Of a stretch of DNA of 64,000 nt, positions 1 to 64,000 are shown in pieces (position 1 is the stretch's first letter; every line of letters starts with the position of its first letter). Source of the stretch: Natronosalvus vescus (GTDB lineage Archaea > Halobacteriota > Halobacteria > Halobacteriales > Natrialbaceae); the NCBI RefSeq assembly GCF_023973145.1, contig NZ_CP099546.1, positions 1,736,001 to 1,800,000 on the forward strand, read 5' to 3'. The position numbers and the translations under genes were made by a program. Under the pieces are notes generated by a model that worked only from the letters and a program-made list of their open reading frames with translations, was not told the DNA's origin and searched no databases.

Positions 1-576
1 ATCGAGGACGTCGTCGCCCGGGTCGAATCAGGTAAACAGCGAGCGGCCGAGAACGCCGTGGAGTACCTCTCCGACGGGGAGACGATTCTGACACACGACT
101 ACTCCTCGACCGTCATCGAGTCACTCGAACTCGCGAGCGAACGGGGAATGCACTTCGACGTGTACGTCACGGAGGCCCGGCCGCGATACATCGGCCGAAA
201 GACGGCCCGTCGGCTCGCCCCGCTCGAGGGAATCGACGTGACGTTGATCACCGACAGTGCTCACGGTCACTACCTTCGGGACTGTACACGGGTGCTCCTC
301 GGCATGGACTGCATCGTCGACGACCAGTTGTACAACCGCGTCGGAACGTTCCCCATCGCGTCGACGGCGTCACGGCTCGAGGTGCCCGTTACCGTCCTCG
401 GCTCCGCGGCAAAGATCGTGACCGAAGGGTTCGTTTTCGAAAACGAGTACCGGTCGTCCGCTGAAGTCATGGCCGAACCCGCGGACGGCTTCGCGATCGA
501 GAACCCCGCTTACGACGCGACACCGGTCGAGTTGCTCGAGAGCGTGATCACGGACGAAGGCCGAACGACGTTCTGA
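1..576 (+). CDS. eIF2B alpha/beta/delta-family protein, 3' part
   Basis: The frame is open from base 1, so only the C-terminal 191 residues are present and the start lies upstream of the window. The sequence has the Rossmann-like C-terminal half of the eIF2B-related / ribose-1,5-bisphosphate isomerase superfamily: an [10 protein letters not shown] segment, then [24 protein letters not shown] and the late [13 protein letters not shown] strand. Archaeal members are either called aIF2B or act as R15P isomerases in the AMP (nucleoside) pathway. The usual isomerase catalytic residues cannot be judged from this fragment, so I do not choose between them. It reads toward pyrBI, 140 bases away, and is probably a separate transcription unit. 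Confidence 0.82.
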
Positions 577-716
577 GCGGCTGCGACACGTTTTCTCCAA
601 TCTCCCGAGCGGACTGTTCGATCCTCGAGTTAGTTTGCGCGTCGATTCAGGGAACGGCGGCAAGCGCCAGAATGGAGAGATTCAAGGGGCCGGCGCGTGC
701 CATCACGAACGGAGAG

Positions 717-1634
717 ATGCGCCACGATCACCTCATCACGAGCAAACACCTCACGCGAGCGGACATCGAGGCCGTTCTCGACCGGGCCGCCGAAATCGAC
801 GCCGACCCGGACGCCGTCGCGGAGAAGTACGCCGGAAGCCTTCTCGGACTCCTCTTTTTCGAACCGAGCACACGGACGAAGATGAGTTTCGAGACGGCGA
901 TGAAACGCCTCGGCGGCGATATCGTCGACATGGGTTCGGTCGAATCCTCGAGCGTCAAAAAGGGGGAGACGCTCGCCGACACGGTTCGCGTCATCGCGGG
1001 CTATGCCGACGCCCTCGTCGTCCGACATCCGAGACAGGGAGCGGCGACGATGGCCAGCGAGTTCGTCGACGTGCCGCTGATCAACGCCGGGGACGGCGCC
1101 GGTCACCACCCCTCTCAGACGCTGCTGGATCTGTACACAATCCGGGAAAACGCCGGCCTCGACGACCTCTCGGTCGGCATCATGGGCGACCTGAAGTACG
1201 GCCGAACGGTACACTCGCTCGCTTACGCGCTGGCGAAGTTCGACGTCCATCAGCACTTCATTAGCCCCGAGAGCCTGCAACTGCCCCGGGAGGTCGTCTA
1301 CGACCTCCACCAGGAGGGTGCCTCCGTTCGCGAACACGACGCGCTCGAGGACGTCCTCGCCTCGCTGGACGTGCTGTACGTCACACGGATTCAGCGCGAA
1401 CGGTTCCCCGACGAAAACGAGTACCAGAAAATTGCGGGCGAGTACCAGATCGATCTCGAGACGCTCGAGGGAGCCCAGGACGACCTCACGGTGATGCACC
1501 CGTTGCCACGCGTCGACGAGATCGATCCGGCGATCGACGACACCGATCACGCGGCCTACTTCGAACAGGCGCACAACGGCGTTCCGGTTCGCATGGCACT
1601 GCTCGATATGTTTCTTGGAGGTGAGCGTCAATGA
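717..1634 (+). CDS. pyrB: Aspartate carbamoyltransferase catalytic subunit
   Basis: It condenses carbamoyl phosphate with aspartate, the committed step of pyrimidine synthesis, as cytosolic trimers assembled with PyrI. The 305-residue length is normal for the family. The carbamoyl-phosphate loop [15 protein letters not shown] lies near residue 47, the [13 protein letters not shown] motif mid-protein, and [12 protein letters not shown] near the end. I place the start at the internal ATG ([12 protein letters not shown]), because the 15 residues from an upstream ATG at 672 do not look like the family. A GGAGGTGA Shine-Dalgarno sequence just before its stop serves pyrI, and the two genes overlap by ATGA, so the operon is translationally coupled. 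Confidence 0.97.
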
Positions 1635-2098
1635 GCGGCGACGACCACGAACTACGGGTGAGCAAGATCAGAGACGGCACCGTCATCGATCACGTTCGCG
1701 GCGGACAGGCACTGAACGTGCTGGCAATCCTCGGCATCGACGGCAGCGAGGACGAGGAGGTTTCCGTCGGCATGAACGTTCCCTCCGATCGCCTGGCCCG
1801 GAAGGACATCGTGAAAGTCAGCGGCCGCGAACTCAGCCAGGAGGAAGTCGACGTCCTCTCGCTGATCGCGCCGGATGCGACGATCAACATCGTCCGGGAC
1901 TACGAGGTGGCGAGCAAACACCGCGTCGAGCGACCGGCCGAGGTTGAAGGCGTCCTGACGTGTCCGAACGCGACCTGCATCACGACCGGGGACGAACCCG
2001 TTACCTCCCGATTCGACGTTCTCGACGACGGCGTGCGGTGTGCCTACTGTGAGACGATCGTCCGGGAGTCGATCGCGGAACTGATCGACTCGAGGTGA
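1631..2098 (+). CDS. pyrI: Aspartate carbamoyltransferase regulatory subunit
   Basis: This is the 155-residue regulatory chain that binds nucleotide effectors and bridges PyrB trimers. The N-terminal allosteric domain starts with [15 protein letters not shown], and the LNVLAILGI segment follows. The C-terminal zinc domain has four cysteines in two CxxxxC/CxxC pairs (CPNATC near residue 110 and CAYC near 138), which bind one Zn and contact PyrB. The gene overlaps the pyrB stop by four bases and has a strong GGAGGTGA ribosome binding site inside pyrB. The presence of both subunits indicates the allosteric holoenzyme. Confidence 0.96.
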
Positions 2099-2175
2099 CC
2101 GTCGACGTTCGTGTTTTCACGATAGAGAGAACTTCCCGAATCTCTAAGTGAGCGGAGAGCGACTATTCGGTTGGT

Positions 2176-2283
2176 ATGTCCCGCACAATCAAATTCCTGT
2201 TCGTACTGGTCGCCGTCGTCGTCCTCTGGAAGGTCGTCTTTAGCACCTCCGAAGTCGACGTCGAGTACGATCCGATCGAGTAA
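2176..2283 (+). CDS. Small single-pass membrane protein (35 aa)
   Basis: An ATG at 2176 opens a 35-codon frame ending in TAA. Its product has a short basic N-terminus (MSRTIK), one hydrophobic helix of about 18 residues (LFVLVAVVVLWKVVF), and an acidic C-terminal tail (SEVDVEYDPIE). The positive-inside pattern predicts the acidic tail outside the cell. Base use matches the neighbours, and the position, 77 bases after pyrI and 56 before the next gene, fits a real small gene. I do not recognise a family. The function is unknown. Confidence 0.55.
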   Translation: MSRTIKFLFVLVAVVVLWKVVFSTSEVDVEYDPIE

Positions 2284-2339
2284 CGACCCTCCGCTGATCA
2301 ATCAGAACCGCTTACCGTCTCGACGCCGTACCGCTGCCC

Positions 2340-3173
2340 ATGTACGGCGTCGTTACGCGAAACCCCGAGGAAGTCACGTGGGATGACTTCGATCGCGCGT
2401 TCTACGAAGTCAAGGACGTGACCGGTCGGTCTGCCGAACCGCTCGCCGACGCGGTGAACATGGTCTCCTGTTTCGGCGACAACGCTGCTGCCGATGCCGA
2501 CCCCTCCCTCGTGCCGGTCGACGACGAGGGTCGTCCCGCCACCCGCGACCGGAAGTACTTCGACTGGGCGTACATCTGCCCCACCCGGAGCGAGTACCGT
2601 GAAGGATTACTCGAGATCATCGACGACTGCGTCGTGGCGAACGAGGACGTGCGGCTCGACGACATCGGCTTCCCGAGAGCGGAGTACTGTCACTGTGAGA
2701 GCTGTACTCAGGCGTTCGAGGCCAGCGACTTCGAGGATCGGTTCGACTGGCGGGCGAACGTCATCACCGAGTTCGTCGCCGAGGCGACCGAGCGCATCCC
2801 CGGGCGGGTCTACCTGACGCTGTACCCCGACCCCTACCCCGGCCACCTCTACGAGCGCGCCGGCCTCGACCTCGAGGCGCTCGAGGAATACGTCGACGAG
2901 TTCGTCGTCCCGCTGTACGACATGGGCTACACGACGACCTACTGGCTCGAGGTGATCGCGAAGGGATTCGAGAGCGCACTCGAGACGCCGTTCAGTATCG
3001 AACTGTACGCGGTCAACGTCGAGGTCGAGAACCTCTGTAAGGCGACCGAGGTCGCCAACGCCTACGGGAAGGACGTCTTTTTCGGGTACGAAGCGAGCAA
3101 CTCGAGAGCCGCGTTGCGACGGATGCGAGCCGATGCCCGCGACGGGGTCTCACACGGGGAACCGTCGTCCTGA
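2340..3173 (+). CDS. Conserved hypothetical protein, glycosidase-like TIM-barrel features
   Basis: A 277-residue soluble protein with no signal peptide. It opens with MYGVVTRNPEEVTWDDFDRA and has a FDWAYICPTRSEYREGLLE segment followed by DDIGFPRAEYCHCESC. That order (pocket Tyr/Cys/Pro, then an Asp plus a CHCESC cysteine cluster) recalls uncharacterised TIM-barrel proteins related to glycoside hydrolases, where the aspartate sits at the end of a strand. A later RVYLTLYPDPYPGHLYERAG stretch is also barrel-like. The cysteines could bind a metal. This assignment is inference from the motif layout; no catalytic pair is established. It sits alone between pyrI and a UspA gene. Confidence 0.6.
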   Translation: MYGVVTRNPEEVTWDDFDRAFYEVKDVTGRSAEPLADAVNMVSCFGDNAAADADPSLVPVDDEGRPATRDRKYFDWAYICPTRSEYREGLLEIIDDCVVANEDVRLDDIGFPRAEYCHCESCTQAFEASDFEDRFDWRANVITEFVAEATERIPGRVYLTLYPDPYPGHLYERAGLDLEALEEYVDEFVVPLYDMGYTTTYWLEVIAKGFESALETPFSIELYAVNVEVENLCKATEVANAYGKDVFFGYEASNSRAALRRMRADARDGVSHGEPSS

Positions 3174-3194
3174 TCTGGATCCTGATTTTGCTCG

Positions 3195-3229
3195 AGATTC
3201 CGATTTCGCTTCCGATTCCGATTCCGATC
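3195..3229. repeat. Short GATTCC-type hexamer repeat
   Basis: Five to six imperfect copies of GATTCC/GATTTC/GCTTCC run in tandem in the spacer after the hypothetical gene. This looks like simple slippage sequence; no function is claimed. Confidence 0.5.
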
Positions 3230-3318
3230 TTGCTATTTCCCCTTCGCAGTAATCCAACGAACGTGCAAGGCGGGCAACGATATTAGTCGATGGCCGCCGA
3301 ACACCCCACATGACTGGT

Positions 3319-3780
3319 ATGTACGACCGCATCCTCCTCCCCACCGACGGCAGCGAGACGACGACTCGCGCACTCGATCACGCGGCCGACCTCGCGCTGC
3401 GGTACGACGCTGCGCTGCACATCCTGTACGTCATCGACAAAGCCGTCTTCGCTGGCGACATCGAAACGGGGCCGATCGTCGATCAGTTCGAGGCAGTCGG
3501 CGACTCGGTGCTCGAGGACGTCGCCACCGAGGCAGCTCGCGCCGGCGTCGACCCTATCGTCACTCACCTGGGCCGAGGGAGCCCCCACAGCGAGATCCTC
3601 GAGTACGCAACCGACCAGGACATCGACCTCATCGTCATGGGAACGCGCGGGCGAACCGGCCTCGATCGTTACCTGATCGGCAGCGTCACCGAAAAGGTCG
3701 TTCGGCTCTCCGACGTGCCGGTGTTGACGGTACAGCGGGAGAACGATGGGGATGACGACACACCCGAGGGCACGGAGTAA
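3319..3780 (+). CDS. Universal stress protein, UspA family
   Basis: This 153-residue single-domain USP begins MYDRILLPTDGSETT, the standard first strand with the ATP-contacting aspartate. It ends with the nucleotide-binding signature GTRGRTGLDRYLIGSVTEKV followed by the SDVPVLTV strand. The G-2x-G-9x-G(S/T) loop is intact, so ATP binding is likely. Such proteins are cytosolic stress factors, and haloarchaea carry many paralogues. An alternative ATG three codons upstream (3310) is possible. The gene converges with the RNA-binding gene that follows. Confidence 0.93.
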   Translation: MYDRILLPTDGSETTTRALDHAADLALRYDAALHILYVIDKAVFAGDIETGPIVDQFEAVGDSVLEDVATEAARAGVDPIVTHLGRGSPHSEILEYATDQDIDLIVMGTRGRTGLDRYLIGSVTEKVVRLSDVPVLTVQRENDGDDDTPEGTE

Positions 3781-3839
3781 CATCGAACACGTCACCCTCG
3801 AGATCGAAGCAGTCGAGGTACGCGTGTCAACTCGGGTGC

Positions 3840-4301
3840 CTATGCGCCCGACGGCTCGTCCCCGTCAGCCGCAGCAGCAACCTCCTCGAGTACCTCCTCG
3901 GCGTTCTCGACTGCGTACGCCTTTTTGGCCGGGTAGGCTTCGACCTTCGCCCGGAACGTGATCCCCTCACCGAGGCGGACGTCGCCGCCGAAGGCCGCCT
4001 GTTTGTCGAACCTGAGGAACAGTTCGCAGTTCTCGGTCACCCGCTGGTCGAGTTCGTCGATCAACCGATCGAACGACTCGAGGCTGGTGAGTTCGGCGAG
4101 CACGTGACGGACGTCGTCGGCGTTCTCGACCCGTGCCGACAGGATGAGAATGCGGTCGCCGTAGTGTCCTTCACTTTCGACGCGTTCGATGTCGAACTCG
4201 TCGGGCAGAAAGCGGCGGAGAGACTGTTCGACCCGTTTGTCGTCTTCCGTGGCGTAACAAAACGTCCGTAAGTCGACGTAGTGGAGCGGTATCTGTGGCA
4301 T
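3840..4301 (-). CDS. RNA-binding protein, exosome-associated family (COG1325-like)
   Basis: The 153-residue product starts MPQIPLHYVDLRTFCYATED. Its order of elements matches the small archaeal RNA-binding family predicted to work with the exosome: a RVEQSLRRFLP helix, a SEGHYGDRILILSARVE strand, and RFDKQAAFGGDVRLGEG. Archaeal genomes often keep this gene near exosome or ribosome genes, but here it stands alone. It ends in an acidic, alanine-rich tail of about 20 residues. The role in RNA processing is known only at family level. Confidence 0.78.
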   Translation of the reverse strand: MPQIPLHYVDLRTFCYATEDDKRVEQSLRRFLPDEFDIERVESEGHYGDRILILSARVENADDVRHVLAELTSLESFDRLIDELDQRVTENCELFLRFDKQAAFGGDVRLGEGITFRAKVEAYPAKKAYAVENAEEVLEEVAAAADGDEPSGA

Positions 4302-4395
4302 CGGCAGTTAGTGAGTTTGCGAGGCTGGAATCGGACTCGAGTATGCGAGTGTGCGAGCGTGCGAGGCTCGGTGTACGAGTCCGAACGTGGCCGTC

Positions 4396-4617
4396 TCAGT
4401 CTTCGTCTTCGTCTTCGTCGTCCTCAGCCGCGTCGTCCTCAGGTGCCGCCTCGAGGGCGTCCTCCGGGACGCCGGACTCCTGCCCGTCCTCGAAGCTAAT
4501 CGTGTAGGTCACGTCACCGAACATCGACTCCATCGTCTGGGTGATGGTACCGGTCTCGCCGTCGAACTCGCTGTGTTTGTCGTGCAACACGACGCGGTCG
4601 TCTTCGTCGAAGCTCAT
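4396..4617 (-). CDS. Small acidic protein with SH3/KOW-like fold
   Basis: The first 55 of 73 residues look like a small beta barrel: VVLHDKHSEFDGETGTIT, then DVTYTISFEDGQESGVPED. That pattern is like KOW or DUF1918-type domains, in which a conserved glycine follows a turn and the strand ends in an acidic DG. The last 20 residues are almost only Asp, Glu and Ala. It is cytosolic with no known partner. The fold is inferred from pattern, not from a match. The 95 bases between it and the RNA-binding gene hold GCGAGTGT-like short repeats only. Confidence 0.68.
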   Translation of the reverse strand: MSFDEDDRVVLHDKHSEFDGETGTITQTMESMFGDVTYTISFEDGQESGVPEDALEAAPEDDAAEDDEDEDED

Positions 4618-4668
4618 ACCGGTCTTTCCCCACCATCGGGTAAAAAGGGCGTGATTCGCGTCCCCCGG

Positions 4669-4959
4669 TTACTGGTCGGACTCCGATAGCTGCTCGCACA
4701 CCCACTCGTAGCTCGCGCCAACGGCGACCGAAATGGCGTAGCAGGCGGCGATAAACGGAACCCAGTACACCCAGAGTTCGAATCGCGGAGCGATGGCGTT
4801 GCCGATGGCGCTCCCCACCGCGTAGATCAGATACCCCGGGAGTGCCAGTGGCGTGAACAAGGCCGTCTTGAGCCAGCCGAGACCGAACGGAACGACCAGT
4901 AGAATGAACGTCACGATCGTCGCTGGGCCAGCAAGTATTCGACGGATCGTGGGCGTCAT
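4669..4959 (-). CDS. Membrane protein (96 aa)
   Basis: This small integral membrane protein has three predicted hydrophobic stretches: about residues 12-32 (ATIVTFILLVVPFGLGW), 38-58 (LALPGYLIYAVGSAIG) and 66-86 (VYWVPFIAACYAISVAVG), with a charged C-terminus. Its start overlaps the stop of the upstream aspartoacylase-like gene by four bases, so the two are co-translated. I do not recognise the family. The coupling hints that the membrane protein supports the exported hydrolase, which is inference. Confidence 0.65.
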   Translation of the reverse strand: MTPTIRRILAGPATIVTFILLVVPFGLGWLKTALFTPLALPGYLIYAVGSAIGNAIAPRFELWVYWVPFIAACYAISVAVGASYEWVCEQLSESDQ

Positions 4960-5768
4960 CGCTCCACCTCCATCGACACCTCGAGCATGCCGTGGCGGGC
5001 GAGGACGCGAGCCGTCGCCGCTCGCGTAAATGTGTTTTTCGCCTCCTGGTCGAGCATAAAGCTGGTCGTCTCGAAGAGATACGCCGTCGATCCTAACTCG
5101 TGAGCAGCCTTCTTGAACAGGAGTGGACTCGGGTGGGTGCTCGGTTCGGCGACGAACCGGTGAGCAGGCATGTACCAGGGAACGACGTCGTTGAGCGAGG
5201 CGACGATTTCCTTAGCGGGAGCGTCAGCCGAATGGAACAGAGCCTGGCCGACGTAGCGCTGGTGGAGATCGAATATCCCGAGCGACCGGTGGAGGTCGAG
5301 TACGACATCTGGGTCGTAGCGTTCGACGGCATCCCAGATCCCGCGGGCGAGCTCGGTCGTCGGTTCCTCGTCGATCGGGAAGTGTCGGTTTAGATCACCA
5401 TCGACCCCCTCGCGTCGCTCGTTTTCGACGGCCACGCGATCCGTTTCGGGGACGACGACCAGCGTCCCCGCGTTTGGTCGCCACTCGGTAACCTCGTGGG
5501 AGACCTCAATACCGTTGTACTCGTCGCCGTGAACGCCACCGAAGACCATCACTGTCGCTCCGTCAGCCGGTGCTTCGATCGTATATATTGGGGTCTCGTG
5601 AACCGTGTCCGGAAGGAGCTGTTCCGTAACGACATCGTCTGCTGGAGGCCCGTTGCGGGCAGCCGAGACGAACGCGTCGTCGCTGCGTGACCTGACCACG
5701 GCCGTTGCGACGGTGATCGTCCCGACAGCGAGCGATCCGGCGGCACCGAGTACCGTCCGTCGGTTCAT
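4956..5768 (-). CDS. Succinylglutamate desuccinylase/aspartoacylase-family metallohydrolase, Tat-exported
   Basis: The protein (270 aa) is an M14-like zinc carboxypeptidase-fold hydrolase. The zinc motif GGVHGDEYNGIE gives His and Glu ligands near residue 78, DLNRHFP follows, and VVLDLHRS near residue 160 supplies the third ligand His. The N-terminus MNRRTVLGAAGSLAVG is a twin-arginine signal without a lipobox cysteine, so the enzyme probably acts outside the membrane. Family members cleave N-acyl amino acids or related amides, and the substrate here is unknown. It is followed directly by a small membrane protein gene with a 4-base overlap. Confidence 0.85.
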   Translation of the reverse strand: MNRRTVLGAAGSLAVGTITVATAVVRSRSDDAFVSAARNGPPADDVVTEQLLPDTVHETPIYTIEAPADGATVMVFGGVHGDEYNGIEVSHEVTEWRPNAGTLVVVPETDRVAVENERREGVDGDLNRHFPIDEEPTTELARGIWDAVERYDPDVVLDLHRSLGIFDLHQRYVGQALFHSADAPAKEIVASLNDVVPWYMPAHRFVAEPSTHPSPLLFKKAAHELGSTAYLFETTSFMLDQEAKNTFTRAATARVLARHGMLEVSMEVER

Positions 5769-5859
5769 TACCCGGATGGATTATGTTCTCACATAAGGTG
5801 GTTTCTATCGTCGGTGGCGTTGTCAAAGAAAGGACATCCCGCGATGTCGCCTCGAGCCC

Positions 5860-6537
5860 CTACAGATCCAGTTCCTCGAGCAACGTCTCGGCGGCGGCAC
5901 GGGAAGACGCCGGCCCTCGCCCCGTGATGAGGTCGCCGTCGACGACGACGTCCGTGTCGGCCTCGAGGTCTGCGTCCCAGTTTGCGCCCGCAGTCACCAC
6001 CTCGTCTTCGACCCAGTACGGGAGCTTTCGGCCATCCGGAAGCAGGTCGTGATCGTCGACGATGTCCGCTTCCCACTCGTTCGGGAAGCCGGTGACTATT
6101 CGGTCGTGGCCGAGGAACGCGCCCTGACTATCGCGGGCAAACGCCAGAATGCCGACGGCGTGACAGACGACGAGTGCTTTTCCGTCACCCTCCAGTATCG
6201 CTCTGAGCGCGTCGCGAGCGTGATGATCTTGATTGACGTCCCACTCGGTGCCGTGTCCGCCCGGGAACACGATGACGTCGAAATCCTCGGCGTGGACGTC
6301 CGCGATTGCGACCGGATCGTTCAATCGTTCGTCGGTCTGGTGGCGTTTTTTCACGCGTTCTGCCGTCTCTTCGCCGACCTGTTCGGGGTCGATCGATCGG
6401 TGGTCGATCTCCGGCGGGCCACCGGAAGGCGTCGCAATCGTCACCTCGACGCCCGCGTCCTCGAGGGTCTCGAGCGGGTCGATACACTCCTCTCCCCAGT
6501 AACCGTACTCGCTGACGACGAATAGTGCGTCCGTCAT
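5860..6537 (-). CDS. DJ-1/PfpI family protein (class I glutamine amidotransferase-like)
   Basis: A 225-residue cytosolic protein. It begins MTDALFVVSEYGYWGEECIDP, has the pocket strand FDVIVFPGGHGTEWD near residue 95, and carries the nucleophile elbow ALVVCHAVGILAFA with its cysteine near residue 130. This is the Hsp31/PfpI type, whose members act as glyoxalases, chaperones or peptidases. I start at the internal ATG at 6537; 36 residues encoded further upstream are unlike the family. The closing residues AETLLEELDL fit a full-length protein. Confidence 0.88.
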   Translation of the reverse strand: MTDALFVVSEYGYWGEECIDPLETLEDAGVEVTIATPSGGPPEIDHRSIDPEQVGEETAERVKKRHQTDERLNDPVAIADVHAEDFDVIVFPGGHGTEWDVNQDHHARDALRAILEGDGKALVVCHAVGILAFARDSQGAFLGHDRIVTGFPNEWEADIVDDHDLLPDGRKLPYWVEDEVVTAGANWDADLEADTDVVVDGDLITGRGPASSRAAAETLLEELDL

Positions 6538-6762
6538 TGGATGTATCGACCACGCCGGCAGGGGAATACTCCATCCTATACAATGCAGGTAGGTGCTAGC
6601 ATGGTGAGTCGAACCTCGACTGAAACGAGCGTCCGCATCGGTCATTGCCGAGTACGCAGGTCTGCTCGGGTTCCATTCAACAGCCTCGGCTGTCAGGAAC
6701 CGCGACCGTCACCCCGGCCTGAACAGCGCTTTTCGACGGCCAGTGCATAGTTGACAGATGCC

Positions 6763-7224
6763 ATGGCACCACGATCCAACCCATTCGACGCCCTCGAGGA
6801 CGCACTCCGACGCCTTCGTCAGGAACTCGAGACCGCGTATCGAGCCTGGAACGAGGACGTCGATACTCGTGGCGGGTTTGGCTGGTCGATGCAGGATCGC
6901 GAGCCGATGATCGACATCGCCGACCACGGCGATTCGTTCGTCGTCACCGTGGACGTGCCCGGGTACGACAGCGACGACCTCGACATCCGCCTCGGTGATC
7001 GAACGCTCCACATCAGCGGCTCTCGAGAGCGATCCCGGTCGCCAGGGCAGGACGGTCACCTCATCAAGCAAGAGCGCCAGGCGAGCGCGTTCGATCGGCA
7101 CGTCTCGCTTCCCGCTGCCATCGATCCCGACGACATCGATGCCACGTTGAACAACGGCGTGTTGACGATCACGCTCGAGAAGGCGACGCCAACGGACGAT
7201 CGAACCCACATCGATATCGACTGA
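6763..7224 (+). CDS. Small heat-shock protein, Hsp20/alpha-crystallin family
   Basis: The 153-residue chaperone has an N-terminal arm (MAPRSNPFDALEDALRRL) and a central alpha-crystallin domain from about residue 50 (EPMIDIADHGDSFVVTVDVPGY). The signature LNNGVLTITLEK lies near residue 130. A C-terminal IxI-like tail (THIDID) may dock oligomers. It binds unfolding proteins in the cytosol. An in-frame TTG at 6751 would add four residues; the ATG is preferred. The gene converges with the DHH gene 9 bases downstream. Confidence 0.93.
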   Translation: MAPRSNPFDALEDALRRLRQELETAYRAWNEDVDTRGGFGWSMQDREPMIDIADHGDSFVVTVDVPGYDSDDLDIRLGDRTLHISGSRERSRSPGQDGHLIKQERQASAFDRHVSLPAAIDPDDIDATLNNGVLTITLEKATPTDDRTHIDID

Positions 7225-7232
7225 CGCGACCG

Positions 7233-8246
7233 TCACACCCCCGTTTCGGATTCGGCATCGAGGTTCAGCGCCTCGAAAAACCGCCGGGTGACTCGCCGGT
7301 CGACGAACTGGAGGAGATCGTCGTCATCCGTTTCGTCGACGAACAGCCCCAGGTCGATTCGACCACCGGCCATGTCGTGATGGCCGCCGGCGGAGCCGAG
7401 GTCGCCGTAGGCGCTCTCGAGAATCGAGCCGACGTCGATTCGCGGGTCGATCGATCGCCCACTCAGTCGAATCCGGTCGCCGATCACACCGTAGGTGAGG
7501 ACGGTGTCGACACCTTCGATGTTGAGCAGGTAGTCCGCCGCCTGTGGCAAGGCATCCGTCTCTGGGGTTCGCCCGACGCTCGCGACCACCGACGATCCTC
7601 GTCGCTTGCGCGAGGTAATCGCCCGACCGATCGCGTCGATCGTCGCCGGCGAGAACGCGCTCCCGTACAGCTGACCCAGAATCTCGAGGTCGGCCTCGGG
7701 ATACACCGCGAGCGCAGCTTCGTACTCACGTCGCGTTGGGTCACGAACGAAATCGAGTCGCTCGCGATGGAGGGCAAACAACAACGCCGAGGCCAGTCGC
7801 GTCGATGGCTCGATGTCGAGGTCGAGCAGATACTCGACGAAAATCGTCGCCGTTGCGCCGTAGTCAGTTCGCACGTCGACGAACGTCGTGTCGACCGGGT
7901 CGCCCGGGTGGTGATCGACGACGATATCCGGTGTGTACGCGGATGAGAGGCTCGTGGTGGCCCCGTGCCGGGAGTGATCGACGAACGCGAGGCACTCGTA
8001 GTCATCGTCCGCGAGGTGCTCGAGCGGTTCGACGTCGAGTTCGAGCTGGGTAACGAACGCTCGATTTTGCTGGTGAGAGATTTCACCACCGTAAACGATG
8101 ACGACGTCGGTCACGTCCCGTTCGAGGGCGATGGACTCCAGCGCGAGTGCGCTCGCGAGCGTATCCGGATCGGGATTGTCGTGACAGACGATCGCGAGCG
8201 ATGCACAGTCGTCGAGTACGCCGGCGAGCGCCGCGCCGCGAGACAT
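7233..8246 (-). CDS. DHH/DHHA1 phosphoesterase (NrnA/RecJ-like)
   Basis: This 337-residue protein carries all the DHH metal motifs: HDNPDPDTLASALAL (motif I, near residue 22), a VDHSRH segment, the eponymous DHHPGD near residue 132, and DYGATATIF. The DHHA1 domain ends with GGHHDMAGGRIDL, the substrate-binding glycine-histidine loop. Relatives degrade nano-RNA, pAp or short DNA. With no OB or RecJ-core extension it is more like NrnA or the archaeal GAN-type single enzymes than bacterial RecJ. It is cytosolic and monocistronic. The exact substrate cannot be fixed from sequence. Confidence 0.88.
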   Translation of the reverse strand: MSRGAALAGVLDDCASLAIVCHDNPDPDTLASALALESIALERDVTDVVIVYGGEISHQQNRAFVTQLELDVEPLEHLADDDYECLAFVDHSRHGATTSLSSAYTPDIVVDHHPGDPVDTTFVDVRTDYGATATIFVEYLLDLDIEPSTRLASALLFALHRERLDFVRDPTRREYEAALAVYPEADLEILGQLYGSAFSPATIDAIGRAITSRKRRGSSVVASVGRTPETDALPQAADYLLNIEGVDTVLTYGVIGDRIRLSGRSIDPRIDVGSILESAYGDLGSAGGHHDMAGGRIDLGLFVDETDDDDLLQFVDRRVTRRFFEALNLDAESETGV

Positions 8247-8373
8247 ACGGTCACTACGAGGACGAGAGGCTTGAACGTCGCGACTGGCTTCAATCAGTGA
8301 GTACCGAAACCAAATACAGTCATCGGGGGATTGAAATTGTACCCGAATATCGGCGGGTTGTCAGGGGCGTCGA

Positions 8374-8835
8374 CTACCCTCGGCGCTTGATCAGGAACTT
8401 CATGTCGCCCTCGAAGACGACCTTATCGTCCTGGTTGGTCATCGTCGTGTCGATGACCACGAGTCCGGAGTCCTCCCGACTCGAGAGTTCCTTCGTCTCG
8501 ATGACCTCCATGCCGAGGGAGATGGAGTCGCCCATGTTCACCGGTGCGGGGATGTCCATGTAGTTCATCCCGAGGAACGCGAGGACGGTGCGCTCGAGGA
8601 AGCCACAGCGGTAGACGAAGCCGGTCGCCAGGATGAACGTCATCGGCCCGTGGGCGACGCGCTCGCCGAAGTACTCCTCATCGGCGTAGTGGCGGTTGGT
8701 GTGTAGCTCCGTCCAGTCGCCCGACACCATCGAATGGACGACGAAGTCGGTCTCGGTGACGGTTCGACCGACGCTCTCGAACTGCTGGCCCTCCTCGAAG
8801 TCCTCGAAGTAATGGGGTTCGTAGCTGTAGGGCAT
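8374..8835 (-). CDS. MaoC-like (R)-specific enoyl-CoA hydratase family protein
   Basis: A hot-dog-fold protein of 153 residues. The hydratase signature is present as HTNRHYADEEYFGERVAHGPM (Asp/His pair plus HG), near residues 43-63. Flanking elements are FEDFEEGQQFESVGRTVTE and the closing LVVIDTTMTNQD strand. Family members hydrate or dehydrate acyl-CoA thioesters, as in PHA or fatty acid metabolism. I use the ATG at 8835, since 36 upstream codons look unlike coding sequence for this family. It lies alone, 178 bases from the next gene. Confidence 0.87.
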   Translation of the reverse strand: MPYSYEPHYFEDFEEGQQFESVGRTVTETDFVVHSMVSGDWTELHTNRHYADEEYFGERVAHGPMTFILATGFVYRCGFLERTVLAFLGMNYMDIPAPVNMGDSISLGMEVIETKELSSREDSGLVVIDTTMTNQDDKVVFEGDMKFLIKRRG

Positions 8836-9014
8836 ACCCGCAGATTCACGCGATACCACCTTTAATTGTGAGGGTTCGTTCCTCGAGTACCAATTGGCCT
8901 CGACCAGGGCGACGTGCCTCCAAAACGTGCCTCGAGTCTCCATCGGAGACGGTTAGAACCGCATCCACACCCACGTTCCGATAGCTCTTAGCACCACCAC
9001 ACCTAGCCACACCT

Positions 9015-9227
9015 ATGGATCAACACGAGTTCGTGAAACTCGCACTCGTCGCCTTCGGCCTCGTTATTCTGAGCTTCATGATCCTCGGGTTCAGTCGACT
9101 CGTCCTCTCCTTCCGGACGGCACAGATACTCGCTGCACCGGTCGGCGTGATCGGATTCGGCCTGGTCGTCTTCCTCTTCCTTAGAGCGACCGCTGCCAAG
9201 ATCGGACTCGCACCGATCGAGAAGTAA
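9015..9227 (+). CDS. Small two-helix membrane protein (70 aa)
   Basis: The product has two hydrophobic helices, about residues 7-28 (VKLALVAFGLVILSFMILGF) and 36-58 (AQILAAPVGVIGFGLVVFLF), with short charged ends. The first follows an acidic N-terminus. No family is recognised. It lies just upstream of hisD on the same strand, 50 bases apart, but nothing links it to histidine synthesis. Confidence 0.65.
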   Translation: MDQHEFVKLALVAFGLVILSFMILGFSRLVLSFRTAQILAAPVGVIGFGLVVFLFLRATAAKIGLAPIEK

Positions 9228-9277
9228 GGGCGACCGCGAAAGAAACCGTTTTTCACGCCCCGCCCGAACCCGAAGCC

Positions 9278-10573
9278 ATGACCACGACGCTAGCCGTCAC
9301 CGAAATCGCCGACCTCGGCCTCGAGGCGCGTGCGGCCCTGTTCGATCGGGACGCCGGGATCGACTCCGCTCGAGCAGACGCTCAGGAGATCGTCGACCGC
9401 GTCCGCGAGGAGGGCGACGTCGCCGTCCGGGAGTACTGCCGGGAGTTCGACGACGTCGACGTTGGCAACCTCGAGATCACCGACGCGTGCGAACGCGCGG
9501 TCGACGACGTTTCCGAGGACGTCCGAAACGCCATCGACATTGCCATCGAAAACGTTCGCGAGTTCCACGAGGCGCAGGTGCCGGAAGACTGGCGTCGCGA
9601 GTTCGACGACGGCCGCGAACTGGGCCGGCGCTTTCGCCCGCTCGAGCGCGTCGGCGTCTACGTGCCCGGCGGGACGGCCGCATATCCCTCGAGCGCGATC
9701 ATGGGGGTCGTCCCGGCCGTCGTCGCCGGTGTCGATCACATTTCGGTCGTCACGCCGCCAGCCGACGACCTCAACCCCGTCACGCTCGCAGCGATTCACC
9801 TCGCGGGCGCCGACGCCGTCTACAGCGTTGGTGGCGCACAGGCCATCGCCGCGCTCGCCTACGGCACCGAGACGGTCACCCGCGTCCAGAAGATCGTCGG
9901 TCCCGGCAACCGCTGGGTAACGGCCGCGAAAGCCGCGGTTCGAAACGACGTCGAGATCGACCTGCTCGCCGGCCCGAGCGAGGTCGTCGTCATCGCGGAC
10001 GACACGGCCGACCCCCGTTACGTCGCCGCCGAACTGCTCGCCCAGGCCGAACACGACCCGAACGCCTCGGTGGTCGCCGTCACGGACGACGAGGCAACCG
10101 CGGCCGCCATCGTCGAGGCTGTCGACGACCAGCTCGACGAGCGGGCGCGCGCCGACACCATCCGCGAGGCGATCTCGAGCGACGCCAGCGGCGTCTTGCT
10201 CGCCCGGTCGATGAGCGAGGCCATCCTCTTTACCGAGGAGTACGCTCCGGAACACCTCGCGATCATGGCCGACGACGACGAATCGATCCTCGAGCGCATC
10301 GACAGCGCCGGGAGCGTCTTCCTCGGGCCGAACACGCCGGTCGCCGCAGGCGATTACGCGAGCGGAACCAACCACGTCCTCCCGACGAACGGCGGCGCAA
10401 AGTTGACCGGCGGCCTCTCGGTCGATCACTTCCTCCGGGCGACGACCGTCCAGCGGCTAGCGGAATCCGCGCTCGACGATCTGGCACCGACGATCACCAC
10501 GCTGGCCGACGCGGAAGGCCTCGAGGCACACGCCGAAAGCGTCCGCCTTCGAACGGACGATTCTCGGGAGTGA
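9278..10573 (+). CDS. hisD: Histidinol dehydrogenase
   Basis: It oxidises L-histidinol to histidine with two NAD+, the last step of histidine synthesis, in the cytosol. The 431 residues cover the family. Visible landmarks are VYVPGGTAAYPSSAIMG (about 128), the NAD-site signature IVGPGNRWVTAAK (about 205), LLAGPSEVVVIADD, the zinc-site AQAEHDPNA with its His, and the catalytic EEYAPEHLAIM pair near residue 320. The TNHVLPTNGGAKLTGGLSVD segment is also complete. It is apparently single, without other his genes nearby. Confidence 0.96.
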   Translation: MTTTLAVTEIADLGLEARAALFDRDAGIDSARADAQEIVDRVREEGDVAVREYCREFDDVDVGNLEITDACERAVDDVSEDVRNAIDIAIENVREFHEAQVPEDWRREFDDGRELGRRFRPLERVGVYVPGGTAAYPSSAIMGVVPAVVAGVDHISVVTPPADDLNPVTLAAIHLAGADAVYSVGGAQAIAALAYGTETVTRVQKIVGPGNRWVTAAKAAVRNDVEIDLLAGPSEVVVIADDTADPRYVAAELLAQAEHDPNASVVAVTDDEATAAAIVEAVDDQLDERARADTIREAISSDASGVLLARSMSEAILFTEEYAPEHLAIMADDDESILERIDSAGSVFLGPNTPVAAGDYASGTNHVLPTNGGAKLTGGLSVDHFLRATTVQRLAESALDDLAPTITTLADAEGLEAHAESVRLRTDDSRE

Positions 10574-10629
10574 GGTCGTGGCTGTGCCAACGGCGTCACA
10601 GTTAACATCCCGGCCACGTAAGGTAGGCT

Positions 10630-11004
10630 ATGAGCACTGAGAGCGCAGATGGTGACGGTGGCACCACCCGCCCCCGTATCGAGGTAACCGAGACGGCCGC
10701 CGAGCGCGCCCTCGCCCTCCTCGAGGACGAGGCGTACGACGTAACCGAGGCCGGACTCCGGCTGTTCGTCCAGCAAGGCGGCTGTGCGGGCCTGTCCTAC
10801 GGCATGCGATTCGATAAAGCGCCCGAAGCGGACGACGCCATCTACACCCACCACGACCTCCGGGTGTTCGTCGATCCGGCGAGCCTGAAATACATCGGAG
10901 GGAGCGTTCTCGATTACGAGAGCGGCCTCCAGGGCGAAGGGTTCCACGTCGAAAATCCGAACGTCGTCAGCGAGTGCGGGTGCGGGGAGTCGTTCCGCAC
11001 CTGA
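10630..11004 (+). CDS. HesB/IscA-family iron-sulfur assembly protein
   Basis: This A-type Fe-S carrier of 124 residues has the three ligand cysteines in the standard layout: QQGGCAGLSYGM near residue 54 and the C-terminal SECGCGES pair near residue 119. The segment VFVDPASLKYIGGSVLDY between them is diagnostic. The first 15 residues are a low-complexity tail. It probably delivers clusters to cytosolic apoproteins. No other isc or suf genes are next to it. Confidence 0.92.
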   Translation: MSTESADGDGGTTRPRIEVTETAAERALALLEDEAYDVTEAGLRLFVQQGGCAGLSYGMRFDKAPEADDAIYTHHDLRVFVDPASLKYIGGSVLDYESGLQGEGFHVENPNVVSECGCGESFRT

Positions 11005-11028
11005 TCTGCCGACGGTGACGGCGACCGC

Positions 11029-11229
11029 TTAGTCCTCGAGTTCGAACGCGACCGTTACTTCTGCCTGGTACTCCCGACCTTCTACCGACGCGACTTCGAC
11101 GCCGAGTTCGTCGACTTCGACCCACTTGACGTTGTTGAGCGTCGATTCCGCTCGATCGATCGCATCGTCTGCGGCGGCATCGAAACTATCCGGACTCGTC
11201 CCGATCAGGGTGATCTTTTTGAAGACCAT
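11029..11229 (-). CDS. Dodecin (flavin-binding)
   Basis: A 66-residue dodecin: [19 protein letters not shown], then [20 protein letters not shown], then a closing [13 protein letters not shown] strand. Haloarchaeal dodecins form dodecamers that store riboflavin or lumichrome between paired tryptophans; the Trp of NNVKWVEV is the expected flavin stacker. The internal ATG at 11229 is chosen because a longer upstream frame gives 44 unrelated residues. It is a free-standing cytosolic protein convergent with the IscA gene. Confidence 0.93.
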
Positions 11230-11400
11230 TGCAGGATGTCGTACTTTGGGTGACGCCTTAAACGTACACCCGCTCGAGGTGTACGAGTCGACCCCTCGGT
11301 TCCGAGAATCGGATCGGCGTCGGAGGTCGCGTTCGGGGAGGGGTGACGTGAACGCGGCCACCCCTGGAGCTCATCCACGCTGTCTCGACTGTGTCACCCC

Positions 11401-11598
11401 TTACTGGCCAATCGCCCGCTTCCCGGTGAGCGCGGAGACCAGCGCCGTGATCACGAACCCACCGATGACGATCAGGAGCACGATGGCGACCACCGAATCG
11501 ACTCCAATCTGCGTCAGGATGAGCACGCCGATGAGGGCCGCGATGAGGGCGAACAACTGGACGATCCGATCGAGCTTTCGGGCGACGTCGCCGTTCAT
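11401..11598 (-). CDS. Small two-helix membrane protein (65 aa)
   Basis: After a basic start (MNGDVARKLDRIVQ) come two hydrophobic helices, LFALIAALIGVLILTQIG and VVAIVLLIVIGGFVITALVSAL, and a short basic tail. Positive charges at both ends predict both termini inside the cell. The longer frame from 11664 adds 22 residues rich in His/Arg/Tyr and is judged non-coding. No known family. The 171 bases separating it from dodecin contain no clear feature. Confidence 0.6.
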   Translation of the reverse strand: MNGDVARKLDRIVQLFALIAALIGVLILTQIGVDSVVAIVLLIVIGGFVITALVSALTGKRAIGQ

Positions 11599-11679
11599 AC
11601 CACACCTACGTGTTCGATAGTACAAATATCTGTGATGACGATCGCAGAAATGAACCACCGGCACAGCAGACTCGTAATC

Positions 11680-11871
11680 TCACTCCTCGTCAGCGGCCTT
11701 GGCCTTGATATCCGCTAACTGCCCGAGCAACTCGTCAGTCGACGCGCCGTTCTCGAGGGTCATCTCGCCGTCGTGTTCGTGCTGGTGCACGTTCACCGCC
11801 GCGTCCTCGCCGTCGTCTGTCTCTCGCTGTTGATGCTTTTGCTCGGACTCATCGTAGCTTCCAAAACCCAT
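11680..11871 (-). CDS. DUF5786-family small acidic protein
   Basis: A 63-residue protein starting MGFGSYDESEQKHQQRETDD, with a His/Asp-rich middle (NVHQHEHDGEMTLENGAS) and a C-terminal helix DELLGQLADIKAKAADEE. This layout (invariant MGFGSYDESEQ start, short helix at the end) is the haloarchaeal DUF5786 pattern. Function unknown; it is soluble, and such genes are usually monocistronic. It lies immediately downstream of the rRNA operon on the same strand, but is probably transcribed separately. Confidence 0.85.
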   Translation of the reverse strand: MGFGSYDESEQKHQQRETDDGEDAAVNVHQHEHDGEMTLENGASTDELLGQLADIKAKAADEE

Positions 11872-11988
11872 ACACGACTAATAGGGCGATTCCCGTTTAG
11901 TTCCACCGATCGCACGTGTGGTTCAGAGTGTTACGAATTGGTATAGCGCACGAATCCGTCGTTAACGCCTCCACCGCTGTCGCTCTCG

Positions 11989-11998
11989 GGTAAAATCG
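11989..11998 (-). terminator. Probable rRNA operon terminator (T tract)
   Basis: Read on the minus strand, GATTTTACCC follows the distal 5S gene by under ten bases. Short T tracts are the usual archaeal intrinsic stop. No tRNA-Cys follows, unlike many haloarchaeal rRNA operons. Confidence 0.4.
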
Positions 11999-12005
11999 AA
12001 TGAAT

Positions 12006-12127
12006 GGAGGCGGCGAACCGGGCTTCCCAGCGGGTCTCCCACGCCAGTATGTGCCGGAACGCAAACGAGCTTAACTACCGTGTTCGGGATGGGTACGGGT
12101 GGTAACCTCGTCGCTGTGGCCGCCGTA
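12006..12127 (-). rRNA. rrf: 5S rRNA, distal copy
   Basis: Read leftward, it has the haloarchaeal 5S sequence: GGCGGCCACAGCG at the 5' side, CCCGTACCCATCCCGAAC in the loop B/C region, CGTTCCGGCACATACTGG, and a 3' strand GGTTCGCCGCC that pairs with the 5' end. It differs from the second copy at only a few bases in the visible 120. Ends are approximate by about two bases. It is the last gene of the operon, preceded by a tRNA-like element. Confidence 0.95.
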
Positions 12128-12175
12128 ATGCCGACCGGCGGAATCGAACCGCCGTTTGATAGACCACTGTCGGTG
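12126..12175 (-). other. tRNA-like (T-arm plus acceptor) element before distal 5S
   Basis: On the minus strand GGCGG-TTCGATT-CCGCC forms a perfect 5-bp T-arm with a 7-base TTCGATT loop. The following GTCGG pairs with an upstream CCGAC (about 12169-12173), making an acceptor-like stem that ends where 5S begins. In Haloferax volcanii tRNase Z is known to cut the 5S 5' end at such a mini-tRNA. There is no anticodon arm, so this is not a tRNA gene. Confidence 0.75.
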
Positions 12176-12220
12176 ACTCGAGGGGTGCTCGAGTTGTATA
12201 TGGTGTATAGTGTATGAGTG

Positions 12221-12342
12221 GGAGGCGGCGAACCGGGCTTCCCAGCGGGTCTCCCACGCCAGTATGTGCCGGAACGCAGACGAGCTTAACTACCGTGTTC
12301 GGGATGGGTACGGGTGGAAACCTCGTCGCTGTGGCCGCCTGA
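12221..12342 (-). rRNA. rrf: 5S rRNA, proximal copy
   Basis: This is a second 5S gene, 215 bases from the first in register and almost identical across 120 bases, with the same terminal GGCGG/CCGCC pairing. Differences include one base in the CAGACGAGC/CAAACGAGC stretch and one in GGTGGAAACC/GGTGGTAACC. Tandem 5S genes occur in some haloarchaeal operons. Ends are approximate. Confidence 0.95.
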
Positions 12343-12407
12343 ACGCCGATCGACGGACTCGAACCGTCCTCACACAGCCCGTTGCTGTGTGTCTCCTGTA
12401 ATCGGTG
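12341..12407 (-). other. tRNA-like element before proximal 5S
   Basis: On the minus strand CACCGAT and ATCGGCG form a 7-bp acceptor-like stem with one mismatch. They enclose a 7-bp hairpin (ACACAGC/GCTGTGT) and a T-arm, GACGG-TTCGAGT-CCGTC. The structure ends immediately before the 5S 5' end. It is more tRNA-like than its partner because it also has the extra hairpin. Its likely role is as a tRNase Z recognition element. Confidence 0.72.
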
Positions 12408-12415
12408 GTCTCTCC

Positions 12416-12438
12416 GACCGTGTGTGCGTGTAGTCCAG
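12416..12438 (-). other. 23S processing stem, 3' arm
   Basis: These 23 bases pair with 15475-15497 across the 23S gene, with one mismatch. This is the stem cut by the splicing endonuclease at a bulge-helix-bulge in haloarchaea; the GGACCCG/CGGGTCC segments beside each arm extend it. Confidence 0.85.
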
Positions 12439-12489
12439 TTTGCGTCTGGACCCGTTCGCGGGTCCAGTGCAGATTCCAAATCCAATGAT

Positions 12490-15409
<2,920 letters not shown>

Positions 15410-15474
15410 TTCTTCGGATCTGGAATAGTGTTACTCGATGTAACATGTGACCCGGGAACGGGTCCAGTGGACGC

Positions 15475-15497
15475 CTGGACTACACGTACACACGGTC
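15475..15497 (-). other. 23S processing stem, 5' arm
   Basis: This arm pairs with 12416-12438. It lies between tRNA-Ala and 23S in the transcript, as expected of the 23S excision stem. Confidence 0.85.
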
Positions 15498-15635
15498 TCA
15501 TCTGCACGCCGGTAGACGGCCGGCCTGCATTGACCCTTCCCACCCGCACTTGCGCGGGGTGGTGCATCGGTTCATTCGGGATCGGATGCAGATGCTGTAT
15601 CCAGAGGATACAATCTACAATCGTCACCCGAGAGA

Positions 15636-15707
15636 TGGACCCACAGGGATTCGAACCCTGGGCATCCTCCTTGCAAAGGAGGCACTCTACCACTGAGCTA
15701 TGGGCCC
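15636..15707 (-). tRNA. tRNA-Ala (anticodon TGC)
   Basis: It is a 72-base cloverleaf on the minus strand: acceptor GGGCCCA/TGGGTCC, D-arm GCTCAGTGGTAGAGT, anticodon stem CTCCT/AGGAG around TTTGCAA, and T-arm CAGGG-TTCGAAT-CCCTG. The anticodon is TGC. No CCA is encoded. Its place in the 16S-23S spacer is standard for archaea. Confidence 0.97.
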
Positions 15708-15728
15708 ACCCCCTCTCGGGGGCATAAC

Positions 15729-15745
15729 GTTAGCCTTGATAGTTC
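15729..15745 (-). other. 16S processing stem, 3' arm
   Basis: These 17 bases are the exact reverse complement of 17404-17420. A second pairing, GTCCGTTCGGT against ACCGAACGGAC, lies closer to 16S on both sides, giving the split stem expected of a bulge-helix-bulge. Confidence 0.9.
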
Positions 15746-15822
15746 AAAGGTGCTCGCTCGGCCGATCGAGCGGTACCGAACGGACACGTGGTGGGCTGGG
15801 GCGTCGCCCCAGTCCCGGTCTG

Positions 15823-17297
<1,475 letters not shown>

Positions 17298-17403
17298 GCT
17301 ATCCCCCAGCGAAGCTGGGGCATTTGGCGGTGAATGTAGGTACACACTCACACTAAATGGGTCCGTTCGGTGACCAGCATCGATCGACCGATCGAGCGTC
17401 ACC

Positions 17404-17420
17404 GAACTATCAAGGCTAAC
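17404..17420 (-). other. 16S processing stem, 5' arm
   Basis: This arm is complementary over all 17 bases to 15729-15745, so the 16S precursor is looped out between them. Confidence 0.9.
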
Positions 17421-17589
17421 ATCAGATCCCATCTGTACGGCGGACCGCAGGGGTGGAATCCTCATTTCCTTCGGACTACTTTGTAGGTCTTCTGGGGTAC
17501 TTAACCCCTTCGAACCGAGTCCGAGATGACGGAGCGAGTTGAACGCCCCGTCGATCACGCGTTCTTTGCGTTTGCATCCGAGTGCCCTC

Positions 17590-17975
17590 GTTTACTTAAG
17601 GGCGTCGGATCGGATCGAAGCCGGCGAAGCCGACCTCGTTCACATCCAATCCGAATCCCCTTACACACTTAAGGGCATCGGATCGCGCCCCTGCCAGAAG
17701 TCGCATCCGGCAAGGGTGTTCGCGTTCCAATCTGAACGTCCCTAAGTATATAAGGGCGTCGGATCGGTAAGGTCGGCAGAAGCCGACGCGTTTGCAACCA
17801 ATCCGAGTTGACTTACACACTTAAGGTCGTCGGATCAGCTCGACGCCCAGTGTAAGGGTGGGGATGCAGTGCCTACCTCCGTGCCGGGATACGGCCAGAG
17901 GGAACGTGGCTGCGTGCGCCACGTCGTTCGCATTCTAACCGAGGAGTGGGTTCGTATATAAGGCCGTCGAACCAC
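17590..17975 (-). promoter_or_regulatory. Array of five repeated rRNA promoters
   Basis: On the minus strand, near-identical units of the form TCCGACGCCCTTAAGT or TCCGACGCCCTTATATAC occur at about 17595-17615, 17668-17688, 17747-17768, 17820-17840, and a diverged GACGGCCTTATATACGAA at about 17952-17970. Each has a TATA-like CTTAAG or CTTATATA preceded by the conserved TCCGAC upstream element. Spacings are about 73, 81, 71 and 138 bases. Haloarchaeal rRNA operons are known to use several tandem promoters of this kind. Confidence 0.85.
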
Positions 17976-18401
17976 TGTCTCTGTGGGAACCCGCTACCAT
18001 GGCATGGTTTTCCATCGGTCACGGTGGATGATCAGAGCTTCAAATTAGTTATAAATCTATCTCCAGGTTGGCACCCCTTCGAGAATGTTCCGCGGGCGGA
18101 GGTCGATCGGTCATCCCAGCCTCGTAGGTGCGGTCGAATCGAGTGGTACCCGCGTGTGCGTACGCTCGAGCGTACACGCGTATGAAGATGTTGTTATCGT
18201 CCTGTTTCGTTCCGTTGTGCCCGTTGCCGTCTTCCCTGTGACCGTGACCCATCGATACACCGACCCTCGAGTATAGTAGCGACTGTACGTCATTGTACAC
18301 CTCTTCGTCAGGCGTTTCGGCATCAGCTGTGAACCGTTTCAATCGGAACTACACCCGAAGCGAGAGAGCTTTGGGCGTGACGGCGAAGGGTTCACCAGGA
18401 A
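17976..18401. other. Spacer between rRNA promoters and halocyanin
   Basis: No credible gene is seen. The stretch holds a perfect 16-base palindrome (listed separately). Frames on both strands here are short and arginine-rich or unlike the proteome. Confidence 0.6.
18160..18175. promoter_or_regulatory. Perfect 16-base palindrome
   Basis: GTACGCTCGAGCGTAC reads the same on both strands, flanked by CGCGTGT-like arms that extend the symmetry with an offset. It could be an operator shared by the divergent rRNA and halocyanin units. Function unproven. Confidence 0.45.
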
Positions 18402-18953
18402 ATGACCTCGAGTTCGAGTTCCGGTTTCGATTCCGACTCCCAGTCTCGGTCGCGACAGCGACCGACCGTCGACGAACGGCCGCAACCGACCAGACGGCGG
18501 CTCCTCGCCGCTGCCGGGGCCGTATCCCTCACCGCACTGGCTGGCTGCATTTTCGGCGGCAACGACGAAGACTACTACGACGGCGAGACATTCGTCGACG
18601 AAGACGACGAACCGGAGTACGACGGGTTCCTCGAGGGAATCGACCATCCGGGTACCGTCGACTGGACGGAGACACCCGACGAGGAGATGGTCATCTACGT
18701 GGGAACCGGCCTCGAGGGGATGGGCTACGCCCCTCGTTCCGTACGCGTGCCCGTGGGCGCGACAGTCACCTGGGAGTGGACTGGCGACGGCGGTCGACAC
18801 GACGTCGTCGACACCGACGACGCGTTCGACAGCGGCGAGAAACACAGCGAAGGCGAGACCTTCGAGTTCACCCTCGAGGAGCCGGGTACCTACACGTACT
18901 ACTGCACGCCACACCACCATCGAGGAATGGTCGGCGCGCTCGAGGTCGTCTGA
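18402..18953 (+). CDS. Halocyanin-family blue copper lipoprotein
   Basis: A 183-residue exported electron carrier. The N-terminus has a long Ser/Arg-rich lead, a twin-arginine motif [14 protein letters not shown] and the lipobox LAGC near residue 49, so the mature protein is probably lipid-anchored outside the cell. An acidic linker follows. The cupredoxin domain carries the type 1 copper ligands: His in GDGGRHDVV (about 128), then Cys-His-Met in [13 protein letters not shown] near residues 167-176. Family members shuttle electrons at the outer face of the membrane. It stands divergent from the rRNA operon. Confidence 0.94.
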
Positions 18954-19019
18954 GCCAGACTCCAGGTCGGCGAACGGGATTACTCGAGATGGATGAAAAG
19001 AGAGGAGTGACAGCGTAAT

Positions 19020-20489
19020 TCAGCGGTTCAGCGTGTGAATCGCGTGGCCGAGGGCGTTTTCTGCAGCTTCCATGACTGATTCGGCGAGCGTCGGGTGCGC
19101 GTGAACCGTCGCGGCGACGTCCTCGAGGGTTGCTCCCAGTTCGATCGCGAGGCCGAGTTCGGCGATCAGTTCGGAGGCCTCAGGGCCGACGACCTGTGCA
19201 CCGAGGATGAAACCGGCATCGGCGTCGGCGACGATCTTGACGAAGCCGTCAGTGTGGCCCGTCGTGAGCGCCCGGCCGCTGGCCTGGAACGGGAACTTCC
19301 CAACGGCCGTCTCGAAGCCCATCTCCTCGGCTTCGGATTCGGTCATGCCAACGGTGCCGATCTCGGGGTCGGTGAAGACGGCTGCGGGCATAGCCTGGTA
19401 GTCCAGCGCCGACGGCTCGCCGGCGATGACTTCCGCGGCGACCTGTCCTTCCTTGCTGCCGGCGTGGGCGAGCATCGGTTCGCCGGCGACGTCGCCGACG
19501 GCGAAGATGTGGTCGACGTTCGTGCGTGCGCGATCATCCGTCGTGATGAAGCCGCGGTCGTCAGTCTCGACGCCAGCAGCCTCGAGGTCGAGCGTGTCCG
19601 AGACCGGGGCACGGCCGACGGCGACGAGCACCTTCTCGGCGTCGAGTTCGAGCGTTTCGTCCTCGACTGCGGCCTGGCTCCCTCCGTCGGTTTCGGCTGC
19701 TGCCTGTTCCGCGGGTTCGGCCTCGACGCGGATGCCGGTACCGTGGTCGTACCACTTCGAGGCACCGTAGCCGAAGTGAAAGTCGATCCCCAGCGCTTTC
19801 GCGCGCTTTTTGACCGGGCGGGCGAGTTCGGGGTCGAAGCCGGGGAGGGCATCCTCGAGCATCTCGACGACGGTGACGTCGGTGCCGAGTTTGGCGAAGA
19901 CCGTCGCGAGTTCCATGCCGATGTAGCCCGCGCCGACGACGACCAGCGAGTCAGGGACGGAGTCGAGGGCGAGCGCCTGTCGGGAGTTGAGGACGGGTTC
20001 GTCCCCGTAGGAGAAGTTCGGGATTTCGATGGGACGCGAGCCGGTGGCGATGATGGCGTGTTCGAAGTCGATGGATTCGCTGCCCTGCCCTTCGCCGCCG
20101 TGTGAGACGCGAACGCTGTTCTCGTCGGCGAAGTGGGCCGTCCCCTCGATCAGATTGACGCCGTTTGCCTTACAGAGCTTCTCGACGCCCCCGGTGAGCT
20201 GGTCGACGACCCCGTCCTTCCAGGAGACCATTCCCTCGAGATCGATTGCCGGGTCGGCGTGGATGCCCATCTCCTCGGCGTTGCCGGCCTCGTGGGCGAG
20301 GTCGCTGGCGGTGATCAGTGCCTTCGAGGGGATACAGCCGTGGTTGAGGCAGGTACCCCCGTAGGCTTCCTTTTCGACGAGCGTGACGTCCAGATCGAGT
20401 TGTCCGGCCCGAATCGCGGCGACGTAGCCTGCGGGGCCAGCACCGACGACGAGGACGTCCGTTCCAGTTGCGATGTCTCCGACGACCAT
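19020..20489 (-). CDS. lpdA: Dihydrolipoyl dehydrogenase
   Basis: It reoxidises dihydrolipoamide in 2-oxoacid dehydrogenase or glycine cleavage complexes using FAD and NAD+. Seen in order: the FAD loop VLVVGAGPAGYVAA, the redox disulfide GGTCLNHGCIPSK, the NAD fold LVVVGAGYIGMELA, the FAD-binding IFAVGDVAG, and the C-terminal HAHPTLAESVMEA with the catalytic His/Glu. At 489 residues it is slightly long because of an Ala/Glu-rich insert near residue 285. I start at the ATG at 20489; upstream codons are unlike the family. No pdh, bkd or gcv genes lie beside it. Confidence 0.95.
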   Translation of the reverse strand: MVVGDIATGTDVLVVGAGPAGYVAAIRAGQLDLDVTLVEKEAYGGTCLNHGCIPSKALITASDLAHEAGNAEEMGIHADPAIDLEGMVSWKDGVVDQLTGGVEKLCKANGVNLIEGTAHFADENSVRVSHGGEGQGSESIDFEHAIIATGSRPIEIPNFSYGDEPVLNSRQALALDSVPDSLVVVGAGYIGMELATVFAKLGTDVTVVEMLEDALPGFDPELARPVKKRAKALGIDFHFGYGASKWYDHGTGIRVEAEPAEQAAAETDGGSQAAVEDETLELDAEKVLVAVGRAPVSDTLDLEAAGVETDDRGFITTDDRARTNVDHIFAVGDVAGEPMLAHAGSKEGQVAAEVIAGEPSALDYQAMPAAVFTDPEIGTVGMTESEAEEMGFETAVGKFPFQASGRALTTGHTDGFVKIVADADAGFILGAQVVGPEASELIAELGLAIELGATLEDVAATVHAHPTLAESVMEAAENALGHAIHTLNR

Positions 20490-20667
20490 ACTGCTAGATG
20501 GCCAGTCCAACACATAAAAAGACGCAAGATTTGCAGCGGGCCTCGAGAGGAAGCCACACACGTCGTCGGATACGCGAACCAACGTAGAATTTCGCCTGGC
20601 AGCTCGAGGGGGTTCACGATTCGTCACTGCCTCGGGCGTCGCTCGACACGGGTGAGTGGACCGGGAT

Positions 20668-21888
20668 TCAGTGCACCCGCGTGACGTCGTAGCCGCGTGA
20701 TTCGATCGATTCGATCACGTTACGGGCGTGTTCCTGCCCGCTCGTGACGACCTGAAAGACGAGATACGCCTCACCGACCCGGAGATCGTCGACGGCCCGG
20801 TCGTGGCGCACCGTTCGAATGTTCGCCCCGTGGTCGGAGATCACCCCGGAGATCTCTTCCATCTTCCCCGGCTGGTCGGCGATTCGAACCCGCAGCCGGA
20901 GCAACTGGTCGCGATCGGTGAGCGCGTGCTCGAGCACCGTCTGGAGCATCGAGATGTCGATATTTCCGCCACCGAGTACCGGAACGACGGTCTCGCCGCT
21001 CACGTCGAGGTCGTCCGAGAGCAACGCCGCAACCGAGGCCGCGCCGGCCCCTTCGACGAGCTGTTTCGCCCGCTCAAGCAGGATGAGCGTGCTCTGGGCG
21101 ATCTGATCGTCTGAGACGGTGACGACGTCGTCGACGTGCTCCTGGATAAGGCCGAACGTGAGTGCGGAGATGCCGCCGGTGGCGATCCCGTCGGCGATCG
21201 TCTCCGCGTCGTCGATCGACTGCGGGATGCCCTTGTCGAGGCTGTCGGGAACCGTCGCCGCGGAGGCGGCCTGGACGCCGACGATCCGGATCTCGGGATC
21301 GAGCGCCTTCAGGGCAGTGGCGATCCCCCCGATCAGTCCACCGCCACCGATCGGCACGATCACCGTGTCGACCGCCGGGAGCGCGTCGTAGATCTCGAGG
21401 CCGAGCGTCCCCTGGCCGGCGACGATGTCGGGGTCGTCGTAGGCGTGGACGAACCCTACGTTCGGGTCGTCGGTGAGCGTCTGGGCGTAGGCCATCGCCT
21501 CCCGGAAGTCGCTGCCTTCGAGTACGACGTCGCCGCCGTAACTCCGGGTCGCGTTCACCTTCGCCTGTGGGGCGTATCTGGGCATGACGATGGTCGACTC
21601 GAGCCCCGTCTTGGTCGCCGCGAGCGCGACCCCCTGGGCGTGGTTGCCGGCGCTGGCAGCGACGACACGTTCGACGCCCCCACGTGCGGCCACCTGAACG
21701 AGTTTGTTGTACGCGCCGCGCGTCTTGAACGAGCCCGTCCGCTGGAGGTGTTCCATCTTCAGGTACACCGTCGCGTCGGCCATCTCGCTGAGCGATCGAT
21801 TGGACTCGAGCGGGGTCTCACGGACGACTGACTCGTCGTCGAACCGGGCTCGAGCGTCCTGGACGTCTTCGAGGCGAAGGGCGGCCAT
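20668..21888 (-). CDS. ilvA: Threonine ammonia-lyase
   Basis: This PLP enzyme deaminates threonine to 2-oxobutanoate, feeding isoleucine synthesis or catabolism. The PLP lysine lies in TGSFKTRGAYNK near residue 55, and the phosphate-binding loop is IPIGGGGLIGG near residue 178. A C-terminal ACT-like domain begins around residue 328 (LLRLRVRIADQPGKMEEISG). At 406 residues it resembles the shorter, single-ACT threonine dehydratases. It is monocistronic, with 178 bases between its stop and the lpdA start. Confidence 0.93.
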   Translation of the reverse strand: MAALRLEDVQDARARFDDESVVRETPLESNRSLSEMADATVYLKMEHLQRTGSFKTRGAYNKLVQVAARGGVERVVAASAGNHAQGVALAATKTGLESTIVMPRYAPQAKVNATRSYGGDVVLEGSDFREAMAYAQTLTDDPNVGFVHAYDDPDIVAGQGTLGLEIYDALPAVDTVIVPIGGGGLIGGIATALKALDPEIRIVGVQAASAATVPDSLDKGIPQSIDDAETIADGIATGGISALTFGLIQEHVDDVVTVSDDQIAQSTLILLERAKQLVEGAGAASVAALLSDDLDVSGETVVPVLGGGNIDISMLQTVLEHALTDRDQLLRLRVRIADQPGKMEEISGVISDHGANIRTVRHDRAVDDLRVGEAYLVFQVVTSGQEHARNVIESIESRGYDVTRVH

Positions 21889-21986
21889 ACCGACAATACC
21901 GTTGTGGTTCCCGCATCATTTTCCCTTCGGTTTCGGTCGGTGTCTCGACACAGGGTGGTATTGCAAGGGTGGGGGAGACCACTCAG

Positions 21987-22072
21987 GCGAGCCGTTGAGC
22001 CATTGACGGACGATCGAACCGTTGAGCCATGGCGAACGAGCGAGCCGTTAAGCCATTGACGGACGAACGAAC
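21987..22072. repeat. Operator-like direct repeats before the regulator gene
   Basis: A 33-base unit at 21987-22019 recurs at 22040-22072 with two mismatches. Its core CCGTTRAGCCAT occurs a third time between them, at about 22019, so the cores repeat every 26-27 bases. The array ends five bases before the preferred start of the winged-helix gene. This suggests an autoregulatory site or a recent tandem duplication. Confidence 0.7.
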
Positions 22073-22076
22073 GACA

Positions 22077-23003
22077 ATGGATTCGCCGCGAGAGTCACGG
22101 ATCGACCCGGCAATGGTCGAGGCCATCGGCGCACTCGGCAACGAACAGCGCCTGCAGATCCTCCTGGCGCTGGCCGAGACGACGAACGATCACCAGGATC
22201 AGTGGCACGCGATGTCGTTTACGGCGCTGTACGAGGCGGTCGATATCGGCAGTACCTCGCAGTTTTCCTACCACCTCTCGAAACTCGTTGGCCCCTTCAT
22301 CACCGAAACCGACGACGGTTATCGACTGACCTACGGTGGCGACAAACTCGTCCGCGGGCTCCGATCCGGCATCTACGAGAGCACCACCGGGTTCGAGGAA
22401 CGAACGGTGGCCGGAACCTGCGTCTTCTGTGAGACGGATGCACTCGTCGCCGCGCTCGAGAACGAACTGTTCGTGGTTCGATGTACGGCGTGTGAGTCGA
22501 CGCTGCTGACGGATAGTTTTCCCACGAGTCAGGAGCGACACCGAACCCCGGAAGAGATCATCGACAGTTTCGGCTCTCGGATCTGGAGTTCGGTCGTCTT
22601 GCTCCGTGGAGGCGTCTGTCCGGAGTGCTACGGCCCCGTAGACACCGCCGTCGACGCCCACGATCACGATCACGATCACCGAACGGCCTACACTCACCGG
22701 AGTACCTGCGAGGGCTGTCGGTTCGTCATCCACCTTCCGCTCGAGGTTGTCGCCGCGTTCCACCCGGCGGCCATCGGCTTCCTCTGGGAACACGGCATCT
22801 CACTGTTCGAGCTCACCCTCTGGGAGATGTTCGCGTTCATCGTCAACGGTCAGATGCGGACGCGGGTACGCTCGCTCGAGCCGTTCGATGCGACCGTCAC
22901 CCTGGCAGTCGACGGCGCGGGCCTCGAACTGCAATTCGACGAGACGCACTCGGTCTCGAACGTCAATCCTCGGTCGGCACCTGCCACCGACCGCCAGCAC
23001 TGA
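22077..23003 (+). CDS. Winged-helix transcriptional regulator with zinc-finger-like cysteines
   Basis: The N-terminal domain of this 308-residue protein is an ArsR-like winged helix (MVEAIGALGNEQRLQILLAL, then DIGSTSQFSYHLSKLVGPF as recognition helix). Two cysteine pairs follow at about CVFC/CTAC (residues 120 and 142) and CPEC/CEGC (about 182 and 213), which may bind zinc. A His/Asp repeat (DHDHDHR) lies between the last pairs. The ATG at 22077 is preferred over 22029, since the extra 16 codons come from the operator-like repeats. It sits 182 bases before an ABC exporter and may control it. Confidence 0.8.
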   Translation: MDSPRESRIDPAMVEAIGALGNEQRLQILLALAETTNDHQDQWHAMSFTALYEAVDIGSTSQFSYHLSKLVGPFITETDDGYRLTYGGDKLVRGLRSGIYESTTGFEERTVAGTCVFCETDALVAALENELFVVRCTACESTLLTDSFPTSQERHRTPEEIIDSFGSRIWSSVVLLRGGVCPECYGPVDTAVDAHDHDHDHRTAYTHRSTCEGCRFVIHLPLEVVAAFHPAAIGFLWEHGISLFELTLWEMFAFIVNGQMRTRVRSLEPFDATVTLAVDGAGLELQFDETHSVSNVNPRSAPATDRQH

Positions 23004-23185
23004 TCGCTGAGACGACCGGCGGCAATCGGGCTCAAACAATTTTGAGTAAACGGATCGTCAATATGTAAATGAAACAACAATGATTATCCGTCCCGAGTCC
23101 AACAAACTGGTATGCAACGCGAGCGAATACCAATTAATTGTCAGCCTACCGAAATCGGTCGACACGGCGAGAGGTCGGCGTAACC

Positions 23186-24112
23186 ATGCCGGCAATCGAG
23201 TGTCGAAACCTGACGAAGCGCTTCGGTGACGTCGTCGCCGTCGACGACCTCGACCTGACCGTCGAGGAGGGCGAGATTTTCGGCTTCCTGGGCCCGAACG
23301 GTGCCGGAAAGTCGACGACCATCGACATCCTTCTCGATTTCATCCGACCGACCGACGGTAGCGTGACGGTACTCGGCCACGACGCCCAGACGGAGGGAGA
23401 GGCCGTCCGGCGCCGAACCGGCGTCCTCCCCGACGCCTACCACGTATACGACCGCCTCACCGGCCGTCAGCACCTCGAGTTCGTCCTCGAGATGAAAGGG
23501 AGCGACGAGGATCCGCTCGCCTTACTCGAACGTGTCGGTATCCCCGAGGCCGCCGACCGGAAAGCAGGTGGCTACTCGAAAGGGATGCGCCAGCGCCTCG
23601 TTCTCGCGATGGCGCTGGTGGGCGACCCCGACCTGCTCGTGCTCGACGAACCCTCGACCGGCCTCGACCCCAACGGCGCCCGCGAGATGCGCGAGATCAT
23701 CCGCCAGGAGAACGACCGGGGCACGACCGTCTTCTTCTCGAGTCACGTCATGGAACAGGTCGAAGCCGTCTGCGACCGGGTTGCGATCATCGACCGCGGA
23801 CAGCTCGTCGCCGTCGACACGATCGACGGGCTTCGAGACGCCTCCGAAACGGGCGAAACTCTCTACGTCTACGTGACCGAGCCGGACGAGTCGACCGCCA
23901 CGCAGGTGGCCGCACTCGAGGGAGTCACAGACGCCGCCCTCGTCGACGGTCGACTCGAAGTGCGCGTCGGCGACGTGTCGAAGTTCGCCGTCTTGCACGC
24001 CATCGACGCCGAAGTGGCGCCAGTGCAGGACTTCTCGGTCGTCGAATCGTCGCTCGAGGATCTGTTCGTTCGCTACACCAACGAGGGACGGGCAAACGAG
24101 GTGCGGCCATGA
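23186..24112 (+). CDS. ABC transporter ATP-binding protein
   Basis: It has Walker A FLGPNGAGKSTTID, an ABC signature YSKGMRQRLVLAMAL, and Walker B LLVLDEPSTGLDPNG followed by the H-loop SSHVMEQ. At 308 residues it includes a C-terminal regulatory extension. This is the NosF/CcmA type that drives export with ABC-2 permeases. The start at 23186 (MPAIECRNLTKRFGD) skips 16 unrelated codons from 23138. Its stop overlaps the permease start by four bases, so the two form an operon. A CAATTAATTG palindrome lies upstream at about 23132. Confidence 0.93.
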   Translation: MPAIECRNLTKRFGDVVAVDDLDLTVEEGEIFGFLGPNGAGKSTTIDILLDFIRPTDGSVTVLGHDAQTEGEAVRRRTGVLPDAYHVYDRLTGRQHLEFVLEMKGSDEDPLALLERVGIPEAADRKAGGYSKGMRQRLVLAMALVGDPDLLVLDEPSTGLDPNGAREMREIIRQENDRGTTVFFSSHVMEQVEAVCDRVAIIDRGQLVAVDTIDGLRDASETGETLYVYVTEPDESTATQVAALEGVTDAALVDGRLEVRVGDVSKFAVLHAIDAEVAPVQDFSVVESSLEDLFVRYTNEGRANEVRP

Positions 24113-24981
24113 CCTGGCACGTCGTCGCGAAGAAAGACTTTCGGGACGCCGTCCAGTCGCGGGCGCTGTGGGCGCTCGTGTCGATCTTCGTGCTCCTGTC
24201 TGTGGTGTCGACGTACGCATACGTGGAGGTACCCGAGATGTTCGGCGAACCCGGCGGGGCGACCTTCGGTGGGTTGCTCTTTTTCACCGTCGGCCTGACC
24301 GGCCTGTTCGTCCCGCTGGCAGCCATCGTCGTCTGTTACAAATCGCTCGCCGGCGAGCGCGAACTCGGGAGCATCAAGCTCCTGCTCTCCTTACCGACGA
24401 CCAGAGGGAACGTGTTCGTCGGGAAGGTGATCGGACGGGCGGCCGTACTCACGTTCGGCCTCGGGGTCGGATTGGTCGTCGGCCTCGGGTTCGGTTCCGC
24501 GCTACTGGGAACCGTCGACGTGGGCGCGCTCGTGATCTTCGTACTCGCGACGCTAGCGTTCGCCGGCGTCTACACCACGATCATGGTCGGGCTGTCGGCG
24601 ACGACCGGCTCGACCACCCGCGCCACGACGCTGGCGCTCGGCTTTTTCGTCGTCTTCGAGCTGTTCTGGGACGTCGTCCCGATGGGGATCCTCTACGTCG
24701 TCGAGGGCTTTTCGTTGCCCACACAGATTCCCGACTGGGTGTTCCTCGTGACGCAGGTCTCCCCGTCGACGGCGTACTTCTCGGCGATCGTCTCCCTGTT
24801 CCCCGGCTTCGCGGAGGCAGCGAACGCCGATCCCGCCGGCGGAGGAGCGGGGGCTGGGGCCGACGTCGCCCCCGCCGATCCGTTCTACGTCACCCCCGAG
24901 GTCGGCATCGTGATGCTCGGCCTGTGGCTGGTACTCTCGCTCGCGGTCGGCTATCTCCGGTTCGACGCCGCCGACGTATAG
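24109..24981 (+). CDS. ABC-2 type permease subunit (NosY-like)
   Basis: The 290-residue membrane protein pairs with the ATPase before it through an ATGA overlap. It shows an N-terminal cytosolic start (MTWHVVAKKDFRDAVQSRAL) and about six hydrophobic helices: WALVSIFVLLSVVSTYAYV near 22, LLFFTVGLTGLFVPLAAIVV near 53, two more around 105-160, VVFELFWDVVPMGIL near 183, and a last one near 263. The typical GERELGSIKLLLSLP cytosolic loop of ABC-2 exporters is present. Substrate unknown. Confidence 0.88.
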   Translation: MTWHVVAKKDFRDAVQSRALWALVSIFVLLSVVSTYAYVEVPEMFGEPGGATFGGLLFFTVGLTGLFVPLAAIVVCYKSLAGERELGSIKLLLSLPTTRGNVFVGKVIGRAAVLTFGLGVGLVVGLGFGSALLGTVDVGALVIFVLATLAFAGVYTTIMVGLSATTGSTTRATTLALGFFVVFELFWDVVPMGILYVVEGFSLPTQIPDWVFLVTQVSPSTAYFSAIVSLFPGFAEAANADPAGGGAGAGADVAPADPFYVTPEVGIVMLGLWLVLSLAVGYLRFDAADV

Positions 24982-25170
24982 CCGACGATCGGCCGGCTCG
25001 AAGACGGGCGAGAACCAAACTATAAATATCGTATTTTTATACTACAACTAGTGTAATTGGATGGGGCGTCGCGGCAACGTCCGTCGCTCGCCGGTTCGAA
25101 TCGAGCCCGACCCGCCACCTGGCACACACGCGGTCATGACTTTTCGATCCAGACGGCGTCCGGGTTACAC

Positions 25171-26100
25171 ATGGACTGGTACGACCTCCGCGAGGCGTGT
25201 GACGGCCTCGAGCCCGGAACCGAACTGGTGACGCCGGTCTCCGATCGCGCGTTTCGAATCGACGACGCCCTCGAGGATCGGATCGTGATTCAGTTCGTCG
25301 ACAGCGGCCACGAGCGGCCGCTCCACCGCGAGCAGTTCGATGTGCTCGCCGACCAGCTCGAGGCCGGCCCTATCCCCCTGTCAGAGCTTCCGCCGGGCGT
25401 CGAGCCGTACGCGACCGTCCTGAGCCTCTCGGTGGAACACGTTTCAGACGGCGACACCCTCGAGCGAGCGCCCAGAGCAGCAGTCGCCGGCGAGAGTCCC
25501 CACCTCGTCTCGCCCGAAGAGGCTCGGACGAGCCTCGAACGGGTGCACGATGACGCCACGCTGCTCGCCGATTTACTCGAGCGCCTCGGGCCCGATCAAC
25601 CGTCCTCGCTTGATACCGAGTCGCTGACCGACCTGTACGTCCTCCTGTCGGACGTCCAGCGAGGGGCCGACAGGGTGCGGCGGTCGGCCAGCGAAACGCT
25701 GCTCGAGCGCCTCGGCCCCGGCCAGGAACTCCACGGTCGGTTCGGGACGGTTCGACGAACGACCCGTGATCGGCGACGACCGAAGGACGACGATGTCGTC
25801 CTGGACGCGCTCGACGAACGTGGCATCCCCCACGAGTGGGTGCTCGGCGTCGATCCGGACAAACTCGACGTGGTTCTGGCGGTTACCGACCTCGAGTCCG
25901 ATGACGTCTACGACGTCGAACAGCAGGTGTACGTCCAGAAAACCGGCGTCGACGAGGGCGAGAAGTTCTCCCGGCTACAGGGTCTCGCCGATCGGCTCGA
26001 CGAACTCGAACCGGCGGAGGCGGGTCGGCTCGACCAGTCGCTGTATGACGACCTCACCGACCTCGAGCAGCGTCTCGACGAGGCGCTCTCGGCGGGGTGA
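25171..26100 (+). CDS. Conserved hypothetical protein (309 aa)
   Basis: A soluble, acidic protein starting [20 protein letters not shown]. The middle is helix-rich ([21 protein letters not shown]), and it closes with a coiled-coil-like end ([20 protein letters not shown]). A central [19 protein letters not shown] stretch is basic, unusual here, and could touch nucleic acid. It precedes hjc by about 145 bases on the same strand, which may suggest a link to DNA repair. I do not recognise the family. Confidence 0.7.
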
Positions 26101-26245
26101 GCCTGACCTGGCTCTGACCCCGACACCCGACGAGTCTACCCGACACACGAGGTGGCGAGTTGGTCACGTCGATTCTCGAGAGCGGCTTCGAACGGAATCG
26201 ATGGCAGTCGGCCCGTTTATATCGTTCCGGTGGCGAGAAGGGGGT

Positions 26246-26764
26246 ATGTCTCAGGCGAAGGGCGATCGACGGGAACGCGAACTCGTCAATCGCCTCGACG
26301 AGGCGGGCTTTGCGGTCATGCGAGCGCCCGCCAGCGGCTCCGCGACCGAACGCGAACTCCCCGACGTGCTCGCTGGTGACGGTGAGGTGTTCTACGCCAT
26401 CGAGGCCAAATCGAGTTCGGGCAACCCGATCTATCTCACTGGCGAAGAGGTCGAAGCGCTCATCTACTTCGCACAGAACTTCGGCGCGAAACCCCGTATC
26501 GGCGTCCGATTCGACCGCGAGGACTGGTACTTCTTTCACCCCGCGGATCTCCACGTCACCGGCGGTGGGAACTACCGCGTGAAAAAGGAAACTGCAATTG
26601 CTGAAGGAACGGACTTCGACGAGTTCGTCGGCCGATCAAAGAAGGTCACCCTCGAGGAGATCGGTGACGACGATCCAGGGCCGGATCCCGAAATTGTTCG
26701 CGTCCTCGAGGCGGTCAAACAGGACGTGATGGACGTCGAGGAAGCCGCTGATATTCTCGAGTAA
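26246..26764 (+). CDS. hjc: Holliday junction resolvase Hjc
   Basis: Hjc cuts four-way DNA junctions as a dimer. The archaeal nuclease motifs are visible: [17 protein letters not shown] with the catalytic Glu near residue 12, [16 protein letters not shown] with the Asp, and [17 protein letters not shown] with the E-x-K pair. [14 protein letters not shown] follows. At 172 residues it is longer than crenarchaeal Hjc because of an acidic C-terminal extension ([17 protein letters not shown]) usual in haloarchaea. It is free-standing, after a hypothetical gene. Confidence 0.95.
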
Positions 26765-26904
26765 CCGTCATATCGTTCCATCGACCATCGTTCAATCTTC
26801 CCCTCGAGCGTACCGTCCCGTCGCCGACGCTGCTAACGGCACCGTTTCGACTGGAGAACACAGTTCGGGCAAACCGTCTTTTCCTCTCGAGTCGAAACAC
26901 TGGT

Positions 26905-28236
26905 ATGGCAGACCACGTCGTTCCCGGGCCGAACGGCGCACCGCTGGTCGGCGTCCTCCCCCGATTCGCCCGCGACCCGTTCGCGTTCCTCGCCCAGGTT
27001 CGCCAGGCCTACGGCGAGATTTCGGCGTTTGATCTCGGCCCCAACCGCACATACCTGGTCACGTCGCCCGCGTTGATCGAACAGGTGCTCGTCAGCGACG
27101 CGAGCCACTTCTCGAAACCGACGTTCCAGACCGACGCGCTCGGCCAGCTGCTCGGCGAGGGGCTCCTCCTGAGCGAGGGCGACCAGTGGCGGGAACGCCG
27201 ATCGATGGCGAGCCCGGCCTTTGCGCCCGACAGAATCGCTGGCCTGGCACCCGTGATGGCGACGCGTGCGGAGGCGATGGTCGACCGTTGGAACAACGGC
27301 GAGACCCGGAACGTCGAGTGGGAGATGACCCGCACCACCCTCGAGATCATCGTCGAGGCGATGTTCGGCGTCGACCTCCCCATCCCGACGGCTAAAAAGA
27401 CGGCCCGCCTGCTCGAGCCCATCGGCCGACGGTTCGAACCCGACCCGGTACGCGCCCTGATGCCGGAGTGGCTACCAACAGCCGAAACCCTCGCGTTTGA
27501 TCGGTCGATCACGGGTCTCGAGGACGTGGTCGACGACCTCGTAGCCCGTCGAAAACGGGCGGGGATAGACGACGCTGACGACGACCTGCTCGCACTCCTC
27601 CTCCGAGCGAAGGCCCGCGGTGCCATCGACGAACGAGGGATCCGTGACGAACTCCTCACGATGTTGCTCGCCGGCCACGACACGACGGCGCTGGTGCTCA
27701 CGTACACCTGGGCGTTACTCTCCGAACACCCCGCCGTCGAACGGCGCGTTCACGAGGAGGTCGATACCGTCCTCGAGGGTGAGCAGCCGACGGCCGCCTC
27801 GATGCGACGACTCACGACCCTGCGGAACGTCCTCCAGGAAGCGATGCGGCTCTATCCGCCGGTGTACGTCATGTTCCGCCAGGCGAGGCGGGACGTCACC
27901 CTCGGCGGATACGACGTCCCCGAAGGATCGCTGGTCATGTGCTCGCAGTGGGCGACCCACCGCGACCCGCGGTACTTCGACGACCCGGACACGTTCGACC
28001 CGGATCGGTGGAACGAACCGAGCCATCCGACCTACGCCTACTTCCCGTTCGGCGCGGGGCCGCGTAGCTGCATCGGGAAGGGGTTCACGATGCTCGAGGC
28101 TCCGATCATCGCCGCGACCGTCGCCCAGCAGTATCGGTTGCGGCGGGTGGACTCGGGGGCAATCGAGTTGCGGGGATCGCTGACAGCGCACCCAAGAGAG
28201 GGAATGGAGATGCGCCTCGAGCACCGATCTGATTAA
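26905..28236 (+). CDS. Cytochrome P450
   Basis: This 443-residue soluble monooxygenase has all the usual P450 elements. The I-helix oxygen-binding motif is LLAGHDTTALVLTYTW near residue 253. The ExxR motif lies in LQEAMRLYPPVYVMF near 312. The heme loop FPFGAGPRSCIGKGF near 378 supplies the proximal cysteine. It has no membrane anchor and starts MADHVVPGPNGAPLVGVLPR. Substrate is unknown; the nearest relatives are fatty acid or terpenoid hydroxylases of the CYP102-like clan, which is inference. No ferredoxin is adjacent. Confidence 0.95.
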   Translation: MADHVVPGPNGAPLVGVLPRFARDPFAFLAQVRQAYGEISAFDLGPNRTYLVTSPALIEQVLVSDASHFSKPTFQTDALGQLLGEGLLLSEGDQWRERRSMASPAFAPDRIAGLAPVMATRAEAMVDRWNNGETRNVEWEMTRTTLEIIVEAMFGVDLPIPTAKKTARLLEPIGRRFEPDPVRALMPEWLPTAETLAFDRSITGLEDVVDDLVARRKRAGIDDADDDLLALLLRAKARGAIDERGIRDELLTMLLAGHDTTALVLTYTWALLSEHPAVERRVHEEVDTVLEGEQPTAASMRRLTTLRNVLQEAMRLYPPVYVMFRQARRDVTLGGYDVPEGSLVMCSQWATHRDPRYFDDPDTFDPDRWNEPSHPTYAYFPFGAGPRSCIGKGFTMLEAPIIAATVAQQYRLRRVDSGAIELRGSLTAHPREGMEMRLEHRSD

Positions 28237-28269
28237 CGAGTGGTCGCGTCCGGATCGAGCGCCGCCAGT

Positions 28270-30159
28270 CTAGGAGTCGGTCGCGTCCCACTCGAGCACC
28301 GACGGATCGACCGATTCGTAGCGAACGATGGCATCGAAGTGCTCGAGGGAGAAGCGGTCGCCGCTGGTGATCCCGCGGGCCGGTCGATCGTCGAAGTGTC
28401 GGTCGACGAACCGCCGTGCGACGAGGGCGATTCTGGCGTCGCCGTTGGGTTCGCTGTCGCTGTTGCTGCCGTCGTCGTTTCCGTCTTTATCCGCCGAATC
28501 CGCCGAACCAGCCGAACCCGAATCAAGTGCCCGCTGGGCTTCCGCGAGCAACAGCGCGGCCGTGAACACGTCGAACACGTAGTGCACGAGTTCCTTGGCC
28601 TGTAGCTGGGCGTACTCGCCATCCTCGGTCGCGAGCGTCGCGAGAGCCTCCCCGAGTTCGTGGAACTCGGCCTCGACTACGTCTACGGACTCGCTGAGAC
28701 CCGGGTGTGTAACCGACTCGAGGCGACCCTGGACGACCTCGAGGAACGGCTCGTGGGCGGCCTCGCGCTCGAGCGCGCGGAGGACGTCCAGTGAGAGGAT
28801 GTTCTCGGTTCCCTCCCAAATGGGGAGTACCTGGGCGTCCCGGAGGAGGCGATTGGTGACGAAGTCGTCGACGTAGCCGTTCCCGCCCTGGATCTCCATC
28901 GCGTAGGAAGCCGTGTCGACGGCCATCCGTCCCGTTCTCGCCTTCGCGATCGGAATGAGCAGGCGCATGAGCCGGTAGGCGTGCTCGGCCTGGGCCTCGA
29001 GTTCCGCTCGGTCGGCGGCGTCGACCTCGATATCGCCGCGGGCCGCGCGTTCGCCCCGCTCGCGGATCGAAAACAGCCGGGCGGCCTCCATCGTGAACGC
29101 CGTCGCCGCCTCGTGATCGACCGCCATATCGACCAGATCCCGGCGCATGAGCGGGTACTGGTTGATGGTGTCGCCGAACGCCTCCCGGTTCGCCGCTTTA
29201 ATCTTGCTCTCGAGCAGCGCTCGACCGATGACCCCACAGGAGGCCGCCGCGTTCGACAGCCGCTCGAGGTTGAGCATCTCGGCCATCTGCCGGAAGCCCG
29301 ATTCTTCCTCGCCGACCAGAAACGCCCTCGCACCGCGGAACTCGACTTCCCCCGTCGGGACGGCGATCGTGCCGAGTTTGTCCTTCAGCCGACGGTAGAG
29401 CTGGTCGTTCGGCTCCCCCTTGAGTTCGTGTGGAACCAGAAACAGCGAGAGTCCTCGTGTCCCCTCGGGAGCGCCCTCGGTGCGGGCGAGTGCGAGGGTG
29501 CCCTGGGCGTCGATATTGGAGCAGAACCACTTCTCGCCGTACAGCCGGTAACACCCAGTTTCCTCGTCCCGCTCCGCGCGGGTTTCGGTGGCACCGACGT
29601 CGCTTCCACCCTGCTTTTCGGTGAGGAACATCGCCCCCTCGATCAGGTCGTCGTACTCGCGGCTGGTGAGACCTCCGTAATAGGACTCGAGGGCACCGTC
29701 GTCGAACTTCTCGAGGACGAGCGCGGCGCCGGCGGTCATCGCGACCGGACAGTCGAAGCCAACGTCCGCATAACAGAGGAGGGACTGCATCACGAGGTTG
29801 TGCGAGAGCGGCATGGGCTCTTCACGTCCGGGTGGGACTTCGAACGAATCGGCGACGATTCCGGATTCGTAGACCAACCGCTCGTTCTCGAGTTGCTCCG
29901 GTGGATAGTGAACGTGGTTCTGGATCTCCCCGTGTTTGTCGTAGGGCTCGAGTTCCGGCCCGTGGTCGTCGATGATATCTGCGTTGTCGGCGACGGTGTT
30001 CCCGATCAGGTCGCCGAACGCCGCGAGACGGGGCCGTGCCCACTCGAGTTCATCCTCGGTGTAGATCCGTTCGACCTCCCGCTCGAGCGTCCGGTCGAGT
30101 TCCCAGTAGTTGATGTGGCGACCCTCCTCGAAGTCGCCGTAGTCGATTCCGTCGGTCAT
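28270..30159 (-). CDS. Acyl-CoA dehydrogenase family protein (long form)
   Basis: A flavin dehydrogenase-fold protein of 629 residues, longer than mitochondrial ACADs (about 400). The N-terminal 150 residues are extra, like the AidB/IVD-related long type. In order it shows LTEKQGGSDVGATETRA (FAD/substrate), CSNIDAQGTLALARTEGA, then ELEAQAEHAYRLMRLLIPIA and the diagnostic QGGNGYVDDFVTNRLLRDAQ with VLPIWEGTENILSLDVLRA. A Ser/Asp/Gly linker near residue 575 precedes a short end. Start 30159 is chosen; 30270 is possible. TATA-like TGTATATATG lies near 30325. Confidence 0.88.
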   Translation of the reverse strand: MTDGIDYGDFEEGRHINYWELDRTLEREVERIYTEDELEWARPRLAAFGDLIGNTVADNADIIDDHGPELEPYDKHGEIQNHVHYPPEQLENERLVYESGIVADSFEVPPGREEPMPLSHNLVMQSLLCYADVGFDCPVAMTAGAALVLEKFDDGALESYYGGLTSREYDDLIEGAMFLTEKQGGSDVGATETRAERDEETGCYRLYGEKWFCSNIDAQGTLALARTEGAPEGTRGLSLFLVPHELKGEPNDQLYRRLKDKLGTIAVPTGEVEFRGARAFLVGEEESGFRQMAEMLNLERLSNAAASCGVIGRALLESKIKAANREAFGDTINQYPLMRRDLVDMAVDHEAATAFTMEAARLFSIRERGERAARGDIEVDAADRAELEAQAEHAYRLMRLLIPIAKARTGRMAVDTASYAMEIQGGNGYVDDFVTNRLLRDAQVLPIWEGTENILSLDVLRALEREAAHEPFLEVVQGRLESVTHPGLSESVDVVEAEFHELGEALATLATEDGEYAQLQAKELVHYVFDVFTAALLLAEAQRALDSGSAGSADSADKDGNDDGSNSDSEPNGDARIALVARRFVDRHFDDRPARGITSGDRFSLEHFDAIVRYESVDPSVLEWDATDS

Positions 30160-30403
30160 GCTCGAGGATGGGTCGGTATGCGTGATAAATTGCCACGGTG
30201 ACATCAGGTCGTGCGTTGTCACCGGTTTCGTCGGTGGTTTCGGAACGACGCTGAGTACGGTGACCGACACTACGATGCTGTGAAATGTTCAGTAAGTGTC
30301 GAGAATGGTCTGCTGCATACAGAACATATATACAGCACGGCCGTTGAGTCCTGTCATCTACTGAGTGCTTTACCAAGATAGTTGGAGAAATACGAGCACC
30401 TGT

Positions 30404-31402
30404 CTATGTGGCTTTTTGCATTCCAAGCTCGTCCATCTCCCAGTCGAGGTACTCACGCATCCCCTGCTCAAGCGGACGGTGTTCGAGACCAAGTTCGGTT
30501 TTTGCCTTCGTATTATCGACCGGCCAAATCACATTCGTAATGCCCCTGAGCGATTCCGCTTCGAACCCGTCCGGAGGAGTTCCGAAACGCTCGACTACCG
30601 CCATAATGCTGGCAAGGCCTCTGAACACTGCGGGTGGGGCAACGCGGGGAACCGATATGCCTGTAATCGTTTCGGCGCATTCATATATCTCAGTTAATTG
30701 TCGTGATTCGCCTGCGATGAGATACGTCTCGCCCGGTTCTCCGTGGGTCATTGCGAGCATATGGCCGTGGGCTATATCCCCCACATGATCCCATGGCGCG
30801 TTCCACCCGCGTGGGATCATCGGTAGCGTTCCTTGGAGATACGCTTGCACCGATTGCCGCGATGGCGAATCAAGTTTATCGCCCGGGCCGTACACGAATC
30901 CCGGCTGGACGATCACGAGGGGAAGCCCCTCGTCGATCATCGGTTTCGCAACCTCGTAGTGTGCTTGCCACTTCGTCCGTGTGTACACGGACCAGTCGGA
31001 TCGGTCGGGTACCACGGATTCATCGAGCGTTTCTTCCCTCGACGGAGGGTACACCCCTATCGTGCTCGTATAGACTCCCTTGGGAACCTCGAGTTCCTTC
31101 ATCAACTCCAAAACGTTGCGAGTCCCGCCGACGTTGATCCGCTCTGCCTGTACACTCTCACGAGGGCCAGGGCCGACGAAGTACCACGCAGCGATGTGGA
31201 AGACGCCATCCACCCCCGTCATCGCTTCACGCATACTCTCTTGCTCGGTGATATCGCCTTCGACCACTGTGACCTCTTCGGGCAGGGTATTCGCATTCGA
31301 CCGTGAGCGGGTTAACGCGACCACCTCGTGCCCCTCAGTGAGGAGTTGATCGACGACGTGTGATCCGATCAGTCCAGTTGCTCCAGTGACAAAATACTCC
31401 AT
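30404..31402 (-). CDS. Extended SDR, NAD-dependent epimerase/dehydratase family
   Basis: The 332-residue product begins MEYFVTGATGLIGSHVVDQL, the NAD(P)-binding TGxxGxxG loop. The catalytic pair is the Tyr/Lys in DWSVYTRTKWQAHY (near residue 147), with the serine motif YTSTIGVYPPSR upstream. Later IVQPGFVYGPGDKL is standard for epimerase-type SDRs. Related enzymes reduce or epimerise sugars, ketones or flavonoid-like substrates; the substrate here is unknown. The ATG at 31402 is preferred over longer frames. AT-rich DNA upstream is typical of a promoter. Confidence 0.9.
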   Translation of the reverse strand: MEYFVTGATGLIGSHVVDQLLTEGHEVVALTRSRSNANTLPEEVTVVEGDITEQESMREAMTGVDGVFHIAAWYFVGPGPRESVQAERINVGGTRNVLELMKELEVPKGVYTSTIGVYPPSREETLDESVVPDRSDWSVYTRTKWQAHYEVAKPMIDEGLPLVIVQPGFVYGPGDKLDSPSRQSVQAYLQGTLPMIPRGWNAPWDHVGDIAHGHMLAMTHGEPGETYLIAGESRQLTEIYECAETITGISVPRVAPPAVFRGLASIMAVVERFGTPPDGFEAESLRGITNVIWPVDNTKAKTELGLEHRPLEQGMREYLDWEMDELGMQKAT

Positions 31403-31878
31403 AATTTGTGGTATGCTACCATCTACCAAATGCGTTTCGCAGTGCAGTGAACCGACAATGACTCTCGGATACTGTCTCATTAGGTGGCGGCGTGGCCGCC
31501 TCCGGAGGTCGTTCGGAATCCGCTCCGTTCCGACCTGACCTTACCGTTGTATAGGGTGTTCTTGTAATTTGAACGTTTGGACTGGAAACTCTGGATAGGG
31601 TATGTGTCGTAGGTAACGGCGCGTATCCACGGCGTAAACACCGTGGTATTGCGCCTGCCCAGCTTATAATAAGATGTTCAGTACCTGCCGATGCAACCAT
31701 CCGGAGGTGCATCAGTGCAACATACGCGCTCTGTATTCGGCGCGCTTCCTGAAACATCACAGATGGTAACGTATGCAACAGAGCCAAATTCCGAGTGGGT
31801 ACTCGAGGCACTCTGACGAGCGGTCACGAGGTTCACAACGATCGAATATTCGAGACCCAGCGTTGATTCCGACGATTT
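31403..31878. other. Gene-free stretch with a CCACGG hairpin
   Basis: No convincing gene in 476 bases. A CCACGG/CCGTGG stem with an 8-base loop lies near 31628-31647, of the kind seen at the ends of IS200/IS605-type elements. The rest is AT-richer than the coding DNA. It may be a decayed insertion. Confidence 0.5.
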
Positions 31879-32511
31879 TCAGACGACCTTCTCGAGTCGC
31901 GTCCGCGGGAAGACGTAGACGCGAAGGGATTCGGGAATCGGCCCGTTTCGACCGATCGTGGCGTGTGGATAAACGGCACCGACGACCGGCACGTCGCCGT
32001 CGTAGCGGGCGTTGGTACCGTACTCGGCGACGGTCGTCTCGGCGGCGGTGACGCGGACGTCGTCGGCCCGCCGGTCTGAAACCGCGACGACGGTGAGGAG
32101 GTCGTCGGTTTCCCGATCCCTGACGCGGTCGCCGGAGAAGATCCGGTGGTTTCGACAGTAGGCCGGGCCGTCCGCGTCGGGACCGTCCTCGTCGACGAAC
32201 GTCGGCTCGCCACAGTCGACACACGGGAGGGCGAGTTTACCCGGTGGCGGGGTTCGTCCCTCGGTGATCTCGATGGCAACCCGTCGAATGTGCTTACAGC
32301 GGGCATCCCGGAAGATGTGATCCGGGCAAGTACAGCGGCCGGCCTCGAGGTCGATCAGGTAGGTGGCCCCGCTCTCGGCTTCGATCTCGTAGAGACCGCG
32401 GCCGAGCGCCAGGACAGACATGGTTTCGGTTCGGGCGCGAACCGCCCGGTCGTCGAGGGGCTGGTGGGCTGGCAGGGGGAGCGATGCTTTCGGTGACGCG
32501 AGTGTGTTCAT
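31879..32511 (-). CDS. SWIM zinc-finger protein
   Basis: The 210-residue protein contains a SWIM domain, CTCPDHIFRDARCKHIRRV, with the CxC-x(n)-CxH metal layout near residues 59-76, preceded by a beta pair (YEIEAESGATYLIDLEAG). A second cysteine set CVDC near residue 96 and CRNH near 118 may bind a second zinc. SWIM domains bind DNA or proteins; haloarchaeal copies often accompany helicases or stress genes. It stands alone here. The next 297 bases upstream hold nothing recognised. Confidence 0.83.
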   Translation of the reverse strand: MNTLASPKASLPLPAHQPLDDRAVRARTETMSVLALGRGLYEIEAESGATYLIDLEAGRCTCPDHIFRDARCKHIRRVAIEITEGRTPPPGKLALPCVDCGEPTFVDEDGPDADGPAYCRNHRIFSGDRVRDRETDDLLTVVAVSDRRADDVRVTAAETTVAEYGTNARYDGDVPVVGAVYPHATIGRNGPIPESLRVYVFPRTRLEKVV

Positions 32512-32808
32512 GGGTGCGTCCTGTGTATGGTGGTGGTCGGCGGGCTATTCGACAGTCATAGGCGCTCGAGCAGCCTAAGTATCTCGTCCGTCGGAATCGC
32601 TAGAGGTCTCAAGGAGACGACGTTCTCGATTGCTGTGGTGCCATAGTGATTCGTGGAACTTTGAGGCAGTCGAGCCGAGCCGTCACCGCTCGAGTGTCTC
32701 AGGACTTCTACGAATCGCTATCACTCGAGATCGAGGAAGCGGTTGCTCCACTCGAATGGACGAGAACTGCACCGCGGGAAGGTCGCTGGAGGCGACGGCA
32801 CGACCGAC

Positions 32809-33513
32809 TCAGGCGGTGACCGGGCCATCGGTCAGCTCCTCGAGCGTCGCCTCGAGTTCGTGCTCCGGCGCTTTCAGCGAGAGGACGGTATCGTCGGAAA
32901 GGCCATCGAACCGGACGATCAGTTTGTAGGAGCCGTCGGCTTCGACCTGGGAGACCTCCCGCTGTGACTCATCCAGCGTCGTGAGCCAGACGTAGTTGCC
33001 CTCGTGTTCCGGGGCCGATCGGCCGACGATCTCGTAGGCCTCGAGCGATCCTGTTTCTTCGCCCACAGTCGGGTAGCCCGCGTCCTGCCATGCGGGAAAC
33101 CCGTCGTCGAGCGCGTAGACGTCCTCGAATCCCTCGGACATGAGTGCACTGCCCCGCCAGACTGCAAGCGTGTGCGGGCAATCACAGTAGGTGACGATGC
33201 GGGTGTCGTGATCCCACGCTTCGGTCGGGTCGTCCTCGACGCCGTCCGGGGCCGAACTCAGGACGGCCCCCTCGATGTGATCGCTCTCGTACTGGCCCGG
33301 CCCGCGCGTGTCGACGAAACGCGTGTCGCCGTCGTCGAACCAGTCGTGGGCCTCCTCGAGCGGAACGAGTGGAACCGTCTGCCCCTCGTGTTCCTGGGCG
33401 TCGTAGCCGTCGACCGTTTCGCCCTCGTCGTCCCCAGTGATGTCACCGAGACACCCTGCCAGCGAGCCGAGGGAGGCCGCCCCGACACTGGCGAGTAGCG
33501 AACGTCGTTGCAT
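32809..33513 (-). CDS. Rhodanese-like domain lipoprotein
   Basis: A 234-residue secreted lipoprotein. The start MQRRSLLASVGAASLGSLAGC is a signal ending in a lipobox (Cys at about 21). The rhodanese core has RFVDTRGPGQYESDHIEGA near residue 65 and the active-site loop IVTYCDCPHTLAVWRG near residue 108, where the first Cys is the likely sulfur acceptor. The C-terminal 90 residues form an extra domain (YKLIVRFDGLSDDTVLSLK). The true start is 33513; a longer frame would run through the tRNA gene. Sulfur transfer outside the cell is inferred. Confidence 0.85.
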   Translation of the reverse strand: MQRRSLLASVGAASLGSLAGCLGDITGDDEGETVDGYDAQEHEGQTVPLVPLEEAHDWFDDGDTRFVDTRGPGQYESDHIEGAVLSSAPDGVEDDPTEAWDHDTRIVTYCDCPHTLAVWRGSALMSEGFEDVYALDDGFPAWQDAGYPTVGEETGSLEAYEIVGRSAPEHEGNYVWLTTLDESQREVSQVEADGSYKLIVRFDGLSDDTVLSLKAPEHELEATLEELTDGPVTA

Positions 33514-33666
33514 ACACGGGAACAGAATTCCCGTGTGTCTAAATCTTTCTAGGATCGGTCGGATCGAGTCGTCGGTGTGCCATCGCCTACACCGCCGGAT
33601 CCAGCCGATTCGCGACCGTTCGATGGCGTCGACAACCCCCGTATTTCGGCTCCATAACCGGCTCGT

Positions 33667-33686
33667 TACGACCCCCTTATTTCCAC
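33667..33686 (-). other. Solo ORB-like sequence
   Basis: On the minus strand GTGGAAATAAGGGGGTCGTA matches the archaeal origin recognition box consensus (CCAGTGGAAACNAAGGGGGT) at nearly every core position, including the TTCCAGTGGAA start. It lies just after tRNA-Gln. See the origin at 40.7 kb. Confidence 0.55.
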
Positions 33687-33737
33687 TGGAAAACAGCAGA
33701 CATGGCTCAGATAGTTCTCGAGTGGAAGTAATGAAGT

Positions 33738-33809
33738 AGACCCACCAGGATTCGAACCTGGGTCGAAGCCCCCAGAAGGCTTCAGGATTGGCCGCTACCC
33801 CATGGGTCT
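33738..33809 (-). tRNA. tRNA-Gln (anticodon CTG)
   Basis: A 72-base cloverleaf on the minus strand. Acceptor AGACCCA pairs with TGGGTCT; the D-arm holds GGGGTAGCGGCC; the anticodon stem AAGCC/GGCTT encloses TTCTGGG with anticodon CTG; the T-arm is CCAGG-TTCGAAT-CCTGG. No intron. It reads toward the rhodanese gene. A TATTTATGG box about 30 bases upstream may be the promoter. Confidence 0.96.
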
Positions 33810-34046
33810 GTGAACGCAAAGTGAGATTTGTCCGGTTCCTATTTATGGCTGTCGGGTTCCATCAGGAGAAGCGAACGAGGACGAGTCGATTGTGATCTCC
33901 GACCAACGCCGAGAGTCCGAGCAGAATTGAGTGCCGAGTCCGTCGGGAAGCCGTCATCCGGAGCGACGGAATCGGTTTCTACCCGAAATTAGGACGTCTA
34001 TGCATAGATCGACACCTATTTTCCCTCGAGATACGCACAGACGCGT

Positions 34047-34640
34047 ATGTACATCGGACGATTCGTCGTCGTCGGCCCGAACGGTGGAGCCTACCGCGTC
34101 TCTTCCCGCTCGTTTCCCAACCGCCGGATCACCGCTCGAGACGAGGCGCTGACCGTCGGCCCGACACCGGATGCTCCGGAGACGGACAACCCCTACGTCG
34201 CCTACAACTGCCTGCGCGTCGTCGACACCCCGACGGGCGAGACGGTCACCTTCGGCAACGGTTCACACGTCGACCCCATCGCGGAGAAACTCGAACTGGG
34301 CTACCCAGCACGCGACGCGCTAGCGACCGCTCTCCTGGCGCTCGATTTCGAGAAGGACGACTACGACACCCCCCGGATCGCCGCGACCATCGACGCCGAC
34401 GGCGAGGCCATGATCGCGACCGTCCGCCGTGACGCCCTGCTCGTCGAGACCGTCGAAGAGCCGACGCTGGTGGCGACCTACGAGACGAACTCCCCCGAGC
34501 CAGTCGACTTCGACGTCGCGAGCGCTCAGGAGGCCGCGACAGAGGCGATCGAGGCCGAGTTCGAGCACGCCGTCTGTGCCGCCGGTGTCGTTCGAACTGA
34601 CGACGGTTTCGAGACGGCGATCGACAACGGCGAAAACTAA
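34047..34640 (+). CDS. purO: IMP cyclohydrolase, archaeal type
   Basis: PurO closes the purine ring by converting FAICAR to IMP, replacing the PurH cyclohydrolase domain. The 197-residue length and sequence fit the archaeal family: [26 protein letters not shown] at the start, [11 protein letters not shown] near residue 50, and [19 protein letters not shown] near residue 85. It is cytosolic and monocistronic; no other pur genes are adjacent. Confidence 0.93.
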
Positions 34641-34789
34641 GTCGTCATCACCATCTCGAGTCTCCGAGCACTCGAGTGCCGAGGGTCGGTCGATCGATTC
34701 GAGATCGATGAAAACGCCCGGAAGACGAGAACGACGAGAACCACAAGCAGGACGAAAACGGCGACCAGGATGAAAACGACGAAAACGAG

Positions 34790-35377
34790 TTACTCGTCGT
34801 CCACGAGCGACCCGAACAGCGCCTTCGCGTCGTCCGGGACGTCGAAGTCGTGGAAGTGATCGCCCTTCTCTCTCGACAGAATGTTGAGGGCGGCCGCCGC
34901 ACCGTCGCCCGCCGAAATGACGGCCTGCCACTCCTCGGTTCGGCCCATTGCTCCCGTCGCGTAGGCGTTCTCGAGGCTCGTCTCCATCGTGATATCGATG
35001 TCGACGACGCCCTGGTCGGTGAAGTCACAGCCCAATTGTTCCGCGAGGTCGCGGTTAGTACCCGTCGCGAGCACGAGATATGTGCCCGTCTTCTCCCCCT
35101 CCTCGGTCGTGACCCGGTAGCCGTCGTTGGTCGCCTCGACCTCCGTGACTTCGACCCCCTGCTGGCGGTCGACCCCAAAGTCGTCGACCTGCTCGCGAAG
35201 GGTCTCGAGGTATCGCGAGCCGTCCATCGACTGCACGCCGGGGTAGTTGAACAGGTGCGCCTTGTGCATCCACGTCCCGTCCGTGTCGTAGACGGTCGTC
35301 TCGAGGCCGTTCTTCCCGCTGAAGAGCGCCGCGCTCAATCCGGCTGGGCCGCCGCCGACGATCAGTACGTCTGGCAT
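34790..35377 (-). CDS. Single-domain FAD/NAD(P)-dependent oxidoreductase (TrxR-like)
   Basis: A short flavoprotein of 195 residues. The FAD fold is clear: MPDVLIVGGGPAGLSAALFS, then YLVLATGTN mid-protein and a closing NAYATGAMGR. It resembles the FAD half of thioredoxin reductase but lacks the NAD(P) domain and the CxxC redox pair, so it is not a TrxR. Such truncated forms are common in haloarchaea and of unknown role. The ATG at 35377 is preferred; about 112 bases separate it from the helicase end. Confidence 0.78.
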   Translation of the reverse strand: MPDVLIVGGGPAGLSAALFSGKNGLETTVYDTDGTWMHKAHLFNYPGVQSMDGSRYLETLREQVDDFGVDRQQGVEVTEVEATNDGYRVTTEEGEKTGTYLVLATGTNRDLAEQLGCDFTDQGVVDIDITMETSLENAYATGAMGRTEEWQAVISAGDGAAAALNILSREKGDHFHDFDVPDDAKALFGSLVDDE

Positions 35378-35489
35378 ACCCCGCGATACCACAGAGAATT
35401 GGATAAGCGTGTGGGAGACGGAAATCCGTCACACTCCTTGTTCGAGTTGCCCAATTCACCCAATTCATAGGGGCAGGAACGAATCCGAC

Positions 35490-37550
35490 TCAGAGATCCG
35501 AATCGCGTAACTCGATGTCCGCGATCAGGTCGTAGGGATGAGCCCCCTTTCGAATTCCATCGACGATCGCGAACGCCTCACCGGGCGAAAGGAAGTGTTC
35601 GGTGACGACCCGACCCAAGGGGGTGGGGCTGAAGCCGTCGATGAAGTCGTACTCGAGCAGTTTGCCGATCGCGTGGGTCGTCGGCACCTCCCCGAGCATT
35701 CGGTCGTTGAGCGCCTTCGCCGCCTTCCCGCCGACGGTGATGTTCGCCAGGGTCTCCTCGATGGCCCCGTCCTCGTCGTAGTGGGTCATTACCGGCTCCA
35801 TCTCCCCTTTCAGGAGCTTGAAGGCGACCTCGTCCTCGGTCATCTCCATCGAGTTGTGGTAGCTGCAATCGGGTTCGACCAGGACGTACACCGTCCCCGT
35901 GTCGTGGTAGTCCGGCCGGCCGGCCCGTCCGAGCATCTGGTGGAACTCCTGGACGGAGAGCCACTCGATGCCCATCGCCAGGGAGTCGAAGATCACCTGC
36001 GAGGCCGGGAAGTCGACCCCCGCTGCGAGCGCGGCCGTCGTCACGACCGCCGCGAGTTCCTGGTCGGCAAACATTTGTTCGACCCGCTTGCGGCGCTTGT
36101 AATCGAGCCCCGCGTGGTAGGGGGCCGCGTTGTACTCGAGTTTGCGCGAAATCTCGTGACAGCGCCTCCGCGAGTTGGTGAAGATGATCGTCTGGCCCCG
36201 ATACCCCTTCGAGGACTCGGTGTCGAACTCCCGCCTGACGAGTTTGTTCTCCACGTTCACCTTCTCACGACCGTCCGCGAAGGTCACGTGGCGTTCGATC
36301 GGAACCGGGCGTTCCTCGAACTCGATCAAGGTGGACTCGAGCGCCGAACCCAGTTGTTCGGCGTTGCCGACCGTTGCGGAGAGATAGATCCACTGGGCGC
36401 CGTCGTAGTCGTCACGAGCGGCCGCGCGCTTTTCGGTCGTGTACTTCAGCCTCGAGATGAGGCCGTCGAGGCGGTGGCCCCGTTCGTCCTCTTTGAGCGT
36501 GTGCACCTCGTCGATGACGACGGTGCCGATATCGCCCATGTTCTTGCCCGTCCGGAGGGCGTGATCGATCCCCTCGTAGGTGCCGACGATGACGTCCGCG
36601 TTGGGGTCGAACTGGTTGCCCGAGTCGGCGATCCGACTGGCACCGACGCGGATGGAGACGTCCACGAGGTGGCCGTACTCGTCCTGGAAGTCCTCGTACT
36701 TCTGGTTGGCCAGGGCCACGAGCGGTACGAGAAAGAGGAGTTTGCCCTTCCCGTTGAGGACACGATTGAGCCCCGCGAGTTCGCCCACGAGCGTTTTCCC
36801 GGTCGCGGTGGCACTGACGACCAGTTGGTCGTCCCCATCGATCAGGCCATTTTCGACCGAGAGACTCTGTACCGGGAGAAGCGTCTCGAACCGATCCTCG
36901 AGCAGGTTCTGGAGGCCCGGGTGCAAGTTGAGCGTATCGACCCGAACCGGATCCACCTCGTCGGTCGTCGCAGAGATGGTGTCGAACTTCGTGAGGTCGG
37001 GGTCGAGCCGTCCCTTGAGCAGATTGGTAATGCGTTCGAGATCCTGCACCTCGAGCATCAGCTCCTCGAGGCGGTCTTTCGCCGCGCCGGTTACGTTTCC
37101 AACGTAGGAGAGTTCGCGCTCGAGTTCGCGGGAAGCACAGTCGGTGCAGATCCAGTCCTGATCGCTCTTGACCGCCGTCTCGGTCGTGACCGGCGAATAC
37201 CGTCCCGAGGAAGCGCAGTACCGGCAGGTTCGGACGACCTTCGTCTTCTCGTCGAGCTGGTAGCCCGCCAGCATGTCTTTGAGTTCTCGTCGTCCGTCAG
37301 GAGAGGTCTGCTCGGAGATGCGGATACGCCCGGCTCGACGGGCGAGATCGACGAACTCGTCGGGTTGCCGCGGTTCCTCGCTCGAGTTGCGTTTGACGCG
37401 GAACTTCGACGGTCGCGGCCCCGCGGCGGTTTCCGAGAGTCCGAGTTTTGCCCGGAACAGCCGCTTTCCGTCCCGGTTGACGACGACGAGATAGTCGTTG
37501 CCGGTCTCGTGACAGAAGAGCGTCTCCACCTCGGGAACCTGCTTTGACAC
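35490..37550 (-). CDS. Ski2-like DEAD/DEAH helicase (haloarchaeal, DUF5814-type N-terminus)
   Basis: A 686-residue superfamily 2 helicase. The N-terminal 220 residues carry a four-cysteine element (CRYCASSG near 109 and CTDC near 136). The motor follows: VVSATATGKTLVGEL (Walker A) near 244, VVIDEVHTL (DEVH box) near 343, IYLSATVGNAEQL (III), a TIIFTNSRRR segment and HQMLGRAGRPDYHD (VI) near 537. It resembles Hel308-type DNA helicases but has no winged-helix/ratchet extension. Probably DNA repair or fork restart; inference. Confidence 0.88.
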   Translation of the reverse strand: MSKQVPEVETLFCHETGNDYLVVVNRDGKRLFRAKLGLSETAAGPRPSKFRVKRNSSEEPRQPDEFVDLARRAGRIRISEQTSPDGRRELKDMLAGYQLDEKTKVVRTCRYCASSGRYSPVTTETAVKSDQDWICTDCASRELERELSYVGNVTGAAKDRLEELMLEVQDLERITNLLKGRLDPDLTKFDTISATTDEVDPVRVDTLNLHPGLQNLLEDRFETLLPVQSLSVENGLIDGDDQLVVSATATGKTLVGELAGLNRVLNGKGKLLFLVPLVALANQKYEDFQDEYGHLVDVSIRVGASRIADSGNQFDPNADVIVGTYEGIDHALRTGKNMGDIGTVVIDEVHTLKEDERGHRLDGLISRLKYTTEKRAAARDDYDGAQWIYLSATVGNAEQLGSALESTLIEFEERPVPIERHVTFADGREKVNVENKLVRREFDTESSKGYRGQTIIFTNSRRRCHEISRKLEYNAAPYHAGLDYKRRKRVEQMFADQELAAVVTTAALAAGVDFPASQVIFDSLAMGIEWLSVQEFHQMLGRAGRPDYHDTGTVYVLVEPDCSYHNSMEMTEDEVAFKLLKGEMEPVMTHYDEDGAIEETLANITVGGKAAKALNDRMLGEVPTTHAIGKLLEYDFIDGFSPTPLGRVVTEHFLSPGEAFAIVDGIRKGAHPYDLIADIELRDSDL

Positions 37551-37755
37551 GAACAGGTGTACGGCCGGCCGGTATTTCAGCGATTCGGACTCGAATTCGG
37601 GGGCCTCGCCAATCGCGGTCAGTTCGTCGTATGTTACTACGAATTGTGTACTATACTACTATTGTATTTGTAAATATTTAATCCAGATATCGAAGTGTGA
37701 GAGGACGATGGTGTGAACAGAGTTTTAAATGTGGGGAATACGACCGAACGAGGCC

Positions 37756-38142
37756 CTACTCGAGCAACTCGATCTCGTCATCGCCGTTGGGGACGGCACA
37801 GATGAACGCACCTTGGTCGTCACCCTCGTTTCGGTACCAGTGTGGCGTTCCAGCCGGGATCAACAGGGAATCCCCGGGGCCGACCTCGTACTCCTCGTCA
37901 TCGATTCCAACGACGTACTCGCCCTCGAGAACGTATTGCTCGTGTTCGACCGCGTTCGTGTGCCGTGGCACTTCAGTACCGGCCTCGAGGGTAAACCGAC
38001 GAATCGCGAAGGTGGGTGCACCGTGATCGTCAGCGATCAGGACGCCCTTCGCGAGACCCTCAGCAGCGTCGACGGCTTCGTACTCGATGTCGTCGTGGCG
38101 GCGGATCGTGGGTTCGGTATCGGTATCGGGTTGTGTATCCAT
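37756..38142 (-). CDS. Cupin-domain protein
   Basis: This 128-residue protein is one small cupin barrel. Motif 1 is PRHTNAVEHEQYVLEGEYVV (two His, Glu, Gly) near residue 56, and motif 2 is VGPGDSLLIPAGTPHWYRN near residue 88, so the metal site (His, His, Glu, His) is intact. The N-terminal 12 residues are acidic. Typical roles are metal-bound oxidoreductase or isomerase, or sensing; none is specific here. The 205 bases up to the helicase start are AT-rich and look like that gene's promoter. Confidence 0.88.
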   Translation of the reverse strand: MDTQPDTDTEPTIRRHDDIEYEAVDAAEGLAKGVLIADDHGAPTFAIRRFTLEAGTEVPRHTNAVEHEQYVLEGEYVVGIDDEEYEVGPGDSLLIPAGTPHWYRNEGDDQGAFICAVPNGDDEIELLE

Positions 38143-38281
38143 GGGAGTGCGTGCGCGTAGGAGGACTAAAAACGTCCGGGTTAAGCCGGTTCACTCAGTG
38201 TCTTATGTCTCGAGTTGAAATACTAGTGAAGGTTGTCGAAGACGTCGATAGCGGCCCAGATACAGGTCAATTAACTATAGT

Positions 38282-38301
38282 CGAGACCCCTTCATTTCAA
38301 G
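38282..38301 (-). other. Weaker ORB-like sequence
   Basis: On the minus strand CTTGAAATGAAGGGGTCTCG resembles the ORB cores at 40.7-41.2 kb (CTGAAACGAAGGGG). It could be a spread-out ORB or chance. Confidence 0.35.
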
Positions 38302-38390
38302 TCGAAAGGTACCGTTTCTCGAGTCCCACCGTTGGCACTCGAGGGCGTAAAATATAGTTCTAAAAACGATGCCTCAGTGAATTCGCCGAA

Positions 38391-38585
38391 TTACAGGCGC
38401 TCGACGTTCGTCGCGCGTGGGCCTTTGGGGGCCTGCTCGATGTCGAACTCGATTTCCTGTCCTTCTTCCAGATCCGGTCCGCCAACGTCTTCCATGTGGA
38501 AGAAAACGTCGTCGTCCGCGTCCTCAGTCTCGATGAATCCGTAGCCGCCAGTGTCGTTGAAGAAATCAACGGTTCCTTTCGCCAT
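38391..38585 (-). CDS. Cold-shock protein, CspA family
   Basis: A 64-residue single OB-fold protein starting MAKGTVDFFNDTGGYGFIET. RNP1 (GGYGFIET) and RNP2 (DVFFHMED) are present, with conserved aromatics, so it binds single-stranded RNA or DNA. The closing ATNVERL matches the family. Start at 38585; the longer frame is not needed. A TTTTTAG tract about 30 bases after the stop is a likely terminator. Confidence 0.96.
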   Translation of the reverse strand: MAKGTVDFFNDTGGYGFIETEDADDDVFFHMEDVGGPDLEEGQEIEFDIEQAPKGPRATNVERL

Positions 38586-38904
38586 TGCTTCTAAAGAGAA
38601 CGGCGGGACACAGATAACCGTTCCGATGTGGACGGGAGATCGTATGGTGACCTTACAGCGCCGAAGGAGTGCTCTCGAGACCTCTTGGCGCGTCATGGAA
38701 CCTGACTGCTCATCGAGACGTAACGAGGAGTGTGTTCGAACCGTCGGTAATCGAACGTCGGTAGCATCGATCGGCGATCGATCATCTGACTTCTCGTTGC
38801 GTTACATTGAACGCCTGCACGCCCGAACGACTGAGTGAATCTCCGGAGCACTCGATGCCAGGACGGGAGCCCCCTGTTCGTGTCGAACGCGATCGGGACT
38901 AGAT
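38586..38904. other. Gene-free stretch
   Basis: 319 bases upstream of the cold-shock gene, so probably its promoter and leader. No convincing ORF, RNA or repeat seen. Confidence 0.5.
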
Positions 38905-39144
38905 TCACTCCTCGTCCTCGAGTCGCTGGGCGACGATCGAGCCGAAGAAGACCGCCATGAACAGGCCGAAGCCCACGACGAGACCGAGGAGCCCTCCCCC
39001 AGTCAGACTGACGGGGCTCACGAGGGTTGCGACTGCGAAGGCCACCACGAACACGAGAATCGTAAGGATACCGACGGCGACGTAGAACCCAGTGTCACTC
39101 GAGAGATATCGCCAGAGGGAATCCCAGATCGGCGGTCGAGGCAT
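38905..39144 (-). CDS. Small membrane protein (79 aa)
   Basis: After a hydrophilic start (MPRPPIWDSLWRYLSSD) come two hydrophobic helices, FYVAVGILTILVFVVAFAVA and LLGLVVGFGLFMAVFFGSIV, ending in an acidic tail RLEDEE. No family recognised. The ATG at 39144 is preferred, since the longer frame adds a Ser/Gly-rich segment unlike the rest. Confidence 0.6.
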   Translation of the reverse strand: MPRPPIWDSLWRYLSSDTGFYVAVGILTILVFVVAFAVATLVSPVSLTGGGLLGLVVGFGLFMAVFFGSIVAQRLEDEE

Positions 39145-39528
39145 ACTCGAGTGTTCGGATTCGGATGAGAATAACGTTCGGTATCCGGATGGAGATCCAG
39201 AGCGGCCGTCGCTATTGCCGTCGCCTTTGCCGCCGTCGTCGAACATCCGTCGAGTACTGGAGAGTGGATTCGGATCGGATTCACGGAACCGTCCACAATC
39301 CGAATCCGAACGATCGCTGGAGTCGAAAGAGAGGGGTTCGAGCGAGGATCCGGTCGTTATCGTTCAGCTGGTTCGGTTGATAATCGGCTGGCGCGAGGCC
39401 AGTTCTACCGCAGTGTTACCGCGTCGATTCCACACTCGAGGTTGCGTCGATTCTACACTCGAGGGCCGGCACTCGAATACCAATCTCCCAATTGAAAACG
39501 GATAGACAGGAGCGAGCAGCCGCCGTAA
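39145..39528. other. Gene-free stretch
   Basis: 384 bases with short runs of GGATTCGG-like and CACTCGAG repeats. No credible gene seen. Confidence 0.5.
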
Positions 39529-40305
39529 TCAGTATAGGAGACTACCGACGTTCTTCGCGTACGCATCCGGCAACTGGTCGATAATGTTCTCGGGAGACGT
39601 TTCGCCGTTCAGGTTGACCAGATGGGCTCGACCGGCGTCGCTGCCGTACACCCCGTGGAAGTCGTACACGAAGCCGTAGATGGCGACACTGTCCGGAACC
39701 GTCTCCGCCGCGTGCAAGAACGCAGCCTGTCGATCGACGTTGTACTCGACGAGCTGGTTGATGACTATCGGTCGCTCGGCGTCGGCATCGATCAGGTCGC
39801 TCTCGAGACCGTCCTCGATAACGGGAACGAGCATCTCGACCCACTTGGAGACGCCCGCTGGCCCCGGTGGCTCATTCCCGTTGGCGACGTCGTATGCGGC
39901 CGTCACCGCACCACACCCGGTGTGACCGACGATGGCGATGGCGTCTGTATCTGCATAGTAAACCGGATAGAGGAGACTGCCGTCGACGATTTTCTCGCCC
40001 TCGTGATCGTCCCAGGCCTGGTTCCCGATGTTGCTTGGGGTAAAGACGGCACCGGGGCGATCGACGGCCCACATCCCTTCCTGTGAGACGCGGGAATCGG
40101 CACAGCAGATCGTCACCACGTCGGGGTGTTGCTCCTCTCGAACGGGATCGAAGTAGTCCCCAGGAAGGCCATCGACGTGACTGTCGTTTCCTTCGAGCAA
40201 GGCGACGAGAATTTCGTCGGGATCAGGAGCGTCACCGTCGGTTCCTTCAGTCGAGTCGGCATCGCTCCCAGCTGGTGTTGTTTGATTGGATTCGCGCGTG
40301 GGCAT
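39529..40305 (-). CDS. Beta-class carbonic anhydrase
   Basis: A 258-residue enzyme that interconverts CO2 and bicarbonate. The zinc ligands sit in TICCADSRVS (Cys, with the Asp/Arg dyad) near residue 67 and GHTGCGAVTAA (His, Cys) near residue 125. The N-terminal 30 residues are acidic and disordered. It is probably cytosolic, as no signal is seen. The ATG at 40305 replaces a longer frame. It borders the putative replication origin. Confidence 0.93.
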   Translation of the reverse strand: MPTRESNQTTPAGSDADSTEGTDGDAPDPDEILVALLEGNDSHVDGLPGDYFDPVREEQHPDVVTICCADSRVSQEGMWAVDRPGAVFTPSNIGNQAWDDHEGEKIVDGSLLYPVYYADTDAIAIVGHTGCGAVTAAYDVANGNEPPGPAGVSKWVEMLVPVIEDGLESDLIDADAERPIVINQLVEYNVDRQAAFLHAAETVPDSVAIYGFVYDFHGVYGSDAGRAHLVNLNGETSPENIIDQLPDAYAKNVGSLLY

Positions 40306-40715
40306 ACGTGATCGCTCGAGGTCGTCAAGTAAAATTGTGCGTGATTTAGAACGCGGTGACTGGCGATCGGACGGAATCACGCCTCTCCACTGCTGTCCAT
40401 CGGTGTGCTTCCCCTGCACTATCTGTCGTTTCGTATTCACTGTGTCGGTCACTCTGTCGTTTCGCATTCACTACGCTGTCGGTGAACATCCATCGAGATC
40501 CCCGACGGCACTGTTTCAGTTCGACGCGGTACGATCTGGTGGTGATACTACTTGGAGGCGGTTGGATCCGGAATGGATGCAGTCGTCGTAAATGGGACAA
40601 TGTTGTCGGTAAGAAGGAGGGAGGGTTGAGTGGAATGGTGTTCTGTGGACTGAAGGAATGATGAAAGTGTGATAAAATAACCCATGTGATAGTGTGGCAG
40701 TGATTGGTCGGGAAC

Positions 40716-40735
40716 CCCCCACCCCTTTGTTTCAG
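40716..40735 (-). other. ORB-a (origin recognition box)
   Basis: On the minus strand CTGAAACAAAGGGGTGGGGG. Its 27-base surround is an inverted copy of ORB-c with one or two changes. The G-run is the haloarchaeal G-string. Confidence 0.7.
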
Positions 40736-40742
40736 GTGGAGA

Positions 40743-40762
40743 AGGAAACGAGAGGGTGGGGG
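40743..40762 (+). other. ORB-b
   Basis: AGGAAACGAGAGGGTGGGGG on the plus strand, divergent from ORB-a and only seven bases away. It has the same GAAACGA...GGGTGGGGG core. Confidence 0.6.
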
Positions 40763-40824
40763 TTAGAGGGTGACTTTTAGGATGGAAGGATTTATGATGA
40801 TGCTGTCTGAATTAGTCCGTACTC

Positions 40825-40911
40825 CTAGCAAATACAGCATATTACTAGACGGGTTGTATTTAGTTACTAGAAGCTACTAGAATCATCGCTCAATCAGCTT
40901 CGAGTTACTAG
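40825..40911. repeat. CTAG cluster / TACTAGA repeats
   Basis: Five CTAG tetramers at 40825, 40845, 40867, 40877 and 40908. Four lie in near-identical NYTACTAGA units. CTAG is a rare sequence in haloarchaea and the target of the orphan methylase Zim. The surrounding DNA is AT-rich. Confidence 0.7.
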
Positions 40912-41043
40912 ACACTCCCTATTACCGGAATTCTGGCTTCTCGGACATCTCTTTCATCCGTTCGAGGCGAAAAACCACCCTGAGAACGAATCATTTCCAC
41001 CACTAACCACCCAACACGCACCCACCGCTCCTCTGATCTCCAC

Positions 41044-41063
41044 CTGAAACGAAGGGGTGGGGG
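41044..41063 (+). other. ORB-c
   Basis: CTGAAACGAAGGGGTGGGGG on the plus strand. It is the closest of the four to the halophile ORB form and faces ORB-d. Confidence 0.72.
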
Positions 41064-41151
41064 TGTTCTGGATCGGGAATCTTGAGACGATTCTACCAAT
41101 AATACTCTGAAATTTCTCATTAGATCCCTGACTACTCTCTTCATTTCGATC

Positions 41152-41171
41152 GAACACCCCTTCGTTTCCAC
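41152..41171 (-). other. ORB-d
   Basis: On the minus strand GTGGAAACGAAGGGGTGTTC. It faces ORB-c across an 88-base AT-rich core (41064-41151), the usual inverted pair around an unwinding element. Confidence 0.7.
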
Positions 41172-41373
41172 TCGAGAAAACACCACAACTCGAAGCTTTG
41201 CCTCGAGGTTTCTCACTAACCCTCTCCGGCTTTCCACTATCATCTCCTGTTTCCTGACGTCTTTCCTCCTCTCGTCGTTGAGCATTCGAGCGTCCACCAT
41301 CTGGGGGATCTCGTTGCCACCAACGAACCTCGGTACATCTTTGCCATCGGCCCGCAAATCGCCATTCATAAAC

Positions 41374-42720
41374 ATGCACGATGAACGCTCACGCGAGCTC
41401 TACGATCGGGCGCTCTCCGTCATGCCTGGCGGCGTCAACTCGGCCGTCCGGGCGGCGATCGAGCCCTATCCGTTTTTCGTCCAGAAGGGTGACGGCGGTC
41501 ACGTCATCGACGCGGACGGCAACCGCCTCGTCGACTGGGTCATGGGACTCGGGCCGCTCCTTCTCGGTCACGATCTTCCCGATCCCGTCCAGGCAGCCAT
41601 CCAACGGGCAGCCAGCGAAGGCCCGATGTACGGCACCCCGACTGAGGTCGAGGTCGACCTCGCCGAATTCGTCGTTCGCCACGTCCCGAGCGTCGAGAAG
41701 ATCCGCTTCGTTAACTCCGGCACCGAGGCCACCGTCTCCGCCGTTCGCCTCGCTCGAGGCACCACCGGTCGAAACAAGATCGTCATCATGCAAGGTGGGT
41801 ATCACGGCGCTCAGGAATCGACCCTCGTGGAAGGTGATGCCGACCATCCCGCTCCGTCGTCGGCTGGCATCCCTCATGAGTTCGCAAAACACACGCTTCC
41901 CGTCCCGTTCAACGACGAGGAGGCCATGCGTCGCGTCTTCGAAGACCACGGCGATGATATCGCCGGTGTGCTCGTCGAACCGATTCTCGCGAACTACGGC
42001 ATCGTCCACCCCGTCGACGGCTACCTCGAGTTCCTTCGGGAGATCGCCGACGAACACGGCTCCCTACTCATCTTCGACGAAGTCATCACGGGCTTTCGGG
42101 TCGGCGGACTCGGCTGTGCCCAGAGTCACTTCGGCGTCACGCCCGATCTCACGACCTTCGGCAAGATTATTGGCGGCGGGTTCCCCGTCGGAGCGATCGG
42201 TGGCCGCGCCGACCTGATCGAACACTTCGCACCCACGGGCGACGTCTTTCAGGCGGGCACGTTCTCGGGCCACCCCGTCACGATGGCGGCCGGTCTCGAA
42301 ACGCTCACGTTCGCCGCGGAAAACGATGTCTACGAACACGTCAACGGCCTCGGCGACCAGCTTCGAAGCGGACTCACCGATATTCTCGCCGACCAGGCGC
42401 CCAGCTACACCGTCGTCGGCACCGACAGTATGTTCAAAGTCGTCTTCACGCGCGAGGGGCCCGACCGGAACGACCTCGAGGGCCAGTGTGAAGCTGGCTG
42501 TGTTCAGGATCCCGACTGTCCACGATACGAGTACTGTCCGAAGAACGCCGCGGACGTCAAACGAGCCGAAACCGAGCGCTGGCGACGAATATTCTGGGGG
42601 GAGATGCGCGAGCAGGGGATCTTCCTCTCACAGAACCAGTTCGAGAGCCAGTTCGTTAGCTACGGTCACACGGAAGAAGACGTCGAACGGACGCTCGAGG
42701 CGTACAAAGTAGCGTTGTAG
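41374..42720 (+). CDS. hemL: Glutamate-1-semialdehyde 2,1-aminomutase
   Basis: This PLP aminomutase makes 5-aminolevulinate for tetrapyrroles. The 448 residues show [19 protein letters not shown] near 110, [15 protein letters not shown] near 230, and the PLP lysine in [15 protein letters not shown] near 265. A Cys-rich stretch (four Cys in [18 protein letters not shown] near residues 370-388) is an addition to the family core. Start at 41374; upstream codons are from the origin region. It reads away from the putative origin. Confidence 0.96.
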
Positions 42721-43143
42721 CGGCTCGAGATTGTATCCGTTGTAGGACTCGGGTAGGTATCTTCCCCTCCGGCGTACTCTTTACCGTTACAGAACCCACG
42801 GGAAACTCTCAACCGTTGCAAGACACCCCAACGCTCAAGTTCAGAGGCGATGCCCCTTCTTATGGCCACTGGGGGTGGCCATCTGGGAATACAGGGTCAC
42901 GGCTGGTCGTCATCACGCGCAACGCACAACCAGTCTGTGGCAGTCCGTATGTCGACGCACGCTGTGGTGGCGTGCTGATTTTTGCCAGCATCGAGTAATT
43001 CGTCCTGTCACCTGTGTTCGTACATTCTCGAGACTGGAGCTTGCCTGTTCTCGTCCGTTCTCCAGGTCGGTTCCAATCCATACTCTCGAGACGGTTCCAA
43101 CCTCCCTTCGCACCCCTTCACTTCGGGTCGAGCGTTGAGCAGG
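42721..43143. other. Gene-free stretch before the IS element
   Basis: 423 bases with a GGCCACTGGGGGTGGCC hairpin near 42863. No convincing gene. Minus-strand bases 43124-43143 lie next to the element end and would be the guide of its RNA. Confidence 0.5.
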
Positions 43144-43290
43144 TTGACATCCTCCTCCGCGTTCACGCGGAGGAATCCCACGGCTTCGCACCGCTGAGTT
43201 GGGATATTAGGGTTTGCAGTCTACCACCTCTGCCCGAGGTTGGAATCCTCGGGAGAGGTCGTGAAGGTAGACTTCGGGCTGTGCCAACCA
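43144..43290 (-). ncRNA. Candidate omegaRNA/reRNA scaffold of tnpB
   Basis: In this family a guide RNA is made from the 3' end of tnpB and the right-end hairpin. The CGCGGAGG hairpin and GGATGTCAA end are present, so the guide would be the next 16-20 bases downstream (43124-43143). The 5' end is a guess and expression is unknown. Confidence 0.45.
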
Positions 43291-44525
43291 GGCGGTACTC
43301 CTATCTTCGTCCAAACTGGCCGAAGACTCAGAGTTACTTTCATTGATATCGAGACGGATGTTCTCCGCCCCGTTCACATCAGCGTTGAACGCGCCATCAC
43401 ACCCCTCATAGACGTACAGTCCACGTTCGACACGCTGACTATCTTCTTCTCTCCCGCAGATGCAACACGTCTTACTCGTGTCGCGTTCGGACACTTCTAC
43501 GACCTCGATACCCGCAACCTTCGCCTTGTACGTGAGAATCGACGTGAAGCGGTCGAACGCCCACCCGTGCAGGTCGAGGTTACCGTGGCGACCCCAGTTT
43601 TTCGAGTCACCGTTCTCGTCCTCTCGAACACCAGAGAGTTTCCCGACGTTGATTCGACCCACGCCACGCTCGATACACGTCTCTACGATGTGTTTTGCGA
43701 GGCTGTGGAAGAAGTGGGTGCGGCGTTCCGACCACGTGTGGTGGTGTCTGGTGGCTGCTTTGCCACCTGAGTTGTCACATCTGGCGATCTCTTTCGGGAA
43801 GTAGTAGCCGTCCTGTTTCAGGCGGTTGCCGGGGTAGAGGTCGGCTTGCTCGGTGCTGTATGCGACCGCTGCGAAGTTACAGATACCGAGGTCGACACCA
43901 GCCGACTCGGTGCCGGGTGCAGCGGGCGTCTCGATCCCGTCTTTGCAGACGAGATGCAGTTCCCACCGCCCCTTCGCTCGGTCGTAGACGGCTCTGACCT
44001 GTTGCAGATTCTCGAGGGTGATGCCAGGGCGGGTTTCGTACTCGATGAGGATGTACTCCCACGCTTTTGGGTGTTCCTTGTGATTCGCGCCTTTTGAGAG
44101 CCGAACACGGTTGTTCTTCGTGTCGTGGCGGATGCCGTTTTGTTTCCACGTCACCGTGCTACGCGGGTGTTCTTCGTGGACGCGGCGGCCTTGTGAGTCG
44201 TAGTAGTTTTTTTGCGGTAGCCAGGGGGATTCGCTCGACTGTCAGACTTCCTCTTTCCGTACCACGAGTTGAAGGATTCAGCGAGCTCCTCCAGAACGCG
44301 CTGACTGGACTGCGAGTGCAGTCCTTTGTATTTTGGATGAGTCTTCAACTCGTCTTTGAGATCGCCGTGGTCGGGAATCTCGCCCGTCTCCTCCCAGAGT
44401 TGCCGGGAGTGGTAGGTAGCGACGTTCCAGAGTTTACTGGCCGACCATCCGTGCCGGTCGAGCATCCGTTCCACTTGTGAGTGGTTGAGGATTTTCGCTC
44501 GATGTGTACGATGGACTTTCATCAC
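43207..44525 (-). pseudogene. tnpB: RNA-guided nuclease tnpB, split by a frameshift
   Basis: Two frames cover one TnpB: residues from 44525 (MMKVHRTHRAKILNHSQVER) end at 44151, and the rest from 44154 (TWKQNGIRHDTKNN) runs to 43207. They join in frame if a run of seven A (about 44207-44213, minus strand) had eight, giving RKKNYYDSQGRR. RuvC residues remain (DLGICNF, KLSGVREDE, NADVNGAEN). The zinc finger CCICG ... YVYEGC has a Tyr where the third Cys is expected. It is probably a decayed gene unless the slip is programmed or a sequencing error. Confidence 0.85.
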
Positions 44526-44729
44526 TCTGAACGCCTATATATTAGCTTATTATCGATCTTATTGTAAAGCTTTGAATTGTGAATGGTGGATATCCGGCCT
44601 TGTTATCGACGGTGGACAGTGGAGGTGTTGTCGGATTCATCCTGACCCTAAAGGGTCAGGTATTCTCCTCGATTCTGTATAACCAATGACGCGGCCAGAC
44701 CAGTCCGTCAACGCTATGGACGACCGACG

Positions 44730-47186
44730 ATGAGTACGGGAAGAATGACGAACTGGCGGACGGTGTTCGGCCACGATGAACCCTACGCCGAGCAAGTCGA
44801 CGGGATCGAGACGGCCATCGAAACGGCCAGAGACGGTGGCTACACAGTCATCGAAGGTGCGTGTGGAACGGGAAAGACGATGATCGCGCTCACCGCCGGC
44901 ATCGATCTCGTGCGCGATCCGGACAGCCGGTACGAACGAGTGCTCGTCCTGACGAGCGTTAAACAGCAACTGCGTCAGTTCGAGACGGATCTCGAGACGA
45001 TCAACGCGAACCTCCCGGCTGACTGGAACCCCGTTTCTGGACTCACGCTCGTCGGTAAGGCCGACGTCTGTCCGTACAACCGGGAAGGAGCCGGTGGAAT
45101 TACCGACGAGACTGTGTACGACCGCTGTGAAACCCTTCGCGAGCGCACGCGAGAGCTCACTGGCGAAGGTGGCTCGACGACGGCCGGAGCGCTCACAGCA
45201 ACCGCCCGAAGTCAACAGATCGGCCTTGCCGACAGTGCGAACGCAGGCCCACAATCCGGATCCGGATCCGGGCCCGGTTCCACTGGAACCAGGGGGGCAC
45301 GCTACCTCGAGACGGCGGGCGAACCCACGCCCTATCCGCCGGAAATGCCCGAATACAGCACCGGTGGGCCAGCGGGCAGCGAGGTCGAGTACTGTCCATT
45401 CTACGCGCAGTTCCTCGAGGATCTCCCCGAGGAAAGCAGCGATAGTGACGCGTCGGAGGCCGTCCCGTTCGACGTCACCGAGACGGGATTGCTCACCCCA
45501 ACCGACCTCATCGCGCAATCCGTTCGCCACGGAACCTGTCCCCACTCGGTGATGGGGGCTGTCCTGGGCCACGTCGAAGTCGTCATCGGTAACTACTACC
45601 ACGCCTTCGATCCGACGACGACCGCCGCGTTCACCGGTGCCCTCCTCGACGAGTCGACGTTCGTGGTCTGTGACGAAGCCCACATGCTCGAGCCTCGCGT
45701 TCGCGACCTGGTCAGCGATGGCGTCTCCGATACGACGCTTCGGGACGCCGAGACGGAACTCTCGCGTGTCCTCCAGCCAGTGAAATTCGATCGCGAAGGT
45801 CGCCAGACGCAGGGTGGCTCGAAAACCGCCGACGCGGATCTCGTTCGCGCCGAACTGAACGATACCGACGTCTCGGTCGAGGAACTCGAACGTACTCTCG
45901 AGTTCGTGCAGGATCTCCGTGGCGAACTCGACCGGCGCGTGCGGGCTCACCTCGAGCGGACGAACCGCGGCTGGCAGTCGAACCTCACGGATCTCGAGGA
46001 CGACGAGATTCCGCTTCGAGATCCGACCGAACCGGCCGAAGACGAACTCTCCGAGTGGGCCAGCGAAGCCGGATACAGCGACGCGATCTGGGTACGAGCC
46101 CAGACGGTTGGTGCGGTCGTCGAGCGTATCCTCAACGAGGCCGAAGACGAGGAGAAAACGCGGGCGATGCCCACCGTCGGTCGACTTCTGGGGGAGTGGT
46201 ATCGGCAGAATCACACGGCCTACTTCCGGGAAATCGAACTCGAGCGAACCTGGGACGAGATGGAACCAGCGGACTCCTGGCGGCGGGCGTACACCGCGAG
46301 ACTCGCCCTCCACAACTGCGTGCCGAGCGACGCGATCGGTTCCCAGCTCGGGTCGTTCGGGGGCGGCATTTTGATGAGCGCCACGTTGGAGCCGATGGCG
46401 GCGTTCACCGAGGTAACCGGTCTCGACTACCTCGCACGGGAGGAGGGTCGTCCGGTGGTCGAGCGCCAGTACGGACTCCACTTTCCCGAGAAAAATCGCG
46501 AGAGTTTCGCGGTCTCACTTCCCAAATTCACGTACGACAATCGTGGCCGAACTGACGAAGAGACACCGACCCGAACCGCCTACGTCGATGCGCTGGCGAA
46601 AGTCGCCCGACTCCCGGGGAACGTCCTCGTCGGAATGCCGAGTTACGGCGAAGCGGAATGGGCTGCGGCAGCGATCGAGGAACGTCTCGAGCAGCGACAC
46701 GACGTCGACAAACCGGTCTTACTCGATGCTTCGAGCAGCGACGACGCGACCGAATCGCTCAAAGACGAGTTCTTCGCGGGTGACGGGAAAGTCCTCGTTA
46801 CGAGTCTTCGGGGGACGCTCACGGAGGGGGTCGATTACAGCGGCGATCGCCTCACCGCGGCCGTCATCTGTGGAGTACCGATCGTCAACACCTCGAGTCC
46901 GCGGACGAAGGCCGTTCGACGAGCCTACGATGACACCTTCGGTGATGGATTCACCTACGCGTTGACTGTTCCAGCGGTTCGAAAGGCCAGGCAGGCGATC
47001 GGGCGGGTGATCCGCAGCCCCGAGGACGTCGGCGTTCGAATTTTCCTCGACGAACGGTATGCACGGGATAGCTGGGATTCGGTTCGGCACTTCCTGCCCG
47101 ACGAGGCGGAGTTTCAGCCGGTCAGTCCGGACATGCTCGAGTTCGGGCTCGAGCGGTTTCGAACGCGTATCGAAGCGAAGGAGTGA
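44730..47186 (+). CDS. XPD/Rad3-like ATP-dependent DNA helicase
   Basis: A 818-residue superfamily 2 helicase of the XPD/DinG group. Walker A is VIEGACGTGKTMIAL near residue 48, the DEAH box VVCDEAHMLEP near 310, and motif VI RQAIGRVIRSPEDVG near 757. Four cysteines between motifs I and II (ADVCPYN near 114, YDRC near 131, YCPFYAQ near 225 and GTCPHSV near 271) fit the iron-sulfur cluster of this family. An inserted Gly/Ser-rich loop lies near 180. It probably acts in repair. A nearby start at 44745 is possible. Confidence 0.93.
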   Translation: MSTGRMTNWRTVFGHDEPYAEQVDGIETAIETARDGGYTVIEGACGTGKTMIALTAGIDLVRDPDSRYERVLVLTSVKQQLRQFETDLETINANLPADWNPVSGLTLVGKADVCPYNREGAGGITDETVYDRCETLRERTRELTGEGGSTTAGALTATARSQQIGLADSANAGPQSGSGSGPGSTGTRGARYLETAGEPTPYPPEMPEYSTGGPAGSEVEYCPFYAQFLEDLPEESSDSDASEAVPFDVTETGLLTPTDLIAQSVRHGTCPHSVMGAVLGHVEVVIGNYYHAFDPTTTAAFTGALLDESTFVVCDEAHMLEPRVRDLVSDGVSDTTLRDAETELSRVLQPVKFDREGRQTQGGSKTADADLVRAELNDTDVSVEELERTLEFVQDLRGELDRRVRAHLERTNRGWQSNLTDLEDDEIPLRDPTEPAEDELSEWASEAGYSDAIWVRAQTVGAVVERILNEAEDEEKTRAMPTVGRLLGEWYRQNHTAYFREIELERTWDEMEPADSWRRAYTARLALHNCVPSDAIGSQLGSFGGGILMSATLEPMAAFTEVTGLDYLAREEGRPVVERQYGLHFPEKNRESFAVSLPKFTYDNRGRTDEETPTRTAYVDALAKVARLPGNVLVGMPSYGEAEWAAAAIEERLEQRHDVDKPVLLDASSSDDATESLKDEFFAGDGKVLVTSLRGTLTEGVDYSGDRLTAAVICGVPIVNTSSPRTKAVRRAYDDTFGDGFTYALTVPAVRKARQAIGRVIRSPEDVGVRIFLDERYARDSWDSVRHFLPDEAEFQPVSPDMLEFGLERFRTRIEAKE

Positions 47187-47328
47187 CTGACCCGGAGCAA
47201 AGGCGTGACCGACTCGAATCGGAGGAGTGACTCCCTCGAATCGGACGGGAAGCCACTCTACGAAAACTGACGGCAGATCGAGGCGGACGAGACCGGCTCG
47301 AGGCGTCACACAGAAACGTTCCGGCTGC

Positions 47329-48681
47329 TCAGGGGTCGAACTGTTCCGACCAGGTGTCGAGCCACTCGGTAAATTCGGTTCGACGCGTTTCGTACGAGTG
47401 CGACAGGATGGTCGCCGGCTCATCTGCGTAGTCTGCATAGATTTCGTACTCTTCGGGGAACTCGAGTTCGACGATCGATCGAACCGGATACTGGCCGAGG
47501 CGTGGGGCCAGCCCAGCCTGCACCTCTCTCGTGAGGAGGAACTCGAGGAACGTGTAGGCCAGGTCGACGTGAATCGCCTCATCGAAGATTGCCATCTGGA
47601 GAGGCTCTGCGTAGCTTTGGCCGTCGAGATAGGTGATCTGATACTGGCGTGGCGTTCCGTTGTCGTCGGAGAACGGATCATCGTCGGTATCGTCTTCATC
47701 GTCGTTATCGGCTCCGTTTTCGTCGTCGGATTCATTTCCGTCGTCCGAATCATCGGTATCGTTCTCGTCGTCTGCTGCCGAGTCGGTACCGTCGTCGGAG
47801 TCGTCGTTGTCGACGTCGTCGTCGGCCGACTCCTCGTCATCGTCATCAGTTTCTTCATCTGGTTCGGGTTCGACCGCCGCATCGATCGCCGCGAGTGCAT
47901 CCGACGCGTACGCGATGGCCATGGGCCGTTCGCCGACGGCGTACGCTAGCAGCGTCTCGATCCAGTTTTCCCGGATCTCGATCCCGTTCGTTTCCAGCGT
48001 CTCCCACGCTTCGAGCGCCCCGTCGTCGCCGAGTGTGGTGTACAACTGGCCCAGAAAACTTCGACCTCGTCCGCGACCGGCAGGCTGTGGTTTCGGCATC
48101 AACACCGCCTCGGTGACACTGGGGTCGAGGAGTTCGTCAAGCGTGGAGGGGGCCTCGGTTGCCGTCTCGTCCACCAGCACGCAACTGTACTGGGTGCTCA
48201 CGGGAAGGATGCGTCCGTCAGGGTCGTCGAGTTCCAGGCCGGTTCGAATCCCCTCGAGGGTTTCGATCCGATCACGGTTGAGCGAGCGGAAGAGTCCACC
48301 ACTTCCGAGTTCTGCGTCGACGAGTGCGAGTTCGTCGACGCTCAGTCCGACATACGCGTCGACGCCGGGGAAGAAGCCCCGCTGGTTGCGCTCGATGTAG
48401 TGTTCGATTCCGGCGTTCGGGACGACCCAGTCAATTTCGGCATCCTCGAACTGGTCTTCAAATTCCTCTTTTAGCCAGGCGGAGGCTGGTTCGTCCCCGT
48501 GGAAGAACGGTTCCGTTGTCGCGACCCGGAGGGTTCCCTCGTCTCTCGGTTCGTCCGGCTCTGCATCGCCGTTCGGATCCGGCGGTTCGGGATCCGGTTC
48601 GCGAGTTGCACAGCCTGCGAGTGCCGAAAGTGCCAGCGTCGACGTGCCGGAGGTGAGACGGAGGAACGATCGCCGATCCAT
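47329..48681 (-). CDS. Substrate-binding lipoprotein with long acidic insert (thiamine-binding-like)
   Basis: This 450-residue lipoprotein begins MDRRSFLRLTSGTSTLALS with the lipobox SALAGC near 24. The binding-protein core resembles the thiamine/iron ABC-binding type: RVATTEPFFHGDEPASAWLKEEFE, PSTLDELLDPSVTEAVLMPKP, then YQITYLDGQSYAEPLQMAIF. About 70 residues (near 278-350) are almost only Asp, Glu, Ser and Asn, placed between core strands. No permease or ATPase is adjacent. It is divergent from the DUF5518 gene. Ligand uncertain. Confidence 0.82.
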   Translation of the reverse strand: MDRRSFLRLTSGTSTLALSALAGCATREPDPEPPDPNGDAEPDEPRDEGTLRVATTEPFFHGDEPASAWLKEEFEDQFEDAEIDWVVPNAGIEHYIERNQRGFFPGVDAYVGLSVDELALVDAELGSGGLFRSLNRDRIETLEGIRTGLELDDPDGRILPVSTQYSCVLVDETATEAPSTLDELLDPSVTEAVLMPKPQPAGRGRGRSFLGQLYTTLGDDGALEAWETLETNGIEIRENWIETLLAYAVGERPMAIAYASDALAAIDAAVEPEPDEETDDDDEESADDDVDNDDSDDGTDSAADDENDTDDSDDGNESDDENGADNDDEDDTDDDPFSDDNGTPRQYQITYLDGQSYAEPLQMAIFDEAIHVDLAYTFLEFLLTREVQAGLAPRLGQYPVRSIVELEFPEEYEIYADYADEPATILSHSYETRRTEFTEWLDTWSEQFDP

Positions 48682-48730
48682 TCCAATCGTGTGACTGTTT
48701 GGCGCGAAAGCGCATAAGTAGCGGTGTCGG

Positions 48731-48815
48731 TGAACTGGAACGAGAACGGGAACAAGAACTGGAACGAGCATTGGAACGATAACTGGAACAAGAACGTGAA
48801 TAGGAACGAGAACGC
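48731..48815. repeat. GGAACN-type hexamer repeat
   Basis: About 13 imperfect copies of a six-base unit (GGAACK/AGAACR/GGAACA) run in the spacer between divergent genes. A frame through it would give Asn/Trp repeats and is not credible as a protein. Confidence 0.7.
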
Positions 48816-48962
48816 GACCTTCGAGCACCATCATCGATACCGATCGATCCAATTATCCGGGGCCGATACGGACTTGAGCGGTGACGTTCGACGTGCCGTC
48901 CCGTGGATCGTTCCCGTCGTGGAAGCCTACTGTTATTTCACCGTGCGATGCGAAGTAACCCT

Positions 48963-49538
48963 ATGGCTCGTTCGTCGATGGCGCTACACGCCTTCATCGG
49001 TGCGATAGTCGGAGTCGTCCTTTCGTTCATCCCGTTTTCAACCGTCCTCGGTGGGGCAGTCGCCGGCTTTCTCGAGGGGTCTGACGTACGATCTGGGGCC
49101 ATAGCGGGCACCCTTTCTGGTGCGGTCATGTTTCTCCCGGTGGCCGGCGGATTCGCGTTAGTGGTCGGGTTTCTCGGTCTCGGACTCGGGTTCGGTGGGG
49201 TTCCGGCGGGTGGATTCGTCGCGCTCGTGTTCGTCCTCTTCGTGTTCGGCGTTTTCGTGGCGATGTACACGATCGGTCTCGCCGCAATCGGTGGCCTCTT
49301 CGGCGCTATGCTCGCCGAGGAGTTTCCAGAACAACGCCAGCGGATACAGCGCTCGCTCGGATTGACGCCGTCGAAAACGGACGCACGATACGCCGACCAA
49401 CCACCGTCGACTCGAAGGGCCGAGACTGACACGTCCCCACGGTCGAGCGAGACAGTGAGAGACAGGTATGGATCACCCGACCTCGAGGACGAAGAGACTG
49501 ATTTCACCACACTCGACGAAGACGAACGACGTCGATGA
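48963..49538 (+). CDS. DUF5518-family membrane protein
   Basis: A 191-residue membrane protein. Four hydrophobic stretches span roughly residues 8-25 (AFIGAIVGVVLSFIPF), 43-60, 62-85 (GFALVVGFLGLGLGFGG) and 90-120 (LVFVLFVFGVFVAMYTIGL). The C-terminal 70 residues are polar and acidic. The SFIPFSTVLGGAVAGFLEG start is typical of the haloarchaeal DUF5518 family. A TTATTT about 27 bases upstream fits leaderless transcription from 48963. Function unknown. Confidence 0.78.
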   Translation: MARSSMALHAFIGAIVGVVLSFIPFSTVLGGAVAGFLEGSDVRSGAIAGTLSGAVMFLPVAGGFALVVGFLGLGLGFGGVPAGGFVALVFVLFVFGVFVAMYTIGLAAIGGLFGAMLAEEFPEQRQRIQRSLGLTPSKTDARYADQPPSTRRAETDTSPRSSETVRDRYGSPDLEDEETDFTTLDEDERRR

Positions 49539-49675
49539 ACGGCGACGCGTTATCGACAGTAGACATGGTTGACGAGCGGAGCGTCCTTACTAGGGAGTAG
49601 AACGTGACGAGCGGTGAACCGACTCGAGTCGGGCGGGCCGAACGCTATATGGTGGTTCCGTGACTGACAGCAATC

Positions 49676-50632
49676 ATGAACGTTTCCGAGGCCTCGAGCA
49701 CCTGTGAGGCCGTTCTCGAGGAAGTCCAGACCGCCGTCATCGGCGACAATATGCTGTTCGAGACGATTATGGCCGCGATCGTCTCCCAGGGCCACGTCCT
49801 GCTCGAGGACGTCCCCGGGACGGGCAAGACGCTGACCGCCCAGACGATCGCGACGGCGCTCGACCTCGAGTTTACGCGCATTCAGTTCACGCCGGATCTG
49901 CTGCCTGCAGATATCACGGGCACTCACATCTACAACGAACACGACGCCAGTTTCGAATTCGAGCGCGGGCCGGTGTTCGCGAACGTCGTCCTCGCCGACG
50001 AGATCAACCGTGCCCCGCCGAAGACCCAGGCCGCCTTGCTCGAGGCGATGGGCGAAAAACAGGTGTCGGTGGCCGGCGATACCTACGACCTGCCCGAACC
50101 GTTTTTCGTTATCGCGACCCAGAACCCGGTCGAACAGGAGGGGACGTTTCCGCTGCCGGAGGCCCAGGTCGATCGGTTCATGATCAAGACGACGATGGGG
50201 TATCCCGACCGAGACGGCGAGTTGACGCTGATCGACCGACGGGCGAGTCGACACTCGAGGACTCCTGTCGTCGAATCCGTCGTCGACCAGCAGTCAGTAC
50301 TTGACCTCCAGCAGGTACCCGAGGAAATCACCGCCGACCCCGCCGTTCGGGAGTATCTGATCGACGTCTGTCGGGCGACCAGGGAGGACAACCGTGTCGA
50401 GGTTGGGGTCTCCCCACGAGGCGTCCAGCGGCTGTTCGAGGCGAGTCGCGCTCGAGCGGTACTCTCTGATCGGGATTACGTCGCTCCGGAGGACGTTCAC
50501 GCAATCGTCCACGCCGTACTCGATCATCGACTGGTGTTGACGACGGAGGCGGACGTTCGCGGCGTCGATCCAGAAACGATCGTCGACAGCGCGCTCAACA
50601 GCGTCCCTGTACCGGCGATGGCCAACGACTGA
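49676..50632 (+). CDS. MoxR-family AAA+ ATPase
   Basis: A 318-residue AAA+ chaperone-like ATPase. Walker A is LLEDVPGTGKTLTA near residue 42, Walker B VVLADEINRAPPKTQ near 104, and sensor 1 FFVIATQNPVEQEGTFP near 143. The QVDRFMIKTTMGYP arginine-finger region and a C-terminal lid complete it. MoxR proteins mature or insert partners with DUF58/vWA domains. The DUF58/DUF4129 operon lies beyond it but on the other strand, so the two are convergent. Confidence 0.95.
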   Translation: MNVSEASSTCEAVLEEVQTAVIGDNMLFETIMAAIVSQGHVLLEDVPGTGKTLTAQTIATALDLEFTRIQFTPDLLPADITGTHIYNEHDASFEFERGPVFANVVLADEINRAPPKTQAALLEAMGEKQVSVAGDTYDLPEPFFVIATQNPVEQEGTFPLPEAQVDRFMIKTTMGYPDRDGELTLIDRRASRHSRTPVVESVVDQQSVLDLQQVPEEITADPAVREYLIDVCRATREDNRVEVGVSPRGVQRLFEASRARAVLSDRDYVAPEDVHAIVHAVLDHRLVLTTEADVRGVDPETIVDSALNSVPVPAMAND

Positions 50633-50812
50633 GTGCGCTTCGGCGCTCGTCCTCGAGTCCGACGTGGCGGCCGCTCTCGAGACGTACCGTTCGAGCGCGA
50701 CCATCTGATTGGAGAGACGACGCAGGATTGAGCCACTGGGTGTGATCTGCTTCTCGAGCCACTGGCTGGACGTTCCTGCGTCGAGTCACACTTTCATAGA
50801 CCAAGAACGGCG

Positions 50813-52558
50813 TTACTTTCGGAGAGCCCAGGCCACCAGTACGACCGCGAGCAACCCCGTTCCGAGGGCGGCCCCGGCGAGCCACCGCTCGACGATCGGG
50901 GCGTCGGTGACGACCCACCGATACAGTCCCAGGGTGGCGAGGGCGACTCCCGCTCCGGTGAGAACAGCGGCTGCGGCGTGTACAACTTCTGCTCGCATCG
51001 TCGCCGCATCCCGGCCGAGTTCGGTTCGCATGCCGTCGGCGTACTCGCCGATGTCCCAGACGACGAACGCTGCGGCAGCCGTCCAGATCGCGGTTTCGGT
51101 CTGCCCGATAACGGACAACGAGAGTGCCAGCCCGAAGATACCGATGGCTGCCAGTGCGGCACCGATTGCTCTCGCCGGCAGGATTCGAAACGTCCGGAGC
51201 ATCGAGACCGTGAACAACAGCGACGAGAGCATCCCCAGTGCGACCACCAGTAGGCCGACGACGAGTGCGAACGTCGGGAACGCGAGCAGCAGTTCGGCGA
51301 CCGTCTCCGGTTCGATTCGACGGATAATCGCCTCGAGCGTGGCTTCGACGCCTGGATCTGTAAGGACGTATGCGAGCGAGAGCGTCACGACTGCGCCGCC
51401 GACCATCGGGGCGAACAGGCGGACGAGCACCGACGCCAGCCCGCGACGAAGCGCCCGTCGAATCCACTCGGCGAGTACCAGGAGTGTAACGACGCCGACA
51501 ACCGCGATTAGCAGGTACCGGAGTCCACTCGAGGTCAAGAGCGTCGCGACCCACTCGCCGAGTGGAGCTGGTACCTCCCCTCGGAGGTCCTGTGGGGAGA
51601 ACGGAACGTCGTGGAAGTTTTCGAGGAACGCGGGGGCGAGGATAGCGACGAAGACGGCTCCGAGCGAGAGTTTGATTGCTACCGAGCACATTCGTTTCAC
51701 CCCTCCGATGCCGGTGGAGATGACGTCACGCCGATCCGGCGGGGCGAGTCGTTCGAAGGGGATGTACTCGACGGTGGCCATCGTGAGTGCGGCCGCGACG
51801 AATAGCAGGGCAAAAAACGAGAGGACTGCCGACCGACTACCAGGATAGATGACCAGGTCTATCGCGAGCGCTGTCGCATCCGAGAGGGCCGTCCCGGCGT
51901 GTTCTCTGACGCCAGCCTCGGGGAGTATGCGGGCGAGTAGCACGATGACGACCCCAATTAGCGCGAGTGTCGCGCCGGTCGACGCTCGTCGAGCCCCGCC
52001 GTCACCGAGGTAATCCCAGGAAATCAGCGTACCGGCGAGTGCGGCGAAGATGAGCGACCAGACGGTGATCGCGGCGAATGGCCCGAAGCCAGCAATGCCA
52101 ATGGCGAAGGCCCAGGCGAGCGTGATGGGCGTCGCGACGAGGGCTGCGACGGGAACCGCGATCGCACCGCCAACGGCTCGACGAAGCGGATTCCGACTCG
52201 CGAGCAAGGTCGCGGCCAGTGCCGCTCCAATGCCCGCTCCGGTTGCGACTGCGGCTAGCCGCGCCCCGATCAGTGAACCGCCGACGACGAGACAGACGAC
52301 GATCGTACAGACGAACGCGGCGACGTCGCTCGCCGTTGGTTGGGCCAGCCCACCCCGAATCGCCTCGAGAACGCCGGTCGTGGCGCGCGACCCGAGCGTC
52401 AGGAGCGTCGACTGGAGCGTTTCAACCCGACCGCTCCCCCCTGATTCACCCTCGCCACCGATGGCCGCCGACCCCGGTCTTTCGGACGTTCGGCGACCCA
52501 CGCTCGAGGTACCGCCGTCCGGCTGGAGTGACGATCCGGAGCGGTCGGAGCCGGTCAT
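50813..52558 (-). CDS. Polytopic membrane protein (DUF7519-like)
   Basis: A 581-residue protein with about 14 hydrophobic helices from residue 68 on (VAAFVCTIVVCLVVGGSLIG onward) and a polar 60-residue N-terminus. It is the last gene of a four-gene operon, overlapping DUF58 by four bases. The DUF7519 label is from memory of MoxR clusters and is tentative. No transport motif is seen. It may anchor the MoxR-linked complex in the membrane. Confidence 0.75.
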   Translation of the reverse strand: MTGSDRSGSSLQPDGGTSSVGRRTSERPGSAAIGGEGESGGSGRVETLQSTLLTLGSRATTGVLEAIRGGLAQPTASDVAAFVCTIVVCLVVGGSLIGARLAAVATGAGIGAALAATLLASRNPLRRAVGGAIAVPVAALVATPITLAWAFAIGIAGFGPFAAITVWSLIFAALAGTLISWDYLGDGGARRASTGATLALIGVVIVLLARILPEAGVREHAGTALSDATALAIDLVIYPGSRSAVLSFFALLFVAAALTMATVEYIPFERLAPPDRRDVISTGIGGVKRMCSVAIKLSLGAVFVAILAPAFLENFHDVPFSPQDLRGEVPAPLGEWVATLLTSSGLRYLLIAVVGVVTLLVLAEWIRRALRRGLASVLVRLFAPMVGGAVVTLSLAYVLTDPGVEATLEAIIRRIEPETVAELLLAFPTFALVVGLLVVALGMLSSLLFTVSMLRTFRILPARAIGAALAAIGIFGLALSLSVIGQTETAIWTAAAAFVVWDIGEYADGMRTELGRDAATMRAEVVHAAAAVLTGAGVALATLGLYRWVVTDAPIVERWLAGAALGTGLLAVVLVAWALRK

Positions 52559-53850
52559 CGGGCCACCCCTGTCGAGCGCAGTGCACGGACGATGTCGACC
52601 GAAAGCGGCTCGGCCAGGTTCCAGTCGACGACGGTCGAGCCGAGTCCACGTAGCTCGTCGAGTCGGTTCCGGCGCTCGAGTCGCGAAATCATCGCGCCGG
52701 GTGGCGTATTGGTCGTTGCATCGATGGCCGTGGCGCTCTCGCTGTCGCTGACGCTGGTCGTCATGTCAGGACTGATGACGGTAACGGCTCGTCCTCGCAA
52801 TCGGAGGTACTCGATCAGATCGACCGCGGTATCGTCGGTGAGCGGGCTGCAAAAGACGACCTGTGCGTTCCGGGGGAGCCGATTCTCGATATCGATCGCC
52901 AGACGGCCGCCGTCGGCACGAATCCGGTGGGGGGCCTCGTCGTCGATTGTCTCTTCGACCCGTTGGCGCACGTCGCTTCCGCTTCCTGGATCGATCCAGG
53001 AGCCGTGCTGGAGCAGCCCGAACCCGGTTCGGTTTCCGTCCTCGAGCGAGGCCAGGAGGCCCCGGGAGGCCGCGTACAGCGTGAGGTCGAAGGAGTCCGG
53101 CCCGCCCGAGAGCGAGCCCCGGTGAACGTCCCGTCTGTCGTCGACGAGAAAGACCATCGTGACGGCTCGCTCCTCACGGTGTTCGATCGTCGCGAGCTCG
53201 CCGGTTCGGGCCAGACGGTGCCAGTCGATTCGATTGATAGGGTCGCCGTGGCGGTACTCGCGGGCGGCGTAAAACTCGATTCCGTTGCCGCCGTCGTCGG
53301 TTGGCGTCCGGCCGACATACTGGATCGTTTGATCGTGCAGCGAGAACGAATCGAGCAGCGTCTCGCAGGTGAACGACGTCGTCCCGTCGACGTCGGGTTC
53401 GAGGGTGTCGAGTGCGCTCGAGGCGAGATTTCTGACGCGAACCCGCGGTGATCCGAACTGGTACTCCCCGCGGGGTGGCAGCAGTTCGTACTCGTGGGTG
53501 ACCGTTTCGCCGGGGCGAATCGCCGTCGCGGTGGCGCTCGAGCCGTCGATCACCGGCACGTCGTCGGGGACGACATCATTGAGTCGAACGTCGGGGAGGA
53601 CGCGATCCCCCTCGTTCGTCATCGAGAGGGTGACGCGAATCGGCTGACCGGGTCGGGGTCGATCGTCGTCGATCGTTCGCTCGAGGGAAAGCGTCGTTGC
53701 CGGATCGGCGCTGACGATGCTGACGAGGACGTAGCCGAGTGGGACGACGCCCAGCATGAACAGTGCTGGTGCGCCGAGAAGGACTGCTGCGAGGCTCACC
53801 AGGAGGGTGACCACGAGCGCTCCCTGCCAGCGTGGGAGTCGTCGACTCAC
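52555..53850 (-). CDS. DUF58-domain protein
   Basis: The 431-residue protein has two N-terminal membrane helices (residues about 10-45), a beta domain, and the DUF58 signature GIEFYAAREYRHGDPINRIDW near residue 190. MVFLVDDRRDVHRG near 230 is the vWA-like metal site, close to the MIDAS form DxSxS but altered. Partner of MoxR ATPases. It overlaps its neighbours on both sides by four bases. Confidence 0.9.
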   Translation of the reverse strand: MSRRLPRWQGALVVTLLVSLAAVLLGAPALFMLGVVPLGYVLVSIVSADPATTLSLERTIDDDRPRPGQPIRVTLSMTNEGDRVLPDVRLNDVVPDDVPVIDGSSATATAIRPGETVTHEYELLPPRGEYQFGSPRVRVRNLASSALDTLEPDVDGTTSFTCETLLDSFSLHDQTIQYVGRTPTDDGGNGIEFYAAREYRHGDPINRIDWHRLARTGELATIEHREERAVTMVFLVDDRRDVHRGSLSGGPDSFDLTLYAASRGLLASLEDGNRTGFGLLQHGSWIDPGSGSDVRQRVEETIDDEAPHRIRADGGRLAIDIENRLPRNAQVVFCSPLTDDTAVDLIEYLRLRGRAVTVISPDMTTSVSDSESATAIDATTNTPPGAMISRLERRNRLDELRGLGSTVVDWNLAEPLSVDIVRALRSTGVAR

Positions 53851-54545
53851 GCCGATCCCTCCGCCGCCATCTGGAGTCCCTCGACTGACTGGAGTTCCGC
53901 GATGGCGTCGATCGTGTGCTCGAGGCTCCGATCGAACGGATCGGTCGCGCTCACCAGATCGAACAGCCAGAGTGAAAGCGGCGTGGACAGGCCGTCGTCG
54001 TCCGCGAGCAGGGCGGCGGCACGTCTATCGTCCGTCCACTCGCCGGCACGAATAGCTGCCATTGCAGCCGACTCCTCGATGCCAGCCTGTCTGGCGTAGG
54101 CGTCGGCGGCAATCTCTCGAAGCGACTCGACGAGGGCCGCTCTGGCTTCCGCTCGCAGCCACCGTGGCTGGTCGTCGTAGGCCGTTGCCTGTTCGATCTG
54201 GGTCTCGAACGCACGCCCCACCGGATGCCGGTTCTGACGAGCGCTGGTGGTACTCGAGGTGGCCGACACCCCGACGGCCGCCGACTCGTCCACGGGATCG
54301 ATCGGTGTCGGCGACTCAGCCCGAATCCGACCGGCGATACCGATCGTCGGTGCGGCGACCAGCAACAGGAGTACCAGTCCGACTATGAGTAGTCGTGGGT
54401 CGACGTCCGCCAGCGCTGCCTCGAGTTCGGGGACGATTTCGAGGAGGGCGTCGGGTCGGTACAGCAACGCCCCGCCCAGGACGAGCAAGCCGGCGGTGAC
54501 GGTTGTGACGAGCGTCAGGGCCAGTGTAGAGGAGGGGCGACTCAT
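53847..54545 (-). CDS. Membrane protein of MoxR cluster (DUF7269-like)
   Basis: Two N-terminal helices (LVTTVTAGLLVLGGALLYRP and LLIVGLVLLLLVAAPTIGIA) precede a 170-residue soluble part that is helical and Ala/Arg-rich (ARAALVESLREIAADAYARQ). It overlaps the DUF4129 and DUF58 genes by four bases each, so it is an obligate part of the unit. The DUF number is tentative. Confidence 0.75.
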   Translation of the reverse strand: MSRPSSTLALTLVTTVTAGLLVLGGALLYRPDALLEIVPELEAALADVDPRLLIVGLVLLLLVAAPTIGIAGRIRAESPTPIDPVDESAAVGVSATSSTTSARQNRHPVGRAFETQIEQATAYDDQPRWLRAEARAALVESLREIAADAYARQAGIEESAAMAAIRAGEWTDDRRAAALLADDDGLSTPLSLWLFDLVSATDPFDRSLEHTIDAIAELQSVEGLQMAAEGSA

Positions 54546-56407
54546 GTATCCTCCATTCTCCTGCGAACTGACGATTCATCGTCGCTCTCGAGCGTCGTGG
54601 CGAGCGAATCCTGTGCCGCCATCGTCTCGTCGACGTGGCGAGCAGGGTCGCGATTGCCGTACTCGACGTCGCGGAACGCGTCAGTGATCGTCTCCACCGG
54701 TTCGGCCGGCGCTCCCTGTGCTTTCGCGCTCGTCGCGACGTCGGATGGGGTCGCGACCGACAGGGGATACACCGTCGAGAGTGCGGCCACGGCGTCGAAT
54801 GCCTCGCGGATGTGCTCTCGAGCGGTCGCCCGATCGGTATCTGGAATCGTCGCCTCCTCGTTCACAGATTCGTTGGTGCTGACGAGCGGCAGCGTCGATC
54901 GAACGGAATTCGCTTTCGATCGGAGGGATGCGAGCGCACTGATCACCGCCCCCCGGACGAGTCCGGGCAGCTCGGCAATCGACTGAACCCCTGCCAGTTT
55001 GGTGTACGCCCGCTCGAGCAGATGCGAGCAGGCGACGACGGCCCCCATCGCGACACTGACGAGTCGGCTCGGGAGCGCCCGAAGTGCGGCGATTGGGTCG
55101 TCGTTCGTCAGGAACAGGTAGCCGACGATCAGAATGAGTCCGATGAGGAGTGCGCTCACTAGCGGTCGGTCGCCGAGTGTGCCGACCGAGTCGCCGAGTG
55201 ACTCGAGGAAGCTCCCTTCGTCATCGTCTTCGGTTTCGTCATCGCCGTCCCCCTCGTCGCTCTCGCGCTCATCGTTGGTTTCGCCGTCATCACTCGCTCG
55301 ATCACTCGAGGCGTCGGTTCCGTCGTCTCCGTCGTCGTCGCTGGTCGGGTCATCACTCGCCGCATCACGCTCGCTCTCCGATCCCACGTCGCCGTCTTCG
55401 ACGTCGGATCCCGTCTCCTCGTGGTCGGCCCCGTCCGAATCGCCGTCTTCCCATTCCGCAGAACCGTCACGCGGCTCGTCTGTCCCGTCATCCCACTCGC
55501 CGTCGTGGTCATCCCACTCGTCGTCACCATCGGACTGTCCATCGGCATCGTCCCAGTCTCTGTCGTCACTGGGCACGTCATCGTCCCCATCGTCGAAACC
55601 GTCGCTCCACTCCGGTTCGCCCGAGTCGTCCCACTCGCTTCCATCACCATCCGTCCACGAACTCCCATCCGTCGCTGTTGCATCGTCGGCATCCGTCTCG
55701 ACGCCGTCCATCTCGGCCTCCTCGATGAGTTCGGACTGGGTTTGTTGGTCGTCGACCAGATCACCGTAGCCACCTTCGAGCCCGCTCGAGGAAGTTGGGA
55801 CGTCGAGCAAGCCACCGGACGTGCCTTCGGTGGCTCCGTCCTCGAAGTCGTCGGGGATGTCACCATTGTAATCCTCGAGGCCCCCGTCGAAGTCAGCCGG
55901 GTCGACGGCGGACGGGTCGCCCCCTGCACCAGCCATCTCACCCGGCGATCCGCCGATTGAGGCGTAGATTGCCGCAAGTCCGAACAGAACCTCACTCGCG
56001 AGAGGATCCGTGAACATCTCCTCCTGGCCGTCTACGGCCGCCAGCACCGCCGCTTGAGTGAGTTCGTCGTCGATCAACGCGCCGTCGGCACCGAGTTGTC
56101 CGTCGGCCTGTCCGGCACCGCCGGCCAGATCGTCCCCGTCACCGAACCCACCGCCGTCATCGTTACCGAATCCACCACCATCACCGTCGCCCGCGTCGGG
56201 ATCGTCTTCCCCGGCTGCCTCGAGCATCGCCTGCTGCAGCGCTCGCTCGCGCTCTTCGGCGGCTTCCTCGTCCTGGAAGGCCGCCGCGACGGGCGTGTCA
56301 GAGGCGACCATCGGCATCGCACTCGAGGCGAGGAGGATCCCGCCGATCGCACACCCGATTGCGACGACGGCGAGGAGCCGGCTCACTGCATCCGATGTGA
56401 ACGCCAT
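54542..56407 (-). CDS. DUF4129-type protein with long acidic region
   Basis: The lead gene of the operon encodes 621 residues. An N-terminal membrane helix or signal (LLAVVAIGCAIGGILLASSA) precedes a Gly/Asp-rich stretch and an Asp/Glu/Ser-rich region of about 190 residues (about 195-385). A second membrane helix follows near 400 (VSALLIGLILIVGYLFLT). The C-terminal part is DUF4129-like (RATAREHIREAFDAVAAL, DAFRDVEYGNRDPARHVDE). No transglutaminase domain, which usually accompanies DUF4129, is seen. It probably sits at the cell surface. Confidence 0.82.
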   Translation of the reverse strand: MAFTSDAVSRLLAVVAIGCAIGGILLASSAMPMVASDTPVAAAFQDEEAAEERERALQQAMLEAAGEDDPDAGDGDGGGFGNDDGGGFGDGDDLAGGAGQADGQLGADGALIDDELTQAAVLAAVDGQEEMFTDPLASEVLFGLAAIYASIGGSPGEMAGAGGDPSAVDPADFDGGLEDYNGDIPDDFEDGATEGTSGGLLDVPTSSSGLEGGYGDLVDDQQTQSELIEEAEMDGVETDADDATATDGSSWTDGDGSEWDDSGEPEWSDGFDDGDDDVPSDDRDWDDADGQSDGDDEWDDHDGEWDDGTDEPRDGSAEWEDGDSDGADHEETGSDVEDGDVGSESERDAASDDPTSDDDGDDGTDASSDRASDDGETNDERESDEGDGDDETEDDDEGSFLESLGDSVGTLGDRPLVSALLIGLILIVGYLFLTNDDPIAALRALPSRLVSVAMGAVVACSHLLERAYTKLAGVQSIAELPGLVRGAVISALASLRSKANSVRSTLPLVSTNESVNEEATIPDTDRATAREHIREAFDAVAALSTVYPLSVATPSDVATSAKAQGAPAEPVETITDAFRDVEYGNRDPARHVDETMAAQDSLATTLESDDESSVRRRMEDT

Positions 56408-56606
56408 TCAAGAGAGACATAACAGCAGCTCTATTTACATGTTGTTGCCGCCGGCCTGACCGCTGTCACTGATTCCGGATGAAGAACTGTCTGCAAACGG
56501 TGTGTCCACCGTGTTCGGTCAGTATTCCCGACGCAGGTGTACTCGCATCGATCGGCCCGGCAATTGCCGGGGCTCAAAAGAGGATCTGTCCACGCTGTGA
56601 CTCCGA

Positions 56607-57119
56607 TCAGGAGCCCCAGAAGTTCTCGCGGCTGCCCAGTTGCTCGCGTGGTCTGCGCCGTCTGTCTTCGCCGTCATCAGCGTCTTCGGCGTCGTCGACC
56701 TCCTCGTCGCTCGCCTCCTCGCTCTCGTCGTCGTCATCGGTTGCTGGCTCGTCGTCGTCATCGTCATCATCGTCATCGTCGCCGTCGAGCGGCAGTCGTT
56801 CGACGACGTCGGCGCGAGCGTGGTTGCTGTGGACGCGCGTAATTTCGGCTCGAGCGCGGGCCTCCGGGAGGATGCCGTCGATCATGACGATGAAGCCGTC
56901 GTCAGTTCGACCGACGCCAGCGCCGCTTTCGTGCATGTCGACGACGTCGACGACCACTTCTTCGCCGCGTTTCACCGGCTGGGTTTTCAGATCGTCGATG
57001 GGCTGGTTGTACTGGTTACACCACTCTTTGCCGCCGCGGTCACCGTAGTGTGTACACCCCATTCCTGTAATGCGCTCAGAAAACTTCGGGCAGTCATCTG
57101 CGAGTGGACAGTCCGCCAT
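56607..57119 (-). CDS. TRAM-domain RNA-binding protein with Cys-rich N-terminus
   Basis: A 170-residue protein. The Cys-rich start (CPLADDCPKFSERITGMGC, then CNQY) may bind zinc; a TRAM beta barrel follows (VKRGEEVVVDVVDMHESGAG, GFIVMIDGILPEARARAEI). The last 70 residues are an Asp/Glu run and a basic end (RRRRPREQLG). TRAM domains bind RNA, as in small haloarchaeal cold or stress proteins. The start at 57119 replaces a longer frame. Confidence 0.85.
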   Translation of the reverse strand: MADCPLADDCPKFSERITGMGCTHYGDRGGKEWCNQYNQPIDDLKTQPVKRGEEVVVDVVDMHESGAGVGRTDDGFIVMIDGILPEARARAEITRVHSNHARADVVERLPLDGDDDDDDDDDDEPATDDDDESEEASDEEVDDAEDADDGEDRRRRPREQLGSRENFWGS

Positions 57120-57472
57120 ACCCCTAGTATCCGTGGAATCGTTAAACCGCTTCCGGAACGGAAACGACGCCACAACGACCCGAAACACCAGTTTGGGAGA
57201 GTGTGTTGGGTTCACCGATCTCACGCTCGAGTGGCCAGTGTTACACGCTCGAGTAACCACTGGTTCAGGTTCGAGCGACCAGTCAATCGGTTCGCGTACT
57301 CGCGAGTGATCGCTGTAGCCACAGCGCATCGTTACCGTACTACAGCGATCGTCAGGTGGTGTCTCAATCACGGTGTCGCTCCCCGAGGAGCACCAAAACG
57401 GCAAATCAACCGAATACCCGATAATAGCCGTTTCGAAAACGTTTACGCACAGGAGAGCACAACTCCCTAGTG
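57120..57472. other. Divergent spacer before etfB
   Basis: 353 bases between divergent genes. It probably holds both promoters; CGATAATAGC near 57420 is a possible TATA-like box for etfB. No gene seen. Confidence 0.45.
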
Positions 57473-58264
57473 ATGAAGGTACTCGTACCGGTCAAGGAGG
57501 TTGCGACCGTCGACGACGAGTTCGAAATCGACGGCACCGCCATCGACGAGCGGTATCTCGGCGCCGATCTCAACGAGTGGGACGACTACGCCATCGAGGA
57601 AGCCGTCCAGCTCGAGGAAGACGGCATCGTCGACGAGGTCGTCACCGTCACCATCGGCGACGAAGACACCGAACAGACCATTCGGCAGGCGCTGGCGAAA
57701 GGCGCCGACCGCGCCATTCGCGTCTGGGACGACGCCCTTGAGGGCGTCGACCTGCTCGACGTCGGCGCGAAAGTCGCGATTCTCGAGGCCGTCGTCGCGG
57801 CCGAAGCACCCGACCTCGTTCTGACGGGTGTCCAGTCCGGCGACGACAGCTTCGGGGCGACCGGCGTCGCGCTCGCCGAGGCCGTCGGCTACCAGTGGGG
57901 GGCCGTCGTGAACCAGCTCGACCTCGAGAACGGGGCCGAGACGGCGTCCGTCCACCGCGAACTCGAGGGCGGGATCGAGGAGCTGACCGAGATCGACCTG
58001 CCGGCCGTCCTGACGATCCAGACGGGGATCAACGAGCCACGGTACGCCAGCCTGCGGGGCATTCGGATGGCCCAGCGCAAGGAACTCGAGCACCAGACGC
58101 TCGACGACCTCGGTGTCGACGCGAGCACCGTCGCCGGTGACCTCCGTCTCACCGAGATGTACGAACCCGAGAGCCAGAGCGACACGACCGTCTACGAGGG
58201 AAGCGCCGAGGACACCGCTGCCCAACTCGCTGATCTCCTGCGCGAGAAGGGGGTGGCCCAATGA
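57473..58264 (+). CDS. etfB: Electron transfer flavoprotein beta subunit
   Basis: EtfB (263 aa) forms the heterodimer with EtfA that takes electrons from acyl-CoA dehydrogenases and similar enzymes. Start MKVLVPVKEVATVDDEFEID; LAKGADRAIRVWDD near 65; the ETF-beta signature VLTGVQSGDDSFGATGVALA near 105, and LPAVLTIQTGINEPRYASLR near 176. The ATG at 57473 is preferred to GTG at 57470. A 4-base overlap joins it to etfA. An acyl-CoA dehydrogenase sits far off at 28-30 kb. Confidence 0.95.
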   Translation: MKVLVPVKEVATVDDEFEIDGTAIDERYLGADLNEWDDYAIEEAVQLEEDGIVDEVVTVTIGDEDTEQTIRQALAKGADRAIRVWDDALEGVDLLDVGAKVAILEAVVAAEAPDLVLTGVQSGDDSFGATGVALAEAVGYQWGAVVNQLDLENGAETASVHRELEGGIEELTEIDLPAVLTIQTGINEPRYASLRGIRMAQRKELEHQTLDDLGVDASTVAGDLRLTEMYEPESQSDTTVYEGSAEDTAAQLADLLREKGVAQ

Positions 58265-59217
58265 GCGACGTTCTGGCCGTCGCCGAACACCGCCAGGGCG
58301 AACTCCGCGACGTCAGTCGCGAGGTCGTCACCGCCGGCAGCGAACTCGCCGACGAAACGGGCGGGGATCTCCACGTGGCCGTCATTAGCGGCGACGTCGA
58401 GACCTTCGCGGACGCGCTGAGCCTCGAGGGCGTCGACACGATCCACACCGTCGCCCACGGCGAGGAGTTCAACCACGACGTCTACACCCAGGCAATCACT
58501 CAGCTTGCAGACGAACTCGCGCCAGGGTACGTCCTCGCCCCTAACAGCGTCAACGGCCTCGACTACGCGCCCGCGGTCGCGACCCGACTCGGCGTGCCGC
58601 TCGTCACCGATACGGTCGACCTCGCGACCGACGGCGAGACGCTCGTCGCCACGCGAGAGATGTACGGCGGGAAAGTCGAGACGACGACGGAAGTCGACGG
58701 CGACCAGGTCGTCGCGACCATCCGTGGAGCCGAGTGGGCGCCCACGGAAGCAGCGGGCGACGCGACGATCGAGGCGTTCGACGCCGAGATCGACGAGGAC
58801 GCGATCGGCTCGACGGTCACCGGCTTCGAGGAGGTCGCCGGCGGCGACGTCGACATCAGCGAGGCGGACGTGCTGGTGTCGGTCGGCCGCGGGATCGACG
58901 AGGAGGATAACCTCGATCTGGTTCGCGAGCTCGCGGAGGCGCTGGACGCGACGCTGTCGTCCTCGCGCCCGATCGTCGACGCCGGCTGGCTGCCCGCAAA
59001 CCGTCAGGTCGGCCAGTCGGGGAAGGTCGTCACGCCGGACGTCTACATCGCGATCGGCATTTCGGGGGCCGTCCAGCACGTCGCCGGGATGAAAGGCTCC
59101 GATACGATCGTCGCGATCAACACCGACCCGAACGCGCCGATCATGGACATCGCCGACTACGCGATCCACGACGACCTGTTCGACGTCGTGCCCGCGCTGA
59201 TCGAGCAGTTCTCCTGA
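58261..59217 (+). CDS. etfA: Electron transfer flavoprotein alpha subunit
   Basis: EtfA (318 aa) binds the FAD of the Etf dimer. It begins [20 protein letters not shown]; the C-terminal FAD-binding part shows [20 protein letters not shown], then [21 protein letters not shown] near 243 and [20 protein letters not shown] near 267. The arginine and serine that contact FAD are in place. It is coupled to etfB by ATGA. Confidence 0.95.
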
Positions 59218-59461
59218 GCCGTTTCGAGCAACCGGCTTCGTCTTTATCATCGGTGTGCCTCGAGGGGCGTCCCCACTGGCTCCTCGAGCACACATCGAGG
59301 TCGTCGCTGCATAACAGTCTATCGCCAGGTACAAACGTGGCGCTGGCGTGGCAAAATTTGAAGAATTATTACAACACCCATTCATTTATTTATGGTATGT
59401 ATATTGTAGTTTTTCTACTAATTGCCGGTACAATTATGTAGGTTATCTCATATACAGGTGT

Positions 59462-60745
59462 ATGACCAGTTCTCCGAGACGACGCGAGTTGCTGTCAGGT
59501 CTCTGTGTTGGTGGGCTTGGTGCGTTAGCAGGGTGTCTCGACGACGTTTCCGAATTCGTCTCCCGAACGTCGACTGATGACGTCGGTGGCACCGATCGGA
59601 CGATCAAACTCGGCATCATGCAACCATTGAGCGGTGACCTCGGTGCTGTCGGTGAACCGATACGAGATGCGGCGATCCTCCCGGTCGAACAGGTTCGTGA
59701 TGACGTTTCGATGGATCTCGACGTTACAGTTGCCGACACCGCCGCTGATCCAGCAGTTGGGATACAGGAGGCCGTCAAGCTCGTCGACGCGGGCTATCCG
59801 ATGATCAACGGCCCGGCGGCGTCGGGTGTCACCCTGCAGGTTACTCAGCAGGTGTTGATTCCCTACCGGGCCGTGACCTGTTCACCAGCGAGCACGAGTC
59901 CGACGATTACCGCGCTGAACGACGGCGGTCTCGTGTTTCGAACCGCGCTCTCAGACTCCTTGCAGGCGGTCGTTCTCGCCGAACGTGCCGCTACGGATCT
60001 GGGACACACCAGCGCGGCGACCCTCTACGTGAACAACGACTACGGCTGGCAGTTGAGCCAGGCGTTCACCCAGGCGTTCGAGACTGACCACGACGGGACG
60101 GTGACCGCGCAGGTGCCGTTTCAACCGCTCGAGGGAGAGGACGACGACCGGACGTTCGAGGCGGAGTTCGAGCGGGCACGAACGGACGACCCCGACTTGC
60201 TGATCATCATCGGCTATCCCCAGACCGGTGCGCAACTCTTCACCGACTTCTTCGAAACTGGGGGTGAGGAGGACGTGCTCGTCACCGACGGCCTGCGCGA
60301 CGGGACGCTTCAGGATCACGTCGAGTACAGCCTCGAGGGGATTCGTGGGACAGCCCCGTTGACCGCTGGCCCCGGTGCGGAAGCGTTCAACGAGTTGTTC
60401 GTCGACGAGTACGAGACCGAGCCCGGAATTTTCACGGCCCACGCCTACGACGCGTCGGCGGTGTTGTTGCTCGCAAACGCGTTCGCCGGCCAGAACGACG
60501 GAACGGCGATCAGGAGCGCGATGAACGCCGTGACCACCGAACCGGGAACGGTCGTCACGCCCGAGAACCTCGGCGAAGGCCTCGAGTTAGCTGCGGCTGG
60601 TGATCCTGTCGAGTATCAGGGCGCCTCGAGTTCGGTCGTGTTCGACGAGAACGGCGACACCGTCGACGCGACGTTCGAGTACTGGGCGTTCGACGAATCG
60701 GTGGATGGCGGTATCGATACCCTCGAGGAGGTGTCCGTCCAATGA
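59462..60745 (+). CDS. Substrate-binding lipoprotein, LivJ-like (BasB-type)
   Basis: This 427-residue lipoprotein begins MTSSPRRRELLSGLCVGGLG with lipobox GALAGC near 24. The mature part is the two-lobe amino acid binding fold (Peripla_BP_6): IKLGIMQPLSGDLGAVGEPI, AAVGIQEAVKLVDAGYPMI-like lobe 1, YRAVTCSPASTSPTIT, and lobe 2 LYVNNDYGWQLSQAF and FTAHAYDASAVLLLANAF. No transporter genes adjoin; instead its stop overlaps a transducer start by four bases. In Halobacterium, BasB and CosB work this way with BasT and CosT. Confidence 0.9.
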   Translation: MTSSPRRRELLSGLCVGGLGALAGCLDDVSEFVSRTSTDDVGGTDRTIKLGIMQPLSGDLGAVGEPIRDAAILPVEQVRDDVSMDLDVTVADTAADPAVGIQEAVKLVDAGYPMINGPAASGVTLQVTQQVLIPYRAVTCSPASTSPTITALNDGGLVFRTALSDSLQAVVLAERAATDLGHTSAATLYVNNDYGWQLSQAFTQAFETDHDGTVTAQVPFQPLEGEDDDRTFEAEFERARTDDPDLLIIIGYPQTGAQLFTDFFETGGEEDVLVTDGLRDGTLQDHVEYSLEGIRGTAPLTAGPGAEAFNELFVDEYETEPGIFTAHAYDASAVLLLANAFAGQNDGTAIRSAMNAVTTEPGTVVTPENLGEGLELAAAGDPVEYQGASSSVVFDENGDTVDATFEYWAFDESVDGGIDTLEEVSVQ

Positions 60746-63252
60746 GCCGACTCGCTCGCCTCGTTCCGGGACCGATCCGACGACGGTACCTGCTCAAGTT
60801 CGTCATCTCGATTCTCGCCGTCACGCTCGTCATCGGTGCGGTCGGCGCGGTCAGTTACGCCGAGATCGATGAAACGGTTCGCGAGGATTCGACGGAGCAA
60901 CTCGCCTCGACGGCCGAACTCCAGGCGGAGGGGATCGGCGACTGGGTCGAGACGATGCGCGTCCAGACTCGTACGACGTCGACCGACGCGACGCTTCGAT
61001 CCGACGACGTCCAGGAAGTCCAGGGGGCGGTCGTCGAATCGCAGGCGCGACTCTCCGTCGACGTTCGGGCGATACATGTCGTCGACACCTCGAGCGGCGA
61101 AATCGAGACGAGCACGGACGCCCAGCGTCGAGGCGTCGCACTCGCTGACATTGGCGAACCGTGGACGGACGTCGACTTCGCGGCCGAACTCCGCGCCGAC
61201 GAGGCGATCTGGAACTCCCCGGAGGCCTACGAATCGGCCACGCTGGGCGATCAGGTGATGGCCTTTGCCAGCCCGGTCAACGGACACGACGACCGGGTCG
61301 TCGTCCTCATCGGGACGCTCGAGTACCGGGTCAACCAGCTCGATCAGCCGGGGGCCGCCTCCTCAACCATCATCGTCGACGCCGACGACACCAGCGTGCT
61401 GGAGCCATCGGAGACGGCGTTCGACGCCTCGGACGTCGATAGCTCGGCGGTAGAAGCCGCCCTCGGCGGTCGGATGAGCGTCGCCGAAGAGGACGGCTTC
61501 GTCCGGGCGTACGTCCCGGTTGCGGACACGCAGTGGGTGGCCGTCACGAGCGTCGCAACCGCCGATGCCTACGGTGTCGCGACGGATGTCGGCCGAAACG
61601 TCCTCGCCATGCTCGGTGTGAGTCTTCTCGCGCTCGGGCTGGTCGGCGTCGTCCTCGGGCGACAGACCGTGACGCCACTGACGCGGTTGCGTGATCGAAC
61701 CGAGGAGATGGAACGGGGCAACCTCGACGTCGATCTCGAGACGAATCGAACCGACGAGATCGGCCAGCTGTTCGTTGGGTTCGACAGCATGCGAAACTCG
61801 CTTCGAACCCAGATTCAGGAGGCCGAGTCGGCTCGTCACGAGGCCGAAACGGCCCGTGCCGAGTCCGAAGCGATGACCCGCCACCTCGAGTCGAAAGCCG
61901 ACGAGTACCGCCAGGTGATGGAAGCGTGTGCTGCCGGCGACCTGACCCAGCGACTCGATTCCGAGAGTGAGAGCGAGGCGATGACCGACATCGCCCACTC
62001 GTTCAACGCGATGGTCGAGGAACTCGAGGAAACGACGAGCCACGTCAAGGCGTTCGCCCACGAGGTGGCGACGGCCAGCGAGGAGGTCACCGCGAGCGCG
62101 GAGGAGGTTCGCTCGGCGTCCGAGCAGGTGACCGCCTCAGTCCAGGAGATTTCCGACGGCGCTGATCGCCAGCACGAGGAACTCGCGGCGGTCTCGAGCG
62201 AGATGGAGGGACTGTCGACGACGACCGAGGAGATCGCCGCATCCTCGAACGAGGTGGCAGACATCGCCGAGCGCACGGCCCAGACCGGTCGAAAGGGCCG
62301 GGCGGCCGCTCAGGAGGCTATCGACGGGATGGCCGAGATCGAAGCCGAGTCCGAAGACGCCGTCGAAGCGATCGCCGCCCTCGAGGCGGAGATGGAACAG
62401 ATCGACGAACTCGTCGAGTTCATCTCCGACATCGCCCGGGAGACGAACATGCTCGCGCTCAACGCGAACATCGAGGCCTCCCGCGGCGGCAGCGGCGAGG
62501 ATCGCGAGAGCGGCTTCGCGGTCGTTGCCGCCCAGGTCAAGGAACTCGCTGCTGACGCGAAGACGACCGCCGACGACATCGAGGATCGACTGGAAGGGAT
62601 CACCGACCAGACGCACACGACGGCCGCCGAAATCGAGGGGACGGCCGATCGAATCGCCGCTCACAGCGAGTCGATCGAGAACGCGGTGGCGGCGCTCGAC
62701 GAAATTTCGCGGTACGCCCAGCAAACCAACGACGGCGTGCAGGAAATTTCGGCGGCGACCGAACAGCAGGCGGCGTCGACACAGGAGGCGGTCTCCATGG
62801 TTTCGAGTGCGACGGGGATTGCGGATTCGACCTCGCGGGAATCCCAGCACGTGGCAGCCGCGGCCGAAGAACAGACCTCCGCGCTCTCGGAGGTCACCAC
62901 GAGCGCGAGTTCGCTGACCGATCAGGCCGCCCAGCTCAGTGTGGCTCTCGAGCGGTTCGAGACGGACACCGACCGTGCGGATACGGAAGCGGATTCGGAT
63001 GCTGAATCGCCGCCAGCGGTCGAGTCACCGGACGTCGCCCGATTGACGGCCGCTTCCGAGTCGTTGAGCGAAACCGGTGACCACCGAGACGAGCCACCGA
63101 TCCTCGACGACGCAGACGAGGACGCGAACGGTTCGGATGACGAAAGTGGGACGACTTACGAAGCTGAGGATACGGTTAAATCGGTCGACAGCACAACGAC
63201 TGACGAAGACGGCGCTGACATGTTCACCTTCGGCGACACCGAGGACGAATAG
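60742..63252 (+). CDS. Methyl-accepting chemotaxis transducer (BasT-like)
   Basis: An 836-residue transducer. The first helix (YLLKFVISILAVTLVIGAVG, near 16-35) and a second (NVLAMLGVSLLALGLVGVVL, near 287-306) bracket a 250-residue extracellular sensor, probably dCache-like. A HAMP domain follows (PLTRLRDRTEEMERGNLDVD), then another HAMP-like part (EACAAGDLTQRLDSESESE) and a long coiled-coil signalling domain. Its tip ARETNMLALNANIEASRGG matches the CheA/CheW-binding hairpin. The C-terminal 90 residues are acidic. It is translated with the binding protein, so the two form a chemosensory unit. Confidence 0.94.
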   Translation: MSRLARLVPGPIRRRYLLKFVISILAVTLVIGAVGAVSYAEIDETVREDSTEQLASTAELQAEGIGDWVETMRVQTRTTSTDATLRSDDVQEVQGAVVESQARLSVDVRAIHVVDTSSGEIETSTDAQRRGVALADIGEPWTDVDFAAELRADEAIWNSPEAYESATLGDQVMAFASPVNGHDDRVVVLIGTLEYRVNQLDQPGAASSTIIVDADDTSVLEPSETAFDASDVDSSAVEAALGGRMSVAEEDGFVRAYVPVADTQWVAVTSVATADAYGVATDVGRNVLAMLGVSLLALGLVGVVLGRQTVTPLTRLRDRTEEMERGNLDVDLETNRTDEIGQLFVGFDSMRNSLRTQIQEAESARHEAETARAESEAMTRHLESKADEYRQVMEACAAGDLTQRLDSESESEAMTDIAHSFNAMVEELEETTSHVKAFAHEVATASEEVTASAEEVRSASEQVTASVQEISDGADRQHEELAAVSSEMEGLSTTTEEIAASSNEVADIAERTAQTGRKGRAAAQEAIDGMAEIEAESEDAVEAIAALEAEMEQIDELVEFISDIARETNMLALNANIEASRGGSGEDRESGFAVVAAQVKELAADAKTTADDIEDRLEGITDQTHTTAAEIEGTADRIAAHSESIENAVAALDEISRYAQQTNDGVQEISAATEQQAASTQEAVSMVSSATGIADSTSRESQHVAAAAEEQTSALSEVTTSASSLTDQAAQLSVALERFETDTDRADTEADSDAESPPAVESPDVARLTAASESLSETGDHRDEPPILDDADEDANGSDDESGTTYEAEDTVKSVDSTTTDEDGADMFTFGDTEDE

Positions 63253-63452
63253 TTGGGATAGACTCCAGCCGATCGCTGAACGGTCTGTTCGCCCCTGGAT
63301 CCTGGCTCGAACCGTTTTCACGTGGACAGTGGACGCACGAACACGTACCTGCTCGAGACGTCTCTCTACCGTTCGAGATCGGAAAATAATCCCCACGTCG
63401 AAGAGCCAATCCACCGGTTACCGCGTGGTGGGGTCAGCGAGCGGTTTCCGCC

Positions 63453-64000
63453 CTACGTCCCGTGATCCCACGAGCCCATGTACTCGCGCTGGACGTCGGT
63501 CAGGTCGTCGAACTCCACGCCGTCGGCCGCGAGTTTGATCTCGGCGATTTTCCTGTCTAACTCGTCGGGCACGTCGTGGACGCCCGCGTCGTAGTCCTCA
63601 CCGTTATCGACCAGCTCGCGCACACACGCCGCCTGGACGCCGAAGGACTGATCCATGACCTCGACCGGGTGGCCCAGCGAGACCGGGGCCGCTAGGTTCA
63701 CGAGTCGCCCCTCCGCGATGACGTTCAGCCGACGTCCGTCCGCGAGTTCGTACGCGTCCACGCCGTCACGGGCCTCGTAGCGGTCGGCAGCGAGGTCGTT
63801 GAGCGCCTCGAGGTCGATCTCGATGTCGAAGTGGCCCGCGTTGGCCAGCAAGACGCCGTCCTGCATGACTTCGAAGTGCTCCTCGACGATGACGTCGCGG
63901 TTGCCCGTGGTCGTGATGAATACGTCGCCGACCTCTGCTGCGTCGGCCATCGGCATCACGTCGTAGCCCTCCATGTGGGCCTCGAGGGCGCGGCGAGGCT
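63453..64000 (-). CDS. ahcY: Adenosylhomocysteinase, C-terminal part
   Basis: Only the C-terminal 181 residues are in the window, since the gene enters from the right edge. It hydrolyses S-adenosylhomocysteine to adenosine and homocysteine. Visible are RRALEAHMEGYDVMPMADAA from the NAD fold, VFITTTGNRDVIVEEHFEVM, ALLANAGHFDIEID-like LLANAGHFDIEID, RLVNLAAPVSLGHPVEVMDQ and the end (LAADGVEFDDLTDVQREYM). It lacks the usual GRDFRPDHYRY-type C-terminal tail; archaeal forms end like this. Confidence 0.95.
   Translation of the reverse strand, partial: PRRALEAHMEGYDVMPMADAAEVGDVFITTTGNRDVIVEEHFEVMQDGVLLANAGHFDIEIDLEALNDLAADRYEARDGVDAYELADGRRLNVIAEGRLVNLAAPVSLGHPVEVMDQSFGVQAACVRELVDNGEDYDAGVHDVPDELDRKIAEIKLAADGVEFDDLTDVQREYMGSWDHGT

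Follow-up and report, generated by a model that had tools for sequence, protein, structure and literature searches.

At oriC of Escherichia coli, GATC sites are clustered, and Dam and SeqA act on this cluster. For haloarchaea, Blow et al. (2016; PMC4752239, Fig 6D) described clusters of CTAG on the upstream side of orc1/cdc6 genes, and these clusters correlate with an orphan methylase of the m4C type. With that work, the notion that haloarchaeal origins carry clustered CTAGs, accompanied by an orphan CTAG methylase, has already been published. The CTAG methylase of Haloferax volcanii is encoded by zim (HVO_0794), and CTAG is dense at only one origin of this species (Ouellette et al. 2018; PMC5867850). 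m4C occurs at CTAG in Natrinema pallidum, a member of Natrialbaceae (PMC12160562), and the CTAGs in low-GC regions of Haloferax lucertense are often unmethylated (PMC11001535). A 2019 survey calls the role of haloarchaeal CTAG methylation open (PMC6471742).

Another described system is the ucm element of Sulfolobus. It locates between the origin recognition boxes (ORBs) ORB2 and ORB3. Origin activity requires it, and the protein that binds it, UBP, makes contact with MCM (PMC12141716). UBP is confined to Sulfolobales and Desulfurococcales, and the same 2025 paper calls for a search for comparable factors at the origins of other archaea.

Here we describe an ordered array of CTAG sites in Natronosalvus vescus (Natrialbaceae), found in a stretch of 64,000 nucleotides (NZ_CP099546.1, positions 1,736,001 to 1,800,000), which is called the window below and to which feature coordinates refer. 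The family of genomes compared below (f1) is presumably Natrialbaceae, as judged from best matches to Natrinema and Haloterrigena. The array touches two questions, namely the purpose of the conserved haloarchaeal CTAG methylase and the accessory factors that act besides Orc1 at archaeal origins. We read it as a cooperative binding array for a putative origin factor that would work with Orc1 and might be tuned by m4C, with a probability of roughly 0.6.

Results

Five CTAG sites lie between two inverted ORBs

A preliminary description of this DNA had claimed five CTAGs in 87 bases, four of them in NYTACTAGA units, inside a putative origin. Coordinates and counts were both confirmed by a site search. 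The array occupies 40825..40911 (GC 38%), with CTAG starting at 40825, 40845, 40867, 40877 and 40908, which gives a spacing of 20/22/10/31 bp. Sites 2–5 read ATTACTAGA, GTTACTAGA, GCTACTAGA and GTTACTAGA, and NYTACTAGA fits all four. At site 1 (40825..40828, minus strand) the motif is inverted, reading TTTGCTAG on the minus strand and CTAGCAAA on the plus strand, and the CTAG is present in 42/42 arrays. The other four sites are on the plus strand. Site 2 (40845..40848, TTACTAGA) is 20 or 21 nt from site 1 across modules; site 3 (40867..40870, TTACTAGA) is CTAG in 41/42 arrays and TTAG in one; site 4 (40877..40880, CTACTAGA) is 10 nt from site 3 (42/42 arrays); and site 5 (40908..40911, TTACTAGA) is 31 nt from site 4 (41/42 arrays).

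The array is flanked by inverted ORBs, both of which carry the haloarchaeal G-string. The left ORB (40715..40742, minus strand, TCTCCACCTGAAACAAAGGGGTGGGGGG on that strand) is 82 nt away and forms a 96% inverted repeat with 41037-41063, and the right ORB (41037..41064, plus strand, TCTCCACCTGAAACGAAGGGGTGGGGGT) is 125 nt away. They enclose 294 bp with a GC content of 46%, compared with 62% for the window. A G-rich tract (40745..40770) follows directly inside the left ORB, as seen in an alignment of 41 modules and in accordance with PMC3936714. In the same alignment, a conserved AT-rich block (40774..40824, consensus TcTAgaAcGggAagnTTTATg...AgAAAcAnaTCCGtAg) leads from the left ORB to the array. 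A third ORB-like element (41150..41177, minus strand, TCTCGAGTGGAAACGAAGGGGTGTTCGA) locates outside the core and is kept in most of the genus members checked. The inverted G-string ORBs around an AT-rich region are the architecture of an oriC1-type origin, which agrees with the earlier placement of the array in a putative origin, and we infer that the module would be an active one. GC skew, taken over the window and 40 further segments of 20 kb, was weak and irregular, too weak to confirm initiation.

CTAG is rare in the genome and dense between the ORBs

CTAG is avoided in this genome, as the preliminary description had stated for haloarchaeal genomes. The window contains 34 CTAGs versus 102 expected from dinucleotide shuffles. 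In a sample of 864 kb (the window and 40 segments of 20 kb, 22% of the 3.84 Mb genome), 312 CTAGs were counted (0.36 per kb) versus about 2996 expected from base composition, about one tenth. Between the ORBs, the density is 17 per kb (5 in 294 bp). Other AT-rich regions are not similar: 225 AT-rich windows of 294 bp (GC <= 0.48) have 0.43 CTAG on average, and the maximum of 5 was reached in the origin windows. In a scan of the whole 3.84 Mb genome, the array was the sole place with three CTAGs separated by spacers of <=30 nt. As a control, the reversed three-CTAG pattern (GATC) was rejected as unfair, GATC being common in the genome. A looser cluster of 5 CTAGs in 205 bp was observed at L203 about 2256-2461 (G000:C1 about 1,008,756-1,008,961). 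It lies in the source genome too, upstream of another orc gene and at a distance of about 2.2 kb from it.

When the inter-ORB sequence itself was shuffled, 1.6 CTAGs were expected versus the 5 observed (p about 0.015). Because this is only a modest excess, local composition accounts for part of the CTAG count between the ORBs, and this comparison is what speaks for chance or AT-rich composition as the explanation of the array. The uniqueness of the CTAG triple and the low mean of AT-rich windows elsewhere speak against it, and so does the same spacing in about 70 genomes whose spacers have diverged. The probability left to chance is negligible; conservation, which is the strong evidence that the array exceeds chance, rules it out.

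The spacing and the flanks of the sites are conserved

In relatives of the same genus, the array and its spacing recur while the DNA between the sites has changed, so the repeats are not private to this genome, a point on which the preliminary description had made its proposal depend. The exact 20/22/10/31 pattern with <=3 of 20 mismatches was found in 58/125 genomes of the family, most of them with 0 mismatches. When 1–2 nt of slack was tolerated, the 4-site pattern was found in 70/96 family genomes versus 1/296 genomes from other families of the order, and the single match outside the family (G385) is a different sequence. These genomes are related and not independent, so that the counts overstate independent events and the p-values serve as guides only.

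Over 42 distinct arrays, pairwise identity is on average 93% in the CTAG columns and 49% in the spacers and other columns. Site 2, which slides by 1 bp, accounts for the shortfall of the CTAG columns. The conservation extends into the flanks. TT before and A after CTAG are kept at sites 2, 3 and 5 (TTRCTAGA), CTAGCARA is kept at site 1, and a CCG at 8–6 nt before site 1 is invariant in the alignment of 41 modules.

The phased pattern is absent from the family genera g2, g7 and g11 and from part of g20, which shows that the phased array can be lost or replaced and is not indispensable for a haloarchaeal origin. In two genomes of genus g11 (L165 and L166), an inverted ORB pair is lacking and CTAG is nearly absent from the surroundings of orc1, and oriC1 of these genomes may likewise have moved or been replaced. 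Plasmid sequences gave no match to the array. In a listing of up to 120 stretches, the virus contigs that fitted the 4-site pattern were simple tandem repeats or unrelated sequences, and the inspected ones carried no ORB-like site. Two genus relatives contain long iteron-like runs of the TTCTAGAA type, repeated every 17–19 bp (G001:C3:37498-37769 and G003:C3:34191-34467), which are possibly plasmid origins.

The array is in helical register with both ORBs

The site offsets of 0/20/42/52/83 are near whole turns of 10.4–10.45 bp (R = 0.97, reached in 0.2% of random-spacing trials). Both ORBs were recognised in 49/50 modules; the remaining locus (L126) ends at a contig end. From the inner end of the left ORB to site 1, the distance is 79–84 nt in 49/49 two-ORB modules. 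From site 1 to the right ORB, the distance is quantised in helical turns, falling into classes of 197–201, 207–212, 219–220, 230–231 and 251 nt, about one turn apart. The best period is 10.45, and when the distinct distances were drawn at random 5000 times, the observed value was never attained. Insertions and deletions between the array and the right ORB appear to be tolerated almost only in whole turns. At a locus of another family (L205, G276:C35, about 5170-5249), seven CTAGs beside a different orc gene are spaced 11/20/10/22/11/5, mostly whole helical turns, and origins of other types may carry phased arrays of CTAG too.

The conserved flanks, polarity and phase, together with the phase relative to the Orc1 sites, probably resemble an array that is bound cooperatively by a protein contacting Orc1 or arranged with it. 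The same phase could be read as a matter of DNA mechanics, in which the phasing of CTAG/TpA steps would by itself, without any dedicated protein, render the segment flexible, curved or easy to melt. The array is indeed the part of the inter-ORB DNA richest in AT and TpA (GC 33–40%; 11 TpA in 84 bp), its sites are phased at about 10.4 bp, and m4C could alter DNA melting. However, flexibility requires neither an exact CTAG at every position nor asymmetric flanks, with TT preceding it and A following, and the AT-rich spacers have been allowed to drift to 49% identity. We consider such a protein-free role distinctly improbable, and prefer a bound array.

The array is linked to the ORB pair and not to any gene

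In most of the other array-bearing genera of the family that were examined, the ORB-array-ORB module is about 0.5–1.3 kb from the ortholog of the Orc1/Cdc6 gene that locates at G000:C1:430977-432581 (431 kb) in the source genome. The origin-associated genes oapA and oapB lie on the other side of the module in these genera; OapA is the protein now called ArvA, a vesiculating GTPase (PMC10927574). By its gene order, the orc1-module-oapA/oapB arrangement corresponds to that of oriC1.

The module of the source genome, at about 1,776,900, is orthologous to this oriC1 module of relatives, but it is 1.3 Mb from orc1, and the 64-kb window contains no orc gene. Its left neighbour is a beta-carbonic anhydrase gene (39529..40305, minus strand; Pfam Pro_CA), which is the same neighbour in genus relatives, and its right neighbour is a class-III aminotransferase gene (41374..42720, plus strand; Pfam Aminotran_3), probably hemL for glutamate-1-semialdehyde aminomutase, as homologues are so annotated. 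Upstream of orc1 in the source genome, one ORB-like site and no inverted pair was found. The uncoupling is genus-wide, with carbonic anhydrase and HemL as the neighbours of the oriC1 core. Separately, in a genome of another genus (G067; L415, L159), about 160 kb lie between the module and orc1, with oapAB still adjoining the module. In G068 (L416), the 10 kb that surround the module contain no orc1, and the oriC1 core is apparently uncoupled there as well. As a probe for relatives, HemL was unsuitable and returned mostly non-haloarchaeal loci, since it is a neighbour of the origin in this genus only. Just downstream of hemL, the window contains an IS605-family OrfB/TnpB-like gene with a small upstream reading frame (43207-44525). 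Two tandem 5S rRNA genes (12005-12342) belong to the terminal part of an rRNA operon whose end is about 24 kb from the origin.

These arrangements bear on whether the array could regulate a neighbour, such as orc1 or hemL, as a promoter or operator. In favour of this, the region is intergenic, with divergent genes on its two sides, and orc1 is one of the neighbours in most genera. Against this, the neighbours are wholly different among genomes (orc1/oapA, another gene/oapA, or carbonic anhydrase/HemL) while the register between array and ORBs stays fixed, and in the source genus a role in the orc1 promoter is ruled out by the distance of 1.3 Mb. A promoter function is thus very improbable. Since the array and the ORB pair travel together whatever gene adjoins, we conclude from the compared gene orders that the array belongs to the origin and not to an orc1 promoter.

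CTAG enrichment and Zim are broader than the phased array

Eight other families were sampled with 31 oriC1 regions. The CTAG density between their ORBs is 10–20 per kb in most families and 6 in f5, versus 0.3–0.9 outside, and the CTAG spacing is irregular. When 52 regions were pooled, no tetranucleotide was as strongly over-represented as CTAG (205 seen versus 69 expected). The phased array is best read as a family-specific, ordered form of a broader CTAG enrichment at origins.

The CTAG methylase Zim, which had been named in the preliminary description, is encoded in the source genome by an ortholog with a TSPPY motif (G000:C1:2776711-2777775). Over 93% of its length, this ortholog has 48% identity with a methyltransferase of the Methanothermobacter plasmid pFZ1, whose gene adjoins an MjaI-family endonuclease gene. 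The pFZ1 enzyme is presumably the CTAG methylase M.MthZI, which is plasmid-borne. This identification rests partly on PMC5867850. No MjaI-like gene was found in the 3.7 kb that surround the Zim gene. Zim was detected in 111/111 near-complete genomes of the family, including those without the phased array. Outside the family, 4/39 genomes are without Zim, all of them in the family with few CTAGs at oriC1.

The CTAGs might mainly be m4C marks, which would be hemimethylated after firing and would delay re-initiation through a SeqA-like reader or through the methylation itself. The presence of the Zim ortholog and its similarity to an enzyme encoded beside an MjaI-family endonuclease gene are in favour of such marks, as are the enrichment of CTAG between the oriC1 ORBs in every family sampled, although weak in f5, and the published correlation of CTAG clusters upstream of orc1/cdc6 with the orphan methylase (PMC4752239). 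Yet Zim needs CTAG alone, whereas flanks, polarity and rotational phase are conserved, and family genomes without the phased array also have Zim. In Haloferax volcanii, zim deletion is viable and the CTAG-dense origin is a single one (PMC5867850). The CTAG density at oriC1 of f5 is low with or without Zim, in genomes too few to decide the matter. Marks of this kind alone are an unlikely explanation, and SeqA-like sequestration at the array is, by analogy, possible.

The preliminary description had proposed this kind of methylation mark, and the part of it that stands is the origin, the avoidance of CTAG, the conserved cluster and Zim; the conserved flanks and spacing exceed what a 4-bp mark needs. 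Its alternative, that the repeats are sites of another protein, seems favoured by these same flanks and by the helical spacing, possibly with methylation in addition.

Discussion

The preferred reading, a cooperative array bound together with Orc1, can be put as a model. The 87-bp array would be a structural part of oriC1, placed in the DNA-unwinding region between the inverted Orc1-binding ORBs. Each CTAG would form the core of a putative binding site TTRCTAGA, with site 1 inverted relative to sites 2–5. Because the sites are 1, 2 or 3 helical turns apart and are in fixed register with both ORBs, the origin factor and Orc1 probably form one complex on one face of the helix, and this complex would organise the region of MCM loading and duplex opening. 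A precedent for such a position and role exists in the unwinding region of Sulfolobus origins, with UBP at the ucm element. Since CTAG is targeted by the m4C methylase Zim and otherwise avoided, either the binding of the factor or the ease of opening is probably modulated by whether the ten cytosines of these sites are methylated.

A stronger version would assign the decision itself to methylation: a dedicated haloarchaeal factor would read the m4C state of the array and, with Orc1 on the ORBs, decide the firing of oriC1, as a methylation-sensitive licensing that is unrelated in sequence to SeqA/GATC. We hold this version as tentative, and on balance doubtful.

The array offers an exact target of 87 bp, in which the spacing of the five sites follows a rule and the sites keep a rotational register relative to the ORBs. 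Such a defined target allows protein binding, methylation and DNA mechanics to be separated. The signature of the array also locates an oriC1 that does not adjoin an orc gene, a case missed by prediction from orc adjacency.

Compared with Escherichia coli, the likeness is that the target sites of a methylase are clustered at an origin. The differences are that the sites here are m4C CTAG and not m6A GATC, and that they keep a fixed helical register with the initiator boxes.

The clusters of Blow et al. share with this locus the CTAG enrichment at a haloarchaeal origin and a CTAG methylase, which in the genome here is a candidate orphan. In contrast, their observation is a motif density around orc genes, while the locus here has a five-site array in register with the ORBs and no orc gene adjacent. 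Among the papers located, no earlier description of the phased spacing or of the ORB register was found, most subscription journals being outside the literature search; within the same coverage, no earlier description of an array surviving its uncoupling from orc1 was found either.

The oriC1 of Haloarcula hispanica (PMC3936714) and other orc1-adjacent origins (PMC3528665) have the same inverted G-string ORBs, AT-rich centre and G-rich tracts inside the ORBs. CTAG is unmentioned in both papers, and those origins adjoin orc/cdc6, which the origin here does not.

The ucm/UBP system (PMC12141716) is similar in that a conserved non-ORB element locates in the unwinding region between inverted Orc1-binding sites, as the array does here. 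The two differ in form and lineage: ucm is a single 11-bp element, whereas the array consists of five CTAG-centred sites and belongs to a euryarchaeal lineage.
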